Positions 1 to 64,000 of a stretch of 64,000 nt of DNA are shown here, one piece after another (the stretch's first letter is position 1; each line of letters begins with the position of its first letter). The DNA is from Sapientia aquatica. GTDB lineage: Bacteria > Pseudomonadota > Gammaproteobacteria > Burkholderiales > Burkholderiaceae_D. The stretch spans positions 248,001 to 312,000 of the forward strand of contig NZ_SMYL01000005.1 in NCBI RefSeq assembly GCF_004358105.1, in the 5' to 3' direction. Both the position numbers and the translations under genes were made by a program. Below the pieces are notes generated by a model that saw only the letters and a list, made by a program, of their open reading frames with translations, searched no databases and was not told the DNA's origin.

Positions 1-49
1 CCGGATTACTCGGTTGCGCCGCAGTTTGCCATTATTCCTAGAAATTGAT

Positions 50-1375
50 ATGGAGTTAGCCTCATTAATGAAGCATCCCGAACACGCTAACAAGGTAGGT
101 AAGCCAAGTTTGCTTATCCACCTGCACGTGGCCATTCCAAGCATTAAGGAAAATCGCCTAGTCGCAATATCGGCGTTGGCAAGAGCAAAAATCGCGCTGC
201 ACCGACTGCTAGATTGGTCGGCGTGGTTAGTGCTTGGGAAGTTTCAATTTAAAGGCTACAACTACGCGCGTCGTGAATACAGTAACCGCGGCGATATCGC
301 GATTAAATTAGCGATTAAAGAATTGTTGCGCGCCCAGTTCGCTGAAGCTGATGTGACGTTTACCGAAAGCGAGTGGGGCAACTTAAGCGACCTTACAGTG
401 CGTGAGATTAACGCGCAGGCCGCGTTGTTTGTGGTCGCTGGCGGCGGTTATTGGGTGTTTGACCGCGCCAAGCGCATGAGTCCGTCTTTCTTAGCTGACC
501 TGCCTTATTTTGAGCAAATAACTTGTCCTGTGACGGTGCTGGGTTCTGGTGTGAATTTCAATATGCCTAAATCCGACTCGGTGATCGATGTGGATATTGA
601 ACCGGAATTACGTTCGGCACTGTTGCGGTTTGATCGGCGCGTAGATTTATTGGCGGTGCGCTGTCGCTCAACGTTTGAATTTTTTAACGCGATTGGCATG
701 CAAAAAGCGCGTTTGGTTTGCGATCCTGCGGTGTTCAAAGCGATCACTCCCGACCTAGTGCCAACCCAACACGATGTGCTGGCCATCGGCATTAATCTGG
801 CCTTTCATGGCAAATTTGTGGAGCGCTTGTTTGAGCAAAATATTGCGCTGTATATCGCTTTTCTAAAAACGATAGCGCAGCAATTTAAATCGGAATTTTA
901 TTATTTCATTCATTCTGACGAAGAATTTTTGGTGGCACAAATACTGAAGGCGGCTGGAATAAAACTTACGGTTGTCGATGTGCCTGCCAATGATTTGGCC
1001 GGTGCTTATTGCCAAGTGGATGTACTGCTGTGCCAAATGATGCATTCCAATATTCTCAGTTTTTGCGCGGGCGTACCCGCTCTCAACATTGCCTATGATT
1101 CAAAGAATATTGGTTTTAATGATTTGATCGGTATGCAGGAATTTTGCATTAGCGCTTACGCTGTGACGCAAGAAAATCTAATCGAAAAGATGACCAAGCT
1201 CATTCAACAGCGCGTCGCGCTCAAGGCGCAATTAGCGGCGCGCAAGGCGGAACTTGACTTAGCGATGCAAGCTATTTTGCGGGATTTAGGTGAACTGGCA
1301 CATCAGCGCGCTCGGGGCTTGGCCGATCATTCTCAGCCGCTGACGCAGCTAACGCCATATCAAAAAGCTAGTTAA
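50..1375 (+). CDS. Polysaccharide pyruvyl transferase-like protein
   Basis: Resembles the polysaccharide pyruvyl transferase family (PF04230), which adds pyruvate ketals to exported glycans. Seen in the protein: an early 'NRGDIAIK' stretch (the usual GD motif), a 'GGGYWVFDR' glycine loop, and near the C-terminus 'MMHSNILSFCAGVPALNIAYD', the typical sugar-binding half with its conserved histidine. The reading frame is open to a TTG at 14 and beyond the left edge, so the 5' end is uncertain. ATG 50 is the first ATG, and ATG 68 has a GGAG about 12 bases upstream. Together with the EPS genes to the right it suggests a pyruvylated polymer, but it is separated from them by several unrelated genes. 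Family fairly sure; substrate unknown. Confidence 0.7.
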   Translation: MELASLMKHPEHANKVGKPSLLIHLHVAIPSIKENRLVAISALARAKIALHRLLDWSAWLVLGKFQFKGYNYARREYSNRGDIAIKLAIKELLRAQFAEADVTFTESEWGNLSDLTVREINAQAALFVVAGGGYWVFDRAKRMSPSFLADLPYFEQITCPVTVLGSGVNFNMPKSDSVIDVDIEPELRSALLRFDRRVDLLAVRCRSTFEFFNAIGMQKARLVCDPAVFKAITPDLVPTQHDVLAIGINLAFHGKFVERLFEQNIALYIAFLKTIAQQFKSEFYYFIHSDEEFLVAQILKAAGIKLTVVDVPANDLAGAYCQVDVLLCQMMHSNILSFCAGVPALNIAYDSKNIGFNDLIGMQEFCISAYAVTQENLIEKMTKLIQQRVALKAQLAARKAELDLAMQAILRDLGELAHQRARGLADHSQPLTQLTPYQKAS

Positions 1376-1477
1376 TCCTTATAAAAAAAGAAATTTTCCT
1401 GTCAGTTTTTTTTACACATTATTGTTGGGCGTTAATTAAATAAGTGTAAGTCATTGATTTAATATGTATTTAATTTC

Positions 1478-1493
1478 TGGCACAGCATTTGCT
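1478..1493 (+). promoter_or_regulatory. Sigma-54 (-24/-12) promoter of PEP-CTERM gene
   Basis: The sequence TGGCACA-N4-TTGCT matches the RpoN consensus TGGCACG-N4-TTGCW at all but one fixed position, with the GG and GC dinucleotides at exact spacing. The predicted start of transcription is near 1504, about 50 bases before the ATG at 1555. Further upstream are TTTACAC (1411-1417) and its inverse GTGTAA (1444-1449), at about -90 and -57, which could be an enhancer site for a sigma-54 activator. In known XrtA systems the activator is PrsR; no prsR is visible in this window. Confidence 0.75.
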
Positions 1494-1554
1494 TATATTG
1501 ATGCGAAGTGAAATTTTTATTGGACAGATTAACTTAATTCTCGGGATGGAAAAA

Positions 1555-2145
1555 ATGAACACTCTTAAATCTTTGTCTCTCGTTGCTGCTACCGTAGTGG
1601 CAATGTCGTGTGTTTCAGCTAATGCGTCTTCGCTCTCAAGCGATAACGGCAAAAATACTGACGGTGTTGTGATTAATCTCACTAATCAAGACGTCACCGG
1701 TGGCAACTTGGTGGCAAGTAATGTTGCTAAGTTCAACGGTGCAACTCGACCAAATGGTGTCGTTGGTAATTGGTTAGCAGGTCAACCAAACAATATCGGC
1801 GGTACAGCCGTTTTGGATCTGGTAAATTTGGACAAGGGAATTTACGGCTATTCGGACGTCAGTTTCTTGTGGGGTACTCCTGACGGCTACAACACATTGA
1901 TCGTTACTCAAGCAAACGGCGCTATCACCAATTTGTTCTCATCAATGTTTTCGTTGAATGGTCAAGGCTACGTCAATCTTTCTGAAACCGGCTCACCAAT
2001 CGTTAAGCTGGCATTTCAGTCTTCTTCACCATCGTTCGAAGCCGCAAACTTTGAAGGTACCGTAGTTCCAGAGCCAACATCGATCGCATTGTTAGCACTC
2101 GGTTTGTTAGGTTTGACAGCAATCCGCCGTAAAGCAAGTAAATAA
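1555..2145 (+). CDS. PEP-CTERM sorting domain protein
   Basis: A 196-residue exported protein. The N-terminus is a Sec signal peptide (hydrophobic stretch then 'SANASS'). The C-terminus is a textbook PEP-CTERM tail: 'VPEPTS', a hydrophobic helix, then 'RRKASK'. Such tails are recognised and cleaved by exosortase; XrtA is encoded at 18446-20008. The middle part is low in cysteine, rich in N, G, S and T, and I do not recognise a domain in it. ATG 1555 is chosen because GGGA lies 8 bases upstream and the signal peptide begins there; the frame is open further upstream, but that would overlap the sigma-54 promoter. A strong terminator follows, so it is probably monocistronic. Confidence 0.9.
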   Translation: MNTLKSLSLVAATVVAMSCVSANASSLSSDNGKNTDGVVINLTNQDVTGGNLVASNVAKFNGATRPNGVVGNWLAGQPNNIGGTAVLDLVNLDKGIYGYSDVSFLWGTPDGYNTLIVTQANGAITNLFSSMFSLNGQGYVNLSETGSPIVKLAFQSSSPSFEAANFEGTVVPEPTSIALLALGLLGLTAIRRKASK

Positions 2146-2172
2146 CGCGTAGGTCTCCTCTATCGTTATCCG

Positions 2173-2197
2173 AGCCCGCCTTGTGCGGGCTTTTTTT
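2173..2197 (+). terminator. Rho-independent terminator
   Basis: Stem AGCCCGC (2173-2179) / GCGGGCT (2185-2191) with loop CTTGT, followed by a run of seven T. It lies about 28 bases after the PEP-CTERM stop codon and ends that transcript. Confidence 0.9.
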
Positions 2198-2344
2198 CGA
2201 CTAAGTTCTCGGTTGTGGCGTCGGGTATAGAGGTGGCAGAGGCGGGTGTTGCTAGCCGACTTAACCCAACTTGCAGTAACTGAGGATCTCAACTCGCTTT
2301 CAAACGCTGCGGTTCCCAAGCAGGCCCCTGTTTGTTTGAAGCTG

Positions 2345-3172
2345 CTAGTTGGTTTCGCCTCTAATGTATTTCATTGGTGATGCGCCGACGACAGATTTAA
2401 ACATGTCGATAAATGCGCTCGGGTTTTTGTAGCCTAAGTTGGCAGTAACCATTTGCACCGATGCGCCTTTGTTGAGCTCATCCAATGCAATTTGAACGAG
2501 TAGGCGTCGATTCCAATCGCCTAGGGTCAATCCGGTTTCCTTGGCAAACAGTCGAGCCAAAGTTCTTGCGCTGACACAGGCTAGCGCGGCTAAGTCGGCG
2601 GTGTTGGGCATCGGATTGATTTGTTCAATTAACCGGTTGGTTACCTTAATGAGCCGTGGATCCTTGGCCGATGGTAAGTGAATGTCCGTCGGTTCAGCGC
2701 GCAAAATTTCGTCCAGCAATACCTGCATAAACCGAAATCCATCATCACCGGGTTGATATTGATCGCCCCATGCCAGCGAACGGAAAATCATTTCGCGCAA
2801 AAGATTTGACACTTGCAACACCCGACATTTTTGCGGGAAGCGCGCACTTTCAGCCGCAGAGACAAACAAGCTGTACAAAGTAACTTTGGATTGAAAATAG
2901 GTTTCATGCTGCACATCCGGTGGAATCCACACCGCCTGTGTCGAAGGCGATAACCACGTACCTTCTGAGGTGACGACTCTAACTATTCCCACGCTGGCAT
3001 AAACAAGTTGACCTCGCGGATGCGCGTGCGCTGCCGGCGAAGCTGCACGCTCGACCTGCATTTTTAGGGGGATGACCGGCAAGTCGGGTTCATTACGGAA
3101 ACCGACGGTAACCGGCTTTAAGATTGTCGTTTTTTCGTTATAAATTGGCGTAATGCAGATATTTTGCCACAT
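2345..3172 (-). CDS. AraC-family transcriptional regulator with cupin sensor domain
   Basis: A 275-residue protein. The N-terminal half is a cupin-like ligand domain ('HAHPRGQLVYASVG', 'VWIPPDVQHE'), and the last ~100 residues form the AraC double helix-turn-helix ('DLAALACVSARTLARLFAKE' and 'VQMVTANLGYKNPSAFIDMF'). Proteins of this layout typically regulate a neighbouring operon, often a transporter. Here the divergent neighbour is a methyltransferase 56 bases away, so shared control of that intergenic region is likely. The start is the first ATG after a possible GGA. The ligand cannot be told from sequence. No link to the EPS genes is evident. Confidence 0.85.
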   Translation of the reverse strand: MWQNICITPIYNEKTTILKPVTVGFRNEPDLPVIPLKMQVERAASPAAHAHPRGQLVYASVGIVRVVTSEGTWLSPSTQAVWIPPDVQHETYFQSKVTLYSLFVSAAESARFPQKCRVLQVSNLLREMIFRSLAWGDQYQPGDDGFRFMQVLLDEILRAEPTDIHLPSAKDPRLIKVTNRLIEQINPMPNTADLAALACVSARTLARLFAKETGLTLGDWNRRLLVQIALDELNKGASVQMVTANLGYKNPSAFIDMFKSVVGASPMKYIRGETN

Positions 3173-3228
3173 TTTATCCGAGTATTATTGGCCCATGTCG
3201 CGCATGGGGAATTAACACGGAGAATGAG

Positions 3229-3999
3229 ATGAGCAGTAACAGTGATAGCCATAACGAACGCATTGTCGATCAATTTACCAAGCAATCGATTCCGTTTACC
3301 AAAGTGGGTGGCCATTTTGATGCGGTCGAGACCTTGGTAGCGTTGAGTAAGGTGAAGAAAACTGATGTGGTACTCGATGTTGCGTGCGGACCTGGAATAG
3401 TAACGTGCGCCTTTGCCCAGCAAGCCTCTAGGGCGGTCGGGATAGACGTCACGCCTGCTATGCTTGAGGTTGCCCAGCAACGGCAAGTTGAACAACATCT
3501 TAGCAATTTAGAGTGGCACCTTGGGGATGCTAATCAACTGCCATTTGACGATGAATCGTTTGACGTTGTAGTCACCCGGTATAGCTTTCATCATCTGCTC
3601 AATCCTGCCGCTGCGTTGGGTGAAATGATGAGAGTATGTAAGCCCCATGGGGTCGTGTTGGTGGCTGATATTGCGATAGCAGATCAAAAGTCAGCTTACT
3701 TCGATGAGCTCGAAACGCTACGCGATCCATCCCACGTGCACGCATTGACTGAAACCGAATTCGACCAACTCATCAGGCAATCCGGCTTGCGCAACTGCGC
3801 ATGCACTAGCTATCCGGTCGATATTAGCTTAGACGCAATCATGAATGCATCTTTTCCCAATCCGGGAGACGAAGAGATCGTCAGAAATAGGATTACGGAA
3901 GACGTAGAGTTGAATAATCTGGGAATTAACGTGCGTCGGGTCGAGAACAAAATCGTGTATTCGGTTCCGATTGTGGTGTACGTTGGAACAAAGGCGTGA
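3229..3999 (+). CDS. Class I SAM-dependent methyltransferase
   Basis: A 256-residue UbiE-like small-molecule methyltransferase. Motif I 'VLDVACGPGIVT' binds S-adenosylmethionine, followed by the acidic 'VGIDVTPAM' loop, 'GDANQLPF' (motif II) and 'RVCKPHGVVLVADI' (motif III). GGAG lies 7 bases before the ATG. It is divergent from the AraC-type regulator, so it may be its target. The substrate is unknown. It lacks features that would mark it as the true ubiquinone/menaquinone enzyme, and may act in resistance or secondary metabolism. Confidence 0.85.
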   Translation: MSSNSDSHNERIVDQFTKQSIPFTKVGGHFDAVETLVALSKVKKTDVVLDVACGPGIVTCAFAQQASRAVGIDVTPAMLEVAQQRQVEQHLSNLEWHLGDANQLPFDDESFDVVVTRYSFHHLLNPAAALGEMMRVCKPHGVVLVADIAIADQKSAYFDELETLRDPSHVHALTETEFDQLIRQSGLRNCACTSYPVDISLDAIMNASFPNPGDEEIVRNRITEDVELNNLGINVRRVENKIVYSVPIVVYVGTKA

Positions 4000-4150
4000 T
4001 TGAAGATAGTTGGCTTACAGCGGCGGGATTGCAGATTGGTATCCACTATTGGATCAATGCGCTCGGTCGCTGAATTTCCATCGCCTTTGGGTTCGATTAA
4101 ATTGACTGGCTAGTCGATTAATCGCCCCAAGGCGAAGGTGATCATGGCAA

Positions 4151-4804
4151 TTAATTTGCTTGACGTTTACGTGCTGCGAATCCAATTAAGGCCAACGCGC
4201 CGACCAATAACAGTGCATATGGTGCTGGTTCTGGAACATTGTTTGTATCGACAGCAGTTTCAAATACCAAGTCCCAATTAGGCTGATTGCCGTAGCCTGC
4301 GCCAGTGTAGATACGACCACCAGCATAAGGATTATTCGTATTACCTAATATGCCGCGATAAGCCAAATCACCGGGGCCAGTGACAGCAGTAAAGTCAAAC
4401 GTATATTGATTACCGGCGACCACGTTGATACCGAGAGCGGTCGTGTCGATGGTGATTAACCATTGATTAACGCTTGGCGTCCAGATCGAGGAAACATTAA
4501 CGGTGGAATGACCCAGCAAAGCGCCGCCAATACCATTGCCGCTATGGATATCCATAGTCAATGTATCTCCGCCGTTCTGTATGCCGCCGTTTGAACCCAA
4601 ATAAATATCGGTCAGCAAACCCGTTTTACCGGCTGTAAACGATTGCCCCAATGGATAGTTGGTTACAGTGGCGAAGCTGAATTCAAAGGGTACGCCAGTG
4701 TTAAAGGATAATTGAGATTGATCGATTGGCGCGGCGTTTGCCGTTGATGCTAGTGCTAGCAATGAAGCTGCTATAAACATCGTACGTAAAATTGTTTTTA
4801 TCAT
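4151..4804 (-). CDS. PEP-CTERM sorting domain protein (choice-of-anchor type)
   Basis: A 217-residue secreted protein. It has a signal peptide ending 'ASTANAAP', a beta-rich body containing 'YPLGQSFTAGKTGLLTDIYLG' and 'VVAGNQYTFDFTAV' (resembling 'choice-of-anchor' domains of surface proteins), and the tail 'VPEPAP', a hydrophobic helix and 'RKRQAN'. XrtA substrates have exactly this tail. It is transcribed alone, upstream is a sigma-54 type promoter, and it is convergent with the methyltransferase. No catalytic motif was seen; a matrix or surface role is inferred. Confidence 0.9.
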   Translation of the reverse strand: MIKTILRTMFIAASLLALASTANAAPIDQSQLSFNTGVPFEFSFATVTNYPLGQSFTAGKTGLLTDIYLGSNGGIQNGGDTLTMDIHSGNGIGGALLGHSTVNVSSIWTPSVNQWLITIDTTALGINVVAGNQYTFDFTAVTGPGDLAYRGILGNTNNPYAGGRIYTGAGYGNQPNWDLVFETAVDTNNVPEPAPYALLLVGALALIGFAARKRQAN

Positions 4805-4873
4805 TTTGGGTCTGCCTATTGTTGAGCTGAGATTGGAATATCGGGGAGTGTCTGTAAATCCGACGTCGTATCA

Positions 4874-4889
4874 AGCAATTTGCGCGCCC
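4874..4889 (-). promoter_or_regulatory. Probable sigma-54 promoter of second PEP-CTERM gene
   Basis: Read on the minus strand: GGGCGCG-N4-TTGCT. It has the invariant GG and GC at the exact RpoN spacing and a full TTGCT, with two departures (T to G, A to G) in the -24 box. The predicted transcript start is near 4863, 59 bases before the start codon, the same geometry as for the gene at 1555. The gene-strand motif TTTACAC recurs at 4940-4946, about 80 bases upstream of the predicted start. Confidence 0.55.
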
Positions 4890-4912
4890 GCAATAAATGC
4901 TATTTAAAATCA

Positions 4913-4956
4913 GTCGGTTAGGGATTTGTTATTCTGTGAGTGTAAAAATAACCGAC
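4913..4956. repeat. 8-bp inverted repeat upstream of sigma-54 promoter
   Basis: GTCGGTTA (4913-4920) and TAACCGAC (4949-4956) form a perfect inverted repeat separated by 28 bases. They enclose the TTTACAC motif shared with the other PEP-CTERM gene. Position (roughly -50 to -93 from the predicted start) suits an enhancer-binding activator. The rest of the 337-bp gap 4805-5141 shows no gene. Confidence 0.5.
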
Positions 4957-5141
4957 AAATTTCCGCTTAAAATTTACGTCGTTCAATGCTGATTTAAGCG
5001 CAGCACAGTGCCAGCTAAATTAGCGGTCCATAGCGATGGGCATTCGAGGCGCCTACATTTACACCTCATCCAAATCAGACACGCGCGATTGTCTGCAATG
5101 AAGAAAACGGCGAATGAGGAGTTCGGTTTTAACGCAAGAAT

Positions 5142-6185
5142 TTAGCTCGTTCCAACATCATTATTTGCATTCAGCCGAAACTGCGCATAATCCTCAAGCC
5201 GCAATATCAAAGATCGCAAACTAGGTCGCCGTATTGCGCCTACGCCTAATTTGTACAGATGGTTGGAAAAGTCCGCCTTGTGACGCTGTGCGCCCATACC
5301 GTTGTCGATGGTGTGGATTCCATTGTCGGCGGCCTGTTGGGCTAAAAAATAAAACAGTAAGCGCCCTGGGGAATAAGAAGAATAACTCGGTTCATAGACT
5401 GGAAACCAATAATGCAAAATCCCATTTGCGGCGATGCCGAAATGCGCGCTAATGAGATGCTCACCGGCGTACAGCTGCGACAGCACACCTTTGAAATCAT
5501 TGTGCTGGGTGGCGTGTAAATGGTGCAGCAATTGCTGTTGCCACTGGCCTGCCATCCCATCATTTACCCCGGTTTGTTGATATTGGCGGCGCTTATTGGC
5601 GATGAGTTGGTTCAAATCGTTGCTGTCGCTGGAATGAAATTGCAGCCTTAACGGGCCAACTTCTTTGCTGATTTTATTGAGGCAACGCAGCGTGTCTTTA
5701 GCGACTTTAGGCACAACTTGCTCGCGCTCTTTCCAATAATTGTCAAAACCTGCGTCTAACTTGGTGGCGGTTCCATCGCGCACGAATTCTGCATTAAAAC
5801 CTAGCTGGGGTTGCAATTGGTGCAGATGATCAAAGGCATATTGGTGTATGCCCGAGACGCGCAATAATTTCTGAATCTGAGCTTGATCTAATGCGTGATG
5901 CGCTATGTAGCCGTTGTAATCGGAAAAATAATGACCGACGCGCTCAGCTCGGCCTAATAGCCGATTAGTGAATTGAAACGGGAAAAAACCGCTTGGCTGC
6001 TGGTCTTTAAAAGTGACTGTCACAAAGCACTGCTGCGGCAAAGCCTGAGCGACGGCCTTGGCAAAATAAGGCGAAAAGAATGGGCTGTGCAACGCCGGAA
6101 GTGTGCTGCTAATGGATTGCCAGGCCGCCAATAATTCTGGCGACAACTCATTCATCGAAAAGCGCTTAAAAACCAGCGAACTCAT
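5142..6185 (-). CDS. FemAB/GNAT-like acyltransferase (CelD/BcsL type)
   Basis: A 347-residue protein of the Acetyltransf_6 (PF13480) type, which transfers acyl or aminoacyl groups in envelope and glycan synthesis. Seen: 'GFFPFQF' in the N-terminal half, then 'KRRQYQQTG', 'LSQLYAGEHLISAHFGI', 'HYWFPVYEPSYSSYSPG' and 'IHTIDNGMG', the usual run of acyl-carrier and substrate-binding strands. It shares these landmarks with the gene at 7161-8195, so the two are paralogues flanking a glycosyltransferase. Its ATG overlaps the upstream stop by 4 bases. It is the last gene of the 23-kb EPS run. The donor and acceptor are unknown. Confidence 0.75.
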   Translation of the reverse strand: MSSLVFKRFSMNELSPELLAAWQSISSTLPALHSPFFSPYFAKAVAQALPQQCFVTVTFKDQQPSGFFPFQFTNRLLGRAERVGHYFSDYNGYIAHHALDQAQIQKLLRVSGIHQYAFDHLHQLQPQLGFNAEFVRDGTATKLDAGFDNYWKEREQVVPKVAKDTLRCLNKISKEVGPLRLQFHSSDSNDLNQLIANKRRQYQQTGVNDGMAGQWQQQLLHHLHATQHNDFKGVLSQLYAGEHLISAHFGIAANGILHYWFPVYEPSYSSYSPGRLLFYFLAQQAADNGIHTIDNGMGAQRHKADFSNHLYKLGVGAIRRPSLRSLILRLEDYAQFRLNANNDVGTS

Positions 6186-7159
6186 GATCTAAGTTTGCTA
6201 TAGACCAGCATTAACAACGCTCTAGGAATATAGAGAAAGCTTTTTATCGGACGCGTGCCTTGGGTTAGCGCGTTAAAAAACACTGGAATACTGGCTAAGT
6301 ATTCGTCCGAGAAAAATAAATTACAGCCAGTTTGGAATGAATGTTGGCCGCGAATATTGCGGATTTCTTTGGTCGATAATTTATCTTGCTGCGCGATTAG
6401 ATGTTTTTCTAGCATAGGAAAAACAATGGATTGCGATTGCGCGTGGTGGCGTTTCATTAAGCTGCCGGCGCTGTCGTAGTAGTGAATCAGAATGTCTTTT
6501 AACACGCGCACCTTGCCGATTAAGGCTAATTTAATCCACAAATCTAAGTCTTCGCCAACCTGCAAGCTTTCATCAAATCCACCTAAATCAACCACCAAAT
6601 TACGTCGTGTGAGCACGGTCGGCGTCGGTAAAAAGTTATAAATCAGCAGCGTCTTCCACGCATCAGTGCCTTCAACGGGAGGGCGGTTGATATGGCCTTC
6701 TTTGAGAAAATCTCCCGATTCCGAGACAAACTTACTATTGCAAGAAACCAGCGCGATAGAATCGTCGCTTGTGATTGCGGCCAGTTGCTTGCTCAGTTTT
6801 CCTTCTAACCAAATATCGTCAGCATCCAGAAACGCGAGATATTTTCCCTTGGCAGCGCGTATGCCCATATTCCGTGCAGCGGACACGCCGCCATTGCGGG
6901 GCATTCTAAGCAGCCGAATAGCAGGGTTGTTATTGGCCAATGCGATGCATAAATCAACGGTGCCATCTGAGCTGCCGTCATCAATGATGATGATTTCTAG
7001 CGAGTCGATTTTTTGCTGCGTGACCGAATCGATCGCGCGCGCGATCGTGCTAGCGGCGTTAAAAGCGGGGATGATGACGCTGACGTCAACGCTCACATCG
7101 AGGCCGAAATCGGATTCGCTGTCTTGCTCATCAGGATTAGTATTTACTTGGTTCATCAT
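6182..7159 (-). CDS. Family 2 glycosyltransferase
   Basis: A 325-residue GT-A fold enzyme. The N-terminal domain opens with 'VSVIIPAFNAASTIARAIDS', then 'IIIDDGSSDGT' and 'LAFLDADDIW', the nucleotide-sugar and metal-binding acidic motifs of GT2 enzymes. There is no transmembrane segment in the N-terminal part. It adds one sugar to the lipid-linked repeat unit of the EPS by inference. It sits between two paralogous acyltransferase genes and overlaps the downstream one by ATGA. Two adjacent ATG codons compete for the start. The sugar specificity cannot be read. Confidence 0.88.
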   Translation of the reverse strand: MMNQVNTNPDEQDSESDFGLDVSVDVSVIIPAFNAASTIARAIDSVTQQKIDSLEIIIIDDGSSDGTVDLCIALANNNPAIRLLRMPRNGGVSAARNMGIRAAKGKYLAFLDADDIWLEGKLSKQLAAITSDDSIALVSCNSKFVSESGDFLKEGHINRPPVEGTDAWKTLLIYNFLPTPTVLTRRNLVVDLGGFDESLQVGEDLDLWIKLALIGKVRVLKDILIHYYDSAGSLMKRHHAQSQSIVFPMLEKHLIAQQDKLSTKEIRNIRGQHSFQTGCNLFFSDEYLASIPVFFNALTQGTRPIKSFLYIPRALLMLVYSKLRS

Positions 7160-7160
7160 G

Positions 7161-8195
7161 TTATTTGTTTAGGCGCCAAGCCAGACTTTGAAAACTACGC
7201 ACAATAAAAGCCGATGGCGCATGGTTGTGCCAAACGCCGCGGTAAAACCGATGTTCTTCGCTACGAATTTCTGACTTCCCGTTGGTAATGCCTTCGCCAC
7301 GATCTATGGTGTGAATATTGTTGAGCGGTGCAGCGGCATAAATATGTTTTAGCAGTAGTTTACCGGGCGCATATTTAGCCATTGCGGGGTTATAGACCGG
7401 CAGCCAGTATTGCAGCACTCCATTGCCCAAAATCCCAAAGTGACTGGCGACCCATTGATCACCGGCGTAGAGCTGGGAGAGGATTCCCGTGCACGTTGCC
7501 GATTCGGTGTACAGCAGTTGCTCTAATAGCTTCAGCTTCCATTTGTCGGCCAGCGCATCCGGCACTTCGGTGCGCGAATATTGACGGCGCTTTTGCTCGA
7601 CTAAATGGTGCAGGTGCACGGTGCGATGTTGTTGTTGGTCGAAAATGAATCGGATTGGCCCAATGTCCTCAATCAGATGATGTTCGCGGCGTTGGTTTTC
7701 CTTAACCTGCTTTTTGCTGAAAATATCGGTTTGGACGTTACCCGGCTCGATTTGTCGGCAGGCGATTTTCAACCCGGAACGTGGTCGTTCACCCGTCAAA
7801 CCAAAAGCCAATTGCGATTCGTCCAAATGCGAAAAGCTCACATGATTTAATCCGGCCAGAGTTAATAATTGTTCCGGCGTAATGTGCAATGATTGGTCGG
7901 CAATCAGGCCGAAATAATCGGTCATTTGACCACCGACCGGTGCAGCCGATTTGAACAGTTGTAATACTGGATTGGCAAACTGAAAGGGGAAAAAACCGCA
8001 ACTGCGCCCATCTTGCATTAGGACGCACACTTTGACGTTGGTGCCTGTCTTCTCAACTGCATAGGCGTATTGATAGCTTAAAAAAGGCGAGGCGACTTTA
8101 GACTGACTGCTGGATAAATTATCCCAAACGGCAATTTCAGCCGCGGTTAATTCGCTAGGTCGGGCAATGCGAGCGGTCAATTGCTTTTGGCTCAT
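7161..8195 (-). CDS. FemAB/GNAT-like acyltransferase, paralogue of 5142-6185
   Basis: A 344-residue protein with the same order of landmarks as the gene two places downstream: 'CGFFPFQFAN', 'KRRQYSRTE', 'LSQLYAGDQWVASHFGI', 'YWLPVYNPAMAKYAPG' and 'IHTIDRGEG'. It is PF13480-like and probably cytoplasmic, acting on EPS sugars. Its start overlaps the preceding stop by 4 bases and its stop is 1 base from the next start, so it is translationally coupled. The pair may acylate different sugars of one repeat unit; this is inference. Confidence 0.75.
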   Translation of the reverse strand: MSQKQLTARIARPSELTAAEIAVWDNLSSSQSKVASPFLSYQYAYAVEKTGTNVKVCVLMQDGRSCGFFPFQFANPVLQLFKSAAPVGGQMTDYFGLIADQSLHITPEQLLTLAGLNHVSFSHLDESQLAFGLTGERPRSGLKIACRQIEPGNVQTDIFSKKQVKENQRREHHLIEDIGPIRFIFDQQQHRTVHLHHLVEQKRRQYSRTEVPDALADKWKLKLLEQLLYTESATCTGILSQLYAGDQWVASHFGILGNGVLQYWLPVYNPAMAKYAPGKLLLKHIYAAAPLNNIHTIDRGEGITNGKSEIRSEEHRFYRGVWHNHAPSAFIVRSFQSLAWRLNK

Positions 8196-10732
8196 AAGAC
8201 GGCCCTCGCATAGCGGATCGCATTGATGGGGCGCAAAAATAAGCTGAACGCTAACATGAAGGGATGAAAACGGCGCTGTTCATCGGTGATTTCTAGTTCG
8301 CTAATGGCGATCCGGCCAAAGATTAATTCATCCGGATTTTGTTCATTCGTGCGATTGAGCACGGCATCACTGCTGAACAAAAATTCATAACCAGCAGCGC
8401 GACAGGCTTCAATCACAGTTGGGTTATAACTGCCATGCGGGAACGACATCGAGTTGATCGACGCATTGCTGCCATTTGTCGCTACATTTCCCTTCAGATG
8501 CGCTAATAAGCTGTTGAGGGCAGTGCTAACTTCCGTTGCTGGATCAACTACCTTGGTCAGTGGTTGGTGCGTGTGCCCGTGGCTGCCGATGGTTTGCGTG
8601 CCAGCGAGTTGGATGAATTCTGCTTGGCTCAACATGGCGGGCGACATGTTCGATTGAGTATGCAGGAGCGAGGCCAGACGATTCAGTTGATCGAGCGCCA
8701 GCGGTTCTAATTGTTTGATAACAGCACGAATACCATCCGGCTGTTTGAGCAGATCGGCCGAAAATGCAATGTCGATTCCCAACGTGCTCAAGGCAGAATT
8801 TAATGTGTTGATATTGCCCAAATCTGTAATCAACAAACTATAAATGGCTTCCTGCCAAAACGGTGCTGCTTGATCGATGACCGAACCAGCCACAAAAACC
8901 ACGCTATGCATTTTAAAGTTGTCGAGTATTGGTTGGGCAAATTGTGCAGTGTCGGCCCATCCATCATCGAAGGTGATTAACAAGCTGCGTGGCGGAAGTT
9001 GTTGACCATTTTTATGAGCCTGAGCAAGTTGATCGAGCGTGATGACGTGATAGTTCTTTTGGAAAAATCTCAGACATTGGCGGAACGTCTCGGTGCTCAT
9101 GGTCCAAACCGGATCAGCGCCTAAGTCAGCGATTTGATTAGCCGGCAGCACGCGATGAAACATCGCAACCGTGAGTGCATCTTTATTGCGAATCCGGTGG
9201 TACAGGCTCAGGATGCCGACTTGGTAGAGCAAAAATTTGACGCACGATTTTGCCAGATCAGCCGAACTCCATTTGCCGTGGAAAGTTGCTGGAGGAGGGA
9301 AGTAGCCCGCCGTTAAAAACTGCGCCAGTTGATCGTACAGCGGGTGTTTGGTCACCACTATGCCGATCAACCAACCGCTGAAAGCAGTGGCGACAGCGAC
9401 CAATAATTGCACCGTTTGATTACCGCTTGTGGTGCTCCAAAATAATGCGATAGCGAGCGGCCCGACGATGCTAAACAGCGTGACAATAGCGCTATGCCAG
9501 CAGGTCACGATTAACTCACCCAAGGTCACGCCAATGGTGAGCTGCAAATATCGATTAATAATAAAAAAAGTAATGCACTCACCAACAATAATGGAAATAG
9601 AAATGCCGGTCAGCCCAAATTGCGAGGCCGCCACAATCGCAACTACTTTAATCGGTTGCGATAACAATTGCGCGTAAGTTGCTTGGCGCACCTGACCATT
9701 GGCTATCATCACATGCCCCGCAAAAATCGATAATGCCGTAATTGCGCCCGCCAAGCACAGCATTTGCACCACGGGTACCGACGCATTCCATTGCGAGCCA
9801 TACAGCACATTAATAATCTGAAACGCCATGATCGCCATGACCGCAAAAAACGGCCACGCCAGCAAAGTCAAATAATTGACAGCCAATAAATACGGTTGCT
9901 TCAGTTCCGCGCCTTCGCGCTTGAGTTGCGAAAAATAGGGCAGAACGATAGGCGTTAAAGCCGAGGCAATTAATTTGGCAAATAGTTGAACCAAGCCATT
10001 ACCGCGACTGAAATAACCGACTGCTGCCATGTCGATCGTTTTCGCGATGACCAAGTCGGGACTGTTCGTGCCGATCGCGTTGGCGGCGTTACCGACGCTC
10101 GATATTCCGCCGAAAGAAAGAATCGTTCCGATGTTAGAGAAGCGTGGCAAAAACGGTAGATTCTTGGGGCGGAATAAATTTGCGACCACGCCAAACGACA
10201 AGATGCCAGCAAAATTAGCCCACGCCAAACTGAGTGCGCCAAAACCTTGGTAAGCCAAGGTCGTTGCAACTGCTACATGGCACAGTGCGCTGGCAATCTT
10301 AATAAAGAAGATGGTCTTGAACTTCATCTCGCGTCGGTACAGCCCGAACAAGAGCGAGCCAAAGGGCGAGACGGCGAAGCTCAATGCCATCACATGCAAA
10401 ATACTTTTGAGCGCTGGATTATCATAGAAATGCGCTACCGCATCGCTGGAAATCAACATGATCGCCGCGACTAGTAAAGCCAAAATAATCGCCACGCCGA
10501 ACGCCGATTGAATTTTTTCTGAGGTTAAATCGACTTCGGAAATGATGTAGTTGACCACGCCAAAATCGCGGAACATGTGCAACAACACCATTAAAAATGC
10601 AGCGACCGAAAACACCCCGGTATCGGCTGGTGTCAAGAGTCGGGCAAGAATCAGGACGCCAATAAATTGAATGGTCAATTCAAGATATTGGGTCACAAAA
10701 TTAATGCCGATCGATTTTTTTGTACTAGTCAT
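8192..10732 (-). CDS. Flippase (Wzx-like) fused to polysaccharide deacetylase
   Basis: An 846-residue two-part protein. Residues 1 to ~476 are a multi-helix membrane protein of the Wzx/MATE polysaccharide flippase type: it opens 'GINFVTQYLELTIQFIGVLI' and contains 'LARLLTPADTGVFSVA', both typical of Polysacc_synt proteins. Residues ~515 to 840 are a NodB-type deacetylase with 'TFDDGW' (587-592, catalytic and metal Asp) and 'HGHTH' (718-722, metal His). The two halves are in one uninterrupted frame without an internal stop. A membrane flippase joined to a glycan deacetylase is unusual. The deacetylase half resembles the stand-alone deacetylase just upstream. Topology (which side the enzyme faces) is not certain. 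Confidence 0.82.
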   Translation of the reverse strand: MTSTKKSIGINFVTQYLELTIQFIGVLILARLLTPADTGVFSVAAFLMVLLHMFRDFGVVNYIISEVDLTSEKIQSAFGVAIILALLVAAIMLISSDAVAHFYDNPALKSILHVMALSFAVSPFGSLLFGLYRREMKFKTIFFIKIASALCHVAVATTLAYQGFGALSLAWANFAGILSFGVVANLFRPKNLPFLPRFSNIGTILSFGGISSVGNAANAIGTNSPDLVIAKTIDMAAVGYFSRGNGLVQLFAKLIASALTPIVLPYFSQLKREGAELKQPYLLAVNYLTLLAWPFFAVMAIMAFQIINVLYGSQWNASVPVVQMLCLAGAITALSIFAGHVMIANGQVRQATYAQLLSQPIKVVAIVAASQFGLTGISISIIVGECITFFIINRYLQLTIGVTLGELIVTCWHSAIVTLFSIVGPLAIALFWSTTSGNQTVQLLVAVATAFSGWLIGIVVTKHPLYDQLAQFLTAGYFPPPATFHGKWSSADLAKSCVKFLLYQVGILSLYHRIRNKDALTVAMFHRVLPANQIADLGADPVWTMSTETFRQCLRFFQKNYHVITLDQLAQAHKNGQQLPPRSLLITFDDGWADTAQFAQPILDNFKMHSVVFVAGSVIDQAAPFWQEAIYSLLITDLGNINTLNSALSTLGIDIAFSADLLKQPDGIRAVIKQLEPLALDQLNRLASLLHTQSNMSPAMLSQAEFIQLAGTQTIGSHGHTHQPLTKVVDPATEVSTALNSLLAHLKGNVATNGSNASINSMSFPHGSYNPTVIEACRAAGYEFLFSSDAVLNRTNEQNPDELIFGRIAISELEITDEQRRFHPFMLAFSLFLRPINAIRYARAVL

Positions 10733-10751
10733 AAACCCTGATCTTTTTCAA

Positions 10752-11732
10752 TTATTGTCCCAACCAGCGCAACAGCCGCAACTGGAACATCAAAGGGGAT
10801 TTATCCCAAGGACAGCCGCGCGGAATCTGGTAAGGATCGGTATTTTTCGATACCGCATCAATCGAGGTATTAAATGCTGCGCTGTATCCAACTTCTTTAG
10901 CCATCTGTGCATGCCGTTGGTCGTAATCCAAACCAACCTTGCCGTTCGGGTAGGCGAACAGATTAACTGGCTTGCCAGTGATGGCCTCCAGTGTTTGCTT
11001 ACACTGGATCATTTCTTTTTTGCCTTCTTCTTCGGAGATATTGAGCAGAATCGGATGGGTGACGGTGTGGCCGCCGATCTCAAAGCCGTTATTAGCAAGA
11101 TTTTTAATCATCGCTTCCGAGAGCATTAATTCTTCGTGAGGCGCCGCGCCCGCGAGTTGTTCTAAGCGATGAGTCAGCGCCAGACGTTGTTCGGAAGTTT
11201 GGTACTTAACCGCCTGCACTAATTGGTCTGCCACAGTAACTCGATCAGACTGATTATTAATCGTGTGCACGCCAAGGCCAATTACGCTCAGATCGATGGT
11301 GCTAGGTTGGATGTGACGGATGGCTTCGATAATGCGGTCATTCCACATATTGCTGCCATCGAGGTGGCTAGTCGCAATAAAAACGGTAGCGCTTAAATTG
11401 AGTTCCTTGACTATTGGCAGCGCCAAATCGTGGGTTGAGCGGTAACCATCGTCAAACGTGATGCTGACCGCGCGCGGCGGGAGCGTGCCATTTTGCAGTT
11501 GCTCCAAGGCGCTGCTTAGCGGAATTACATTGAAGTTGCGCACCAATGCTTCCATTTGCCAACGGAATGTATCGACATTGGGTTCGGAAGTCAGCATTTG
11601 GTCTGGCTTATCGAGAATGCGGTGATAAATCAAGATAAACAGTCGTTCGTTACCGACTTTACGCAATCCCAACTGATCGCCAAACAGTCGAAGCAACGAC
11701 GACTCCAACCGATATTTTAGTGATACACCCAT
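10752..11732 (-). CDS. Polysaccharide deacetylase family protein
   Basis: A 326-residue NodB-domain enzyme. Seen: 'LIYHRI' near the N-terminus, 'SITFDDGYRS' (catalytic Asp pair), 'GGHTVTHPILL' (metal His-x3-His) and 'FAYPNGK'. No signal peptide is evident, so it may act in the cytoplasm or be membrane-associated. It would remove N- or O-acetyl groups from the EPS or its precursors. It sits 19 bases before the flippase-deacetylase fusion, whose C-terminal half it resembles, which suggests duplication. It is part of the leftward EPS operon. Confidence 0.85.
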   Translation of the reverse strand: MGVSLKYRLESSLLRLFGDQLGLRKVGNERLFILIYHRILDKPDQMLTSEPNVDTFRWQMEALVRNFNVIPLSSALEQLQNGTLPPRAVSITFDDGYRSTHDLALPIVKELNLSATVFIATSHLDGSNMWNDRIIEAIRHIQPSTIDLSVIGLGVHTINNQSDRVTVADQLVQAVKYQTSEQRLALTHRLEQLAGAAPHEELMLSEAMIKNLANNGFEIGGHTVTHPILLNISEEEGKKEMIQCKQTLEAITGKPVNLFAYPNGKVGLDYDQRHAQMAKEVGYSAAFNTSIDAVSKNTDPYQIPRGCPWDKSPLMFQLRLLRWLGQ

Positions 11733-11740
11733 AGTCTGTT

Positions 11741-13024
11741 TTATCCCTCTTGTAACTCAGATTGAGTCGTTAAGTTGGAAGTACGCGCGATACTTTTTGG
11801 ACTTAACAGCAATTTTTCTAATAGCACCAACAGTGCCACGACATCGTAAAAAAGGTCGTAATACGCCATCGTCAAAAATGCCCCGCCCACCGCAAAACCG
11901 ATCATACTGACCTGACACATAGCGGCCAAATTGGAAGCCCATTCATCCTCAGGTCGACCTTTGCAATGCTTGATGACGCGAGTGCCAGTGCGCCATGCTA
12001 GAAACATAAAGAGTAGGAATAAACTCAATCCCACATAACCATGTTCACCCAAAACTTGGAAATAAATACTGTGCGCTGCATGTTGATTGTGCGGGTCGGG
12101 TGCGAAAACAAAAAACTGTCGATTGGTAAAGCAATCGAATCCGCCGCCTAAAATATGCGAGTTGGCGACGTTGACCGCAAAGCCCCAAGCGTTGATGCGG
12201 CCCAAGGCGGATGTATCGGCGGAGTAGTTATCGATGCTGTGCATGCGATCGAACCATTGGGCCGGCATGATGGCCGCGCAGATTGGAATGATGAGCAACA
12301 AGATTAAGCCGGTGCTGAAGCGATGTTTGCTTTTAATCACCAGGAACAGACCAATCGCCGCACCACCCAAGATCGCGCCGCGTGAATACGATCCGACCAC
12401 TGAAATGGAGGCCAGAATCACCAGCGCCAGCAAGGCCATTTTAATAAATTTTTGCCGACTCTCTAGCCATAAATACCAAATGATAGGCAGTGCCATTAGT
12501 AACGCCAAAGCAAGCGCATTATTGTCGCTGATGTAGCTTCCCTCTGGGCCGTACACATGGCTGTTACCGGCAGTGAGCACAGTAAAAATACCGCCCTTAA
12601 TTCCAAAAAAACCAATCGACAGCGCAACAATAGCGGCAAATTGCTGAATCTCTTTTTTGGTATTGACGCAGCAGATAATGATGACGAACAAGGTCATGGT
12701 TTTCATGACCCGATTCCATTCCGCCCACGCCCGATCGGGCTCTAGGCCAAAAAAAGTCGTCAGCGTCATCCACAAACACAGCGCACCCAAAACCAAAACG
12801 CAGGTGGTGGGGGGAAAGCGCATCTTCTCTTTGGAAATCACAATCCCGATTAACGTCACGCCAACAATAATGGCTTCAAACGGAAAAGCGTAGGCCGCGC
12901 CGTAGGTCAGACGATGCGGATTCATCAAGCTGACCCAGGTGAACATCAGCACGCCAATAAACGGTCGCTTAAGCACCAGAGGCAACAGCCCAAGAATGAA
13001 ACAGAACAGGACAATGTCACGCAT
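11741..13024 (-). CDS. Putative O-glycosylation ligase, exosortase A-associated
   Basis: A 427-residue polytopic membrane protein with about 11 hydrophobic segments. It matches the family of putative O-ligases linked to XrtA (TIGR03097): opening 'LPLVLKRPFIGVLMFTWVSLMNPHRLTYG', 'SYSRGAILGG' before the large loop, and 'DPHNQHAAHSIYFQVLGEHG' with the conserved histidines of Wzy_C/WaaL proteins. The start overlaps the upstream gene by 8 bases. It is proposed to attach glycan to protein or lipid at the periplasmic face; which one is not established. It is distinct from the second polymerase-like gene at 36172. Confidence 0.88.
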   Translation of the reverse strand: MRDIVLFCFILGLLPLVLKRPFIGVLMFTWVSLMNPHRLTYGAAYAFPFEAIIVGVTLIGIVISKEKMRFPPTTCVLVLGALCLWMTLTTFFGLEPDRAWAEWNRVMKTMTLFVIIICCVNTKKEIQQFAAIVALSIGFFGIKGGIFTVLTAGNSHVYGPEGSYISDNNALALALLMALPIIWYLWLESRQKFIKMALLALVILASISVVGSYSRGAILGGAAIGLFLVIKSKHRFSTGLILLLIIPICAAIMPAQWFDRMHSIDNYSADTSALGRINAWGFAVNVANSHILGGGFDCFTNRQFFVFAPDPHNQHAAHSIYFQVLGEHGYVGLSLFLLFMFLAWRTGTRVIKHCKGRPEDEWASNLAAMCQVSMIGFAVGGAFLTMAYYDLFYDVVALLVLLEKLLLSPKSIARTSNLTTQSELQEG

Positions 13025-14177
13025 GATGTTTAAATCCTTCTATCAAGCGAGTAATCTTTTGGGCATTCTCATCCCAGGTTAACTGCTTACGCACAATCGT
13101 GTCACGGGCATTTTTTTGCAAACGTTCAATCAGAGCTTGATCTTTGCATAGGCGATTAATCGTCTCTGGCATGCTGTTGGCTTGGTCAGGATTAAACAGC
13201 AACGCATTTTCTTGATCGGTCAATAGCTCACCGATATTGGGCTGATCCGGCGCGACAATCGCTTTGCCAGCGGCCAAGTATTCAATCAATTTCAACGGTG
13301 AGGCATAGGGCACTACAGCCGGTTGCAATGCGATATCAAACAAGGCTACATAAGCGGGAATCTGGTTGCGTTCCACCACGCCGGTAAAACTCACCCGATC
13401 TTCGATATTGAGCGACTTGGCTTGCTGTTCTAGGTTGCTGCGTTCTGGTCCGTCGCCCACGACTAACAAATGACGTGCTGAATTCGGCGCATCGTTGGCC
13501 AGCATGTCGATCACCTTATCCAAGCCGTGCCATTTGCGGATAAAACCGGTAAAGCCCAGCACCAATTTATTGTTCAAGCCCAAGGCCGCTTTGGCCGCTT
13601 CGGAAGGGGCGGCTTGCTCAAACTGATGTAGATTAATACCGTTATGAATCACCAAGGTTTTGCGCGAATCGATGCCGTACTGATGCACGATGTCAGCCAT
13701 GACTTGCGTGACCGGAAGCAAGAAATCGGCTGACTTCCAGATGTAGCTTTGGCACCATTTGGCGATGCGGTGTAGCGAGAATCCGTCGTAGCGCAGGCGC
13801 TCTTCAAAAATCGGTGAATTGACTTCTAATATCAGCGGCAGGTTAAAGCGATTTTTTACCCAAATGCCGGACAATAAAAATAAGTTGTAGCGCTCATAAA
13901 TGCAATCAGGTTGATGCAATTTAATCGCTTTGACTAGTTCCCGATAAGCCACCCAGTTGTAGGCTAATTCCATCAACTCATAGCAAAAGCGCGGCATGTA
14001 GCGTTTTAGAAAAGCCACTCGTTTATCGTCCACACCAAATTCTGTGTTCTCCCGACCAGCCGGCGCAACGATGATGACTTCATGACCTTGCGCCTTAAAG
14101 GCGGCGATCATTTCTTCGATATGCACGGCCTGTCCATCTTTCGAGCTAGTGCGATGGTGATACAGTATTTTTAGCAT
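13017..14177 (-). CDS. Family 4 glycosyltransferase
   Basis: A 386-residue GT-B enzyme. N-terminal acceptor domain 'SKDGQAVHIEEMIAAF'; C-terminal donor domain with 'GFTGFIRKWHGLD', 'VVGDGPERSNLEQQAKSL', 'ALQPAVVPYASPLKLIEYLAAGKAIVAP' including the E-x7-E type retaining-GT motif. It lies in the XrtA operon with overlaps of 8 bases downstream and 7 upstream. It is expected to add one sugar on the inner face of the membrane. Substrate unknown. Confidence 0.88.
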   Translation of the reverse strand: MLKILYHHRTSSKDGQAVHIEEMIAAFKAQGHEVIIVAPAGRENTEFGVDDKRVAFLKRYMPRFCYELMELAYNWVAYRELVKAIKLHQPDCIYERYNLFLLSGIWVKNRFNLPLILEVNSPIFEERLRYDGFSLHRIAKWCQSYIWKSADFLLPVTQVMADIVHQYGIDSRKTLVIHNGINLHQFEQAAPSEAAKAALGLNNKLVLGFTGFIRKWHGLDKVIDMLANDAPNSARHLLVVGDGPERSNLEQQAKSLNIEDRVSFTGVVERNQIPAYVALFDIALQPAVVPYASPLKLIEYLAAGKAIVAPDQPNIGELLTDQENALLFNPDQANSMPETINRLCKDQALIERLQKNARDTIVRKQLTWDENAQKITRLIEGFKHHA

Positions 14178-15382
14178 GTGGAATCACCATGTAATATGGC
14201 CTTAAATAAGCGTAACTGTCCTTCGGTCGTATCATCCCAACTAAACTTTTCCGCATACGCGCGCGTCGCTGCGCGGGTCGGGCTTCTGCTTTGTAAATGC
14301 TGGACTGCTGCTGCGATATGCTGCGCTGATCGCTCGGCTAATAACACACCCGCGTCCGGTGCCGTAATGACCTCGGAGGAGCCGCCGACATTGCTTGATA
14401 TAACTGGAGTTCCGCAGGCCATTGATTCTAATAAGACGTTGGCCCAACCTTCCCGTGACGATGCTAATACCATGACATCTGCCGCATTGTAATACCGAAA
14501 TAATTCTTTTTGAGCAACGGATCCTAGAAATTTGATACGATCTGTAACACCGAGTTGAGCGGCCAATTGGCGCAGATTTTGGTCTTCGGGCCCGCTGCCA
14601 GCGATCATCAAATGAACGCCCGGTAATAACGCCAGCGCTTGAATGACTAAATCATGGCCCTTGTGGGTGGTGAGCGAACCTACGGTGAGTAACGTGAAGT
14701 CGGTTAAACCTAATTCCGCTCTGATCTGGTCGCGCTCAGCAGGGTAAAAACGGCTTAAATCAACGCCGTTGCGTAGCGGGGTAATTTTATCGGCCGAGGC
14801 GCCCAACTTCACCAATTCGTCTTTTAGCGCTTGACACACGGTAATGACGGCACTGGCGTTTTTCACCGCCCATAACACCATTTTCTTGGCTAAGCCGGTT
14901 TGCGCGATAACGTTGATATCGGTTCCGCGCGCAGTAATGACGACCGGTTTGTTGAAGTGCTTACCAAGCAACATCGCCGCCACGCCATCGGGATAAAAAT
15001 AATGCGCATCGATCAGATCGAAATCATGACCGGATTCGATCAGTTTTGCGATCTTGCCCTTTAAGGATTGCGCCATTAAAAACGGCGTTAAATACATGCC
15101 GATCTTAGGAATTAAGGCGTAGCGCGGATGCGTGATTGAAATGTCTGATCGTTGGTCGCTGGCTGGCACGCGGGCAAAACTGGCATAGCGCCCAAAGCGC
15201 TTATTTTTCAGCGGGAACCAAGGCACCGGCGCCATCACTTTGGCCTCGACTTGGCCGCTAGTGAGCAAAAAGCGCAAACGTGTTTCCACAAAAATGCCGT
15301 GATTGATTTGCTCGGCATTTGGATACAGAGTGGTTAAGGTCAGCAGCCTAATTTTGGCTGGCGTTGCTTGCGGGTCGCTCAT
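14171..15382 (-). CDS. Family 4 glycosyltransferase (TuaC-like)
   Basis: A 403-residue GT-B enzyme. Seen: 'TLTTLYPNAEQINHGIFVETR' at the N-terminus, 'ARGTDINV', 'LRNGVDLSRFYP', 'VGSLTTHKGHDLVIQA', 'IAGSGPEDQNL' and 'SSREGWANVLLESMACGTPVISS', the last being the donor-sugar motif. The opening resembles TuaC/WbaZ-type enzymes. ATGA overlap with the amidotransferase upstream shows coupling. It is probably another step of the repeat-unit assembly. Confidence 0.88.
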   Translation of the reverse strand: MSDPQATPAKIRLLTLTTLYPNAEQINHGIFVETRLRFLLTSGQVEAKVMAPVPWFPLKNKRFGRYASFARVPASDQRSDISITHPRYALIPKIGMYLTPFLMAQSLKGKIAKLIESGHDFDLIDAHYFYPDGVAAMLLGKHFNKPVVITARGTDINVIAQTGLAKKMVLWAVKNASAVITVCQALKDELVKLGASADKITPLRNGVDLSRFYPAERDQIRAELGLTDFTLLTVGSLTTHKGHDLVIQALALLPGVHLMIAGSGPEDQNLRQLAAQLGVTDRIKFLGSVAQKELFRYYNAADVMVLASSREGWANVLLESMACGTPVISSNVGGSSEVITAPDAGVLLAERSAQHIAAAVQHLQSRSPTRAATRAYAEKFSWDDTTEGQLRLFKAILHGDSTC

Positions 15383-17268
15383 GCGTTAGTCCGTAAAAAA
15401 GCAGCAAACATCAGCAGCGCCCACAGGGTAGTGCTGTAATCCTTGCGTCCAGATTCATGTTGTTCGACGACGTGCTGCAAGTAATCGAGGTTGAAGATAT
15501 TGGAGTCCGTCATGCGCGGATGCAAAACGGTATCGCGCACTAACTGCTTCAATGGGCCGCGAAACCAAGCCGCCAACGGCACGGAAAACCCCTTTTTGCT
15601 GCGATACAGAATGTCATCCGATAAATACGGCTTGAGCGACTTCTTAAGAATGTATTTGCCTTCCGAGCCATTGAGTTTCAGCGACGATGGCAAGCCCCAC
15701 ACCCACTCGACAAATTGATGATCGAGCAGCGGTACGCGCACTTCGAGCGAATGTGCCATGCTGGCGCGGTCAACCTTGGTCAAGATGTCGCCCGGTAGGT
15801 AGGTTTTAAAATCCAGATATTGGATTAACGAGAGCGGATCTTCCACTGGTGCGTTATCCGCATGTGCGCGCATGACATCGACGGCGGCATAGCCTTGTAA
15901 TTCGGCGCGGAAGGCTTTGCTAAACAGTTTTTGCCGTTCGCGATCGGCCATGATCGAGACGCCGTGAAAATAGCCTTCGACTAAATCTTTGGACAAGGCT
16001 TCGAACGTGGTTTTGGCCCGCAAAAACTGCGGTGCCCAATCGAGTTTGGGATAAAGTTTGCCGAGCGCGCCAAATACTGGAGCGCGGATTGCCGAGGGGA
16101 TTTTTGAACGTAACTGTTGTTCCGCCATGGCATATCGGTAGCGGCGATAGCCGGCGAAGTTTTCATCGCCGCCATCGCCCGAAAGTGCAACCGTGACTTT
16201 TTCACGCGCTAACTGACACACGCGGTAAGTCGGAATGGCCGAGCTATCGGCAAACGGTTCGTCGTACAAATTTGCCAGCAAATCCGTCAACGCATGGCTA
16301 TCATCGCGTACGGTTTGGGTGTGGTGCTGGGTGTTATAACGTTGCGCAACTTGTTGCGCGAAGGCCGATTCGTCGTAGGCTGGATCGTCGAAGGCAATTG
16401 AACAAGTCGTGATCGGGTCGGGATTGTTTTGCGCCATTAAAGCTACCACCGCGCTGGAATCGACACCGCCCGATAAAAATGCTCCAAGTGGCACTTCGGA
16501 GACCATTTGGCTTTTGACCGATTCAGTCAAGCGCTCAATCAATTCCCGCTCAATATCAGCTTCACTTTTAAGCACAGTGGGCGCGAATGGAATGTCCCAA
16601 TATTGAATTTGCGTAAGCTTAGTGTCACCAACTTTGATGAGCAGATAATGTCCAGGGCAAAGTTTTTTGACCTGGCTGTATATTGTTTTTGGGTCGGGAA
16701 TATAACCAAAAGCGAAATAGTCTTCAATGGCAGTCGGGTCAAATTTGCGCTCGACCGTCGGCACGGTCATGATGGATTTGAGTTCGGAGCCAAACAGAAA
16801 ATAACCATCCGGCTGCAAGGAGTAAAACAGCGGCTTAACACCGATATGATCGCGTGCTAAAAATAACGATTGCTGATTTCTATCCCACAAGCCGAAGGCA
16901 AACATGCCACGCAGCCGCTTTAAGCAATCGACGCCCCATTGTTCCCAAGCATGCACGATAACTTCGGTATCTGAGCGGGTTCGGAAAACGTGTCCCAAGC
17001 CGATTAACTCGGCCATCAATTCGCGGTAGTTATAGATTTCACCGTTAAACACAATCGCCACGCTGCCATCTTCGTTAAAAAGCGGCTGACGTCCCGCGGC
17101 CAGATCAATAATGGACAAACGACGGTGTCCAAGCCCAATGCCGGTTTCTAAATACAGATCGCCTTGATCTGGGCCGCGATGATGCAGGCTTTCGTTCATG
17201 CGGTGCAGCACGTCGCGGTCGATTGCGCGTTTTCCCGACGTATCAAATAGACCTGTTATTCCGCACAT
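15379..17268 (-). CDS. XrtA-associated amidotransferase (asparagine synthase-like)
   Basis: A 629-residue class II glutamine amidotransferase. The N-terminal glutaminase begins 'MCGITGLFD' with the nucleophile Cys2, followed by 'FNGEIYNYRELMAEL' and 'RSDTEVIVHAWE'. The second half is an asparagine-synthetase ATP-pyrophosphatase domain with the P-loop 'LSGGVDSSAVVALM' and 'VALSGDGGDENFAGYRRYR'. It belongs to amidotransferase 1 of exosortase A loci (TIGR03108). Family logic: ammonia from glutamine is put on a carboxylate, probably a uronic acid in the EPS, rather than free aspartate. The presence of uronic-acid genes at 33568-35909 fits this inference. Confidence 0.9.
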   Translation of the reverse strand: MCGITGLFDTSGKRAIDRDVLHRMNESLHHRGPDQGDLYLETGIGLGHRRLSIIDLAAGRQPLFNEDGSVAIVFNGEIYNYRELMAELIGLGHVFRTRSDTEVIVHAWEQWGVDCLKRLRGMFAFGLWDRNQQSLFLARDHIGVKPLFYSLQPDGYFLFGSELKSIMTVPTVERKFDPTAIEDYFAFGYIPDPKTIYSQVKKLCPGHYLLIKVGDTKLTQIQYWDIPFAPTVLKSEADIERELIERLTESVKSQMVSEVPLGAFLSGGVDSSAVVALMAQNNPDPITTCSIAFDDPAYDESAFAQQVAQRYNTQHHTQTVRDDSHALTDLLANLYDEPFADSSAIPTYRVCQLAREKVTVALSGDGGDENFAGYRRYRYAMAEQQLRSKIPSAIRAPVFGALGKLYPKLDWAPQFLRAKTTFEALSKDLVEGYFHGVSIMADRERQKLFSKAFRAELQGYAAVDVMRAHADNAPVEDPLSLIQYLDFKTYLPGDILTKVDRASMAHSLEVRVPLLDHQFVEWVWGLPSSLKLNGSEGKYILKKSLKPYLSDDILYRSKKGFSVPLAAWFRGPLKQLVRDTVLHPRMTDSNIFNLDYLQHVVEQHESGRKDYSTTLWALLMFAAFLRTNA

Positions 17269-17289
17269 GTTGACTGGTTTCCCGAATGA

Positions 17290-18444
17290 TTAGTGTTGTT
17301 GGTCATGGCAGAGTTGGCCGTATAACTGTTGGTAGCTGCTGATCATCGTATTCAAGCTATATTTATTCTCGACCTGCTGGCGCGCCGCTGCGCCGTGTTG
17401 TGCCGCTAACGTAGGCTGTTCAAAATAACGCAAGTAGGCATCGGCTAGCGCTTGTAAATCGTTCACTGGCACTAGGCTGCCCTGCACGCCATCGGTGATG
17501 ACTTCGGGAATCCCGCCCACGTTGGAAGCAACTATCGGCAAACCGGTTGCCATCGCTTCTAGCAGCGCGACTGGCGTGCCTTCGGCTAAGGAGGGCAGGG
17601 TGAATACTGAAAAAGTACTCATCAATTCGGCGATGTCGCTGCGTACTCCTGACAGCCAAACCAAGTCCGTCAAACCGGCGTCAGCGACTTGCTGCTTTAA
17701 TGAGGCAAGCAGGCCGCCGTCGCCAATAATGCATAAACGGAATTTGTCTAGATACTGCGGATGTTGCTCTACCAGCAGCGCAAACGCTTTAATCAGTCCA
17801 GTGTGATTTTTGATGTCACGAATTTGCCCGACGGTGCCAATGACGAAGTGCTCGCCCGACCAAGGCAACAGTGATTTTTGCGCTACCCGCTGTGGACTAA
17901 ATTTGTCGGTATCGACGCCATTGATGATTAAGCTCTGTTTGGAGGATGGAATGCCAACAATATCATGCAGCCAGTCATGCAAGTCGGCGGACACTGACAC
18001 GTAGCGATCCACAAAGCGCACTAAATGTCGGCGTAAAAAATTGTGGCGCGAGTTAGTGCCTTTCATGTCCGACATATCGCGCCCATGTTCCGCATGCACG
18101 CAAATAGGAACGCCAGCCAACTTAGCGGAAAAAGCATATTCCAGCGCGGCGATATTGTAAGTGTGCAGAATGGCAGGGCGCAGCGTTCTAAATAATTTCC
18201 ACAGTTTGAAATGAATAGAAAGTCCCAAGCCGGGTGGCTTATGTAAGGCAATGATTTGCACATTCGGCTGCGTGATTTTTTTGGCGAAATCGGTGTAGTC
18301 CGTTAAACATACAATCGCATGGTGGTACTTATCGGGCGGAATCCGATTCACGCAATCCACCACCAATGATTCGAGTCCGCCGAAATCCAAGCGGTAAATC
18401 AAATGCACGATGAGCGGAGAATCGGGGAACGTGTCTTGCGGCAT
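17290..18444 (-). CDS. XrtA/PEP-CTERM-associated glycosyltransferase (stp2 type)
   Basis: A 384-residue GT4 enzyme of the TIGR03088 type. It opens 'PLIVHLIYRLDFGGLESLVVD', then 'HAEHGRDMSD', 'INGVDTDKFSP', 'GTVGQIRDIKNH', 'IIGDGGLLASLKQQ' and 'SLAEGTPVALLEAMATGLPIVAS'. This family occurs next to exosortase A, as here (1 base from the XrtA stop). It is expected to add a sugar to the EPS lipid intermediate. Confidence 0.92.
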   Translation of the reverse strand: MPQDTFPDSPLIVHLIYRLDFGGLESLVVDCVNRIPPDKYHHAIVCLTDYTDFAKKITQPNVQIIALHKPPGLGLSIHFKLWKLFRTLRPAILHTYNIAALEYAFSAKLAGVPICVHAEHGRDMSDMKGTNSRHNFLRRHLVRFVDRYVSVSADLHDWLHDIVGIPSSKQSLIINGVDTDKFSPQRVAQKSLLPWSGEHFVIGTVGQIRDIKNHTGLIKAFALLVEQHPQYLDKFRLCIIGDGGLLASLKQQVADAGLTDLVWLSGVRSDIAELMSTFSVFTLPSLAEGTPVALLEAMATGLPIVASNVGGIPEVITDGVQGSLVPVNDLQALADAYLRYFEQPTLAAQHGAAARQQVENKYSLNTMISSYQQLYGQLCHDQQH

Positions 18445-18445
18445 A

Positions 18446-20008
18446 TTATTTTTGTGTCCGATTGACGTTTAAGGTGGATTGAATCCGCTCAAAATCTGTG
18501 CTCAAAAATTGGCGCAATGTGTGGCGCGCTTGCTCAGGATTGTCGGTAAATGGCACGGCCAGAATGACCGCAGCGCCGTCGTCGCCTTGCAGGGTTAATT
18601 TGCCTAATGTTTGGATAATTTTCCCATTGATCTGACTGGACGGGAACTGCCCATTAATCCAATTAAACGACCAAATCATGATTTGACTTTGATGGTCTGT
18701 TAGCTGGGTTTCATGTATCGGCAAATTGATCGCCGCATCATTGCCTGTGCCGGCAAGGAGTTCCACATGGTCTGACTGTACCGTTTTATTCCAATGCGTT
18801 TCGTTATCTTCAGTCATGGTGTTGGCACTGCTGATTAACGATGAGCCATGCACTTGATTGCGGTAATACTTGATCGCTAGTTGAATCCGCATACCCTCTT
18901 TGGTCAAGGATGTATTCAATTCCGATGCGGCAGGCTGATAAAGCGGATGCCAGTCCAAAAACGCTGGTGTGCTGGCCCAGGTGGACTCAAAACTCGCCAA
19001 GTTAGGAACTTGTGGGTTAAAGTTGGCTTGATCAATTTTGTGCACTAATGCGGGAAAAATGCTAAGGCAAATTAGCGTAGCTATTGCCGCATGTATCCAC
19101 TTGGCTTGTGCAGAGAACGGCAAAACTGTCGCCACTGGGGTGGACGTTGAAGGATCATCTTGCACAACTGGGTCGCGCCAAAAATTACCCACCCAAAACA
19201 AGACGTAAATCACCAAGCCAAAGAACAACCAACCGTAAATCAAATGATCAACGCCAACAGCTAATCGCATGCTGCTCAAATGCCCGATCATTACGATCAT
19301 ATAAGCTCGCATGCCATTGGCTAAAATCGGCATGATGGTCGCGGCGATAACAAATAGCACACGCTTTTTCCAATGGTTGTAGGACAGATAAGCGTACAAG
19401 CAGCCGAGCGTTACCGAAGAAATTAAATAGCGTAATCCGCTGCAGGCATCCACCACTGACCATGTGCCCGATGGAATTACGAAAGTGCTACCGTTACGCA
19501 AGACCGGAATACCGGTGATCTGCAACGCAGAAACGGTAAAGTCAGCCGTAAAATTAATCAATGGTTGCAACAACACATCACCAAACGGCACCGCAAACAA
19601 CAGGAAGAACAGCGGAAAAATAATTAATTGGAAGACTTCCAAACCAAATACGGTCAGCACAAGCAGGGGGATAAACGCCACAAAACTATATTGTCGAATC
19701 ACCTGCACATCACCCAAATCGGCCAGTATCCACGCGCCGCCAGCCATAACCATAAGCACCAATCCCGGCCAAAACGGTGTTACGGTTGCTACGCTTAGCG
19801 CCGCTCTTTTGCGCCAGATTAGCCACAGGCTAATTGGAAGAATGATATAGCCATGGGCGAAGGTTTCAGAGCTATTCCAAATCTCAACCAGCGAATAAGC
19901 CGTGCTGAAATAAAGGATAAAAGGGAATAACAATACAGCGACCACCGCCAAGGTTTTATAAACCTGAATCGCGCTCCAATGTTTGCTGCTGATGTTAGCC
20001 GTGTCCAT
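18446..20008 (-). CDS. xrtA: Exosortase A fused to EpsI domain
   Basis: A 520-residue membrane cysteine protease-like transpeptidase that processes PEP-CTERM proteins. Residues 1-280 hold about eight hydrophobic helices with the three catalytic residues in order: Cys189 in 'VDACSGLRYL', Arg234 in 'ANGMRAY' and His255 in 'DHLIYGW'. The remainder is the EpsI (DUF3485) domain usual for XrtA. The start ATG 20008 is placed 1 base after the stop of the upstream glycosyltransferase; a longer frame would overlap it by 100 bases. The substrates in the window are the PEP-CTERM proteins at 1555 and 4151. Confidence 0.95.
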   Translation of the reverse strand: MDTANISSKHWSAIQVYKTLAVVAVLLFPFILYFSTAYSLVEIWNSSETFAHGYIILPISLWLIWRKRAALSVATVTPFWPGLVLMVMAGGAWILADLGDVQVIRQYSFVAFIPLLVLTVFGLEVFQLIIFPLFFLLFAVPFGDVLLQPLINFTADFTVSALQITGIPVLRNGSTFVIPSGTWSVVDACSGLRYLISSVTLGCLYAYLSYNHWKKRVLFVIAATIMPILANGMRAYMIVMIGHLSSMRLAVGVDHLIYGWLFFGLVIYVLFWVGNFWRDPVVQDDPSTSTPVATVLPFSAQAKWIHAAIATLICLSIFPALVHKIDQANFNPQVPNLASFESTWASTPAFLDWHPLYQPAASELNTSLTKEGMRIQLAIKYYRNQVHGSSLISSANTMTEDNETHWNKTVQSDHVELLAGTGNDAAINLPIHETQLTDHQSQIMIWSFNWINGQFPSSQINGKIIQTLGKLTLQGDDGAAVILAVPFTDNPEQARHTLRQFLSTDFERIQSTLNVNRTQK

Positions 20009-20009
20009 G

Positions 20010-21233
20010 TTATTGAGCGTCCGAGGTAGGTGTTGCCAGCATTGGATCAAGCACCGATAGATTGGCTTCCCAGTTATAGCGCGCCAACACCTTGTCGCGT
20101 GCGGCCGAACCAAGATTGATTTGTTGGCCGTTAAAAATCGCGCATGTTTGATCGGCGAATTCTTGCTCGCTCTGGGCTAATAGCAGCTCCGTACCCGGAG
20201 TGGCGCTAATGCCTTCCAATGCTTGGGCCGATACCAACACCGTCTTCGCCATCGCCATCGCTTCCAGTACTTTGTTTTGCACGCCGCGAGCAGTACGCAG
20301 CGGCGCGACCACCGCGTCAGCGTGCTGTAAATAAGGTCGAATATCGGGCACGCTACCCGTTACATGCACACCGTCGAGCTTGCCCAATTCAAGCACCAAA
20401 TCGCTTGGGCGCGAGCCGACAATAAAAAATACCGCGTTCGCATGACGCGCTTTGATTAACGGGAAAATATCGCGTGCAAACCAGCTCACCGCTTCGCAGT
20501 TTGGCCAATAATCCATCGCACCGGTAAATACGATGGTTGCCGATTGCGCGGGAAATGGATTTGGCATCGCAGCGTCGGGTGCAAAATAATCGGTATCCAC
20601 GCCGTTATTAAAGAAGCTGATTTTGTCGATGCTCTCTGGCGCTAAAGTTTTGAATAAATCCGATTCAGCTTGCGAGACAAAAAAGGAATAATCGGATTCA
20701 GCGGCCAATTTGCGTTCATAGCCTAATAAACGTGTACCTTCTAAGTGATACAGCCAGCTCATCGGCCAAGCTTTATTGTTCGAATATTGCAACCACTTAT
20801 CCGAATCAATATCGACAAAATCGATAATCCGCTGAGCGTCCAGCAAATGCTCGGTGTATTGCCCCATGGGCGAAGAAAAAATCATTACACGCTCAATCTG
20901 ATGGCGCGCCACGGTCTCATTCACCCAGTTCTGCATGGCTGAATTAAAGTAGTAATCGAGCGAAAGCGGGCGTCTGAGAACCAGCGCCTTTAAGCTACGT
21001 AATTTGGCGAGCAAAGGATTTAGGATTGAGAAATGCGTATCGCCACAATACGATTTGACCGTATCGATATATTGCACATCGTTTTGGTCGTCGATAAAGC
21101 AAGCTAAATGAACCGTGTAGCGGCTTGCCAAATGCTTTAATAAATGGAACGAGCGGATTTTGTCGCCCTTATTCGGCGGAAAAGGGATGCGGTGCACTAA
21201 GAATAATAAATGGGGTTTTGCTGGCGTCATCAT
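20010..21233 (-). CDS. XrtA/PEP-CTERM-associated glycosyltransferase (stp1 type)
   Basis: A 407-residue GT-B enzyme of the TIGR03087 type, with the hallmark opening 'LLFLVHRIPFPPNKGDKIRS'. The C-terminal domain has 'FFNNGVDTDYFAPD', 'VFTGAMDYWPN', 'IVGSRPSDLV' and 'RTARGVQNKVLEAMAMAKTVL'. It stands directly upstream of xrtA, a conserved pairing in exosortase A loci. The ATG overlaps the FemAB stop by 4 bases. Inferred role: sugar transfer in EPS assembly. Confidence 0.92.
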   Translation of the reverse strand: MMTPAKPHLLFLVHRIPFPPNKGDKIRSFHLLKHLASRYTVHLACFIDDQNDVQYIDTVKSYCGDTHFSILNPLLAKLRSLKALVLRRPLSLDYYFNSAMQNWVNETVARHQIERVMIFSSPMGQYTEHLLDAQRIIDFVDIDSDKWLQYSNNKAWPMSWLYHLEGTRLLGYERKLAAESDYSFFVSQAESDLFKTLAPESIDKISFFNNGVDTDYFAPDAAMPNPFPAQSATIVFTGAMDYWPNCEAVSWFARDIFPLIKARHANAVFFIVGSRPSDLVLELGKLDGVHVTGSVPDIRPYLQHADAVVAPLRTARGVQNKVLEAMAMAKTVLVSAQALEGISATPGTELLLAQSEQEFADQTCAIFNGQQINLGSAARDKVLARYNWEANLSVLDPMLATPTSDAQ

Positions 21234-22267
21234 CCTAGATTCTTCACGATGAATGGTCCGATGAAATTAGCCAACGGCAAAGGCATGCGGCGCCACATTT
21301 GGATAAAACGTTGATAGCGCGGGTTGAGCGGATTGTTCTCCGGTAGCTCGGTGCTGGCGTGCAGCTGATATTCGTAGTGCAATTGCTGCGGTTCAAAGCC
21401 CCAATTCTTTTTGAAATCAAAGGCACCGGTTCCGCGTTTGCTGCGCCCGAAATCAAATATCTTATAGCCTCTGGCACAAGCGCGCCGCATTAACTCCCAG
21501 TACATCATGTCGTTACCAGCAACAGCGCGTGCACGACTGGTGCCACCGCCGTAATACGGCAAAACCTCGTCTTTGAAATAAAAACTCAATACGCTGGCGA
21601 TGACTTCCTTACCTTGCACGATGGTTAAAATTTCACAATCGTCTTTAAATACGTCTTTTAAAATTTGAAAGTATTTTTTAGAGAAAACCGGTGTACCTAA
21701 ATTGTGCACGCTGCTGGAATAGGCGAAAAAAAAGCGATCAACATTCTGGTCGATCTCGCTGACCAGGTTTTCTTTAATTCCCTTGCGTACCATGGCGCGC
21801 TGTTTGCGCGGAATCGCCAGCATGTTTTTTTCTTCGTCTGGATCAATCTCTTTTCTAAACGTGACGTACAAATCTTTGCTAATCCAGTCTGGATTTTGTG
21901 GCTCGCGGTTACGTAGTTCTAGATGACCGGCTTTTAACTCAGCAGCGAGTTCCTGCGCCTTATTGGTCAGCGCTATTTTGGCCGCTGCCGAATGACTTGC
22001 CACACCACCGTACACGCAGAAAGGGAGGGCACTTAGCGAGTGACCAAATATGGCACTTTTGACTTGCGCGAGTGGCAAAACGCCAATGATTTCGCCTTCG
22101 GATTCGGCATAGAAAAACCAAGTCTTATGACCGAATGCACGCTCAATAACTGTTTTCCAGCCAGCCTTATGAAAGAAGGTCGCGTCGGAACAGGTGTTGA
22201 CGAAATTATCCCAGCGCGATTGGTCTTGCTGCTGCATTAGTCCAATTGTTATCACCGGCTCACTCAT
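21230..22267 (-). CDS. FemAB-family XrtA/PEP-CTERM-associated protein
   Basis: A FemAB-like protein (TIGR03019 type), 345 residues from ATG 22267. Seen: 'DATFFHKAGWKTVIERAFGH', 'PFCVYGGV', 'KQRAMVRKGIKENL' and 'IFDFGRSKRGTGAFDFKKNWGF', all standard marks of this subfamily. ATG 22267 is preferred because AAGAG precedes it by 7 bases and family members start about there; an upstream ATG at 22312 overlapping the deacetylase is possible. FemAB proteins transfer amino acids from tRNA to wall precursors; here the acceptor is unknown and probably glycan. Part of the core exosortase A operon. Confidence 0.9.
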   Translation of the reverse strand: MSEPVITIGLMQQQDQSRWDNFVNTCSDATFFHKAGWKTVIERAFGHKTWFFYAESEGEIIGVLPLAQVKSAIFGHSLSALPFCVYGGVASHSAAAKIALTNKAQELAAELKAGHLELRNREPQNPDWISKDLYVTFRKEIDPDEEKNMLAIPRKQRAMVRKGIKENLVSEIDQNVDRFFFAYSSSVHNLGTPVFSKKYFQILKDVFKDDCEILTIVQGKEVIASVLSFYFKDEVLPYYGGGTSRARAVAGNDMMYWELMRRACARGYKIFDFGRSKRGTGAFDFKKNWGFEPQQLHYEYQLHASTELPENNPLNPRYQRFIQMWRRMPLPLANFIGPFIVKNLG

Positions 22268-22304
22268 TTGCTGACTCTTATCCGCATTCAGTTCCACATT
22301 CACG

Positions 22305-23183
22305 CTATGCATACCGTTTCTGTTCGTTGCCGTTATTGAGAAAAATGTTATCCATGCGATCCCATTCAAAATCGGCGATGAGCTGCTTTAATTTTGCTTC
22401 GTTTTTGGCTAGGTTCACGTAATGCCGGAAGCGCGTTTTAAAATTGAGCGCTGGCTGAACCGGCTGACCTGGATCGATTTCCCAAGGATGGAAATAAAAA
22501 ATCCCAGGGCGCTGGTCAACTTGATTGACGCGATTAATTAAGCGGTGCGAAAGCGAGTAGGGCAGTAAGCGAAAATAGCCGCCACCACCCGCTGGATAAT
22601 TTTTACCAAACACGCGCACGGTGGAAATCGGAATTTCTAAGATGCCTTCAGGGCCTTTGGGGTAGTAGGGAAACCGCGGCGCATCGCTGATGCCGTAATG
22701 ATCGTGTTCAATCGGGTAAATGCTGGAGCTGTATTTGTAGCCTGCTTCGAATAATGTATCGAGCGCCCACATCGAATCGCGACCAATCGAAAAACTCGGT
22801 GCACGGTAGCCCAGCACTGGGTTACCGATTAAGTCTTCCAAAATGTGCTTGCTGCGGGAAACATCGTCGGCGAATTCCGCTGGTGTTTGATCTGTCACGC
22901 GCAAATGGCCGTAGCCATGCGAGGCGATTTCGTGTCCATTGGCATGAATTTTTTTGACCATTGCCGGATAGCGTTCAGCAATCCAACCGAGGGTAAAAAA
23001 AGTCGCTTTAACTTGCTTGGTTTCTAACAGGGCGAGTATGCGCTCAATATTATTCTCAACCCGACAATCCTGATCTGGCCAGCTTGCGCGGCTGATGTAG
23101 GGCGCTAAGGCGGACACTTGAAAATAATCTTCCACGTCTATCGTCATCGCATTGCTAAGCCGATGTTTATTAGATCCGAGCAT
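22305..23183 (-). CDS. XrtA-locus polysaccharide deacetylase
   Basis: A 292-residue NodB-type deacetylase of the PEP-CTERM locus subfamily (TIGR03006). Seen: 'AMTIDVEDYFQVSA' at the start (catalytic Asp), 'ATFFTLGW', 'HEIASHGYGH' (metal ligands), 'LGYRAPSFSIG' and 'PAGGGGYFRLLPY'. GCAGG lies 7 bases before the ATG. It probably trims acetyl groups of the nascent EPS. It is separated from the ATPase gene upstream by 92 bases in which nothing else was seen. Confidence 0.93.
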   Translation of the reverse strand: MLGSNKHRLSNAMTIDVEDYFQVSALAPYISRASWPDQDCRVENNIERILALLETKQVKATFFTLGWIAERYPAMVKKIHANGHEIASHGYGHLRVTDQTPAEFADDVSRSKHILEDLIGNPVLGYRAPSFSIGRDSMWALDTLFEAGYKYSSSIYPIEHDHYGISDAPRFPYYPKGPEGILEIPISTVRVFGKNYPAGGGGYFRLLPYSLSHRLINRVNQVDQRPGIFYFHPWEIDPGQPVQPALNFKTRFRHYVNLAKNEAKLKQLIADFEWDRMDNIFLNNGNEQKRYA

Positions 23184-23275
23184 AAATTTGCCTGCTAAAA
23201 GTCTGAAAAATTACTGCACCTGTTTACCTGCACGAATTAGTTGCACCATTCACTCGCACCTTCGATTAACCAAGG

Positions 23276-24268
23276 TCAATCCGGAAGATTGGACGTCTTT
23301 AATGTTGGGACTATTTTTTTTACCGCGCCGATGACTGAGATCAAGGCTTTCTCTACCCGCGTTAAACGCTCATCGACCATCGCAGCATCGGAATAATTGT
23401 CGACTAGGTCGTCGATTTGATCGGGCAAGCTGACTACCGGCGTTTGAACTGGTACGGCGCTTTCTTGCTGAATATCGTTGATGACTTTTTTGATTTCTGC
23501 GTCCGTGAATACCAAGATCTCGTCCAAAAAGCCCATCAGTAACATGCGGTCACAGAACGAGTTGATCTTGCGTGGAATCCCGCCGGTATAGTCATGAATC
23601 GCGATGAAGGCTTCACGATTGATCTCTGGACTATTCTTCCAACCAACAGTGGTTAGACGATGCTCAATGTAGGATCGAGTTTCGATTACATCGAGCGGCC
23701 CCAAATGGTAGCTGGCAATGATGCGCTGATACAGTTGCTGCATTTCTGGCGTGTGAATGACTTGCCGAAATTCAGGTTGACCGAGCAAAAAGGTTTGGAG
23801 CAAGCATTTGTCAGCGGTCTGGAAATTGGACAGCATCCGCAATTCTTCCAGCGCACGAGGCGTTAAATTCTGCGCTTCATCCACCACCAGCAAAGCACGT
23901 TTGCCTTGCCGATCAACGTTAATCAAAAATTCTTCGATCTTGCGCAGCAAGCTTGCTTTGCTGAGGTTTTCGTATTCCAAACCAAACGCCGCTGCGACTA
24001 AGCGCAAAATATCTTCCGACCCAACGTGGGTGTTGACGATTTGTGCGGCGACGATGTTGTCGGTGACGAGTTCGAGGAACAGATTGCGCATCAGGGTAGT
24101 TTTACCGGCCCCAATTTCACCAGTGATAACGATAAATCCCTCGCCCTGCGAAATCCCGTATTCCAGATAAGACATGGCACGTTTATGACCCTTGCTTCCA
24201 TAAAAAAACCGCGCATCGGGTTTTAGTTGGAAAGGTTTGGATGATAAACCGTAAAATTTTTCGTACAT
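23276..24268 (-). CDS. XrtA-associated ATPase (ExeA-like)
   Basis: A 330-residue AAA ATPase of the TIGR03015 type, related to ExeA/GspA. It starts 'MYEKFYGLSSKPFQL', has Walker A 'GEIGAGKTTLMR', Walker B 'ALLVVDEAQNL' and sensor 'LLQTFLLGQPEF'. AGGA lies 6 bases before the ATG. The C-terminus ends in a lysine-rich helical tail without a peptidoglycan-binding domain. Its role in EPS export is not established. Its family resemblance to the pilus-cluster ATPase at 53337 is clear. Confidence 0.92.
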   Translation of the reverse strand: MYEKFYGLSSKPFQLKPDARFFYGSKGHKRAMSYLEYGISQGEGFIVITGEIGAGKTTLMRNLFLELVTDNIVAAQIVNTHVGSEDILRLVAAAFGLEYENLSKASLLRKIEEFLINVDRQGKRALLVVDEAQNLTPRALEELRMLSNFQTADKCLLQTFLLGQPEFRQVIHTPEMQQLYQRIIASYHLGPLDVIETRSYIEHRLTTVGWKNSPEINREAFIAIHDYTGGIPRKINSFCDRMLLMGFLDEILVFTDAEIKKVINDIQQESAVPVQTPVVSLPDQIDDLVDNYSDAAMVDERLTRVEKALISVIGAVKKIVPTLKTSNLPD

Positions 24269-24278
24269 CGCAATCCTG

Positions 24279-25841
24279 TTATAGGCTAAATAATAAGGTG
24301 AACGACACCAGGTTATCTCTGAAATTACCGGTGTTGAAATTGGCGGAATTGTTGAGATGCTGGAATTCCAACGATACGCGTAATTTCGGATCCAATTGAT
24401 GATTCAATGTCGTTGTAAAGTTATTGTTGGTGTAAGTAATTCCATTGCTGGCCGACTTTGCCTTGTTATAGCCATCCATAAAAACAGCGCTGGTACGCGG
24501 GCTAAAATTGAGCGTCCATAAAATATTGCCGCCAGTTTGCTTGGTGTTACTGAGTAAGCCCAAATTGGTAGTGCTGTTAGCGGCGGTATTCAACGATTCT
24601 TCGTCGCGGGTAATGTCGAACAAGCTAAAAATCACGGTATTTTGAGCACCAGTCACGGCGACGGAAGCTTGCAAACTCTTTTGCAAAAAAACCTGATTCG
24701 TAACGGTATTGACTGGTGTCGTTAACGTGTTCGGCAATCCGGTGCTGTGAATGAATGCATCAATGGCTTGCTGGCGTTGTTCTGGATTGGTGATGCTGGA
24801 CTGCCACAGGCTATTTAAAAAGTCCGACGTATTGGTGGTGGCAGGAATTAAAAACTGATCACGGCTGGTGATTAAGCCTTCGTTGTAGCCTAGCGACCAA
24901 ACGCTAGCAAAGGTGCGCTCCGAGGCCGCGACGGTGTACGTGTCGCCATAATAATGTTTGGTGCCGGTGACCGAGAGCGATGTTCTGTCAGTCGGTGTCC
25001 ACGTAAATCCCGCTGACCACGTGTTACCTTGGGGCGCTGTGCCGTTGGTCGTTGGGTAATTATTTTTCTCGTAGCCGACGCTGCCGTTAATGGCGAATTC
25101 GGAGGAAAAATGGTAACCGCTGCCAAAGCTGCCATTTTGCAGAGTTACGGCGGGTTCGGCCTCATACAAAATCTTCTCGTTCAAATACTGCACATTCCAA
25201 TCAACCGTGGCAAAACTCGGACCACTTTTCAAATTGGCTTTGACAGTATTGGCGTTGCTGTTATAGAGGCTACCAAGACTGGTGTTGACCGAGTCACGCG
25301 AAAACCGCAGTTCGCCAGTCGCTTCTTGGGCAAAATTGGTTTTTAAATAGGGGGCGACACTGTAAGTACGCAGCTCTAAACGGTTGGCAGACAAAGTTGC
25401 ATTGCTGTTTGTGATGCCAGCAAAAGGTGTTGAGTTTTGCTGATTAATCGCTGCACTAGCATCTAAGTACAGTAAATTTTTAACGAATGAGCTGGTCGAG
25501 TTAAGGTCCAGCATTTGGTTAGTGCGTTCAGCGTGTGCATCCCCAGCGTAGTGCAGATTTTGCAGTTCGTAATTGAAATTCAATTTAAACGAAGGCTCAC
25601 TCGCTTTGATCACCAACTGCGGCGTCAATTCGGTAATCCATGAGCTAGTCGTAAAGCCTGGTTGCGACAAAAAGACGTTGTCGTTATAGGTCTCTTTGGT
25701 CACGATTGATGGACTAACGGTGAGTTCGTCTGACCACACATTGGACGACAAAGCCAACATCAATGGAATACCAATAATCCCAACCAAATCCGACTGGCAG
25801 GGCTTGCGCGGATGGTTGCGAACTGTGGCGTTCTTAACCAT
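24279..25841 (-). CDS. PEP-CTERM system outer membrane beta-barrel protein
   Basis: About 520 residues, matching the TIGR03016 type of exosortase A loci. After a basic N-terminus and a hydrophobic segment ending 'SSNVWSDELTVSPSI', the protein is a run of alternating aromatic/polar beta strands and ends in 'DNLVSFTLLFSL', a C-terminal aromatic-type outer membrane insertion signal. ATG 25841 is preferred (GGTGA 5 bases upstream); ATG 25853 is an alternative. It overlaps the autokinase stop by 8 bases. It is probably the outer membrane partner of EPS secretion; pore function is inferred. Confidence 0.85.
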   Translation of the reverse strand: MVKNATVRNHPRKPCQSDLVGIIGIPLMLALSSNVWSDELTVSPSIVTKETYNDNVFLSQPGFTTSSWITELTPQLVIKASEPSFKLNFNYELQNLHYAGDAHAERTNQMLDLNSTSSFVKNLLYLDASAAINQQNSTPFAGITNSNATLSANRLELRTYSVAPYLKTNFAQEATGELRFSRDSVNTSLGSLYNSNANTVKANLKSGPSFATVDWNVQYLNEKILYEAEPAVTLQNGSFGSGYHFSSEFAINGSVGYEKNNYPTTNGTAPQGNTWSAGFTWTPTDRTSLSVTGTKHYYGDTYTVAASERTFASVWSLGYNEGLITSRDQFLIPATTNTSDFLNSLWQSSITNPEQRQQAIDAFIHSTGLPNTLTTPVNTVTNQVFLQKSLQASVAVTGAQNTVIFSLFDITRDEESLNTAANSTTNLGLLSNTKQTGGNILWTLNFSPRTSAVFMDGYNKAKSASNGITYTNNNFTTTLNHQLDPKLRVSLEFQHLNNSANFNTGNFRDNLVSFTLLFSL

Positions 25842-26769
25842 AGTAGTCACCATAAAAACCAGTGCCTTCGTGCGGTTGCGCCTTGTTATAAATCAGCGAA
25901 ACATTGTTATTGGTTTTGAGCTGACTCAACAAATCTTTAACGGCATTTTGAGTGGTCGATCCGGCTTCCACCACCAAGGCGATTTGTCCCATTTTTGAGG
26001 CAAGGGCGCGCGCTTCGGTGCTCAATAAAAGTGGCGGAGAATCAAAAATAATGACGCGATCTGGATAGCGGGTGGCTATCTCGTCTAAGAGCGTACTCAT
26101 GGCGTGACTGGCAAGCAGTTCGGTTGCGTGTTTATGGTTGCGACCAGAGCGCAACAAAGTCAGCTTATCGATGTTAGTGCGTAGCATCACGTCCGATAAA
26201 TCGAGATTTTTGTCGAGCAAAATATCCATCAACCCGGCTTTATTTTCTTCCAGCTCATTGGTGGTTTTTAAGTAGCGACCGACCGATGGTTTGGCAACAT
26301 CAGCATCGACTAGTAAAACAGTATGGTCAAGTTCCAATGCAATGCTGATAGCCAAATTGACCGCGCAAAACGTCTTGCCTTCGCCGGGCAATGAACTCGT
26401 GACCATGATCAGATTTTTGTGCTTGGCGTCGTTATTGTTGTCTTTAAAAATTTTATCCAGCAACGGACGTTTAATGCGCCGGAATTCTTCTGAAATATTG
26501 CTACGATCGGTATGCGGCGACACCATACCAAGCTTGACCAATTGTTCTAAATCGATTTCTACTTTTTTGCTATGTGGCTGCTCTAATTGGCGTGCACTAG
26601 GCTGCGCCTTTACTGCTTCGATAGGCGCGCGTGGCGACTCGATCGGTGTTACTGGTGTTGCTGGCGGCGCTGATGGGTGGGCAATGGTGCTGGCCGGTGC
26701 TGCATGGACTTCGGTTGCTGAATTCTTATTCTGATCCAGTTTACTGATCGCTTTTTCAATAATACTCAC
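25834..26769 (-). CDS. XrtA-associated tyrosine autokinase
   Basis: A 311-residue BY-kinase-like protein (TIGR03018). It has a proline/alanine-rich linker (residues ~20-65), then the kinase domain with Walker A 'SSLPGEGKTFCAVNLA', Walker A' 'VLLVDADVAKPSVGR' and Walker B 'VIIFDSPPLL'. The C-terminal tail is short, with three tyrosines in 'FYGDYYG', rather than the long tyrosine cluster of Wzc. Translation starts at GTG 26769 with GGAG 5 bases upstream. It controls polymer length together with the upstream chain-length determinant, by analogy with Wzc/CapAB. Confidence 0.92.
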   Translation of the reverse strand: MSIIEKAISKLDQNKNSATEVHAAPASTIAHPSAPPATPVTPIESPRAPIEAVKAQPSARQLEQPHSKKVEIDLEQLVKLGMVSPHTDRSNISEEFRRIKRPLLDKIFKDNNNDAKHKNLIMVTSSLPGEGKTFCAVNLAISIALELDHTVLLVDADVAKPSVGRYLKTTNELEENKAGLMDILLDKNLDLSDVMLRTNIDKLTLLRSGRNHKHATELLASHAMSTLLDEIATRYPDRVIIFDSPPLLLSTEARALASKMGQIALVVEAGSTTQNAVKDLLSQLKTNNNVSLIYNKAQPHEGTGFYGDYYG

Positions 26770-26838
26770 GCTAGCTCCAAACTTTGGTTTGAGTGATGAA
26801 ATTCATTCTGGCTCTGTGATTGGCTGATGTCGGCCAAA

Positions 26839-28365
26839 TTAATTTGTGGTGTAAATAACGACCATCATGGCTACATAAAACACCAGCAGCAAGATTGAGG
26901 TGAGGGCGAAAGCATGCAGCCCGCGGCGCCGTCTGATTTGCTCAGCGGCAGTCCAATTCATCGCCACAGTACCGATGATGGGCAGTCCAGTCGCTTCGAC
27001 CAGTTCATATTGCGAGTAGAAAGCAGGTCTGATTTTGCTCAGCGCGATAGCCACTAATGCGCCCAAAACTAAGCCACCTAAAAACACGAGCGAGAACAGG
27101 CGATAACGATTTGGGCCGATTGGGGAGCTTGGCGTAGTTGGTGGATCAATCACGCGGAACGTCATCATTTGGGTGCTGGCGTTGAGGTCGCTCGATATTT
27201 TGGCTGACTCGCGGCTGGCGACGAGCTTTTCGTAGTTTTCTTTATTGATGGCGTAATCACGATTGAGCTGGGCTAACTGCGATTCAATTTCAGGCGCGGC
27301 GGTGCTCATTTCTTTGATCTTGGCATAGCGCCCGCTGAATTCGTCCACTCTGGCGCGCATCGATGCCACTTTGGATTCGGCATCGGTGAGCGACACTTTC
27401 ATTTGCTGGTACATCGGATTGTTGGACAGATTGGCGACGGTTGGTTTTCTGGTTTTTTCTTCGGACTGCTTTTTCGCTTGGAGTTGAGCAAGCAACCGTT
27501 TCGTCGCCACGATGTCAGGATGATCTTCCGTGTATTGCAAGCGCAGATTGTCTAAATTTTTGGAGACAATATTGATGCGCTCATCGAGTTCAGGAGTCAA
27601 TGCCAGAGCGGGTTGATCGCCATTAGCTTGCGGAGATTCGATGCTAGCGATTTGACGTTTGATGGCATCGCGGCCCTGGACAGCTTCGGCGTATTCGAGT
27701 TTTGCTTGGCTCAAGCTCTCAGAAATCTCATTTAACTTGCTACCAAAATCACCGCCTTCGCGTGGTAACAGGCCAATATTCTTCATTTTGAAATCTTTTA
27801 ACGCATTTTCAGCCGTGGCTAGCTTTTCTTCGTAGATTTTGATCTGGTTATTGATGAACACGATGGCCTTGGCCGAATCTTGCCGTTCATCGCCGATGCT
27901 GCCTTCGACGAAAATCGTCAGCAGTGACTGCACCACGTTTTTGGCAGTCTTAGGTGAATTGTCGGTGTAGGTAATGCTGTAGATATCGTTTTGCGTGGTG
28001 CCAGAAATTTTGATGTTGGCGATTAAGGAGTCAATCAATTTTTCCTTGTTTTTATCGCTCGACGCCAGCAAATCCATATCGACCATCCGCATAACGCGTT
28101 CAACGTTAGGGCGACTGACTAAGGTGCGGCTCATGATGGAAACTTGCTGTTCGACGTTAGGAACACTGGTCATTCCGGATAACAGCGGCTTCAAAATGCT
28201 TTGCGCGTCAACGAAGACTCGGGCCGACGATTGGTACTCATCCGGAAGCTTGAGAATAATCACAAATCCGATCGCCGACACTAACCAAGCGATATTAATT
28301 GCGTGCCAGCGATACTTCCAGGCTCCACGGAAAACAGACTGTATCTGCTTGAGCATTTCTTCCAT
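26839..28365 (-). CDS. XrtA-system polysaccharide chain-length determinant
   Basis: A 508-residue Wzz/PCP protein (TIGR03007 type). It has a transmembrane helix near residue 25, a long periplasmic coiled-coil domain, the proline-rich 'PPTTPSSPIGPNRY' before the second helix, and a further hydrophobic helix at the extreme C-terminus. AAGGGA lies 8 bases before ATG 28365. It is the first gene of the leftward 18-gene EPS run, so its promoter should lie in the 451-bp region 28366-28816. It pairs with the separate autokinase 69 bases downstream. Confidence 0.92.
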   Translation of the reverse strand: MEEMLKQIQSVFRGAWKYRWHAINIAWLVSAIGFVIILKLPDEYQSSARVFVDAQSILKPLLSGMTSVPNVEQQVSIMSRTLVSRPNVERVMRMVDMDLLASSDKNKEKLIDSLIANIKISGTTQNDIYSITYTDNSPKTAKNVVQSLLTIFVEGSIGDERQDSAKAIVFINNQIKIYEEKLATAENALKDFKMKNIGLLPREGGDFGSKLNEISESLSQAKLEYAEAVQGRDAIKRQIASIESPQANGDQPALALTPELDERINIVSKNLDNLRLQYTEDHPDIVATKRLLAQLQAKKQSEEKTRKPTVANLSNNPMYQQMKVSLTDAESKVASMRARVDEFSGRYAKIKEMSTAAPEIESQLAQLNRDYAINKENYEKLVASRESAKISSDLNASTQMMTFRVIDPPTTPSSPIGPNRYRLFSLVFLGGLVLGALVAIALSKIRPAFYSQYELVEATGLPIIGTVAMNWTAAEQIRRRRGLHAFALTSILLLVFYVAMMVVIYTTN

Positions 28366-28495
28366 CTTTTTTTCCCTTAGCGCGATTTATAGTTAATTTT
28401 TTTTGTAAAACTTTGACGATTCTACAAGTAAATTTCTAAGTAATTTAACAAAATTTTAAAAAAAAACTTGAATTTCCACATATTGCGGTATAAGT

Positions 28496-28532
28496 GTTAC
28501 ATATTTGTTACGAATGGTCGTACTTGTTACGA
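28496..28532. repeat. GTTAC direct repeats
   Basis: GTTAC occurs at 28496, 28507 and 28526. The second and third copies are extended to TTGTTACGA, 19 bases apart. The spacing near one and two helical turns suggests protein binding. No regulator is assigned. Confidence 0.4.
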
Positions 28533-28684
28533 TATTTACTTTAAATTATTACTTTTGGGCAATTGTGTGGCATTTCAGTGCAGACTAAAAAGCAACACAA
28601 TTAATCTTTAGTCATTGTTTTTTAGGCAAATAAATCAATAAAGTCGTGAAACTGTCATCGTCCGTGTTGTACTATCGCAAACAA

Positions 28685-28725
28685 CGTAAATTGTAAATTT
28701 TAAGAAGTGTTATTTACAATTTACG
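28685..28725. repeat. Perfect 14-bp inverted repeat, candidate operator
   Basis: Arms 28685-28698 and 28712-28725 are exact reverse complements, with a 13-base spacer. It lies 92 bases upstream of the export gene start. It is not followed by a T-run, so an operator or RNA leader hairpin is more likely than a terminator. Confidence 0.7.
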
Positions 28726-28816
28726 GTCTGACGGGCCCGTTTTTCGATTCATTCAAACCGTTTTTAGGACGTCAGTGTGTTCCTAAAAGCATCGCTAACT
28801 CGTATAGGGAATCTAA

Positions 28817-29452
28817 GTGAAAAAATCAATTTCAAACAAAATGCGTTACTGCTTTCTGCTCTTGGCAACCAGTTGCCTGACCGTGCTCAGCGGCTGTGCA
28901 ACCACCGATGCTGCTACACAAGCCGCTGGTGCTGCACCGGTTGCCACAACCGATTATTTGATCGGTGCTGGCGACACACTTAATGTGATCGTATGGCGCA
29001 ATCCAGAGGTATCGATGCTCGTGACTGTGCGCCCAGATGGAAAAATCTCCACACCATTGGTGGAAGATTTGGTCGCTGACGGCAAATCACCTTCGGTGCT
29101 GGCGCGCGAAATTGAAACCAGATTATCCAAATTTATCCAAGCGCCGGTCGTTACCGTCGTGGTCACGTCCTTTTCTGGCCCGTATCAAGAGCAAGTGCGC
29201 GTCATTGGTCAAGCCGCCAAACCTTCGGCTCTGGCGTATCGCCAAGGCATGACGTTGATGGATGTCATTATTGCGGTGGGTGGCATGACCGATTTCGCTG
29301 CGGGTAACAAAGCCAACATCATTCGTGAAGTCAACGGTCAACAAGTCAAAATCAACGTTCGCTTGAACTCCTTACTCAAAGAAGGCGACATCACGGCCAA
29401 TATCCCAGTAAAACCTGGCGATATTTTGGTTATCCCGCAAAGTTTGTTCTGA
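28817..29452 (+). CDS. XrtA-associated polysaccharide export lipoprotein
   Basis: A 211-residue Wza-like export protein (TIGR03027 type). It starts at GTG 28817 with AGGGA 7 bases upstream. The signal peptide ends in the lipobox 'LSGC', so it is a lipoprotein. Then comes a Poly_export domain ('YLIGAGDTLNVIVWRNPEVS', 'VRPDGKISTPLV') and an SLBB-type repeat ('VRVIGQAAKPSALAYRQGMTLMDVI'). It lacks the extra C-terminal helix that spans the outer membrane in Wza, as is usual for the short exosortase-linked form. It is divergent from the chain-length gene and probably shares control with it. Confidence 0.93.
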   Translation: MKKSISNKMRYCFLLLATSCLTVLSGCATTDAATQAAGAAPVATTDYLIGAGDTLNVIVWRNPEVSMLVTVRPDGKISTPLVEDLVADGKSPSVLAREIETRLSKFIQAPVVTVVVTSFSGPYQEQVRVIGQAAKPSALAYRQGMTLMDVIIAVGGMTDFAAGNKANIIREVNGQQVKINVRLNSLLKEGDITANIPVKPGDILVIPQSLF

Positions 29453-29533
29453 TCTTAAGTGTGGTTTGAAAGCGCTTGGTACTCGTTGTGCAGTTTAGCG
29501 CTTTGCTTCGAACGAACGCTCGTTTGACTTGAT

Positions 29534-29580
29534 GGAATCTTAAAAAGCAATGAAGCTAGTCGCTTTTTAAGATTCCTTTT
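29534..29580 (+). terminator. Rho-independent terminator after export gene
   Basis: A perfect 15-bp stem (29534-29548 with 29562-29576) and a 13-base loop, followed by TTTT. It lies between the convergent export gene and prsT and can also stop leftward transcription in part, though no T-run is seen on that strand. Confidence 0.75.
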
Positions 29581-29653
29581 CATTTCCGCCGTGTTGGCAT
29601 GCGCGGTCAATCCCCTGAACCTATCCCACGCTTCAAAATTACCTCTTTCGCCA

Positions 29654-32368
29654 TTACTTAACGGCCGATTGACCAGTGCCGGCTTTGCCCATGACACTGA
29701 CCAAATGCGCGTGAATCTCGGCGTCGGCTGGTTTGAGCTTGTCGGCTTTTTGCAGCAGCGGCAGGGCTTTTTGATATTCGCCTTGTTCTGCCAAAATCCA
29801 GCCGTAGGTATCTAAGATTTGCGGTGATTCTCCAGCGATTTGGTAGGCTTTTTCTGCATAACCTTTAGCGGCTGGATTTTTGTCTTGCGAGTAGGCCCAC
29901 GCCAAATTATTGAGCACGATAGGGTTCGCTGGCTCGGTTTTTAAAATGGTCAAGAACTGCCCAATAGCCTGTGATCTCGCTTGTGGTTGCGCTAACAAAT
30001 ATTCGGCATAGTAGATGCGCGTGCCAGTGTCATCGGGATGTTTGGCTAACCAGTTGTTTAACCGCTCGTTGGCTTCTTTTTCTTTTTTGTCCTTAATTAA
30101 CGTCGCGTGTATCCGTTTAATTACGACGCCGATTTCTTGTAGACGGAAGGCCGCATCATAGGCTTTCACTGCCAGATCAAGCTTGCCTTGACGCGCTAAC
30201 ACATCGCCTTCCAACAAAAGGCCCTGACCATTTTTAGGGTCATGAATTTGCAATTGTTTGGCCACTTGTAAAGCATCGGTAAAATTCGATTTCTTTGATT
30301 CCAGATCAGCCAGCGCAATTGCCGCTTTGGCATAGGTTGGCGCAATGATTAAGGTTTTTTTCAATGCGTCAACGGCGCTGTCATTATCGTTGGCACTCAA
30401 ATAGGTCAGCGCAAGTTGGAATTGCTCATCCGGCGATTCAGGGTGCAAGGCCGCTAACTTGGCGTAACTGTCGATAGCGCCCGGCCAGTCCTTAACTGCT
30501 TGCTGCGTGCGTGCAAGTAACTGTAAAAAATCAACATTATCTGGCAAGCTGTTGTGTGCATTTTTCGCTAATGTCAGCGCCTTAGGAGCTTCATTCGATT
30601 TGAAATAGAAGGCGATCAAATTTTGCGCGGTAACGGCGTTTTCTGGATGATCACTGTAGGCTTGTTGCAGCCATTTTTCGGTGTCTTTTTTATTGCCTTG
30701 AATCTCGGCTAAATTAGCCAAGGCAAGTTCGGCTTCCAGGTTCTTCTTGTCGTCCTTGAGCAAGGCCATGTAGCGATCTCTAGCTTGGTCAAACTTTTTA
30801 TCTTGAATATCCAAGTGAGCTAAATTGGAAATAGCAGGGAAGTAGTTTGCTTGTAATTTCAGCGCTTCATTAAAACTCGCTTTGGCACTCGCTACGTCAT
30901 TCTTCTTGAGATAAATATAGCCCTTTAAATTGTGCAGCAATGGATTTGGCGCTTGTTGCTTTTCAATGGACTGCAGCGTGGACAAGGCTTGATCGTATTG
31001 ATTGTTATTGGCGTAAGTCATCGCCAAAATAACGCCAGACTTCAACGAAGTAGTTTTGTCGCCTTGGCTAATTGCTTTTTCAAGTTCAGAAATTGCAGCG
31101 CCGGTATTACCCATGTTTAATTTGCTGATCGCCATTTGGGTCAGGTAAGCCGAGTTTTGCGGAGTTGCTGCCGCCGCGCTTTCAAAATACGAATTAGCCT
31201 TATTAAATTCTTTTGCTGCCAAGGCTGCTTCGCCCGCCAAACCTAATAATTGGGCATCTTTTACTTTGCCCGTGCTGAGTATTTTCTCGACGGATTCCAA
31301 CGCTAATTTCGGCTTACCATTTTTGAGTTGCGACTGCGCCAGTAATTTTTGTGCGTACAAGTTGTCTGGCACTTCTTGCAAATATTTGGTTAGGATTACT
31401 TCCGATTGCTTGGTTGAACCGAGCGCGAAATTTGCCACGCCTGACAATAAAACGGCAGGTAAATAATTCGGCGCGTTTTTCAGAATCGGAGCTAGTGCCG
31501 TTAATGCCTCTTGGTTTTTTTCTTGGCTCATGTAGAGCACTGCTTGAGCAAAAATCGCGTTCAGGTTTTGTGGGCGTAGATCTGTGGCAGCTTTAATATC
31601 TGCCTGCGCTTCGGTGAATTTTTTTAGTTTGATTTCCAGATTGGCTTTTTCCAGATGGGCTGCAATATCGGCTGGATGGAGCTGCAAGGCGGTATCAAAC
31701 GCCGTCATCGCGCCAGTCGTATCCGATTGCGCCGCTGCCAATTGGCCCTTGAATAACCAGACTTTGTGATCTTTTGGATTGGCGCTCGTGGCTTGGTTGA
31801 CATAATCCTTAGCGGTGGTTAAGTCGTTATCCGCTAAAGACAATCGAGCTAGGCCGATCAAGGCAGCAGAATTATTTGGCTCACTTTTTAGCGCCTGATC
31901 GAATGCGATCTTTGCTTGATCTTTGTCGCGCAAACCTAAAAAGGCATCACCGCGCATGGCGAGAATCTCAGCCGAAACCGGTGCGCCATTGGCTTCGGTT
32001 TCTTCGATTAATTTTTTAAATTTGCCTTCTAGGAGCAACGATTTAGCCAGTTTGGTTTGGATTTGCTCTTTTGACGCGCCGGCACTTAGCGCTTTTCTAA
32101 ATTCGTTCTCCGCCGACGTACCATCTTCGGTTTCTAAATAAATATTGCCCATCAAAATACGCGCTTCTTTGTGCTGAGGATCTTTTTGTAACGCGTTTTT
32201 GAGTTGGATTAAGGCCGATTTATCGTCGCCTTTGGCGATGTAGCTCTTAGCTTCTTCAACGAATTTATCCGCCGAATAAAAGCGGGTGCAGGCAATTAAG
32301 CCCGTGCATAGCATTAATGCCGTCAACGTTAATTTGACGCGGCCTTGGTTTGTTTTATTCGGAGCCAT
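29654..32368 (-). CDS. prsT: PEP-CTERM system TPR-repeat lipoprotein PrsT
   Basis: A 904-residue lipoprotein. The signal peptide ends in the lipobox 'LIAC'. The rest is a superhelix of about 20 TPR repeats (for example 'GDDKSALIQLKNALQKDP', 'LVLNNLAWAYSQ'-like unit 'NPIVLNNLAWAYSQDKNPAA'). Length and order match TIGR02917 of exosortase A systems. In many genomes it lies by prsK/prsR, the sensor kinase and sigma-54 activator; neither is here. Probably a scaffold for EPS or PEP-CTERM export. It lies 54 bases downstream of the acyltransferase gene and may be cotranscribed with it. Confidence 0.93.
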   Translation of the reverse strand: MAPNKTNQGRVKLTLTALMLCTGLIACTRFYSADKFVEEAKSYIAKGDDKSALIQLKNALQKDPQHKEARILMGNIYLETEDGTSAENEFRKALSAGASKEQIQTKLAKSLLLEGKFKKLIEETEANGAPVSAEILAMRGDAFLGLRDKDQAKIAFDQALKSEPNNSAALIGLARLSLADNDLTTAKDYVNQATSANPKDHKVWLFKGQLAAAQSDTTGAMTAFDTALQLHPADIAAHLEKANLEIKLKKFTEAQADIKAATDLRPQNLNAIFAQAVLYMSQEKNQEALTALAPILKNAPNYLPAVLLSGVANFALGSTKQSEVILTKYLQEVPDNLYAQKLLAQSQLKNGKPKLALESVEKILSTGKVKDAQLLGLAGEAALAAKEFNKANSYFESAAAATPQNSAYLTQMAISKLNMGNTGAAISELEKAISQGDKTTSLKSGVILAMTYANNNQYDQALSTLQSIEKQQAPNPLLHNLKGYIYLKKNDVASAKASFNEALKLQANYFPAISNLAHLDIQDKKFDQARDRYMALLKDDKKNLEAELALANLAEIQGNKKDTEKWLQQAYSDHPENAVTAQNLIAFYFKSNEAPKALTLAKNAHNSLPDNVDFLQLLARTQQAVKDWPGAIDSYAKLAALHPESPDEQFQLALTYLSANDNDSAVDALKKTLIIAPTYAKAAIALADLESKKSNFTDALQVAKQLQIHDPKNGQGLLLEGDVLARQGKLDLAVKAYDAAFRLQEIGVVIKRIHATLIKDKKEKEANERLNNWLAKHPDDTGTRIYYAEYLLAQPQARSQAIGQFLTILKTEPANPIVLNNLAWAYSQDKNPAAKGYAEKAYQIAGESPQILDTYGWILAEQGEYQKALPLLQKADKLKPADAEIHAHLVSVMGKAGTGQSAVK

Positions 32369-32422
32369 ATTTTTTCCCTGTTCGGTAAGCGTAATCGGAT
32401 AAAGAAGTACTGATTCGTAACA

Positions 32423-33568
32423 CTAGGTACTGCGAGTTGTGATGCGTTTTGATTGTCTAATTATTCGTTTTGCGTAGTCGGCTGACTTCTCAATCAGGTA
32501 CGCCGAGCGGCCTTTCCACGTCTGGGTGTTGTAAGCAACAATGCCCCAATACTCTCTGCGGTCCGACATCCAATCTTGTTTGTAGCGTTCGTCGCCGTTG
32601 AGAAAATCGACTTCGCTGACCCGATCATTGTCGATGACATGGGCGAATAAATGCGCCGTGAGAATCGAGCCGATGGAAAAGTGAGCAAATTGTTCGTCAT
32701 AAGCGAGCTTATAAATCGATGCTTTGTTTTGATGCACCAACCAAATTTGCGCCGCCGCTGGCTGCCCGTCTATGGTGGCAATTCCTAGCCTCAACCAACC
32801 TTGTTTAGCGCTTTGTGCAATCCATCCCGGTACAAATTCAGGAAACGGTTCTGGCTGCTTCCAACTCTTGCGATAAATCTGTTGGTAGCTCTCAATCAGC
32901 GCGGCTACGTCGTCCGGTTTTTTAGCTATCACTAGTTGCAGCCGATCTGACTTGCGTAGTGCTTCTGATTTGCGTTTGACGGTGTTCTTAAGCTGTGACG
33001 GCAGACTACTAAAGTATTCTTGATACGAGCGGTTGTTGACTTTTAAAAACCAGTTTCCAGCACAAAAATAACTCGTTGTTGGCATGCCCGCATGAGCGAA
33101 CGCTTTGAGCAACATTGCGTAATGTTCCGATTCCTTTTCTAGCGGATGCAAATCAATGACGTCCCAACGTGGCTTGGCGCTGGCCATTGCCTGAATCAAT
33201 ACATCGAGTTGCAACTGCGCGGTCTGGGCATGGTGGGCACTGAGCACTGGGCCAAACAAGGCGGAATAAAAATTGGCAGCAGCCGTTAATACTTTTGGTC
33301 GCAGTGCGGCAAACGGGGAAGGGCGATGCCACATCGGAAGCGCTGCCAAAGCGGCTTCCTCGAATTCAAGGCCATAAATATGCTGCTCAACTGCCGCATC
33401 CAAACCTGCTTGATGCAAATGCGTAAACCACGGCTGACTTAAGAAAAAACTGCGCTGCTGACCTGACTCTTGAAATAATGTGGCGTAGCCTGAGGGCAGT
33501 TTATCGAAACTGGAATAAACGCGAACCAAGGCTTTGGAATTGATCGAGTCAGCGCCAGCTAAGCCCAT
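32423..33568 (-). CDS. FemAB/GNAT-like acyltransferase
   Basis: A 381-residue PF13480-type protein. Seen: 'RSFFLSQPWFTHLHQAGL', 'LPSQLKNTVKRKSEALRKS', 'AQIWLVHQNKASIYKLAYDEQFA', 'SIGSILTAHLFAHVIDNDRV' and 'DFLNGDERYKQDWMSDRREYW', the standard CelD/BcsL landmarks. It overlaps the epimerase stop by one base. It is the fourth FemAB-like protein of the EPS region and is not close to the pair at 5142/7161. It may acylate or aminoacylate the uronic sugar made by the two genes upstream; this is inference. Confidence 0.8.
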   Translation of the reverse strand: MGLAGADSINSKALVRVYSSFDKLPSGYATLFQESGQQRSFFLSQPWFTHLHQAGLDAAVEQHIYGLEFEEAALAALPMWHRPSPFAALRPKVLTAAANFYSALFGPVLSAHHAQTAQLQLDVLIQAMASAKPRWDVIDLHPLEKESEHYAMLLKAFAHAGMPTTSYFCAGNWFLKVNNRSYQEYFSSLPSQLKNTVKRKSEALRKSDRLQLVIAKKPDDVAALIESYQQIYRKSWKQPEPFPEFVPGWIAQSAKQGWLRLGIATIDGQPAAAQIWLVHQNKASIYKLAYDEQFAHFSIGSILTAHLFAHVIDNDRVSEVDFLNGDERYKQDWMSDRREYWGIVAYNTQTWKGRSAYLIEKSADYAKRIIRQSKRITTRST

Positions 33569-34596
33569 TATGTTAAGTCTTGCTTGTACCAGTTAATCGC
33601 TTTTTGCAAACCCTGATCGACTTTGTACTGCGGCGCATACGCCAGCAGTGTTTGAGCCTTGGAAATATCGGCTTGCGAGTGCGGGATATCGCCGGTGCGG
33701 AAGGGCAAAAAAGTCGGTTGATGCTGTTGCAAGTGCGGATAGTCATTGACCAAGACATCGCGGATCATTTTGTACAAATCGAGCAAACTGGTTCGGTCGC
33801 TGAGCGCCACATTAAAGATTTGATTATCGGCGTGCTCATTGGTGGACAATGCTGCCAACACATTGGCCTGAATGACATTCTCAACGTAGCAAAAGTCACG
33901 CGTGATCGAACCGTCGCCGTTGATTTTGAGTTCTTGATTGCGGATTAACGCGGCAATCCAAATGGGGATCACTGCGGCATACGCGCCGTTAGGATCTTGG
34001 CGCGGGCCAAATACGTTGAAATAGCGCAGACCAATCGACGACAAACCGTAGCAGCGGTGGAATACGTCGGCATACAATTCATTGACATACTTAGTGACCG
34101 CGTAAGGGGAGAGCGGTTTACCGATCACCGATTCGACCTTAGGCAAATCGGGATGATCGCCATAGGTTGAGCTAGAGGCGGCGTACACAAAGCGACGCAC
34201 CTTTTGATCGCGCGCAGCGACGAGCATATTGAGGTAGCCGGTGACGTTATTGGCATTACTCAATAAGGGATCTTCAATGGAGCGCGGTACCGAGCCGATA
34301 GCAGCGTGGTGCAAGACATAATCGGCGCCTTTGCATACTTGTTGACAGGTGTCCAAATCGCGAATGTCACCTTGGACAAAGCTGAAGTTAGCCCATTTTT
34401 GCGAGCCGACGATTTCTCGCACTTGATCTAAGTTGTGTTGATAGCCGGTCGAAAAATTATCAAGGCCAACGACTTTTTGATTGTGCTTAAGTAAAAATTC
34501 CAGCAGATTGGAGCCGATAAAACCCGCCACACCGGTAATGACCCAGTTGGATTGTTGTTCGTTGAGTTGCAACTGCAGTTCGCTAAAGTTTTTCAT
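33568..34596 (-). CDS. tviC: UDP-GlcNAc/GlcNAcA C4-epimerase (WbpP/TviC-like)
   Basis: A 342-residue extended SDR epimerase. Seen: '[17 protein letters not shown]' (NAD-binding GxxGxxG), '[13 protein letters not shown]', '[11 protein letters not shown]', catalytic '[13 protein letters not shown]' and 'YAVTKYVNE' (Tyr-x3-Lys), '[21 protein letters not shown]'. These are close to WbpP of Pseudomonas and TviC (VipB) of the Vi antigen locus. It interconverts UDP-GlcNAc/GalNAc or their uronic acids. Paired with the dehydrogenase upstream (29-base gap), it indicates a GalNAcA residue in the polymer. Confidence 0.9.
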
Positions 34597-34625
34597 GTGT
34601 GCTCTTGGTTATTCTTGGTGGAAGT

Positions 34626-35909
34626 TTACAGACGCCAAAGTTGGAAACCAGCTGCGGTTAATTCATCGGGGTTGTACTGGGATTTGATATCGATAAAGCA
34701 GGCGTTAGGTAACGATTTGGATTGGTAGTCCGACAGTGGACGCGCGATCAATTCTTTATGTGACACGGCGGCGATCGTGACTTGCGCCTTTGGTAATTCT
34801 TCCCAACTATCTAATTTAAAGCCGTATTCGTGCTGGGTTTCGTCGGCGTCGGCCAACGGGTCGTGAATGTGCACATCAAGGCCAAAAGACTGCAATTCGG
34901 TAATCATGTCTGCCACTTTGGAATTGCGAATATCGGGGCAATTTTCTTTAAAAGTAATTCCCATGACGTTGACCACGCAGCCTTTGACGTGATGATTGGC
35001 GCGGATGATTTCTTTGACGGTTTTCTCCGCAATGAATTTGGCCATGCCATCGTTAATGCGGCGACCGGCCAAAATGACTTGCGGGTGATAACCGATCATT
35101 TCGGCTTTGTGGGTTAGGTAATACGGATCAACGCCGATGCAGTGGCCGCCGACTAAACCGGGGCGGAAGTTGAGAAAGTTCCACTTGGTGCCAGCGGCTT
35201 TGAGTACTTCCAAGGTATCGATGCCGATCATGTCGAAGATGATGGCTAATTCATTCATCAACGCGATGTTTAAATCACGCTGGGTGTTTTCGATCACTTT
35301 GGCGGCTTCCGCGACTTTGATGCTGGAGGCGCGATAGACGCCTTTGGTGACGATGGTTTCGTACAGTTTGGCGATTTGGTCTAAGGTTTGAGCATCGTCG
35401 CCCGAGACCACTTTAAGAATTGTCGTCAAAGTATGTTCTTTGTCACCCGGATTAATACGCTCGGGAGAAAAGCCCACATGGAAGTCTTGCTTCCATTTGT
35501 AGCCAGATAATTTTTCTAAAACCGGAATGCAGACTTCTTCGGTCGCGCCGGGATAGACAGTGGATTCGTACACCACAATCGCCCCGCGCTTCATCGCTTT
35601 GCCGACGGTTTCACTGGCGCTGATGAGCGGTTTGAAATCGGGGTTGTGGGCAATATCGACCGGCGTGGGGACGGCGACAATGATGAAATCGGCTTGCGCC
35701 AAAATGTGTGGGTCGGTGCTGGTGGTCAGATGGATGGCGCTACGCAGTTCTTCGCCAGAAATCTCGCCAGTCGGGTCGATAAAATCTTGGTAACTCGCGA
35801 CTTTTTTCTTGGAAACATCAAATCCTACGGTGCGGACTTTTTTGCCAAATTCGACTGCCAAAGGCAGTCCGACGTAACCTAAACCAACGATACCTACAGT
35901 AATATCCAT
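34626..35909 (-). CDS. tviB: UDP-N-acetyl-D-hexosamine 6-dehydrogenase (WbpO/TviB-like)
   Basis: A 427-residue nucleotide-sugar dehydrogenase. N-terminal Rossmann domain 'GIVGLGYVGLPLAVEFGK'; middle 'VYESTVYPGATEE'; catalytic-Cys region 'GLVGGHCIGVDPYYLTHKAE'; C-terminal 'VMGITFKENCPDIRNSK'. These fit WbpO/TviB, which oxidise UDP-GlcNAc or UDP-GalNAc to the uronic acid, rather than UDP-glucose dehydrogenase. It is first in a leftward operon with the epimerase and an acyltransferase. Confidence 0.92.
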   Translation of the reverse strand: MDITVGIVGLGYVGLPLAVEFGKKVRTVGFDVSKKKVASYQDFIDPTGEISGEELRSAIHLTTSTDPHILAQADFIIVAVPTPVDIAHNPDFKPLISASETVGKAMKRGAIVVYESTVYPGATEEVCIPVLEKLSGYKWKQDFHVGFSPERINPGDKEHTLTTILKVVSGDDAQTLDQIAKLYETIVTKGVYRASSIKVAEAAKVIENTQRDLNIALMNELAIIFDMIGIDTLEVLKAAGTKWNFLNFRPGLVGGHCIGVDPYYLTHKAEMIGYHPQVILAGRRINDGMAKFIAEKTVKEIIRANHHVKGCVVNVMGITFKENCPDIRNSKVADMITELQSFGLDVHIHDPLADADETQHEYGFKLDSWEELPKAQVTIAAVSHKELIARPLSDYQSKSLPNACFIDIKSQYNPDELTAAGFQLWRL

Positions 35910-36042
35910 CGCGTTGTTGACCCTAGTTAATGTTGATTGTAAGTAAATTGATTGCTTTTATACCACATCGAATTGATTGTGTGCATTATTCCAAATGGTT
36001 AAGTTATTGAAATGTGAATAAACAATAATTTAATGTTAATAA

Positions 36043-36069
36043 TTGACAACACATCTAGCTAAATTTAAT
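36043..36069 (+). promoter_or_regulatory. Possible sigma-70 promoter of polymerase gene
   Basis: TTGACA (36043-36048) and TTTAAT (36064-36069) with a 15-base spacer, shorter than the ideal 17. A predicted leader of about 95 bases contains a 7-bp hairpin GCTTTAT/ATAAAGC (36075-36081/36091-36097). The 262-bp gap 35910-36171 to tviB holds no gene. Confidence 0.35.
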
Positions 36070-36171
36070 TCGCTGCTTTATTTATTTTTTATAAAGCGTG
36101 GCGATATAGTTGTTACAAAGTATTATTTCCACCTTCAAGACAGTTCCGCAGCCAGAGGCAGGTATCCGTTA

Positions 36172-37989
36172 ATGATTTCGATGATCTCCGCAACGCCCCA
36201 GAGCGTGATGTTTTGGCTTTTCATGATTGGCATTGCCTATGCGCTGCTGCTATATCGATTTCCTAATTCTTGGTTGACAGTGATCTTGGCGTTGCTGCCG
36301 ATCTTGGACTTTGCTCCGTGGACCGGACAATTCTTTTTCGACGAGTACGACGGTTTATTATGTCTAACAATTGTTACCGTATTACTGCAACGCAGGTCAC
36401 AATTTTGGACGCGAGTACAGACCGGTTGGTCGCGTACTTCACTCTTGTTGGTTTCTGGCCTTGGGTTTTCCGTGCTGGTCTCGGCGCTGCTTGGCGCGTA
36501 TCCATTTCCTGCCATCGACGTTAATTCGTTTAACAATTATCTGAGTCCGTACAACGCCTTGCGGGTTGCCAAAGGCGTAGTTTTTGCCTACTTGTTATTA
36601 CTCCTGTTGGTGCTTGACATGGCCCACGACGCGCACAAAACACTGCGTAGGCTAACGCTGGGCATGACCTTGGGCGTGCTGGGAGCGAGCTTGGGTGTGG
36701 TGTGGGAAAGGCTAAGTTCTACGGGGCTATTCAATTTCGACTCTGGCTACCGCGTCGTGGGATTGTTTTCTGGCATGCATACCGGTGGTGCCTATGTGGA
36801 AGGCTATTTGGTCACCGCTTTGCCGTTTGTAATCTGGTGGGAAATTCAAAGCAAACATTGGCTCAATAAATTGGCCGCGATGGTGATTTTTTTGCTCGGT
36901 TGTTACGCTTTGTTGGTGACCTATGCGCGGGGCGGTTATGTCGCATTTATGTTGTCTTGTTTGGTTTTGTTTTTGGGCTTGTTAGCACGCAATTGGGCTA
37001 GTGTTAAAAAAGCCCATGTTCGCAGCGCCGCCATTGTGGCCTTAATCTCGTTCGCGTGGCTGATTTTTGCTTACCAAGCTACGCCCATGCATAAGCGCTT
37101 TAATCAACTCGGCTACGATAAATCGCTGCGTGTGCAGCATTGGGGAAAAATAATCGGAATCATGGACCAAGGTTGGCCAGTGAAGTTATTTGGCCAAGGC
37201 CTAGGTCGTTTGCCGGCCATGTACGCCACCCGCGCAAAGGGAGAGCAACAATCGGAATATCAGTTTGTGACCGAGCAGGGTAAAAATTATTTTCAGCTAA
37301 CTGGCGGTGACCCGCTGTATTACGAACAGGTTGTGGACTTGCAGCCTAGCCAGACGTATCAGATTGAAGTCGTCGCGCGGAATAAAACCAGTGCGTCGGA
37401 AATGTACCTGTCGATCTGCCGAAAATGGATGTTGTATCCGTCGCAATGCGATTGGTTTCGGATAAATTTAAATCCATCAGCAAGCTGGCAAACCTATGCG
37501 TTTAATGTGAACTTGAATCGGATTAAACCCGCGCCGTGGTACGTGCGGCCAGATATCAAGCTGGCGCTAGAAAATGATCAAGACGGTACTACAGTGGACG
37601 TTGCCTCGGTATCGCTCAAAGGAGCGGATCAGCGCGAATTGGTGCGTAATGGCGACTTTGCCCAGGGCTCGCGCTATTGGTTTTTTTCGACCGACAATCA
37701 TTTGCCGTGGCATTTCAAAAATCTGTTATTGCAGCTGTATTTTGAGCAGGGCGTGTTTGGCTTAGGATTGATGTTAGCCGCGCTAATTTATAGCTTTGCT
37801 ACTTTGATTCGGCGGCGTAATGAAGCGGATTATCCTGCGCCACTTTATGCGGCGGCATTAACTGGATTCCTGTTGATTGGGGTAATCGACAGCCTGTTCG
37901 ATTTTCCCCGTATGAGCATGATTTTTTATTTGCTGTTGATGCTGATTCAATTTCGGCATCCGAGATTGACGGATAAAGCCGTCAATTAA
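36172..37989 (+). CDS. O-antigen polymerase/ligase (Wzy-like) with extra periplasmic domain
   Basis: A 605-residue polytopic membrane protein. It has about ten hydrophobic helices, the 'VTYARGGYVAFML' arginine motif of Wzy_C/WaaL proteins, then 'FGQGLGRLPAMY', and two or three final helices. Between these, about 170 residues form a soluble beta-rich region ('QVVDLQPSQTYQIEVVARN', 'WQTYAFNVNLN', 'LVRNGDFAQGSRYWFFSTDN') resembling a carbohydrate-binding jelly roll. ATG 36172 is preferred over an in-frame TTG at 36043, which lies in the likely -35 box. It probably polymerises the EPS repeat unit. Confidence 0.82.
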   Translation: MISMISATPQSVMFWLFMIGIAYALLLYRFPNSWLTVILALLPILDFAPWTGQFFFDEYDGLLCLTIVTVLLQRRSQFWTRVQTGWSRTSLLLVSGLGFSVLVSALLGAYPFPAIDVNSFNNYLSPYNALRVAKGVVFAYLLLLLLVLDMAHDAHKTLRRLTLGMTLGVLGASLGVVWERLSSTGLFNFDSGYRVVGLFSGMHTGGAYVEGYLVTALPFVIWWEIQSKHWLNKLAAMVIFLLGCYALLVTYARGGYVAFMLSCLVLFLGLLARNWASVKKAHVRSAAIVALISFAWLIFAYQATPMHKRFNQLGYDKSLRVQHWGKIIGIMDQGWPVKLFGQGLGRLPAMYATRAKGEQQSEYQFVTEQGKNYFQLTGGDPLYYEQVVDLQPSQTYQIEVVARNKTSASEMYLSICRKWMLYPSQCDWFRINLNPSASWQTYAFNVNLNRIKPAPWYVRPDIKLALENDQDGTTVDVASVSLKGADQRELVRNGDFAQGSRYWFFSTDNHLPWHFKNLLLQLYFEQGVFGLGLMLAALIYSFATLIRRRNEADYPAPLYAAALTGFLLIGVIDSLFDFPRMSMIFYLLLMLIQFRHPRLTDKAVN

Positions 37990-38006
37990 GCAGGCTTAAA
38001 CCTGCT
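37989..38006. terminator. Short hairpin between convergent genes
   Basis: AGCAGG-cttaaa-CCTGCT overlaps the stop codons of the polymerase gene and manC. No T-run follows on either strand, so termination strength is doubtful. Confidence 0.4.
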
Positions 38007-39420
38007 AAACCCGCTTGTAATCATCGTCAAAGCGCACGATGTCATCTTCACCCAAATAGCTGCCGGATTGCACTTCAATTAAAAATAACGGCAGCTTGCC
38101 AACATTTTCGAGTCGATGTGTTTGGCCGATGGGAATGTAAGTGGATTCGTTTTCGTGCAGTAATTTGATTTGATCGCCGCAAGTGATTTTTGCGGTACCC
38201 GATACGACAATCCAATGTTCGGCGCGGTGATAGTGCATCTGTAACGACAGCTTAGCGCCCGGTTTTACCATGATGCGTTTGACCTGAAAGCGCTCGCCCG
38301 AATCGATGCCTTCGTAATAGCCCCAAGGCCGATAAACCCGCGGATGCACCAGATGCTCGGAGCGTTTGGCTTTCTTCAAATAATCCACGGTGTGTTTCAC
38401 TTCTTGCGCCTGATCTTTATGCATCACCAGCACCGCGTCCGAGGTTTCTACTACCACCAAATCGCTCACACCGATGACCGCCACCATGCGCGATTCAGCG
38501 CGAATATAGGAGTTGCTAGTTTGGTCGGCGTACACGTCGCCACGGAGCGAATTACCTTTGCTGTCAAAGGCACTAGACTGCGCCAAGGATGACCACGAGC
38601 CGATATCGCTCCAACCCATATTGACCGTCACCATTGCTGCGGAGCGGGTGTGTTCCATGACGGCGTAATCGATGGATTCGGACGGGCAGGCGTTAAAGGA
38701 TTTTTCATCCAAGCGGCAAAAATCGAGATCGCGTGTGCTGTTAAGCCACGCTTGTTGTGAGGCTTGGTAGATTTCGGGGCGCAAGGCTTTTAGCTCGCTA
38801 AGATAGACCGACGCCTTAAACACAAACATGCCGCTATTCCAGAAAAAATTGCCCGATTCGAGAAACGATTTAGCCGTTTCTAAATTGGGCTTTTCGACAA
38901 AACGCGCAACGCCAAAAGCGGCGTGGTCAACATTCAATGCCGCGCCACGTTCGATATAACCAAAACCAGTCGCTGGTTCATGCGGTTCAATTCCAAACGT
39001 GACCAGCATGTCTTGCTGCGCTAATTTTTCTGCTGCTTGAATCGCTTTATGGAACGCGGGCACATCACTGATGAGGTGATCGGCAGGTAAAACTAAGAGC
39101 ACCGCTTCGGCGTCTTTTTCTTGCGCGGCAAAGGCGGCGATGGCCACCGCTGGTGCGGTGTTTCGGCCGACTGGTTCGAGGATCTCAATTAATGGCGGCT
39201 TATTGATTTCCAGTAATTGCTCTGCCACTAAAAATCGATGACCGTTATTGCAAACAACGATAGGCTGGGCAATATCCGGTAGGCCGTTTAGGCGTAGCAG
39301 CGATTCCTGAAAAAGTGTGTTTTCGGAAGTTAGCTTGAGAAATTGTTTAGGTAGTGCTTCGCGCGACAAAGGCCACAACCGCGTACCTGAACCGCCTGAC
39401 AGAATAACCGGATAGATCAT
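38005..39420 (-). CDS. manC: Mannose-1-phosphate guanylyltransferase/mannose-6-phosphate isomerase
   Basis: A 471-residue bifunctional enzyme giving GDP-mannose. N-terminal nucleotidyltransferase: 'PVILSGGSGTRLWPLSRE' (GTP signature), 'PKQFLKL', 'VLPADHLISD', 'FVEKPN'. C-terminal cupin isomerase: 'RPWGYYEGID', 'VKPGAKLSLQMHYHRAEHWIVVSG', 'STYIPIGQTHRLENVG'. Monocistronic by position: it is convergent with the polymerase gene. It supplies GDP-mannose (or a derivative) for the EPS. A phosphomannomutase gene is not in the window. Confidence 0.95.
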   Translation of the reverse strand: MIYPVILSGGSGTRLWPLSREALPKQFLKLTSENTLFQESLLRLNGLPDIAQPIVVCNNGHRFLVAEQLLEINKPPLIEILEPVGRNTAPAVAIAAFAAQEKDAEAVLLVLPADHLISDVPAFHKAIQAAEKLAQQDMLVTFGIEPHEPATGFGYIERGAALNVDHAAFGVARFVEKPNLETAKSFLESGNFFWNSGMFVFKASVYLSELKALRPEIYQASQQAWLNSTRDLDFCRLDEKSFNACPSESIDYAVMEHTRSAAMVTVNMGWSDIGSWSSLAQSSAFDSKGNSLRGDVYADQTSNSYIRAESRMVAVIGVSDLVVVETSDAVLVMHKDQAQEVKHTVDYLKKAKRSEHLVHPRVYRPWGYYEGIDSGERFQVKRIMVKPGAKLSLQMHYHRAEHWIVVSGTAKITCGDQIKLLHENESTYIPIGQTHRLENVGKLPLFLIEVQSGSYLGEDDIVRFDDDYKRV

Positions 39421-39752
39421 AAATAGTCTTTAAAGTGAAAGTAAAAATGGTTGGCTCAGCGAAGCGCGTTCAGTTAAAGCATTGTTAGAAACGATACGCA
39501 TACCAGCGGTAACGTGACTTAATTGTGTCTGAAAAGCAAATATTTTGTTATTTTTGCATAAACCGCGCAAAAGTCCCACAGATTTGATTATTGAGGGTGT
39601 TGTACCAAAGTCGCTAGCGCTAAATCGGCTACACGTTTTGGTTGGCACAGGGCCGAGGGAATTTCAATAGGGAGATGAGCAAGGGGACGATCGCTGCCAG
39701 TGTGATTTGGCGCTATTGGGCTGGCTGCGCGCCTTGTCAGGACTGAGGAGGG

Positions 39753-39791
39753 AAAAAATAAGGGCATCCGCACAGTGAAGTGGATGCCCTT
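39753..39791 (-). terminator. Rho-independent terminator of pilin gene
   Basis: Stem 39760-39769 with 39782-39791 (10 bp, 12-base loop); on the minus strand it is followed by a T-rich run (39753-39759). It lies 67 bases downstream of the pilin stop. The remainder of the 437-bp gap 39421-39857 shows no gene. Confidence 0.85.
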
Positions 39792-39857
39792 TTATACTTT
39801 GCCAAGTCGGGAGTGCGGGGAATGATGAATTATTACCCGTCTAACGAATAGCGCTCC

Positions 39858-40517
39858 TTACAAAACGCGGCACAAAGTCCAGAATGTACCTAAGTTTTCG
39901 TTGAAAGCGGTTGCCGGAGCTGCACCGCCAGTTGGTTCTAGTGGATTGGCAACCGCCGATGCACCGCGCACGCTGCCTATGTTAGAGCCAATATTGGTCG
40001 CTGGTAATGGACCGTCTAAAATCACATCCACACCTTCGGCTTGCACACCGGTTAAGCCAGATAAGCAAACCGATATTCCCGGAATACCGGTGTACGGAGT
40101 CAGTGCGACACCAATTAATCCGCCCGTGGCAGATGGTGGGTTAGTGACTGAGGTGGACGCGCCAGTAAAAAAGCCAGCGGCTCTTAACACTTGCCAAAAT
40201 GCGGGTTGACTTCCCGCTGGTGCGAAAGTAGTTGCGGGTGTTAACACTAACGGGCTAACGCCGTTGGCATTGGTTGTCCAGCCGCGTGCCGTGGCAACTG
40301 CAACGGTTTCCGTGCCAGGCGTTGCCTGATAACGATCAATGTAGCCGTTATAGGCCGACGACACCGCATTCATATTGTTGACCAAACCCTTGATACGGCT
40401 GTTGGTAATTAATGATTGGCCTTTTAAGACGCCCGCTAGCAGCACGCCGATGATGACGAGCACGATGGCGATCTCAACCAAGGTGAAGCCGGATTGAGTG
40501 GATTTGCTGTATTTCAT
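39858..40517 (-). CDS. Type IV pilin-like protein (major pilin candidate)
   Basis: A 219-residue prepilin. The leader 'MKYSKSTQSG' precedes the cleavage/N-methylation motif 'G-FTLVEIAIVLVIIG', with glutamate at +5, followed by the pilin helix. The body has two cysteines, in 'ISVCLSG' and in 'FWTLCRVL' at the C-terminal end, probably a disulfide. AGGAG lies 5 bases before the ATG. A 288-bp gap upstream (40518-40805), in which no gene was seen, and a terminator downstream suggest its own strong transcript, as expected for a major subunit. It is last in the pilus cluster. Confidence 0.88.
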   Translation of the reverse strand: MKYSKSTQSGFTLVEIAIVLVIIGVLLAGVLKGQSLITNSRIKGLVNNMNAVSSAYNGYIDRYQATPGTETVAVATARGWTTNANGVSPLVLTPATTFAPAGSQPAFWQVLRAAGFFTGASTSVTNPPSATGGLIGVALTPYTGIPGISVCLSGLTGVQAEGVDVILDGPLPATNIGSNIGSVRGASAVANPLEPTGGAAPATAFNENLGTFWTLCRVL

Positions 40518-40805
40518 GGATGCTCCTAGTTAAATTAATGATGATGCAATGGCAATCGGGTCAAAAAGGGCGATCTGCGTTTACCGTTTTTCAAAAGGCA
40601 AATTGTTTCGCTCCTGCAATGTTTCACTTTAATAGCTATTTCACGTTATTCAAGGTCGTTTTTATCATTTCGTCGGTGCACGCTGGATGATCGAAGGATA
40701 AGCCGTCACCTAGTTACCCGTAACTTGTTAAATTAACGGCACGATTTCGTCATTCATTAATGCGATTGGGCATTGTTTTTGTTGTTGGCCTTCAGTACGC
40801 TTGAT

Positions 40806-41519
40806 TTATCGTTCTGCGGCGAGCTTGGCTTTTATGCCATCCATACGTTCTTGCAGAAAGTTAAGTTCATGTGAATCTATCGGTTCAGTGCCGTGAATGA
40901 GCGCGTCTAGCTGATCGATGGCTTGCTGGTATAGCCCCATGTCTTCCAGCATAAAAATATCCATTTGCTTAGCCCAACTGGGGACTTCAGGTGCGGTGGC
41001 GTATTGCTGAAGTGCTTGCGCGTAAATATGCGCTTGATATAAGTCATTGAGCTGGTGGCGCGTCATTAATGTGGCAAAGGCGAGCGATTCCCAGCGTCGA
41101 TTAGGGTCGAGTAAAAATTGTTGGTACACAAAGTCAAACATGCTGCGGCGCTTGGCTGGATCGCCCACGCTGCCATAAATCCGGCTGGCTAAAAATAGCG
41201 GGTATTGTGTTTTTGAGTCCAGTTGCAGCGTGCGCTCCAGCCACGTTTGCATGCGTGGATAATCGAGCTTGCGAAAGGCCGCCACCACGCCGGGTTGATC
41301 ATCAAAGCTTTGCAAATACAGCAGTAGCGCTTTGGTAAAACCGATCGGTTCACCAAAGCTGGCAACTTGCAGCATCGCCAAGGAAGGTGGTGGAGGTAAA
41401 TTCTCGACCTCTGCGGCAGAGCGCGGTAGCAAGACCGTCCAAACGAGTTGAGCCGCCAAACCGATGCCGAGCAAAAGCAGCGCAAATTGTGGGACAACCG
41501 AAAACGGACGGGCGCGCAT
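40806..41519 (-). CDS. Membrane-anchored helical repeat protein, unknown
   Basis: A 237-residue protein with one N-terminal membrane helix ('FALLLLGIGLAAQLVWTVLL') and a periplasmic helical body, TPR-like in appearance ('RRWESLAFATLMTRHQLNDL', 'DMGLYQQAIDQLDALIHG'). I do not recognise a named family. It lies 2 bases downstream of the ABC permease gene and should be cotranscribed. It may couple the transporter with pilus assembly; function unknown. Confidence 0.7.
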   Translation of the reverse strand: MRARPFSVVPQFALLLLGIGLAAQLVWTVLLPRSAAEVENLPPPPSLAMLQVASFGEPIGFTKALLLYLQSFDDQPGVVAAFRKLDYPRMQTWLERTLQLDSKTQYPLFLASRIYGSVGDPAKRRSMFDFVYQQFLLDPNRRWESLAFATLMTRHQLNDLYQAHIYAQALQQYATAPEVPSWAKQMDIFMLEDMGLYQQAIDQLDALIHGTEPIDSHELNFLQERMDGIKAKLAAER

Positions 41520-41521
41520 AA

Positions 41522-42307
41522 TTAAATATTTTTACGATAAAAATCAACTAAGGCCGCGCCTGACAGCAGCGTTAAGTAAATCACGCTTTGTCCAACGATA
41601 GGCCACAAGGTCTGCCAACTGCCGCTGGAATATACCAGCCAATCGGTGCGGGTAAAGTTATCCAAATGCGGCAAAACGGCCGACAGACATTCCACCATAA
41701 AATGAATAATCTGCTGCGACACGCTTTGCGGTTGGTCTAGTTTATTGAGGTGCGCGGACTGCGTGCCGATAAATTGCAGCGTCGTGATTGAACGCGTTAA
41801 TAGATAAAAAGCCGCGCTAGCGCTTAATGCTTGCATAACTTGGTTAAAACTGAGCACGCACAACATGCTAAAGGCGATCACTATCCAACATTCGAGGATT
41901 AGCGACACACTCCATAAAACACTTTGCAATGTGGGTGCTAGCAGCGCTGTAATTAAACCGAATGTGGCGGCAAGCAACGACGCCAATCCAAAAAATCCCG
42001 CCATTTTTCCAAACAAATAAGCTGATCTGGATAGCGGCAGTGCTAAGGCGAGTTCGAGTCCTTTGTCGTTGATTTCACGCACCATGCTGGTAACGACGAA
42101 GGTGCTGAGCAACAGCACAGACGCTACGCGCAGAAACGACGCCAAAACCACTAATTGGATTTCGCGCTTTTCGGTCAAGGCTAATTCTTCCAGAAAGCCG
42201 CTAAATCCTACCCCCGCTAAGGCGACCAACAGCAATAACCAAACCAGCCGATTGCGCAGGGCTTCGAGCAAGGTGTAATGAGCGATGGTGCGGATTTGAG
42301 GAAACAT
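41522..42307 (-). CDS. ABC-2 type transporter permease
   Basis: A 261-residue membrane protein with six hydrophobic helices. It opens 'IRTIAHYTLLEALRNRLVWL' and includes 'EINDKGLELALALPLSRSAYLFGK', the coupling-helix region of ABC-2 permeases. No ATPase gene is adjacent; the likely partner is the ABC ATPase at 55045-55767 at the other end of the pilus cluster. The substrate is unknown. Confidence 0.82.
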   Translation of the reverse strand: MFPQIRTIAHYTLLEALRNRLVWLLLLVALAGVGFSGFLEELALTEKREIQLVVLASFLRVASVLLLSTFVVTSMVREINDKGLELALALPLSRSAYLFGKMAGFFGLASLLAATFGLITALLAPTLQSVLWSVSLILECWIVIAFSMLCVLSFNQVMQALSASAAFYLLTRSITTLQFIGTQSAHLNKLDQPQSVSQQIIHFMVECLSAVLPHLDNFTRTDWLVYSSGSWQTLWPIVGQSVIYLTLLSGAALVDFYRKNI

Positions 42308-42339
42308 AAGTGCTATCTTTAGTTGTTCGAGTTGAGAAT

Positions 42340-43008
42340 TTAGAGCGCGATGGCGTACACCGGCAATGTGTTCGATCCGGTACAGGCCGCGCTACCTAAG
42401 CCAGCGCCGGTGGTCAAGCTGCCATCGTCCATTTTGCTATCGACCTCGTTGGCGACATCGCAGGGCAAGTTAAAGAAAATAATCGCGTGCTGCGCGCCAG
42501 GATTGAGTGCGGTAAAACCCGGAACTAAACCGTTCGCAATGGCGTTAGTGACGATGTGAACCGGTCCATAATTGGTGTTGAGATAGTTGGTTGGTGTGCT
42601 AGCGTTAATGGTGCCGATTAGCCCAGCATTAAATAATTGCCACGGTGCTTGGGCCACTTCGGAACCAGCGACGGCTTGGCCTGCGCCATTCACGGTTCCT
42701 TCGATTAAACCATTGCCCGGCGTGCCGCCCGTGCCAGCGATTAACGCCGGTGTGGCAGTAATGTAGTTGGCCGGCGCGGGCAAATCTCCCGGAAGATAAC
42801 TGTACCGCTGTTTGAAATATGTGGTGGCGGTGCGTAAATCGTTAATGATGGTTACCACGTTTTTGGCTTTGGCGCTGCTAATGACTGCCTGGCTTTTTAA
42901 CAGCGCAAACAGAATTGTGCCGATGATGACCAGCACGATGGAAATCTCAACCAAGGTAAAACCGTGTTGAGCGCCTTGGTTGTTTGAAGTTGTAAAAATA
43001 TTTTTCAT
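42340..43008 (-). CDS. Prepilin-like protein
   Basis: A 222-residue pseudopilin from ATG 43008, which overlaps the upstream stop (ATGA). The leader 'MKNIFTTSNNQGAQHG' precedes 'FTLVEISIVLVIIG' with Glu at +5. A longer frame starting at 43119 lies inside the previous gene and is less likely. The body has 'YSYLPGDLPAPANYI' and two cysteines ('LPCDV', 'SAACTG'), possibly a disulfide. It would be a minor subunit of the MSHA-like fibre. Confidence 0.85.
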   Translation of the reverse strand: MKNIFTTSNNQGAQHGFTLVEISIVLVIIGTILFALLKSQAVISSAKAKNVVTIINDLRTATTYFKQRYSYLPGDLPAPANYITATPALIAGTGGTPGNGLIEGTVNGAGQAVAGSEVAQAPWQLFNAGLIGTINASTPTNYLNTNYGPVHIVTNAIANGLVPGFTALNPGAQHAIIFFNLPCDVANEVDSKMDDGSLTTGAGLGSAACTGSNTLPVYAIAL

Positions 43009-44015
43009 AAACAAGCCGGAGTTGGATTGCCAATCGGTATTGGAGTCGCTGCTGTTACCGTGCAAATTGGGGTAGCTGCGCTCGCGCATGTGGCATAAGG
43101 TTTGCCGGCAGCGGTGCACGATGACGCATTCGCTGCGTTAGCGGGTGTGCCAACTCCAGTGCAATACGGATAGGGCGCGCCAGCTCCCGTGCAGGCATTG
43201 GCTGGGCAGTACATTTTGCATACCGTAATCGTTTGCTCGGTGATGAGCGGTTGTAGTAAATCTTGGGGAAGCAAATACACGACGCGGTCATCAAACGGCC
43301 CACCCAAAGCACCAACTCGATCGGTATAAGGGCGGACAATAAATCGATTGGTGGTGGCAGTCGCATTAACAATTTCATCGGCATTGGGAGACGGTGAATT
43401 TAATGTGCCCTGTACCGTTTTTGTGCCGTAGCCGTTTTTTCCACCCGACAGAATAACGGCGACTGCATTAGTGGTGATAGTCGTTAGTGCTGTAACGCCA
43501 TCGCCTTGCTGAATCGTGATGGCAGGCACTGGACTGGTTAATTGCACGATGTCGAAAACAGCCGGAGGCGCAACTTTAGCCGTCCAGTTCCGCATTCCGA
43601 CTGGCGGGGCGACACCATTAGCGACTTTGTAGGTAAAAAAATTGCCCCAGCCATCTTGCACCGCATCGCGTGGCAAACCGAGGGTCGCGTAAGGCACGAT
43701 GCCATACGATGCCGCAGCAGTTGCTGTGCAAGGGCTTACCTGCGTGCCATTAAGCACTGCTTTGGTATCAGGGCAAGGCAGCACCCCGTTCGTGCGCAAA
43801 TACGCAATCAAGGCTATCTTGATCTGCGCTTGTTTTGAAGCGGTCTCCGCATAAGCGCTGTTGTTGAGCGACGCGGTAGTCATACGCAATCCCATCGTTA
43901 AAACGATGCCCATTAAAACCACCACAATCGCCATTTCGGCCAAAGTGAAGCCGCGCTGCTGCAGCGCTGCAATCTGAGTAATAGGTGCAAAGTGTTTGCC
44001 AGTGCGATTCGTCAT
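43005..44015 (-). CDS. Pseudopilin with cysteine-rich C-terminal repeats
   Basis: A 336-residue protein from ATG 44015 (TTG 44030 possible). The leader ends 'QQRG' before 'FTLAEMAIVVVLMG' (Glu +5). The body is large for a pseudopilin and has 'LPRDAVQDGWGNFFTYKV'. The last ~65 residues carry eight cysteines arranged as degenerate units: 'CTGAGAPYPYC', 'CTAAGKPYATC' and a third partial unit. This looks like a disulfide-rich tip or adhesive segment. ATGA overlap with the next pseudopilin shows coupling. Function inferred from class only. Confidence 0.82.
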   Translation of the reverse strand: MTNRTGKHFAPITQIAALQQRGFTLAEMAIVVVLMGIVLTMGLRMTTASLNNSAYAETASKQAQIKIALIAYLRTNGVLPCPDTKAVLNGTQVSPCTATAAASYGIVPYATLGLPRDAVQDGWGNFFTYKVANGVAPPVGMRNWTAKVAPPAVFDIVQLTSPVPAITIQQGDGVTALTTITTNAVAVILSGGKNGYGTKTVQGTLNSPSPNADEIVNATATTNRFIVRPYTDRVGALGGPFDDRVVYLLPQDLLQPLITEQTITVCKMYCPANACTGAGAPYPYCTGVGTPANAANASSCTAAGKPYATCASAATPICTVTAATPIPIGNPTPACL

Positions 44016-44054
44016 GATCGGTTCAACCAAGGTGAGTAATATTATTTCTAGGTG

Positions 44055-44522
44055 CTATCGTTGGGCGCTATCGTTAGGTGATGATTCATATACTTTGCGC
44101 ACCGCTCCAGTTTGCATATCGACCGTGTCACCGACTTTGAGCCGCACGCGCTTGCCCGAATCCGTCTTAATCACGATGGCAGGGTCGTGGCCGGGTTGCT
44201 GCAGTACCGACATCGTTGCGTTGTGTTGCCCCTCGGGTTGGGCGACTGAGTTAATCCACGTTGTGGTTTTTCCACTGCTGCGCGTGACAATGCCGTCAAC
44301 GGTCGCAGAAAGTGGCTTATCGCTTTGTGGGCCTGAATTGTTTTCGTCCACTTTGTAGCCTAATTTGCGGGCTTGGTTTAATTTGGCGCGTTGCTCGGGA
44401 CTAGTGAACAATCGACCAGATAAAACGTCTTGCGCTGGTGCGCCTGCACTAATGCACAACAGTGTACCTAACGCGATTGTGCTGCTTAGGTGCGGGCGCC
44501 ACAGGCCGCGTAAGGGGCTCAT
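44055..44522 (-). CDS. MshK-like pilus biogenesis protein
   Basis: A 155-residue exported protein. It has a signal peptide ending 'GAPAQD', then 'PEQRAKLNQARKLGY', 'VDGIVTRSSGKTTTWINS' and 'RLKVGDTVDMQTGAV', the short C-terminal fold seen in MshK/GspB-like periplasmic proteins. It overlaps the PilO-like gene by 4 bases. It probably links the inner membrane complex to the secretin. Assignment rests on order and pattern, not on a strong motif. Confidence 0.6.
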   Translation of the reverse strand: MSPLRGLWRPHLSSTIALGTLLCISAGAPAQDVLSGRLFTSPEQRAKLNQARKLGYKVDENNSGPQSDKPLSATVDGIVTRSSGKTTTWINSVAQPEGQHNATMSVLQQPGHDPAIVIKTDSGKRVRLKVGDTVDMQTGAVRKVYESSPNDSAQR

Positions 44523-45208
44523 TGTTGGACTCCTGTTGTCGGGGTTGAATCGGCGGCCACGGCTTTGGGATTAAGCGTAATCCAGTACAGCGTGCAATCG
44601 GCAGATAACAACGGAACGAGTTTTTCGGATTGTGCGTTTGGCAGGCGAGTAATTTTGCAACGCTGAACATCGTTGAATTCGTTGGCGCTGAGCTGCTCAA
44701 TGAATTGCAATAAATCCGCTTCGTGCAGCAAGTCCATTTTGATCAACATATTGCTGCCATGTAGTTCTAATCCAGCCATGTCAACCGAAGGATTGACCAG
44801 AAAACTAGCTTGTTCGTCGATGTTGTAACTGATTGGTTGCAGGGCGGCGCTTTTTTGAATTGCTTGGATTTTTTCTACCCAATGAAGTCGTTGTTCTGTG
44901 CCGATAAATCCTTGTTGCGTCAAGCGCAGGTAATGCGGTTGGAAATGCTCGATCTCATTGAATTCGCTGTCGACCTTTTGAAATTTATCGCGTGAAGTAT
45001 TTTTTTGCACCTGCGCGGACTTGACTTGGTCAAGCTCTTTATCCAACAACAGCTGGCTGCTGCTAGCCATCGTGATGGCCACTAAAATGCAAAAAATAAA
45101 CGTAATACTGGCGTTGCGAATCACAGGGAAATCGTCGTACCAAAAGGTACGGCTAGCCTTGATTCCGTTGGCTTTGCTGTTATCCTTGTTTTGATTAGCG
45201 GTTGCCAT
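44519..45208 (-). CDS. PilO/MshJ-like inner membrane protein
   Basis: A 229-residue protein with one membrane helix (about residues 30-50, 'ASITFIFCILVAITMASS') and then a coiled coil and alpha/beta domain typical of PilO/GspM-type proteins. Position between the PilM/N-like and MshK-like genes supports MshJ. It is immediately adjacent to the upstream gene stop. Forms the periplasmic ring of the alignment complex by analogy. Confidence 0.65.
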   Translation of the reverse strand: MATANQNKDNSKANGIKASRTFWYDDFPVIRNASITFIFCILVAITMASSSQLLLDKELDQVKSAQVQKNTSRDKFQKVDSEFNEIEHFQPHYLRLTQQGFIGTEQRLHWVEKIQAIQKSAALQPISYNIDEQASFLVNPSVDMAGLELHGSNMLIKMDLLHEADLLQFIEQLSANEFNDVQRCKITRLPNAQSEKLVPLLSADCTLYWITLNPKAVAADSTPTTGVQQ

Positions 45209-46783
45209 TTATATTTTCCAGACAATTTTTAGTTCAAAATTCGCCGTTGCATTTTCTTCGGGATCACCTTCTTGCCCAAATAACGGCATCGTTGGACGGG
45301 TATCGAGAGGCATGCGGACGACTTCAACTTGAATTCCTTTGGTTCGCATTAGGTCACTGGACAGTTGGTTGACACTTTGAATTGCAGCACGATAGTTTTT
45401 GTAAAACGGCAGGACTTGGCCTTTGAGAATAACTGTCTCGATGGGTTGATTTGGAATCCCAATTAAGCCCGCCGAGATGGGCGCTGCGACACCCGGTTCA
45501 GCAACGGGCGCAGGCGGTGGTTCGCCCGCTGCGGGATCAACCAGGCTATTTTCTGCCACTTCCCAGGTCAATTCGTCTAAGGTCAATTCAGGACGATGAT
45601 TCAACGCTTGGCTAATAATATTGAGCAGCGCTTTGGGCGAAGAGTGATGTGCTTGAATCATCTCGACTACGTTGACCGCTGCCTGCATTTGCTGCGGCTC
45701 GATTGCAGTTTTTGGCATGTTGTTGACGATAGCCTGATAGCGTTGCTCATTGTGCGCGGTATCGAGTCGTAATTGATGGAGTTGCCAGCCAGCGTCAATC
45801 GCATCGATCGTATTTAATCCGCCCAGAACAATTCCCGACGCCAGTGCGACAGCACTCAGCGCGTACAGCGTTAGGCGAGTCTTCCAGAGCAAATAGGCAT
45901 GACTTTGGCCGGATATTTTGTAGTGGCTCTTGGGCTTGTGCTTGACGAGTTGAGCTAGGATCAGCGTATCAATGGCGTGCTCATGAGCGTCGGCTTTTTG
46001 ACCAAACAAGTGCTGCGCTTGGCCGACGTCGATCAAACGATAGTCGCTCGTTTCTGCGCCCGGTATGAGTTGCTCCAGACTGGTAAGCGTTTGCGCCTGA
46101 TCAAGTACCACTACGTTGAGCTTCTCACCACGCTGCAGCAAGCGGATATTGGTTAAGAACAGCTTCGTTTTATTGATTTCATCTAAAGCCAGCTTGGCGA
46201 CCGCAGCGGGGTCTTGTTCAGCAAACTGAACTAAACGACTGAGCCGCAAATGCCCGTCTTGAAAATAATTTTGCCGTAAGCCCGACGATTGGTGTGTTGC
46301 CAACAAGACTGGTTCTTTGCCCAAACCTAATTTGGCAAACAGTTGCGCGCTCAATAGCGCTGCGGAGTAAATGCCCTCAATCGGGACTTGGGTGGCGATA
46401 ATCGTGTCCAGCCAAGGCTTTAATAATGCCGCGTTGGTCAAGGCATTAAACATCACCAAATCGTCTTTACGTCCCGTCTTTTGCCGACCTTGGAAGCTAG
46501 CATGGCGGAAAGGTGTATCGCGGTACAGTTGTTGCAAGCGCCGATCAATCAGATTTTGACGCGCGCTACCAATCACATGGGGCAGGGTGTCGCGCTGAAA
46601 ATCTTCTTCGATCACATCAATCAATAACAAAATCGGCACATGCTTATCCAGCATTACATAGTCGCTTAATGCTTGCAGTCCAGCCGCGTCTTGCGCAAAC
46701 GTCTGGCCGTCAGACAACCCGCCGTTATGCCACATGCGGGCAGTCAGCTGTTTGTTGGTCAGATAGAGTAATTGTTTGCGCAA
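45209..46783 (-). CDS. PilM/PilN-like fusion (MshI-like)
   Basis: A 524-residue protein. The N-terminal ~300 residues look like an actin-fold PilM/GspL-type cytoplasmic domain ('LLLIDVIEEDFQRDTLPHVI', 'LIDVGQAQHLFG'). A membrane helix near 311-335 ('LYALSAVALASGIVLGGLN') leads to a PilN-like periplasmic domain with a proline-rich insert ('AAGEPPPAPVAEPGVAAP'). MshI proteins and GspL share this architecture. It should connect the assembly ATPase with the periplasmic ring. No clear nucleotide-binding motif was seen. Confidence 0.65.
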   Translation of the reverse strand: MRKQLLYLTNKQLTARMWHNGGLSDGQTFAQDAAGLQALSDYVMLDKHVPILLLIDVIEEDFQRDTLPHVIGSARQNLIDRRLQQLYRDTPFRHASFQGRQKTGRKDDLVMFNALTNAALLKPWLDTIIATQVPIEGIYSAALLSAQLFAKLGLGKEPVLLATHQSSGLRQNYFQDGHLRLSRLVQFAEQDPAAVAKLALDEINKTKLFLTNIRLLQRGEKLNVVVLDQAQTLTSLEQLIPGAETSDYRLIDVGQAQHLFGQKADAHEHAIDTLILAQLVKHKPKSHYKISGQSHAYLLWKTRLTLYALSAVALASGIVLGGLNTIDAIDAGWQLHQLRLDTAHNEQRYQAIVNNMPKTAIEPQQMQAAVNVVEMIQAHHSSPKALLNIISQALNHRPELTLDELTWEVAENSLVDPAAGEPPPAPVAEPGVAAPISAGLIGIPNQPIETVILKGQVLPFYKNYRAAIQSVNQLSSDLMRTKGIQVEVVRMPLDTRPTMPLFGQEGDPEENATANFELKIVWKI

Positions 46784-46799
46784 AACGGCTCCTTGTTTA

Positions 46800-48005
46800 T
46801 TACACGTTTAACTTGCTAATCATGTCGTAGATCGGTCCAAGTACCGATAACATGACCCAACCCAAAATCAAGCCGAGAACCACGGTCATAATCGGTTCGA
46901 TCAAGGCTTGGACGCGCTCGATCATTTCTTTGATTTCGCGGTTATAAAAATAACTAACATTACGGAGGGCGTTATCCAGTTGTCCGGTAGATTCGCCGAT
47001 CTTGAGCATACGAATCACAAGCGGCGGAAAAATGCCTGTGGCATCGAATGCCGCCGAAACGCCTTGTCCCTCTGAGATCATTTGTCCTGCACGACGTAAG
47101 CCATCGGCAATGACTTCGTTATTGACGATTTCTTCCGATAATTTAATTGCATCCAAAATCGTGATGCCGGCCGCATACATCAACGCGAAAAAGGTCGTGA
47201 AGCGCGACAAAATAATTTTGTGCAAAATCGGGCCGACTAACCAAATCCGCAGTTTGTATCCATCAAATTTAAACCGCGCTGAAGGGTTATTTTTGATGAC
47301 GTACTTGGTCGTTATCCACGCGACGACCGGTGCGAGCAAAATGACATACCAATAATCGATGAAAATACCCGAGATAAAAATTAATGCGCGCGTATGAATC
47401 GGCAGTTCGCCGCCCATGTTTTTGATGAAGCCAACTAGTTGTGGCACCAAAAAAATCATCAAGAAAAACGTCACGCCCAACACAACTGTGCCGACGAAGA
47501 GCGGATACATAATGATTTTTTTTGTCTGCGCGGCGAGTTCGTCTTGCCACTTTAGGCTTTCGCTCAAATTCTTAAATACTTCGGAAATATTGCCGCTTTG
47601 TTCGCCCGCCGCAATTAAGGCGGTAAAGGTGCGTTCAAACACGAGCGGATAACGTTTCATGGCTTCGGATAATTGCAAACCGCCTTCGATGTTTTCGATC
47701 AAATCGGCAATCACAGCGCGGAAGCGCACATTTTCAACACTGTCGCGCAAGTCGCCTAAGCCTTCGATAATCGGCACGCCTGCGGTGCTCATTTGCTCCA
47801 TGTGAAAACAGAAATTAATCAAGTCTTTGCGATTGACCGTGCCTTTGCCAAAGCTAATTGTTCTTGTCGCTTTGACTTTGCAGTCGATTAAATCCAATTC
47901 CATGCGCTTGAGGCGCAGTTCTAAATCCGGAAGGTTGCTCGCGTCCATTCGGCCACGGATAATTTTTCCCGCGGCATTCATTGATTGGTACGCATACATC
48001 GGCAT
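46800..48005 (-). CDS. mshG: MshG/GspF-like inner membrane platform protein
   Basis: A 401-residue T2SSF protein with two repeats of the F domain, each with helices: 'FCFHMEQMSTAGVPIIEGL' and 'FTTFFALMYAAGITILDAI' open them, and 'LIAAGEQSGNISEVF' and 'MLKIGESTGQLDNAL' close them. It opens 'MPMYAYQSMNAAGKIIRGRM', typical of the family. It is the inner membrane platform for pilin polymerisation. It lies 23 bases after mshE in the cluster. Confidence 0.92.
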   Translation of the reverse strand: MPMYAYQSMNAAGKIIRGRMDASNLPDLELRLKRMELDLIDCKVKATRTISFGKGTVNRKDLINFCFHMEQMSTAGVPIIEGLGDLRDSVENVRFRAVIADLIENIEGGLQLSEAMKRYPLVFERTFTALIAAGEQSGNISEVFKNLSESLKWQDELAAQTKKIIMYPLFVGTVVLGVTFFLMIFLVPQLVGFIKNMGGELPIHTRALIFISGIFIDYWYVILLAPVVAWITTKYVIKNNPSARFKFDGYKLRIWLVGPILHKIILSRFTTFFALMYAAGITILDAIKLSEEIVNNEVIADGLRRAGQMISEGQGVSAAFDATGIFPPLVIRMLKIGESTGQLDNALRNVSYFYNREIKEMIERVQALIEPIMTVVLGLILGWVMLSVLGPIYDMISKLNV

Positions 48006-48028
48006 GATTCGTGTTTCCTTTTTTCGTT

Positions 48029-49732
48029 CTAAGCTAGACGATCAGTCAGATCAATGACGCGCGAGATTTCGTCCAACGACGAAGAGCCATCCAGCACGCG
48101 CCGCACCGCATCTTCGACTAAGGGGCTAAATCCGGTATCGAGCGCGACTTTACGGATTTCTCGTGCGGTGGCGCGACGTGCGATTAAATCGTCTAACTCG
48201 TTATTCATCTTGAGCAATTCCATAATGCCCAATCGACCTTTATAACCTTGGTGATTGCAATGCTCGCAGCCGACGGCGCGATAAATGGTGGCTTCCGGCG
48301 CATCATCAGACAAACCTAATAATTGCCGTTCAATGCTGTTGGCGATTTCGCCTTCCTTGCAATGCTGGCACAAGCGTCGTATTAAACGTTGTGCGATAAC
48401 GCCGATGATGTTGCCCGCCAAAATGTCCGGTAACAAGCCAATATCTTGCAAACGTGGGATAGCGCCAATGGCGGAATTGGTGTGCAGCGTGGAATACACT
48501 TGATGACCGGTCATGGCGGCACTAAACGCCATTTGTGCGGTTTCTTCATCGCGAATTTCACCGACTAAAATGATGTCCGGATCTTGGCGCATCATGGAGC
48601 GGATACCGTTTGCAAAGCCCATTTTGACCGATTCATTGACCGACGTTTGGCGGATCATATTCATCGGGTATTCCACGGGATCTTCTAACGTCATAATGTT
48701 GACGCTGTCGGTATTGATGTGATTCAAAATCGAATACAAGGTCGTGGTTTTACCGCTTCCGGTTGGGCCGGTAACGAGGATAATTCCCTCGGGACGGGCC
48801 AACATTAGCTTTAAGGTCGTCAACGCGTTATCGTTCAAGCCCAGTCCGTCTAAGGGCACGATGCCTTTAGCGCGATCTAGAATCCGCAACACCACGTTTT
48901 CGCCGTGCGCGGTTGGTTGTGAGGAGGCACGAAAATCAATCTGGCGACCTGAAAAGCGAATTGAAATTCGCCCATCTTGCGGCGCACGGGTCTCAGCGAT
49001 GTTCATATTACTCATCACTTTTAAACGCACTGCCATGGCGGGCCAATAGCTTTTATGCAGGCTGCGAATTTGGCGCAGAATTCCGTCTATCCGGTAACGA
49101 ATACGCAGAAAAAACTGCTCTGGTTCAAAGTGAATATCGGACGCACTTTGTTGAACCGCATCGGCCAAAATCGCGTCCATCAATCGCACCAATGGCTGGC
49201 TATATTCATCCGATCCAGATTTGGCGCTTTGCTCAGTGATTTCGCCGGTTTCAATCTCGTGCAAAATTCCGTCGATAGACAATTCAAAACCGTAATACTG
49301 ATCAATCGCTTTATTAATATCTGATTCGCTGGCCAGCATCGGCTGCAAGCTGGCTCCCGCGCCTAACATCGCACTGATTTGATCGAGGGCGACAATGTTG
49401 GAGGTGTCCGACATCGCTAACATCAAGCTGCGTTGCGCCTTGTCGAACACTAATGGAAATACTTTATAGCGTTTGGCAACGTCTTTGGAAATCATACGTA
49501 GCGCCGCACCATCAACAATCATGTTGGATAAGTCGGTACTTTGTTGACCGAGATTTTCGGATAGCGCTTCGCGTATCGTCGCGTCAGTTACGAAGCCTAA
49601 CGAAATTAATAATTTACCGAGCTGGTCCCCGGTGCGTTTTTGCTCAATCAGCGCAATCTTTAGCTGATCTTCACTAATCACACCTTTTTGGATCAGCAAG
49701 CTACCGAGCTGAAGTTTTGGTTTGTCGGCCAT
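48029..49732 (-). CDS. mshE: MshE/GspE-type assembly ATPase
   Basis: A 567-residue type II secretion ATPase. Residues 8-60 form two 24-residue MshEN motifs separated by five residues ('QLGSLLIQKG...', 'QLGKLLISLG...'), the known c-di-GMP binding layout, but with Gln in place of the leading Arg in both. Then 'GPTGSGKTTTLYSIL' (Walker A), 'DIILVGEIRDEETAQ' (Walker B and Asp box), and the zinc tetracysteine 'CQHC...CEHC'. It powers pilin extension; regulation by c-di-GMP is likely but the R to Q change may weaken it. Confidence 0.93.
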   Translation of the reverse strand: MADKPKLQLGSLLIQKGVISEDQLKIALIEQKRTGDQLGKLLISLGFVTDATIREALSENLGQQSTDLSNMIVDGAALRMISKDVAKRYKVFPLVFDKAQRSLMLAMSDTSNIVALDQISAMLGAGASLQPMLASESDINKAIDQYYGFELSIDGILHEIETGEITEQSAKSGSDEYSQPLVRLMDAILADAVQQSASDIHFEPEQFFLRIRYRIDGILRQIRSLHKSYWPAMAVRLKVMSNMNIAETRAPQDGRISIRFSGRQIDFRASSQPTAHGENVVLRILDRAKGIVPLDGLGLNDNALTTLKLMLARPEGIILVTGPTGSGKTTTLYSILNHINTDSVNIMTLEDPVEYPMNMIRQTSVNESVKMGFANGIRSMMRQDPDIILVGEIRDEETAQMAFSAAMTGHQVYSTLHTNSAIGAIPRLQDIGLLPDILAGNIIGVIAQRLIRRLCQHCKEGEIANSIERQLLGLSDDAPEATIYRAVGCEHCNHQGYKGRLGIMELLKMNNELDDLIARRATAREIRKVALDTGFSPLVEDAVRRVLDGSSSLDEISRVIDLTDRLA

Positions 49733-49736
49733 GATG

Positions 49737-51293
49737 TTATTGACCTACAGCGTGTTGTAATTGGACGACGCGCTTTTTGGTGGCCTCTAGGTTGAAATTA
49801 CTAGGCGCGTGTTCGGCTAACGCCAGAGCGCGTTGGTAATAGTCCAAGGCTAATTTAATCTGAGCTAGCTGGTCGAGACTGACGGCTAAGTTAAATGCGT
49901 AATCAGGGTTATTGGGCGCAGTACCAAAAGCGCGGAAATAAATTTCTTGCGCCTCAGACCAGCGCGATTGCTGCATGTATAAATTACCCAGCGCGAATAA
50001 GCTGGTGCCCGATTGCGGCGATTGGGCGATGACTTTTTTAAGCTGGCTTTCGCTGCGTTCGGGATCGCCGCGCTGCAAGCTCGTTAAGCCGGCAATTGCG
50101 TCGGGGTCATTCGGATCCAGATCTAAGAGGCGTGAATAAATCGCCGCCGCTTGTTCGGGATGATTTTCGTTGAGCTCAATGGCGGCAACGCCTAAAAGTG
50201 CGTCGCGATTAGTTGGATCGTTGCGTAACACGCTGTCATACAGCGGGCGCGCAGCTTTGGCGTCGCCACTAGAAAACAGGCGGTAGGCTTGGTCTAGATT
50301 GGCATTGATGTTGGCTGGAATTCTGCCTTTGTTGACTTTGATCTGATCTGCCGCTGCCACTTGGACTTGCTGTTCTGATGGACGAGCGCTTTTTAGCGGG
50401 TTGTCCTTAGTCTCTGCTGATGTGGCTTCTGTGTGCTGTTTTGATTTGAGTTGATCAATTGCATTCGCGAGGTCTGAGGAAGAAAAATTATCGTTATTGC
50501 TGCTGGGTGCCGATGCCGACGATTCGGCCAGCACAGGCGCCGCAGCGCTTGCCGACGCCGCTTGGTTCGCACCGACTGGCTCAACATTGGCCGCTCTGCG
50601 CTTTGCTTCGGCTTGCACTTGCGCTAGATTTGGCAGTATGTCGCTCTGCATGGTTTGCCAGTAGTAATACACCCCGCCGGCGCACACCAACACTAATAAC
50701 AGCGTGGCCCCAAGGATAGGTAGGGTGCGATTTGATTTGGCCGGTTTCTTTGCATTTAAGATCGATTGCGCCATTTTTTGCGATTGCGTGATGTTCTCGG
50801 CATCGGACGCAACGGGCTGTGGCTCTGTTCTTGGTTCAACCTTCAGCGTTGCTGGTTCGATTGAATCCCGCAAGGAAAGGGTGCTGCTAGGTTTGTTAAT
50901 GGCTTGTTTCGATAGCTGCTCTTCCAATGATGCTGTTGAGGGTGTCGATTTTGGTTCCAAAGCAGGTTCATTGCTGGTGAACTCCAAAGTTGGTGCGCTG
51001 GCTTCGGCTTCGGCTGCGGTTACAGCTGCTGCGGCGGCTGGCGCGTCGTGCCGAACTGGATAATCGATTTCAGCCAAGCTTGGTTCGATTCGGGTTTCAT
51101 CGTGCGGCGTGGCGTGCTTAGGCACTTGGACAGGGTTAGTCGATTCCGCTGGTTTGGCTTCGAACAAGGGATCTAATGTTGGGAAGTCAGAAGTTAATTC
51201 CAAGCCGCCAGCAGCAGGGATTTCTTCCTGCGCGGCTGTCGATTCTTTTTTGGCTTGCTCTGCACGTTTGAGCGCTTGCATCAACAAACTCAT
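49737..51293 (-). CDS. MshN-like TPR protein
   Basis: A 518-residue membrane protein. N-terminal cytosolic part starts 'MSLLMQALKRAEQAKKE', as in MshN and related pilus TPR proteins, followed by a low-complexity Ala/Glu/Ser/Pro linker. A membrane helix near residues 195-215 ('LPILGATLLLVLVCAGGVYY') leads to a periplasmic domain of about five TPR units. ATGA overlap with mshL upstream. It probably helps assemble or link the secretin. The low-complexity linker is long. Confidence 0.78.
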   Translation of the reverse strand: MSLLMQALKRAEQAKKESTAAQEEIPAAGGLELTSDFPTLDPLFEAKPAESTNPVQVPKHATPHDETRIEPSLAEIDYPVRHDAPAAAAAVTAAEAEASAPTLEFTSNEPALEPKSTPSTASLEEQLSKQAINKPSSTLSLRDSIEPATLKVEPRTEPQPVASDAENITQSQKMAQSILNAKKPAKSNRTLPILGATLLLVLVCAGGVYYYWQTMQSDILPNLAQVQAEAKRRAANVEPVGANQAASASAAAPVLAESSASAPSSNNDNFSSSDLANAIDQLKSKQHTEATSAETKDNPLKSARPSEQQVQVAAADQIKVNKGRIPANINANLDQAYRLFSSGDAKAARPLYDSVLRNDPTNRDALLGVAAIELNENHPEQAAAIYSRLLDLDPNDPDAIAGLTSLQRGDPERSESQLKKVIAQSPQSGTSLFALGNLYMQQSRWSEAQEIYFRAFGTAPNNPDYAFNLAVSLDQLAQIKLALDYYQRALALAEHAPSNFNLEATKKRVVQLQHAVGQ

Positions 51294-53164
51294 GAGCCGC
51301 TCCCGCCTGTCGGTGTGGCTTGAGTCGATGAGCTTTTTATCGTGCTGGGCACGCTGACAGGCGCGTCCTCGCCGTAGGGATTTTGATTGAGCGGCACATC
51401 GTTTGGAATATGGGTGCGGTACTCTTTGTAATCGCCATTGACGCTGGCATCTTTAACGACTACGGGGCGCAAGAAAATCACCAGCTCGGATTTGGACACG
51501 GTCTCGTTGCGGTAGCTAAATATATTCCCCAAAAACGGCAATGAGTTTAAGCCTGGTACCGCATCTTTATTGTTCTTTACTTCGTCTTGCATTAAACCGC
51601 CCATCACAGCGATCTGGCCGCTCGATACTTTTAGAATCGATTCCATTTCACGACTTTGGATGATCGGCACATTGCTGACCACGGGCGGCACGGCGGTCGA
51701 TAAGGCCGGATTAGGGTCTTGAACATAGCCAATAATGCGTGAAATGCTTGGGCGAACGTTTAAGGTTACATCGTCGCTATCGGTAATTTGTGGCGTGACG
51801 CTCATGACAAAACCGACTGGTACGGTATTGAGCGTGGAGGTATAGGTCGTTGTTGCTGGGGTGCCTAAGCTGCCGGGCGTGGTGGTCGCGGTAATCGTGA
51901 AATACACGTTGTTATCGACCACTTTGAGCAAGGCAGTTTGGTTGTTGAGCACGCTAATTTTGGGGCTGGAGACCACTTTAACTTTGCCGAACGACTCCAA
52001 TAATTGCACCGTGGCGCTGATGCTGCCGAGCCGATTCAAGGGATTGGTGTAATTCATGACAAATAAGCCTGCCGATGCGCCGGTTGAGACGTTGCTGCTT
52101 AATGCAACATTGTTGACCTGTCCTTGGGCAAAGCTAGTCGTTGAGGAAGAACCGTTTTTTAGGCTAGACCAGTTAATGCCTTGTTGGTATTGATCGCTCA
52201 GTGCAACTTCGACCACGGTGGCTTCGATCAACACTTGGCGCTTGGCGCTCGACATCACGAGGTTGAGAAACTCCTGAATTCGTTCATGTTGGCGGCTTGT
52301 GGCACGCACGGCGATTAAGCCGTTTTCTGGATTGGCGATCACGGAAGCTGCTTCGCGAAATGTGGTGCCTTTGTTTTGTGGCGCGTTTGCAGCATTCGCC
52401 GTAGGTGCAGCGCCAGCTTTCGCCCCAGTTTTATTGCCTAAGGCAGCAAGTGGCGTTTCGTTTTCGCTCGCTGGGGCAGGCGCTGCTGGCGTGGCCGTGT
52501 TGCCGTCTGCTTGACCGTTAGTATCGGTCGCTCCGGGCAGCACTTTGTCGGTCTCGTGCAGGATGTCGGTAATGTTTTTGACTAAAGTCGGCCAAAAGTC
52601 GTTGAACGATTTGTTCTCAACAGCAGTGGTGGAATTGTTGCTGGCCGTGCCGGTGGAAGTGCTACCCACGCCACCTCCGGCAGTAGAAATTTGCGTTGCG
52701 ATGCTGACATTACCCGTGGTGTGGCGCGAGATATTGACGTAATCCACTTTGTAATTACGCAAAAACGGGCTATCGGGCATGACCGATAAATTGGCTCCAT
52801 CAAGTTCGTAGCGCATATCGACTTGCTTGGATATGCGGTTGAGTAGGTTGGGCAAGGTTTCGTTGAGCGCATTGAGCGTGACTTCGCCACTAATCCCCGG
52901 ATGGATATCAATGTTGACCTTGGCATCGCGCGCCAAGGCAAATAATAACGATTGCACCTGTACTTTATAGACCGAGACGCTGTAGGTTTCGATCGAAGGC
53001 GCAGCCTTAGGCGGGCTTAAATGTGCGCTGTGCTGCACCGCATTAGGAATTGCGCCATCGACCGAGGGTGGGGCGCTGGTGTGCAATGTGGATGGCGGCA
53101 TCGGCGCAGTAGTGCAGGCAGATAGGCCAAGGCAAAGCGTAGCGGTGAGGGCGAATTTGGTCAT
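51290..53164 (-). CDS. mshL: MshL-like outer membrane secretin (lipoprotein)
   Basis: About 624 residues from ATG 53164; an upstream GTG at 53209 is an alternative. The signal peptide ends in the lipobox 'LSAC'. Then an N-domain with 'GEVTLNALNETLPNLLNRI', a long A/G/N/T-rich linker, and the secretin domain: 'QVLIEATVVEVALSDQYQQG', 'MSVTPQITDSDDVTLNV', 'VPIIQSREMESILKVSSGQ', 'GGLMQDE' and 'LPFLGNIF'. It forms the outer membrane pore through which the pilus passes. Confidence 0.92.
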   Translation of the reverse strand: MTKFALTATLCLGLSACTTAPMPPSTLHTSAPPSVDGAIPNAVQHSAHLSPPKAAPSIETYSVSVYKVQVQSLLFALARDAKVNIDIHPGISGEVTLNALNETLPNLLNRISKQVDMRYELDGANLSVMPDSPFLRNYKVDYVNISRHTTGNVSIATQISTAGGGVGSTSTGTASNNSTTAVENKSFNDFWPTLVKNITDILHETDKVLPGATDTNGQADGNTATPAAPAPASENETPLAALGNKTGAKAGAAPTANAANAPQNKGTTFREAASVIANPENGLIAVRATSRQHERIQEFLNLVMSSAKRQVLIEATVVEVALSDQYQQGINWSSLKNGSSSTTSFAQGQVNNVALSSNVSTGASAGLFVMNYTNPLNRLGSISATVQLLESFGKVKVVSSPKISVLNNQTALLKVVDNNVYFTITATTTPGSLGTPATTTYTSTLNTVPVGFVMSVTPQITDSDDVTLNVRPSISRIIGYVQDPNPALSTAVPPVVSNVPIIQSREMESILKVSSGQIAVMGGLMQDEVKNNKDAVPGLNSLPFLGNIFSYRNETVSKSELVIFLRPVVVKDASVNGDYKEYRTHIPNDVPLNQNPYGEDAPVSVPSTIKSSSTQATPTGGSGS

Positions 53165-53336
53165 TAGTCGTGATCGTTTAGGTTGTGTCAGCTCTTCCGA
53201 GGACGTCACTCCTTAGTCATTACCGGCAGTTTGCTGATGTTGCCAATAGGGAAATGGGTGCTATCCTCATAAGAGATGTGTTGCATTTAGGTAATCTTAG
53301 GACACAGAAGTTAAATCGGCAAATTTAATATTTAAC

Positions 53337-54935
53337 TTATTTGCTAGAGTTAATTTCCTTGCTTTTGTCAGCGCTCAGTTCACGTTTAATCCCGCCGATG
53401 GTGCGCAATTGCGGTTGCAGATCCCATTGCGCCGACAGCATATTAATCATAGCTACGGCCTCATTGCGGCTAGAAAAGCTGCCAAGTACCACCCCAAAGT
53501 AGGCGGCGTTGGATTTCTGAGCGCTGTAGACCTGCACTTGCTGCAAACCTAGGTCGGATTCCATTTTTTTCAAATACCGCAGGATGTCTTCTTGGTTGCT
53601 GGACGCGATTACGCCTAATTGAATGCTGTAAGCGTCATTGGCTTGGCTGTTTAGCCAATTAACGGACAGTTTTAAACGCTCGTCGAGTGACAATCTTGCT
53701 GCCGCGTTGGTGCTGTTGGGGGAGAGGGCGCTTGCCTCGACTTTAGGAGTCAGGGCGGTAACGGGTGGCTTTACCACCGCGAGTGTGTTAACTGGTTCTG
53801 GCAGGTTGGAGGTGGCGGCGGTCGGCGCGGTAGAAACAGGTGAAACGACAGTGGAACTGGTAAGCGGCGTCGAAGTAGGCGCAGAAGCCGCAGCCGCAGC
53901 TGAAGTACTATTCGGTGCCGTAACCGCCTTTTCTGCAACCAAAACAAATGGCGCTGCAGCGGTTGACTTACTCGCAACTGGCGTTGCTGGCGCTTTTTTG
54001 GTGGCGCCAAGCTGCACCTGACTTGGTCCATGATTTAACCAAGCGAACCAGATTGCTGCACCCACCAGCAACACCGCGATGGCGGCCGTGACCAAGCGGC
54101 GCGGTGACCGCATTGCACCCGCGGTGGTATTGGAAAATTCGCTATCTTCAATCGCCGCCAGAACATGCGCTTCACCCACTGAATGGGCGTTATCCGCGAA
54201 AGCCGCCAGCAACGATTTATCGGCCAAGATACTAATCCGCCGCACGATTCCCTGTGAAACGCGGTTAATGAGCTTAATCGCCGCCTCGTCAAATAAATCC
54301 GAGCCATGGTAGCCAGCCGCGCGCAGCCGAAACATCAAATAATCGGGAATCGTGGTTGCGGTTAGCGGCGGTAATTTAAAGCTATTGGTAATGCGTTCTT
54401 TAAGCTGACGCATGCTGGGAACATTCAAATGGTCATCCAATTCCGGCTGTCCAAATAAGACGATTTGCAGCAATTTATAATGCGCCGTTTCGAGATTGGA
54501 GAATAAGCGGATTTCCTCCAAGGTTTGCATCGACATAGCTTGTGCTTCCTCAATCAGCAACACCACTTGCTTGCCAGCGGCGTGTTTGGTGATTAGCGCG
54601 CTGTGCAGTAACCGAATGACTTCATCGACACGTTTGCCCTGAATTGGTAAATCCAATTCACCCGCAATCGTGAAGATGACCTGGTCGTGATTTAAGGTCG
54701 GATTGACGAGATAGATGACTTCAATATGGGATGGCAAGCGGCGCTCCAACATGCGGCACAACATCGTTTTGCCGCAGCCAACTTCGCCGGTGACTTTAAT
54801 AATTCCATCGCCATGTACGACCGAATAAATTAGCGCCTCTAAAATCTCCCCGCGTTTGTTCCCCACGAAGAAAAAGTCAGGATCGGGCGTGATGCTAAAA
54901 GGTAGTTGTTGCAGGCCGAAATGGGTCAGATACAT
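53337..54935 (-). CDS. mshM: MshM/ExeA-like ATPase with SPOR domain
   Basis: About 532 residues from ATG 54935. N-terminal AAA domain: 'YLTHFGLQQLPFSITPDPDFFF', Walker A 'GEVGCGKTMLCR', Walker B 'VVLLIEEAQAM', 'LLQIVLFGQPELDD'. A membrane helix follows near residue 290 and an Ala/Ser/Thr/Pro-rich linker. The last ~80 residues fit a SPOR-type peptidoglycan-binding domain ('AYSIQLGVIASSNQEDILRYL', 'YFGVVLGSFSSRNEAVAMI'). ExeA-like proteins open the cell wall for secretin assembly. First gene of the pilus operon. Confidence 0.88.
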   Translation of the reverse strand: MYLTHFGLQQLPFSITPDPDFFFVGNKRGEILEALIYSVVHGDGIIKVTGEVGCGKTMLCRMLERRLPSHIEVIYLVNPTLNHDQVIFTIAGELDLPIQGKRVDEVIRLLHSALITKHAAGKQVVLLIEEAQAMSMQTLEEIRLFSNLETAHYKLLQIVLFGQPELDDHLNVPSMRQLKERITNSFKLPPLTATTIPDYLMFRLRAAGYHGSDLFDEAAIKLINRVSQGIVRRISILADKSLLAAFADNAHSVGEAHVLAAIEDSEFSNTTAGAMRSPRRLVTAAIAVLLVGAAIWFAWLNHGPSQVQLGATKKAPATPVASKSTAAAPFVLVAEKAVTAPNSTSAAAAASAPTSTPLTSSTVVSPVSTAPTAATSNLPEPVNTLAVVKPPVTALTPKVEASALSPNSTNAAARLSLDERLKLSVNWLNSQANDAYSIQLGVIASSNQEDILRYLKKMESDLGLQQVQVYSAQKSNAAYFGVVLGSFSSRNEAVAMINMLSAQWDLQPQLRTIGGIKRELSADKSKEINSSK

Positions 54936-55044
54936 GGGCGCCGTGTCCAAAATTTACACTTCTTGAAAGTAAATTTAATTAAAACACGGGCGCAGGCGCT
55001 TCAAAGCGACGATAACGGTGGGATTAAACGTTCTAATCGGATAT

Positions 55045-55767
55045 TCAATCGACCTGTATGCAGCGCAAAAATGCCTGTTCTAAGGTCGTTGAAGAGAATT
55101 GCTGGCGGCATTGTTCGGGCGTGCCGACAAATAGCAGTTTCCCGTCGTGCAAAATTGCCATTCGGTCGCAAATCTCTTCGACGTCAGCCAAAGCATGGGA
55201 ACTAAAAAACAGGGTGCAGCCGTTTTTCTTCAATTCCTGAAAGCGGGCTTTCAGCATCGCGCGCGCTTTGGGATCGAGTCCGCTCATCGGTTCGTCCAGC
55301 ACATAAAGTTGTTTGTGCGCTAGAAAACAGGCGGCTAATCCGAGCTTTTGGGTCATTCCTTTGGAATAGGCACGTACCGGTTTGGTTAAAGCCGATGCAT
55401 CCAAATCAAGTGCAGCCAGCGTTTGCTGCGCTTCGGGCAAATCATATGGAATCTGCTGCAGCGTCAAGGTGTACTTCAAAAAATCCGCGCCCGTCAGGTA
55501 GTAGGGCGGCATAAAGCGTTCAGGCAAAAACGCCAGCGGTTTGCGCGCTGCCGTATCGTGATGATCGACACCAAAAATCGAAATAGCACCGCTATCCATC
55601 GAACAAAAATCCAGCATACATTTCAGCAGCGTGGTCTTGCCCGCGCCATTCATGCCAACCAAACCAAACGCTTCGCCCGCTTGGACTTCTAAATTAACGT
55701 GTTGCAGGGCGGGCTTATTGCCATAGGATTTAACGACTTCGTGGAAACTCAGTGCGGCAGATGTCAT
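55045..55767 (-). CDS. ABC transporter ATP-binding protein
   Basis: A 240-residue ABC ATPase: Walker A 'GLVGMNGAGKTTLLKCML', signature 'YSKGMTQKLGLAACFLAHKQ', Walker B 'LYVLDEPMSGLDPKARAML', H-loop 'FFSSHALADVEE'. The probable permease partner is at 41522-42307, about 13 kb away at the far end of the same-strand pilus cluster. It sits 110 bases upstream of mshM. The substrate is unknown. Confidence 0.9.
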   Translation of the reverse strand: MTSAALSFHEVVKSYGNKPALQHVNLEVQAGEAFGLVGMNGAGKTTLLKCMLDFCSMDSGAISIFGVDHHDTAARKPLAFLPERFMPPYYLTGADFLKYTLTLQQIPYDLPEAQQTLAALDLDASALTKPVRAYSKGMTQKLGLAACFLAHKQLYVLDEPMSGLDPKARAMLKARFQELKKNGCTLFFSSHALADVEEICDRMAILHDGKLLFVGTPEQCRQQFSSTTLEQAFLRCIQVD

Positions 55768-55876
55768 GGAAGTTTTTGTGAACGGTTATTGTCATCGGCA
55801 ACGATACATCGATGCCTAGTGTTAAATGAGACGTGTTAATTACGTGTCGTTTAGTGTAGTGCAAAATGACAATAAA

Positions 55877-55906
55877 AAAAGGGCTGCAATAAATTGCAGC
55901 CCTTTT
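55877..55906 (-). terminator. Terminator at left end of tRNA-Asn island (original tRNA terminator)
   Basis: Arms 55877-55890 and 55893-55906 form a perfect 14-bp stem with a two-base spacer, then T-runs on both sides. On the minus strand it follows the displaced tRNA-Asn 3' end (55915-55960). Its GGGCTGCA/TGCAGCCC core is nearly repeated at 61086-61113. Confidence 0.85.
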
Positions 55907-55914
55907 GAATTTTT

Positions 55915-55960
55915 TGGCTCCCCGACCTGGACTCGAACCAGGGACCTGCGGATTAACAGT
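55915..55960 (-). repeat. attL: 46-bp copy of tRNA-Asn 3' part
   Basis: Identical over 46 bases to 61122-61167, which is nucleotides 31-76 of the intact tRNA-Asn (anticodon loop to CCA end). Identity stops at both sides. It is a displaced tRNA 3' end left by integration. Confidence 0.92.
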
Positions 55961-56163
55961 TTTATATCATTAACTTCTGTATAGATAAATGGCTCGCCCT
56001 CACTCGCTAAATAACGCCAGATATCGCCGAAATTGTCACGTTCATCAAAATGGCTGTTTTTGTAATTTGACCGGATTGTGCCCTAAACGGTCTCTCATAC
56101 TTTTGCAAAGCGGACGTTAATATTGATTAGAATTTCATCGAAACGGGCTGCTCTAGGGTAAGG

Positions 56164-56658
56164 CTAATTATTAGTTGATGGATACAACTGTATATTTTTA
56201 AATCCACGGAACATGTGCGCTCCAATTTTATTATTACTATCTTCCTCGTAGATATAGACCAAATAAACACTGAGTTGAGATCCCTTAACTAAAAAATAGA
56301 TATCTGTACCTGCTAAGTCGTAAGGTAAACTCCACCTCAAATCAACGGTGTCTTGATAAATTGCTCCAGTTAATTCGTCTTGCCACTTTACGTACAAAGA
56401 AGTTGGCCTGTCGTACTGAAAGCCCAGCCCACCAGCATAGGATTTTTCTAGATTCGCGACAGATTTTCTAGATGGAGCATCAATTTGCGCATTCCATCCA
56501 TCTAAGCGATAGTCAAGAATAGCTGCGTGCTGATCGTCATCATTCATATCAAAATGAAACCCACATGACCGCGTCTTCATGTGCACGAGTTCATAGGCAG
56601 CAAACAAAATCAACCCAACGATAAAGAGAATATTAAAAAATATTTTTGATTTTTTCAT
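56164..56658 (-). CDS. Exported/membrane-anchored protein, paralogue of 56806-57315
   Basis: A 164-residue protein with an N-terminal hydrophobic helix ('FFNILFIVGLILFAAYEL') and no lipobox cysteine. The body has 'SCGFHFDMNDDDQHAAILDY', 'GLGFQYDRPTSLYVKWQDEL', 'TVDLRWSLP' and 'QLYPS', shared in order with the neighbouring gene. The layout recalls DUF2931-type small lipoproteins, a tentative resemblance. Cargo of the integrated element. Shine-Dalgarno is weak. Function unknown; a protective or immunity role is possible but unproven. Confidence 0.65.
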   Translation of the reverse strand: MKKSKIFFNILFIVGLILFAAYELVHMKTRSCGFHFDMNDDDQHAAILDYRLDGWNAQIDAPSRKSVANLEKSYAGGLGFQYDRPTSLYVKWQDELTGAIYQDTVDLRWSLPYDLAGTDIYFLVKGSQLSVYLVYIYEEDSNNKIGAHMFRGFKNIQLYPSTNN

Positions 56659-56805
56659 TTAGAATTTTTAGCCACTGAATCGAACATTTGGTAATCAATC
56701 TCGATGTTTATTTTTACCACTTGCCAATTTAGCTCGGCTTACTTTTGACTGCTCTGTGCCGATCTGGGCAATTAGCATTTCTATTACGCTACTACCGATA
56801 ATCGT

Positions 56806-57315
56806 TCACTTACGGCTATCTGAATTTGGATAAAGCTGAAGATTTTCATATCCCTCATAAATTGAAGAACCAATTATTGGTTTATCTTTTGCACGGGATT
56901 TATTTAACTTTAAATAAACAAAAATTTCAGATCCATGAACAATGAAATACAAATCCGTCGCCTCTAAATTTCGAGGAATCACCGGACGTAAGTCAACAGT
57001 CTTCTCATAAATTGAACCAGAAACATCATCCTGCCATTTCACATATAAAGAAGTTGGCCTGTCATATTGAAAGCCTAACCCCTCAAAATACCATTTATGA
57101 CCTTTTTCAACGTAAGCAGTTTGAGTCTCGGCTATTTTTGCGTTTTCGCCCATCAATAGAAAATCAAGAACTGCTGCGTGTTGATCATCGTACCCCATAT
57201 CAAATCCAAATCCGCAGGACGGTTTCTGAACGAAATAATTATCACACGCCGTCAATGCGAACAGAGTCAGCCCTGCGAGAAATGTTACACGCGAAAATGT
57301 TCGATAAAATTTCAT
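56806..57315 (-). CDS. Small lipoprotein, paralogue of 56164-56658
   Basis: A 169-residue lipoprotein: signal peptide with the lipobox 'LTAC' near residue 24. It shares 'SCGFGFDMGYDDQHAAVLDF', 'GLGFQYDRPTSLYVKWQDDV', 'TVDLRPVIP' and 'LQLYPN' with the downstream gene, so the pair arose by duplication (one lipidated, one with a plain helix). Both are transcribed leftward, away from the rest of the element. Family tentative (DUF2931-like). Function unknown. Confidence 0.68.
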   Translation of the reverse strand: MKFYRTFSRVTFLAGLTLFALTACDNYFVQKPSCGFGFDMGYDDQHAAVLDFLLMGENAKIAETQTAYVEKGHKWYFEGLGFQYDRPTSLYVKWQDDVSGSIYEKTVDLRPVIPRNLEATDLYFIVHGSEIFVYLKLNKSRAKDKPIIGSSIYEGYENLQLYPNSDSRK

Positions 57316-57518
57316 CTGAAATACATTTCTGGTATCTATTCGGGTTTATGTGGTCTGCTCTGGTTTTACCCATCAAGGGAGTACCTCATAAGGCCGCTTC
57401 GTGCCGTTTTGCGTCGTTGACCGCTTTGCTTGAGTATTGCTTTAAGGTATTATTTTGTCAGTTCAACACATAATAACTGAAAATTAATACATAAATAAAA
57501 AAATCAACTTCGACAGGC

Positions 57519-58388
57519 ATGCATACAAATCTAGTGGATAAACAGAAAGCGATTGATGACGCAATTTTAATCACGCCTCAATTTTTAGAGAAATTTAAGG
57601 ACTTGAAAGATAAAGGTGGTCGTATTAGCTCTTCGTCGGACTTTTCCGCGAAACAACGTGAGTTAGCTCCATCTTACGTTTACTTATACGAGTCTAAAGC
57701 AAAATTACAACTCGCTTATTTATTGTATTTGTATGGCGAGGAAAAACTAATTTTGATGTCGCCCGATGAACGCGATGCTCTTATTAACGAAATAAACTTA
57801 TCTCCCGATGATTGTGAAAACAGTTTGCACGTTGATTTTAAAGTTCCCGACAATTTTGCAGATCAGAAATTGGCTATAACTAAGCTTGAAAGTTTGCCTG
57901 AAGCTCGAAGGAAGGAGGCGAAAAATAGGCATGCTTTTTATGGATGCTTTGCGTTAGCCACATTTTTCAATAATTCCGCTTTGATGGCTCATGGCGCTGA
58001 AATGACAACGCTGGTTCCTTTAGCTATTGCTGGAGATGACGATGCTTTTCTTAAGGCGATACAGATTGATTCAATGTTACTTGTTCATCATAAATATTTC
58101 CAAAATCGTAAATTAGAAGCGCAAAGTGGTCAGCAGCCCGAGTTTCTAAGAAAACTTTTGTATCGAGAATCAAATCCTGTTTTGAAGGGGAGAATAGAGT
58201 ATCCGGGGTTGTATATGCTTTTTGGTGTTCTAGATTCCTATAAATGCTTAGATCTCTTTAACCATGACGAAATATTGAATATTGCCGATGCGGCTGGCTT
58301 AGACCGCTTTCAAAATAAGATTGATGATGTCAATTATTTGACTAAGCGTTTAAGTGATTATCGGAAATGGCAGAAAACGTTGCAATAG
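57519..58388 (+). CDS. Unknown helical protein, mobile element cargo
   Basis: A 289-residue protein that I cannot assign. It is predicted mostly alpha-helical, soluble, with no signal peptide or catalytic motif; seen are 'YVYLYESKAKLQLAYLLYLY' and 'LVHHKYFQNRKLEAQ'. Its DNA is A+T-richer than the flanking chromosome. No strong Shine-Dalgarno precedes ATG 57519, so translation may start elsewhere. It lies between the divergent lipoprotein gene and rep. Anti-phage, addiction or element-control roles are all open. Confidence 0.55.
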   Translation: MHTNLVDKQKAIDDAILITPQFLEKFKDLKDKGGRISSSSDFSAKQRELAPSYVYLYESKAKLQLAYLLYLYGEEKLILMSPDERDALINEINLSPDDCENSLHVDFKVPDNFADQKLAITKLESLPEARRKEAKNRHAFYGCFALATFFNNSALMAHGAEMTTLVPLAIAGDDDAFLKAIQIDSMLLVHHKYFQNRKLEAQSGQQPEFLRKLLYRESNPVLKGRIEYPGLYMLFGVLDSYKCLDLFNHDEILNIADAAGLDRFQNKIDDVNYLTKRLSDYRKWQKTLQ

Positions 58389-58498
58389 TCAATGCTGTGA
58401 AATTTAATTTGAGTGCATTCAGTTAAGTTTGCTTGATCCATAAAGTTCGTATCCGTTGCAGGAAACATGTGTATGCCTGCCGAAACGGAGCAACTACG

Positions 58499-59824
58499 AT
58501 GGATGAATTAAGCCGTAATGATCAAACGACGAATAGAGTTAAAGGGGTTTTAGAGGCCGTTGAGATTGTCCTCTTGTCCGGCTTGACCGGACAAGAGGAC
58601 AATCTCGACGGAACAAAGGGTACGCCACCTAGTAACACAGTACCTAATAACTGCAATAGTGACTACTTTAAGCCTCTTCGGTGGGGGGTTGATAGTCTGT
58701 ATTTATCTTATCCCGGTCAATTATCCGAAGTGGTGGACAAAGAGCTGCGGTCATTAAAAACCTTGGCCCAAGAACGCAAAGACCTTGCTGCGAAAGCTCA
58801 ATATTCTTTGGATGGTCATATCTTTGAGGTGAAAGATAAAAGCTCTGGTCTGTTTCCCTTTACGATTGAAGATAATTCGTTTCAGATTCGATTATCCGCC
58901 AGTCACGCAAAAGCATTGCCGATGGCCTACGTTAAAGTTTCGAGCCACTATCTAGCCTATAAAACTCCTCCAGATGCCGAAAGTCATTTGCGCAGCCTTC
59001 TCTATCCTCTCGGCGAAATAAGTCCTCCGAACGTCTCTAGAATTGATTTGTTCGTTGATTTTGCATCGAATGAGGATATGGAGAGTTGGACGCGGTCTGC
59101 TTGGGTGACTAAAGCCAGTGGATTGAGTCAGTTCGTTGAACACCAAACATTTACTGGATGGTCTATCGGGGCTGGCGGTGTGGTGATGGCGCGGCTCTAT
59201 AACAAGCGAATTGAAATTCAAAAGAGTAATAAACTCTATTTGGAACCACTTTGGCGGGAGGCCGGTTGGGATGGCGAATCTAATGTGTGGCGGCTTGAAT
59301 TTCAATTAAAAAGTGAACTACTAAAGCAACTTGGCTTTACCAGTTTGCCCGGTATTGAGGGCAATCTCAATGGCATATGGCGTTACTTAATGACTGATTG
59401 GCTTAAGCTGACTATTCCGAGCCAGACCGATAAAACGCGAAGCAGATGGCCTGTTCATCCGCTCTGGAACCTGTTAGCCGCCACTGATTGGAAAACGCAG
59501 GGCGGACCATTATTGCGGACCTATTCACCGTCTCGCGTTCCTAGTGAAGAGTCTGTCGCACGACGTGCATTAACGTCGCTAGCATCCATTGGTGCTCTGC
59601 GTGGCTTGTCGAACTTTGATGATGCCGTCGATGCGTTAGAAGATGCAATGTACAAATGCCTTGATGGTCAGGCTTTTGACCTAGGCATCACGCATAACGC
59701 GTTATTTCAAGAAAAAGTCGAGATCCTTCAGCGCAAATATAACACTCGTCTCAATCCACCGTTGCCAGAGGTTGAAGACAAGACGTTTGCCAAAGAATAT
59801 CGCCGTCAAACACAAGGCTACTAA
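58499..59824 (+). CDS. Rep_trans-like replication initiation/mobilisation protein
   Basis: A 441-residue protein from ATG 58499 (GGAG 8 bases upstream). Seen: 'RWGVDSLYLSYPG', 'NVSRIDLFVDFASNEDM', 'GWSIGAGGVVMARLYNKRIE' and 'NVWRLEFQLKSELLKQLG'. This pattern, an acidic 'RIDLFVDF' strand followed by 'RLYNKxxE', recalls the Rep_trans family (PF02486) of rolling-circle initiators such as pT181 RepC, phage RstA and Tn916 MobT-type relaxases. A perfect 20-bp inverted repeat lies in its 5' coding part (58562-58606), outside the conserved domain. It ends 2 bases before the excisionase start. The nickase tyrosine is not assigned. Confidence 0.7.
   Translation: MDELSRNDQTTNRVKGVLEAVEIVLLSGLTGQEDNLDGTKGTPPSNTVPNNCNSDYFKPLRWGVDSLYLSYPGQLSEVVDKELRSLKTLAQERKDLAAKAQYSLDGHIFEVKDKSSGLFPFTIEDNSFQIRLSASHAKALPMAYVKVSSHYLAYKTPPDAESHLRSLLYPLGEISPPNVSRIDLFVDFASNEDMESWTRSAWVTKASGLSQFVEHQTFTGWSIGAGGVVMARLYNKRIEIQKSNKLYLEPLWREAGWDGESNVWRLEFQLKSELLKQLGFTSLPGIEGNLNGIWRYLMTDWLKLTIPSQTDKTRSRWPVHPLWNLLAATDWKTQGGPLLRTYSPSRVPSEESVARRALTSLASIGALRGLSNFDDAVDALEDAMYKCLDGQAFDLGITHNALFQEKVEILQRKYNTRLNPPLPEVEDKTFAKEYRRQTQGY
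58562..58606. repeat. Perfect 20-bp inverted repeat inside rep gene
   Basis: Arms 58562-58581 and 58587-58606 are exact complements with a five-base loop CTTGA. It falls within codons ~22-36 of the rep gene in a non-conserved stretch. A stem this long and exact in coding sequence is unlikely by chance. Candidate double-strand origin or oriT; pT181-type plasmids carry their origin inside rep. Confidence 0.8.
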
Positions 59825-59826
59825 CC

Positions 59827-60210
59827 ATGCATGACGATGGCTTGCCATTGCCTGCTATTCGTTGTTTGACGCGAGAACAAGCGGCGCATTATCTGGGGAT
59901 CGGTGCAACTTTATTTAGTGAGTTGGATGTGCCTTGCATCAAATTCGGTCGCCGAACGGTCTACGATAAGGTTGACTTGGATGCGTGGTTAGATGATTAT
60001 AAGCAGCGAGGGCGAGCCGGAAAGGAAACTTTATGGCTCAAGAAATTGGAGTGTTCAAACGACCGGACTCCCGGTTCTATTGGATCAATACTACCCTCCC
60101 GAACGGTCAACGTTTACGCCAAAGCACTGGGACTGAAAGCCGAAAGGAAGCCGAAGCGTACCTCGCCAAGGTCAACCTCGACGCTTACCGTCAAGCCCAT
60201 TTCGGCGTGA
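59827..60210 (+). CDS. AlpA/MerR-like excisionase
   Basis: A short DNA-binding protein. The first ~68 residues contain 'LTREQAAHYLGIGATLF', 'CIKFGRRTVYDKVDLDAWLDDY', a winged helix typical of excisionase (HTH_17/AlpA-like). The rest of the 127-residue frame overlaps the integrase start by 178 bases in another frame and looks like shadow. It starts 2 bases after the rep stop. The true end may be functional or just a late stop. Confidence 0.7.
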   Translation: MHDDGLPLPAIRCLTREQAAHYLGIGATLFSELDVPCIKFGRRTVYDKVDLDAWLDDYKQRGRAGKETLWLKKLECSNDRTPGSIGSILPSRTVNVYAKALGLKAERKPKRTSPRSTSTLTVKPISA

Positions 60211-61043
60211 AATCGGAACGTTCTTGGGAAGAAGCCGTTGTTCGGTATCTCGAACTTAAAGCAAGTTTGCGGAGCTTTAGAGATGTGCAGCGCATTTGTC
60301 GCGGTCTTCATCCTTATTTAGCTGGTTTGAATTTGAACCAGATTACCGGGGATGAAATTTGGCGTATTGCACAAGGTGAATTGAAGCGGGGGAATAAACC
60401 TGCGACGGTGAACCGTTATTTAGCGTTAGTGCGTAATTTGTTGCATATGGCACGCGATGAATGGCAATGGGTTGATACCATCCCTAAAATCCGCATGTTG
60501 TCGGGCGAAGTAGAGCGTGATCGATGGTTGACGAAAGAGGAGGCCGTGCGGTTGATTGCAGCGTGTCCTTCTCACTTGGCTGCCTTAGTCCGTTTTGCGT
60601 TGGCGACTGGTTTGCGTGCTAGCGAGATTACCGGCTTGGAATGGGGTAGGGTAGATTTAGCGCGGCATACCGCATGGTTGAACCAAACCAAAAATGGGAC
60701 CTCGCGAGGGGTTCCTTTAAATGTTGATGCGGTGGCGGTTTTAGTGGAGCAGGTTGGAAAGCATCCTCAATTTTGTTTTACATACAACGGTAAGCCTATC
60801 GGTTGGGATGTCACGAATACCGCTTGGCATAACGCATTACGTAAGGCAGGAATAGAAGATTTTAGGTTTCATGATCTCCGGCACACATGGGCGTCATGGC
60901 ATCGTCAGGCGGGAACGTCGTGCGATGAACTGAAAGATTTAGGAGGATGGAAGTCGCGGGTGATGGTGGATCGTTATGCCAAGTTCGCGACTGAGCATTT
61001 GCAAGTGGCGGCGTCTCGGATTGAATCGATGTTTGGGAAGTAA
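60033..61043 (+). CDS. int: Tyrosine integrase
   Basis: A 336-residue phage-type integrase. N-terminal arm-binding domain 'GVFKRPDSRFYWINTTLPNG' and SAM-like core-binding domain; catalytic domain with 'ATGLRASEITGLEWGRVDL' (Arg), 'KNGTSRGVPLN' (Lys), 'FHDLRHTWASWHRQAG' (His-x2-Arg), and the tyrosine in 'MVDRYAKF'. AAGGA lies about 6 bases before ATG 60033. It lies 78 bases from the intact tRNA-Asn, its likely attachment site. Confidence 0.95.
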   Translation: MAQEIGVFKRPDSRFYWINTTLPNGQRLRQSTGTESRKEAEAYLAKVNLDAYRQAHFGVKSERSWEEAVVRYLELKASLRSFRDVQRICRGLHPYLAGLNLNQITGDEIWRIAQGELKRGNKPATVNRYLALVRNLLHMARDEWQWVDTIPKIRMLSGEVERDRWLTKEEAVRLIAACPSHLAALVRFALATGLRASEITGLEWGRVDLARHTAWLNQTKNGTSRGVPLNVDAVAVLVEQVGKHPQFCFTYNGKPIGWDVTNTAWHNALRKAGIEDFRFHDLRHTWASWHRQAGTSCDELKDLGGWKSRVMVDRYAKFATEHLQVAASRIESMFGK

Positions 61044-61085
61044 CGTGCAAAGGTTGTCACGTTTTTGTCACGGTCTGAAATAGAA

Positions 61086-61113
61086 AAAGGGCTGCATTTG
61101 CATGCAACCCTTT
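61086..61113. terminator. Terminator between integrase and tRNA-Asn
   Basis: AAAGGGcTGCA/TGCAaCCCTTT with one mismatch and a six-base loop. It serves the integrase and, on the minus strand with T-run, the tRNA. It is similar in sequence to the left-end terminator 55877-55906, so the element seems to replace the tRNA terminator it displaced. Confidence 0.75.
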
Positions 61114-61121
61114 GTATTTTG

Positions 61122-61167
61122 TGGCTCCCCGACCTGGACTCGAACCAGGGACCTGCGGATTAACAGT
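61122..61167 (-). repeat. attR: 46-bp repeat in intact tRNA-Asn
   Basis: Identical to 55915-55960; covers tRNA nucleotides 31-76, so the crossover region includes the anticodon loop, a common target of tyrosine integrases. Confidence 0.92.
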
Positions 61168-61197
61168 CCGTCGCTCTACCGACTGAGCTATCAGGGA
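61122..61197 (-). tRNA. tRNA-Asn (GUU)
   Basis: A 76-nt cloverleaf on the minus strand with anticodon GTT at nucleotides 34-36, TTCGAGTCC T-arm, CCA encoded. The acceptor stem pairs TCCCTGA with TCGGGGA (one T-G wobble). It is the integration target of the 5.2-kb element, which restored its 3' end. Confidence 0.97.
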
Positions 61198-61208
61198 ACA
61201 GAAGCGAG

Positions 61209-61238
61209 ATTATAGGGGGATTCGGCTTAATCCGTCAA
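61209..61238 (-). promoter_or_regulatory. Sigma-70 promoter of tRNA-Asn
   Basis: On the minus strand TTGACG (61233-61238), an 18-base spacer, then a perfect TATAAT (61209-61214), about 11 bases before the tRNA 5' end at 61197. Confidence 0.85.
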
Positions 61239-61258
61239 GCGTCTTTCCCCACTATTTT

Positions 61259-62473
61259 TTATAACACCTGGCAAATCGCATCTACTACGCGACCGATGTT
61301 GCTGAAATTGAGAGCGGCGACGCAGATGCGGCCGGTATCAATTGCGTAGATCGAGTTATTGTTGCGTAATTGGTCTACTTGGTCTTTGGTTAAGCCAGAA
61401 TACGAGAACATGCCGCATTGCTGTTTGACGAAGTCGAAGTCATGCCCTGGCGCTTTTTGTTTCAATAAATCGACTAATTGTTCACGATTGGCTTTGATAC
61501 GCACACGCATGGCGGCTAATTCGGATTCCCACAAAGCGCGTAATTCTGGGGTCGATAACACTGTTGCAACCACTTTACCGCCGTGAGTTGGTGGGTTGGA
61601 ATAGTTGGTGCGAATGACACGTTTTAATTGCGACAATACGCGCGCTGATTCAGCCGCATCAGCAGAAACAATGCTCAATGCACCAACGCGCTCGCCGTAC
61701 AGCGAGAACGATTTAGAGAACGAGTTGGACACAAACAATGGGCCGCCGGCATCAGCGAAGCGACGCACTACTTTGCCATCTTCTTCAATGCCCGCGCCAA
61801 AGCCTTGGTAAGCCATGTCAAGGAACGGAATCAAGCCGCGAGTAGTGATGACTTCAATTACCTGCGTCCATTGATCGGCGGTCAAATCTGCGCCAGTTGG
61901 GTTGTGGCAGCAAGCGTGTAACAAAACGATAGAGCCAGCAGGCATGGATTTGAGGCTGTCCAACATGCCTGCAAAATTCACGCCGTGCGTTACCGCATCG
62001 TAGTATGGGTAGTTGTTGACCACGAAGCCAGCGGATTCAAACAGTGCGCGGTGGTTTTCCCAGCTTGGGTCGCTGATATAAACTTGTGAATCTGGTGCGA
62101 AACGTTTCAGGAAGTCGGCACCCAATTTCAGGGCGCCAGTGCCGCCGATTGCCTGCGCGGTGATGGCGCGTTTTTGCGCGATGACATTGCTGTCGGCACC
62201 AAACACCAATTCTTGAACGGCTTTATCATAGGCAACTAATCCGTCAATCGGCAAATAGGTGCGCGGTGTCACGGTGGCGATTAAGTGCGCTTCGGCACGT
62301 TGTACGCATTCCAACAGTGGTACTTTGCCGTTGTCATCGTAATAAACACCGACGCCTAAGTTGACCTTGGCTGGATTGGTGTCAGCGTTAAACGCTTCAG
62401 TGATACCTAAAATAGGATCGCGTGGAGCCATTTCGATGGCGGAAAATAGGGTGGAAGTCGTTGAGGAAGTCAT
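61259..62473 (-). CDS. tyrB: Aromatic/aspartate aminotransferase
   Basis: A 404-residue class I PLP enzyme. Seen: 'NLGVGVYYDDNGKVPLLECV', 'YLPIDGLVAYDKAVQ', 'GTGALKLGADFLKRF', 'LHACCHNPTGADLT', the PLP lysine in 'NSFSKSFSLYGERVGAL', and 'SNPPTHGGKVVATVL'. These are as in TyrB/AspC. It transfers amino groups between aromatic or acidic amino acids and 2-oxoglutarate. It is divergent from uvrB, a common order in Burkholderiales. TyrB versus AspC cannot be settled by motif. Confidence 0.93.
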   Translation of the reverse strand: MTSSTTSTLFSAIEMAPRDPILGITEAFNADTNPAKVNLGVGVYYDDNGKVPLLECVQRAEAHLIATVTPRTYLPIDGLVAYDKAVQELVFGADSNVIAQKRAITAQAIGGTGALKLGADFLKRFAPDSQVYISDPSWENHRALFESAGFVVNNYPYYDAVTHGVNFAGMLDSLKSMPAGSIVLLHACCHNPTGADLTADQWTQVIEVITTRGLIPFLDMAYQGFGAGIEEDGKVVRRFADAGGPLFVSNSFSKSFSLYGERVGALSIVSADAAESARVLSQLKRVIRTNYSNPPTHGGKVVATVLSTPELRALWESELAAMRVRIKANREQLVDLLKQKAPGHDFDFVKQQCGMFSYSGLTKDQVDQLRNNNSIYAIDTGRICVAALNFSNIGRVVDAICQVL

Positions 62474-62670
62474 CGTTGAAGTGAGCTAGAAGTGAGAATG
62501 CAAATGAAGAAAACTAATTTAGAAACACAATTAGAAACACGAAATAAGCGAACTAAGTAAAATACTCGGCTTGGTTGCGAAATAAGCGTTTTAGAACGTT
62601 AGTAATATAACTAGCTTATGCAGCGCAATCAAAAAATAACTCCATATTGTATAACAAAGGCGTAGTTCCC

Positions 62671-64000
62671 ATGGCGGATTTAGCAGCAGTTCCTAGTAAT
62701 GAAGTAGCGGTGCCGCAAGAGAGTCAGTTCGTGCGTTTTCCGAATTCGCCGTTTCAATTATTTCAACCATTTGCGCCCGCGGGCGATCAACCGGTGGCAA
62801 TTGATCAACTAGTTGAGGGGATTAATGACGGTTTGGCCTACCAAACCTTGTTAGGCGTTACCGGCTCGGGTAAGACATTTACCATGGCCAACGTGATTGC
62901 CAGAACTGGTCGGCCAGCCATCGTGTTTGCGCCGAATAAAACGTTGGCCGCGCAGTTATATAGCGAATTCCGCGACTTTTTTCCGCAAAATGCGGTTGAG
63001 TATTTTGTCAGCTACTACGATTACTACCAGCCAGAAGCCTACGTGCCGCAGCGCGATTTGTTTATTGAAAAAGATTCCGCGATCAATGAACACATTGAGC
63101 AAATGCGTTTGTCCTGCACCAAGTCATTAATGGAGCGGCGCGACGTCATTATCGTGGCGACCGTTTCTGCCATTTACGGTATCGGTAATCCGAACGAATA
63201 CCATCAAATGATTTTGACCTTGCGCGCCAAAGACAAAGTTAGTCAGCGCGACATCATTGCCCGTTTGATTCAAATGCAATATACCCGCAATGAAGTGGAT
63301 TTCGGACGGGGGACCTTCCGCGTGCGTGGTGACACGATTGATATTTTCCCTGCTGAACATGCTGAATTGGCGGTGCGGGTCGAAATGTTTGATGACGAGA
63401 TCGACAATCTCCAATTATTCGATCCACTCACTGGTCGTATCAAACAAAAAATCGCACGCTTTACCGTTTATCCGGGTTCGCATTACGTCACGCCGCGCGC
63501 CACGGTTTTACGTGCCATCGAACAGATTAAAGAAGAGCTTGCTGAGCGCTTGGTCTTCTTCCGCAAAGAAAATAAATTAATCGAAGAGCAGCGCATCGAA
63601 CAGCGCACGCGCTTTGATTTGGAAATGATGAGCGAAATCGGCTTCACCAAAGGGATTGAAAATTACTCGCGCCATCTAAGCGGTGCAAAGCCTGGTGAAC
63701 CGCCTCCAACTTTAGTCGATTATTTACCTGACGATGCGCTCATGTTTTTGGATGAATCGCACGTCTTGATTGGTCAATTCACCGGCATGTACAACGGTGA
63801 TAGGGCGCGTAAAACTAACTTGGTCGATTATGGTTTCCGTTTGCCCTCAGCTTTGGATAATCGCCCGTTACGGTTTGACGAATTCGAATCCAAGATGCGC
63901 CAAACGGTATTTGTTTCGGCCACGCCAGCGGCGTACGAAAACACTCATTCTGACCAAGTGGTCGAGCAAGTGGTGCGGCCAACTGGTTTGGTTGATCCAA
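62671..64000 (+). CDS. uvrB: Excinuclease ABC subunit B (3' end beyond window)
   Basis: The first 443 residues of UvrB; the gene continues past the right edge. Seen: '[19 protein letters not shown]', Walker A 'GVTGSGKT' (62-69), the beta-hairpin '[13 protein letters not shown]', '[10 protein letters not shown]', '[10 protein letters not shown]', '[12 protein letters not shown]', 'FLDESHV' (DEAD-like Walker B) and '[10 protein letters not shown]'. UvrB loads on damaged DNA with UvrA and recruits UvrC for nucleotide excision repair. ATG 62671 fits the family length, with an N-terminal tail of ~30 residues. No clear LexA box was found in the 197-bp divergent gap. Confidence 0.97.

What the first reader, a model, noticed from the sequence alone, without database searches (positions are those of the whole stretch)
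55915..61167. A minimal 5.2-kb integrative element in tRNA-Asn
Seen: exact 46-bp repeats, an intact tRNA at one end, integrase, excisionase, a Rep_trans-like protein and three cargo genes. There are no structural or conjugation genes. Known: tRNA-targeted tyrosine integrases and Rep_trans proteins occur in mobilisable elements and phage satellites. Inference: this is a self-replicating integrative element or satellite that depends on a helper. The set of genes is unusually small and the cargo is unfamiliar.
Basis: partly seen in the sequence, partly recalled or inferred. Interest (0 to 1): 0.75.

Follow-up and report, generated by a model that had tools for sequence, protein, structure and literature searches.

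The report
Tiny self-copying tRNA-inserting mobile element
A 5.2-kb stretch of DNA inserted in a bacterial tRNA gene belongs to a widespread, apparently undescribed family of very small mobile elements that seem to copy themselves as circles, hide their copying start site inside their own copying gene, and carry ever-changing cargo, often anti-virus defence genes.

Summary
In detail: exact 46-bp repeats of the tRNA-Asn 3' end, 5,207 bp apart, one in an intact tRNA, enclose an integrase, an HTH excisionase and a replication initiator. One correction: only the two lipoprotein-like genes are cargo; orf289 belongs to a core family.

I compared 94 loci from beta- and gammaproteobacteria; int follows rep in 85. 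In 40, window included, both ends were found: 4.5-10.3 kb, eight kinds of tRNA gene, 32-59-bp repeats. Cargo differs almost completely; 14 of 27 elements tested carry a PADLOC-like defence gene.

Main new result: rep contains, inside its coding sequence, a fixed-spacing hairpin (window 58618-58645) around [G/C]TAACA[C/G], found in 90 of 94 loci. Its stem covaries and its codons are frozen. The predicted Rep fold matches Rep_trans rolling-circle initiators, whose known nick site is CT'AA in a hairpin loop. I read it as a replication or transfer origin embedded in rep.

Best reading: an integrative element that excises, replicates by rolling circle and depends on something else to move between cells. 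Excision, nicking and transfer were not shown. No VirB4 or Zot match was found in the host genome. My capped paper searches found no description of this family.

The parts
55877..55906 (.). terminator-like hairpin beside the distal repeat; probably the tRNA's original terminator, displaced by the insertion
   Evidence: perfect 14-bp inverted repeat; similar hairpins lie beside tRNA-Asn in congeners L164-L166
55915..55960 (-). distal attachment repeat: displaced 46-nt 3' end of tRNA-Asn
   Evidence: exact copy of 61122-61167
56164..56658 (-). cargo gene lip1, 164 aa, N-terminal hydrophobic stretch
   Evidence: no Pfam, PHROG, NCBIfam or PADLOC match; relatives in 8 of 245 genomes of the family, own genome included with 4 copies
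56806..57315 (-). cargo gene lip2, 169 aa, lipobox-like LTAC (read by eye); paralogue of lip1
   Evidence: 48% identical to lip1; no family match
57519..58388 (+). core gene orfA (orf289), 289 aa, function unknown
   Evidence: profile relatives within 2.5 kb upstream of rep in 70 of 94 loci; no Pfam or PDB sequence match
58389..58421 (+). IR2: imperfect palindrome between orfA and rep, candidate operator or accessory site
   Evidence: pattern in 42 of 69 loci with orfA and 1 of 18 without (87 of 94 loci examined); threshold set after looking
58499..59824 (+). rep: Rep_trans-like rolling-circle initiator, about 441 aa (ATG 58499 read by eye; residue numbers in the text count from codon 58502)
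   Evidence: catalytic motifs conserved in 78 aligned Reps; AlphaFold2 pLDDT 87, best PDB matches 4CIJ, 4CWE, 4CWC
58557..58611 (+). long hairpin, arms 25 nt with one mismatch, just upstream of the nick-site hairpin inside rep; candidate Rep binding site
   Evidence: as single-stranded DNA z -9.8 against 200 shuffles
58618..58645 (+). nick-site-like hairpin inside rep: GGGTAC-N8-G-TAACA-C-A-GTACCT; predicted nick between 58633 and 58634
   Evidence: at fixed spacing in 90 of 94 loci; covariation; found again without a DNA pattern in 78 of 78 aligned Reps, with frozen codons; only site of its core pattern in the window
59827..60210 (+). xis: HTH_17 excisionase-like protein, overlaps the start of int
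   Evidence: Pfam HTH_17 E 2.5e-4, under the cut-off; PHROG 7338 (unknown function) E 4e-8
60033..61043 (+). int: tyrosine integrase, 336 aa, ends beside the tRNA
   Evidence: Phage_integrase E 1.9e-33, PHROG integrase E 6e-63
61085..61115 (.). terminator-like hairpin between int and the tRNA, probably carried by the element next to its attachment site
   Evidence: same position in congeners and in several relatives
61122..61197 (-). intact tRNA-Asn(gtt); 61122-61167 is the proximal attachment repeat
   Evidence: ARAGORN, Rfam

Best explanation
A minimal integrative element of an apparently undescribed family. Int, helped by Xis, recombines a 46-bp attachment site that copies the 3' end of tRNA-Asn, so insertion leaves the tRNA gene whole and gives it the element's own terminator. 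The excised circle is replicated by rolling circle: Rep, a Rep_trans-like tyrosine transesterase, nicks the loop of a hairpin that lies inside its own gene (58618-58645, predicted nick T58633/A58634). The same cut could serve as a transfer origin if a helper supplies the pore or coat. OrfA is a core accessory or regulator, probably acting at the palindrome before rep. Cargo between the distal repeat and orfA is replaced freely and is often anti-phage defence. Shown by sequence: ends, gene order, family, hairpin constraint, cargo turnover. Inferred: excision, nicking, replication, OrfA role, cell-to-cell transfer.
For: Ends and tRNA. Int follows rep in 85 of 94 loci and a tRNA on the opposite strand lies within 3 kb in 62; 40 delimited elements counting the window, at eight kinds of tRNA, and 11 more by repeats near int. 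Several copies per genome: three loci in one MAG (L064, L070, L098), three near-full rep matches plus a partial one in G817. Rep motifs D64, R180, Y233, K235, E266 invariant and D182, E238, R264 at least 90% in 78 Reps, fitting the published Rep_trans motifs RxD, YxKxxE, (W/L)xRxE (PMC5714925, passages). Fold matches 4CIJ E 6e-10, 4CWE and 4CWC and an Inoviridae Rep E 3.5e-13. Hairpin in 90 of 94 loci; on 87 distinct rows 98.9% of cells paired against 83.3% in shuffles, 6 of 7 pairs with two-sided changes, covariation 0.467 against 0.153. Located by protein alignment alone, 78 of 78 rows pair at six or seven of seven positions (542 of 546 cells), with Ser AGT 66 of 67, Asn AAC 77 of 77, Thr46 ACA 66 of 66, Arg AGA 12 of 12, against 13%, 45%, 19% and 7.5% in the rest of rep. 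Known MOBT and Rep_trans nick site is CT'AA in a hairpin loop (PMC9371924, passages). Congeners lack the element.
Against: No excised circle or attP junction was seen: none of 20 loci that span whole contigs had matching ends. No empty site joining both window flanks was found; in two congeners the left-flank genes lie on another contig than the tRNA. Pfam Rep_trans score is 12.5 bits against a cut-off of 29.6, and a profile of 78 Reps found no Rep among PDB sequences. 77 of 90 hairpins read GTAA, not the published CTAA. The window's own 5-bp stem folds no better than shuffles by energy. The TAACA core was part of my search pattern; one aligned Rep reads TATCA. Four loci with enough sequence show no similar Int after rep (L073, L101, L122, L137).
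Confidence: 0.8

Rival explanations
1. Integrative and mobilizable element: Rep is chiefly a MOBT-like relaxase and the hairpin an oriT; the circle moves through the conjugation pore of a resident or incoming helper.
For: Rep_trans-type relaxases do both jobs in Tn916 and ICEBs1 (PMC5704250, passages). MOBT oriT is a GC-rich hairpin with CT'AA in the loop (PMC9371924, passages). VirB4 in 5 of 12 Rep-positive genomes of the order sample against 56 of 288 others, Fisher p 0.07.
Against: No coupling protein or conjugation gene among the element's proteins; no VirB4 match in the host genome; co-occurrence not significant.
Confidence: 0.35
2. Satellite of filamentous phages: the rolling-circle single strand is packaged in the coat of a helper inovirus.
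For: Best viral fold match is an Inoviridae Rep. Some inoviruses integrate in tRNA genes with their own integrase and HTH_17 excisionase (PMC7549136, passages), and one Cupriavidus filamentous prophage has a Rep_trans initiator (PMC10011098, passages). That 4.5-10.3 kb would suit a filamentous particle is recalled knowledge.
Against: Zot in 0 of 12 Rep-positive genomes (16 of 369 in all), and none in the host genome; no packaging signal looked for.
Confidence: 0.15
3. A decayed remnant, no longer mobile, kept for its cargo.
For: No excision evidence; no empty site matched to both flanks.
Against: rep, xis, int and orfA are open, Rep's catalytic residues conserved, repeats exact, hairpin intact but for one end pair, relatives in several copies per genome.
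Confidence: 0.15
4. The hairpin in rep is an RNA control element (translation or attenuation) and not a DNA origin.
For: Covariation alone cannot tell RNA from DNA.
Against: It lies inside the coding sequence, after the start codon; its loop resembles the nick site of the kind of enzyme it encodes; no Rfam match overlaps it at E 0.1.
Confidence: 0.1

Closest known systems
Streptococcal IMEs and ICEs with Rep_trans/MOBT proteins (IME_Sag2603_tRNAlys, ICESt3, Tn916, ICEBs1)
   Same: integration module with a Rep_trans-type initiator; nick hairpin with TAA in the loop; some IMEs at tRNA genes (PMC5704250, passages)
   Different: proteobacterial hosts; hairpin inside the initiator gene, while ICESt3 oriT lies between genes (PMC6499999 section 7); no coupling protein seen; rep-xis-int beside the tRNA; defence-like cargo
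pT181-family rolling-circle plasmids
   Same: Rep_trans fold and motifs; hairpin nick site with a neighbouring inverted repeat as candidate binding site; origin inside the rep gene is recalled for pT181, not looked up
   Different: chromosomally integrated with its own integrase; candidate bind repeat upstream, not downstream as described for Rep_trans (PMC9371924, passages); sequence too distant for Pfam's cut-off
Actinomycete AICEs such as pSAM2 (recalled)
   Same: rep-xis-int block beside a tRNA attachment site, rolling-circle replication
   Different: no FtsK-like transfer gene matched here; a different Rep family, as recalled
Filamentous prophages (Pf phages; Cupriavidus STM 6018 prophage with a Rep_trans initiator)
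   Same: rolling-circle genomes; in Pf, tRNA target, integrase and HTH_17 excisionase (PMC7549136, passages)
   Different: no coat, Zot or assembly gene matched in the element
Defence-carrying tRNA or tmRNA islands lacking transfer genes (Pseudomonas I23/I44/I55, Vibrio phage defense elements)
   Same: tyrosine integrase, direct repeats, defence cargo, no autonomous transfer (PMC12595487, passages)
   Different: in the passages seen, I23/I44/I55 are described with integrase and AlpA, not with a Rep_trans initiator or nick hairpin, and sit at tmRNA

Membership tests
Rep_trans endonucleases (PF02486) | motifs D, RxD, YxKxxE, (W/L)xRxE | tested here: met
   D64, R180-D182, Y233-K235-E238, R264-E266 invariant or at least 90% in 78 sequences; V in place of W/L in motif IV; motif II not matched clearly; motifs as listed in PMC5714925 (passages)
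Rep_trans endonucleases (PF02486) | fold of solved Rep_trans initiators | tested here: met
   Foldseek 4CIJ E 6.4e-10, 4CWE 2.2e-7, 4CWC 2.7e-7, probability 1.00, TM about 0.5 by target and 0.33-0.34 by query
Rep_trans endonucleases (PF02486) | Pfam gathering score | tested here: not met
   12.5 bits against 29.6; so called Rep_trans-like, not a PF02486 member by Pfam's rule
Rep_trans endonucleases (PF02486) | CT'AA nick site in a hairpin loop | tested here: inconclusive
   hairpin in 90 of 94 loci; loop reads CTAA in 13 and GTAA in 77; cleavage not tested
Integrative and mobilizable element (IME) | own integration and excision module | tested here: met
   int, xis-like gene and att repeats; activity not tested
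Integrative and mobilizable element (IME) | relaxase and/or oriT used by a helper's conjugation pore | tested here: inconclusive
   Rep and hairpin could serve; no helper shown
Phage satellite | depends on a helper phage for packaging | not testable with these tools
   none of the six proteins matched a packaging family; Zot co-occurrence 0 of 12
Inovirus prophage | coat and Zot/assembly genes | tested here: not met
   none among the element's six proteins; no Zot match in the host genome
AICE | FtsK-like DNA translocase for double-strand transfer (recalled) | tested here: not met
   no such gene among the six proteins

The most novel reading that the evidence does not exclude
A new class of satellite: rolling-circle integrative elements that make single-stranded circles from an origin embedded in rep and are packaged by filamentous helper phages, spreading anti-phage defence genes that act against other phages.
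Probability: 0.13. Interest if true: 0.85.

Novelty: new variant of a known kind. Interest (0 to 1): 0.64.

Why it matters
It gives a recognisable signature (rep with embedded nick hairpin, then xis, int, then the tRNA) for a family of very small mobile elements in beta- and gammaproteobacteria, many with defence-like cargo; the window's element shows no transfer gene. How such elements move is an open question. The hairpin makes a precise prediction: one enzyme, one 28-nt DNA, one cut. It is also a clear case of protein sequence dictated by a DNA signal: the peptide changes in concert with the stem (GT..VP, GA..AP, DA..AS, VA..AT, GS..EP).

Tried and rejected
tRNA duplication as the source of the repeat: rejected, since relatives with other cargo show the same repeat type at other tRNA genes.

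Orf289 as cargo: rejected.

Direct sequence links of Rep: tblastn found nothing in phages and four tiny Synechococcus plasmids at 23-29% identity; the PDB profile search found nothing relevant.

AlphaFold2 on Rep alone gave a useless model (pLDDT 35); repeated with the 78-row alignment (pLDDT 87).

Lip1 likeness to L073:8035-8451 in the cargo alignment was an artefact.

Circular contigs: no end overlap in 20 loci that span whole contigs.

Zot as helper mark: no co-occurrence.

Codon counts were partly fixed by the DNA pattern used to place the motif; I recounted from the protein alignment without that pattern and use those numbers.

Defence enrichment: the PADLOC tally of 86 cargo proteins gave 392 families at E 1e-5, and 86 length-matched flank proteins from the same loci 38 families. 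These are family counts, inflated by methyltransferases and AAA proteins, not counts of proteins; flanks also held defence genes.

Literature: six searches by idea and two by PF02486 or NicK showed no title or abstract start describing this family. Several lists were cut (20 of 21, 20 of 113, 20 of 60, 15 of 30 and 12 of 133 shown), and the library is open-access only.
Full report
Observation. The window holds a 5,207-bp unit bounded by exact 46-bp repeats, 55915-55960 and 61122-61167. The second is the 3' part of the only tRNA gene that ARAGORN found in the window, tRNA-Asn(gtt) 61122-61197 minus. Each copy is next to a terminator-like hairpin. Genes: lip1 and lip2 (minus), orf289, rep, xis and int (plus). 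Int is clear (Phage_integrase E 1.9e-33), Xis fair (HTH_17 E 2.5e-4, below Pfam's cut-off), Rep weak by profile (Rep_trans E 0.11; PHROG replication initiation protein E 5e-4); orf289 and the two lip proteins match nothing convincing. GC is 43.2% for the element and 38.6% for its cargo part, against 50.2% in the 10 kb to its left.

Relatives. Rep matches occur in 12 of 369 genomes drawn from the class and, with a profile, in 12 of 300 from the order, own genome included in both; two of the latter, G323 and G723, are partial and weak. A pattern scan of 84,980 species genomes confirmed 181 relatives, of which 80 were returned: Nitrosomonas, Thiobacillus, Methylotenera, Herbaspirillum, Polaromonas, Glaciimonas and others. 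IMG/VR gave three, of which I used two. I studied 94 loci: 80, 2, 11 of the 13 non-window matches (G323 and one of three G332 matches left out), and the window. No two share an identical 400-bp piece of rep.

Architecture. An Int relative follows rep in 85 of 94 loci; of the nine others, five are cut within 500 bases after rep and four (L073, L101, L122, L137) show no similar Int. An Xis relative is seen at tblastn level in 56. A tRNA gene lies within 3 kb downstream in 62, on the opposite strand in each. In 40 loci, window included, a 32-59-bp copy of the tRNA's 3' end lies upstream of rep, giving elements of 4,474 to 10,257 bp, median 6,392, at Asn 13, Lys 9, Phe 6, Met 4, Arg 4, Thr 2, Leu 1, Pro 1 (shorter repeats, as in L075 and L105, were not counted). 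Of 22 loci without a complete tRNA found after int that I searched for a repeat near the int end, 11 showed one of 26-87 bp and 11 did not. Several of these int ends abut a tRNA 3' fragment that is not completed, as in tandem arrays. The integrase falls into a near group (about 67-82% identical to the window's) and a far group (about 32-49%) that do not strictly follow Rep identity, so modules seem to be exchanged. A 65%-identical integrase with an xis also sits at tRNA-Lys in G407, which had no Rep match.

Core and cargo. A profile of orf289 finds a relative within 2.5 kb upstream of rep in 70 of 94 loci. Of the 24 others, 10 are cut within 500 bases of rep by a contig end, and of the remaining 14 nine have a protein of one of two other kinds there. 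Cargo lies between the distal repeat and orfA: 105 open frames of at least 80 aa in the 40 elements (this count includes five genes of those other kinds). Apart from these five, only three pairs of cargo genes in different elements were alike at E 1e-5. I tested 30 of the larger cargo genes from 27 of the 40 elements against PADLOC at E 1e-8: 15 genes in 14 elements matched, among them AbiL (L039), type II, IIG and III restriction or methylation (L041, L100, L132), a SIR2/ThsA-like protein (L136), NsnA (L120), PDC-S20 (L125), HerA (L090) and OLD-like (L128). The other 13 elements were not tested gene by gene there; the window's two cargo genes matched nothing. Pfam on ten cargo proteins also showed unrelated functions, such as a P-type ATPase (L111), ankyrin repeats (L069) and TPR repeats (L066), and nothing for three. 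As a rough control, 86 cargo proteins matched 392 PADLOC families and 86 length-matched flank proteins 38; these are family counts, not protein counts. The window's lip genes belong to a family with four copies in the host genome and relatives in 7 further genomes of 245 searched; in one of them a lip gene precedes a protein with a Tle1-like match just over the cut-off, E 3.4e-6. An immunity-like or envelope role is only a guess.

Rep. In 78 aligned Reps D64, R180, Y233, K235 and E266 are invariant and D182, E238 and R264 at least 90% (numbering from codon 58502). These fit Rep_trans motifs listed in PMC5714925 (passages); Y188 of RepD and Y252 of RelSt3 are the catalytic tyrosines in motif III (PMC6499999, passages). 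AlphaFold2 with the alignment gave pLDDT 87, with residues 1-41 and 47-51 under 50. Foldseek's six best PDB matches are Rep_trans initiators (4CIJ chains E 6.4e-10 to 1.6e-9; 4CWE 2.2e-7; 4CWC 2.7e-7), followed by TATA-binding proteins at E 2e-3 and worse. The best viral match is an Inoviridae Rep.

Embedded hairpin. The poorly ordered N-terminal part contains the conserved peptide GTPPSNTVP. Its DNA shows why: GGGTAC-N8-[G/C]TAACA[C/G]-A-GTACCC, with the same spacing in 90 of 94 loci. Three of the four misses (L043, L044, L046) are cut by contig ends; the fourth is L110. On 87 distinct rows of these 90, 98.9% of cells pair against 83.3% in shuffles, six of seven pairs change on both sides (97 cells against 21.9), covariation is 0.467 against 0.153, and sliding the partners by 1-3 columns destroys it. 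The search pattern fixed the TAACA core and G or C on either side of it, so I repeated the test without any DNA pattern: placed by protein alignment alone, 78 of 78 Reps show the hairpin with at least six of seven pairs (542 of 546 cells), TAACA in 77 and TATCA in one (by elimination L110), inner pair G-C in 66 and C-G in 12. Codons there are frozen: Ser AGT 66 of 67, Asn AAC 77 of 77, Thr46 ACA 66 of 66, Arg AGA 12 of 12, against 13%, 45%, 19% and 7.5% in the rest of rep. The peptide pattern used for fetching favoured GTPPSNT, but loci reading DA..AS, VA..AT or GS..EP do not fit it and presumably came through the second pattern. So the DNA, not the peptide, appears to be under selection. In the ICESt3/Tn916/ICEBs1 group and Rep_trans plasmids the nick is CT'AA in the loop of a hairpin; ICESt3 has a 7-bp GC-rich stem with 12 nt between (PMC9371924, passages). 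Here 13 of 90 loci read CTAA and 77 GTAA. I therefore predict a nick at T58633/A58634. In the window a second, very strong hairpin (58557-58611, z -9.8) lies just upstream, where some relatives have other inverted repeats; it may be the binding site. The window's nick hairpin itself folds no better than shuffles by energy (z -0.23). A palindrome before rep (58389-58421) follows the presence of orfA: 42 of 69 loci with orfA against 1 of 18 without, with 12 of 435 shuffles reaching the same score; the threshold was chosen after looking.

Mobility and helpers. Three of four congeners show tRNA-Asn beside the same aminotransferase but not this element; two have another integrase, or part of one, there. 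None of the four has a Rep match. No empty site with both window flanks was found; the ABC transporter and ExeA-like neighbours lie on other contigs in two congeners. In the order sample VirB4 is in 5 of 12 Rep-positive and 56 of 288 Rep-negative genomes (p 0.07); in the class sample Zot is in 16 of 369 and in none of 12 Rep-positive. The host genome matched neither. Transfer is therefore open.

Novelty. IMEs with Rep_trans or MOBT proteins are described in streptococci, and the 2017 review passage says the exhaustive searches for IMEs had been made only in Firmicutes (PMC5704250, passages). Defence-carrying islands at tmRNA without transfer genes are known (PMC12595487, passages). I found no description of this family in the listings. 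I class it as a new variant of a known kind: a rolling-circle integrative element with an origin inside rep.

Noticed in passing
L065:3492-4247, L066:8912-9652, L069:8914-9651, L080:8947-9684, L085:5038-5766; L070:8882-9721, L086:7894-8703, L101:6285-7136, L109:8904-9668: Some elements carry another protein (SLWEIAHYW-like or ELSVWDI-like N terminus) at the orfA position; L080, L085, L069 and, less well, L065 have a different palindrome before rep (TGYAGACGTATTTACGTYTGCA-like; L066 does not), as if each upstream protein had its own site.
   Followed up: partly
G000:C58:39143-39616 (L167) and G000:C22:749604-750092 (L168): Two more copies of the lip cargo family in the host genome outside the element.
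   Followed up: partly
L171:5922-9296: A lip relative directly upstream of a 905-aa protein with a T6SS Tle1-like match just over Pfam's cut-off; hints at an immunity role.
   Followed up: no
L165:9385-9693 and L166:856-1855: In two congeners other tyrosine integrases, one a fragment, sit at the same tRNA-Asn next to the same aminotransferase; the site looks like an insertion hotspot.
   Followed up: partly
L048:9183-10618: Closest integrase seen without Rep (65% identical) with an xis at tRNA-Lys in G407, which had no Rep match; the int module is shared with other islands.
   Followed up: no
L036:2171-2418: A fragment of a second integrase just before the distal repeat of an element at tRNA-Arg, a sign of tandem insertion.
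   Followed up: no
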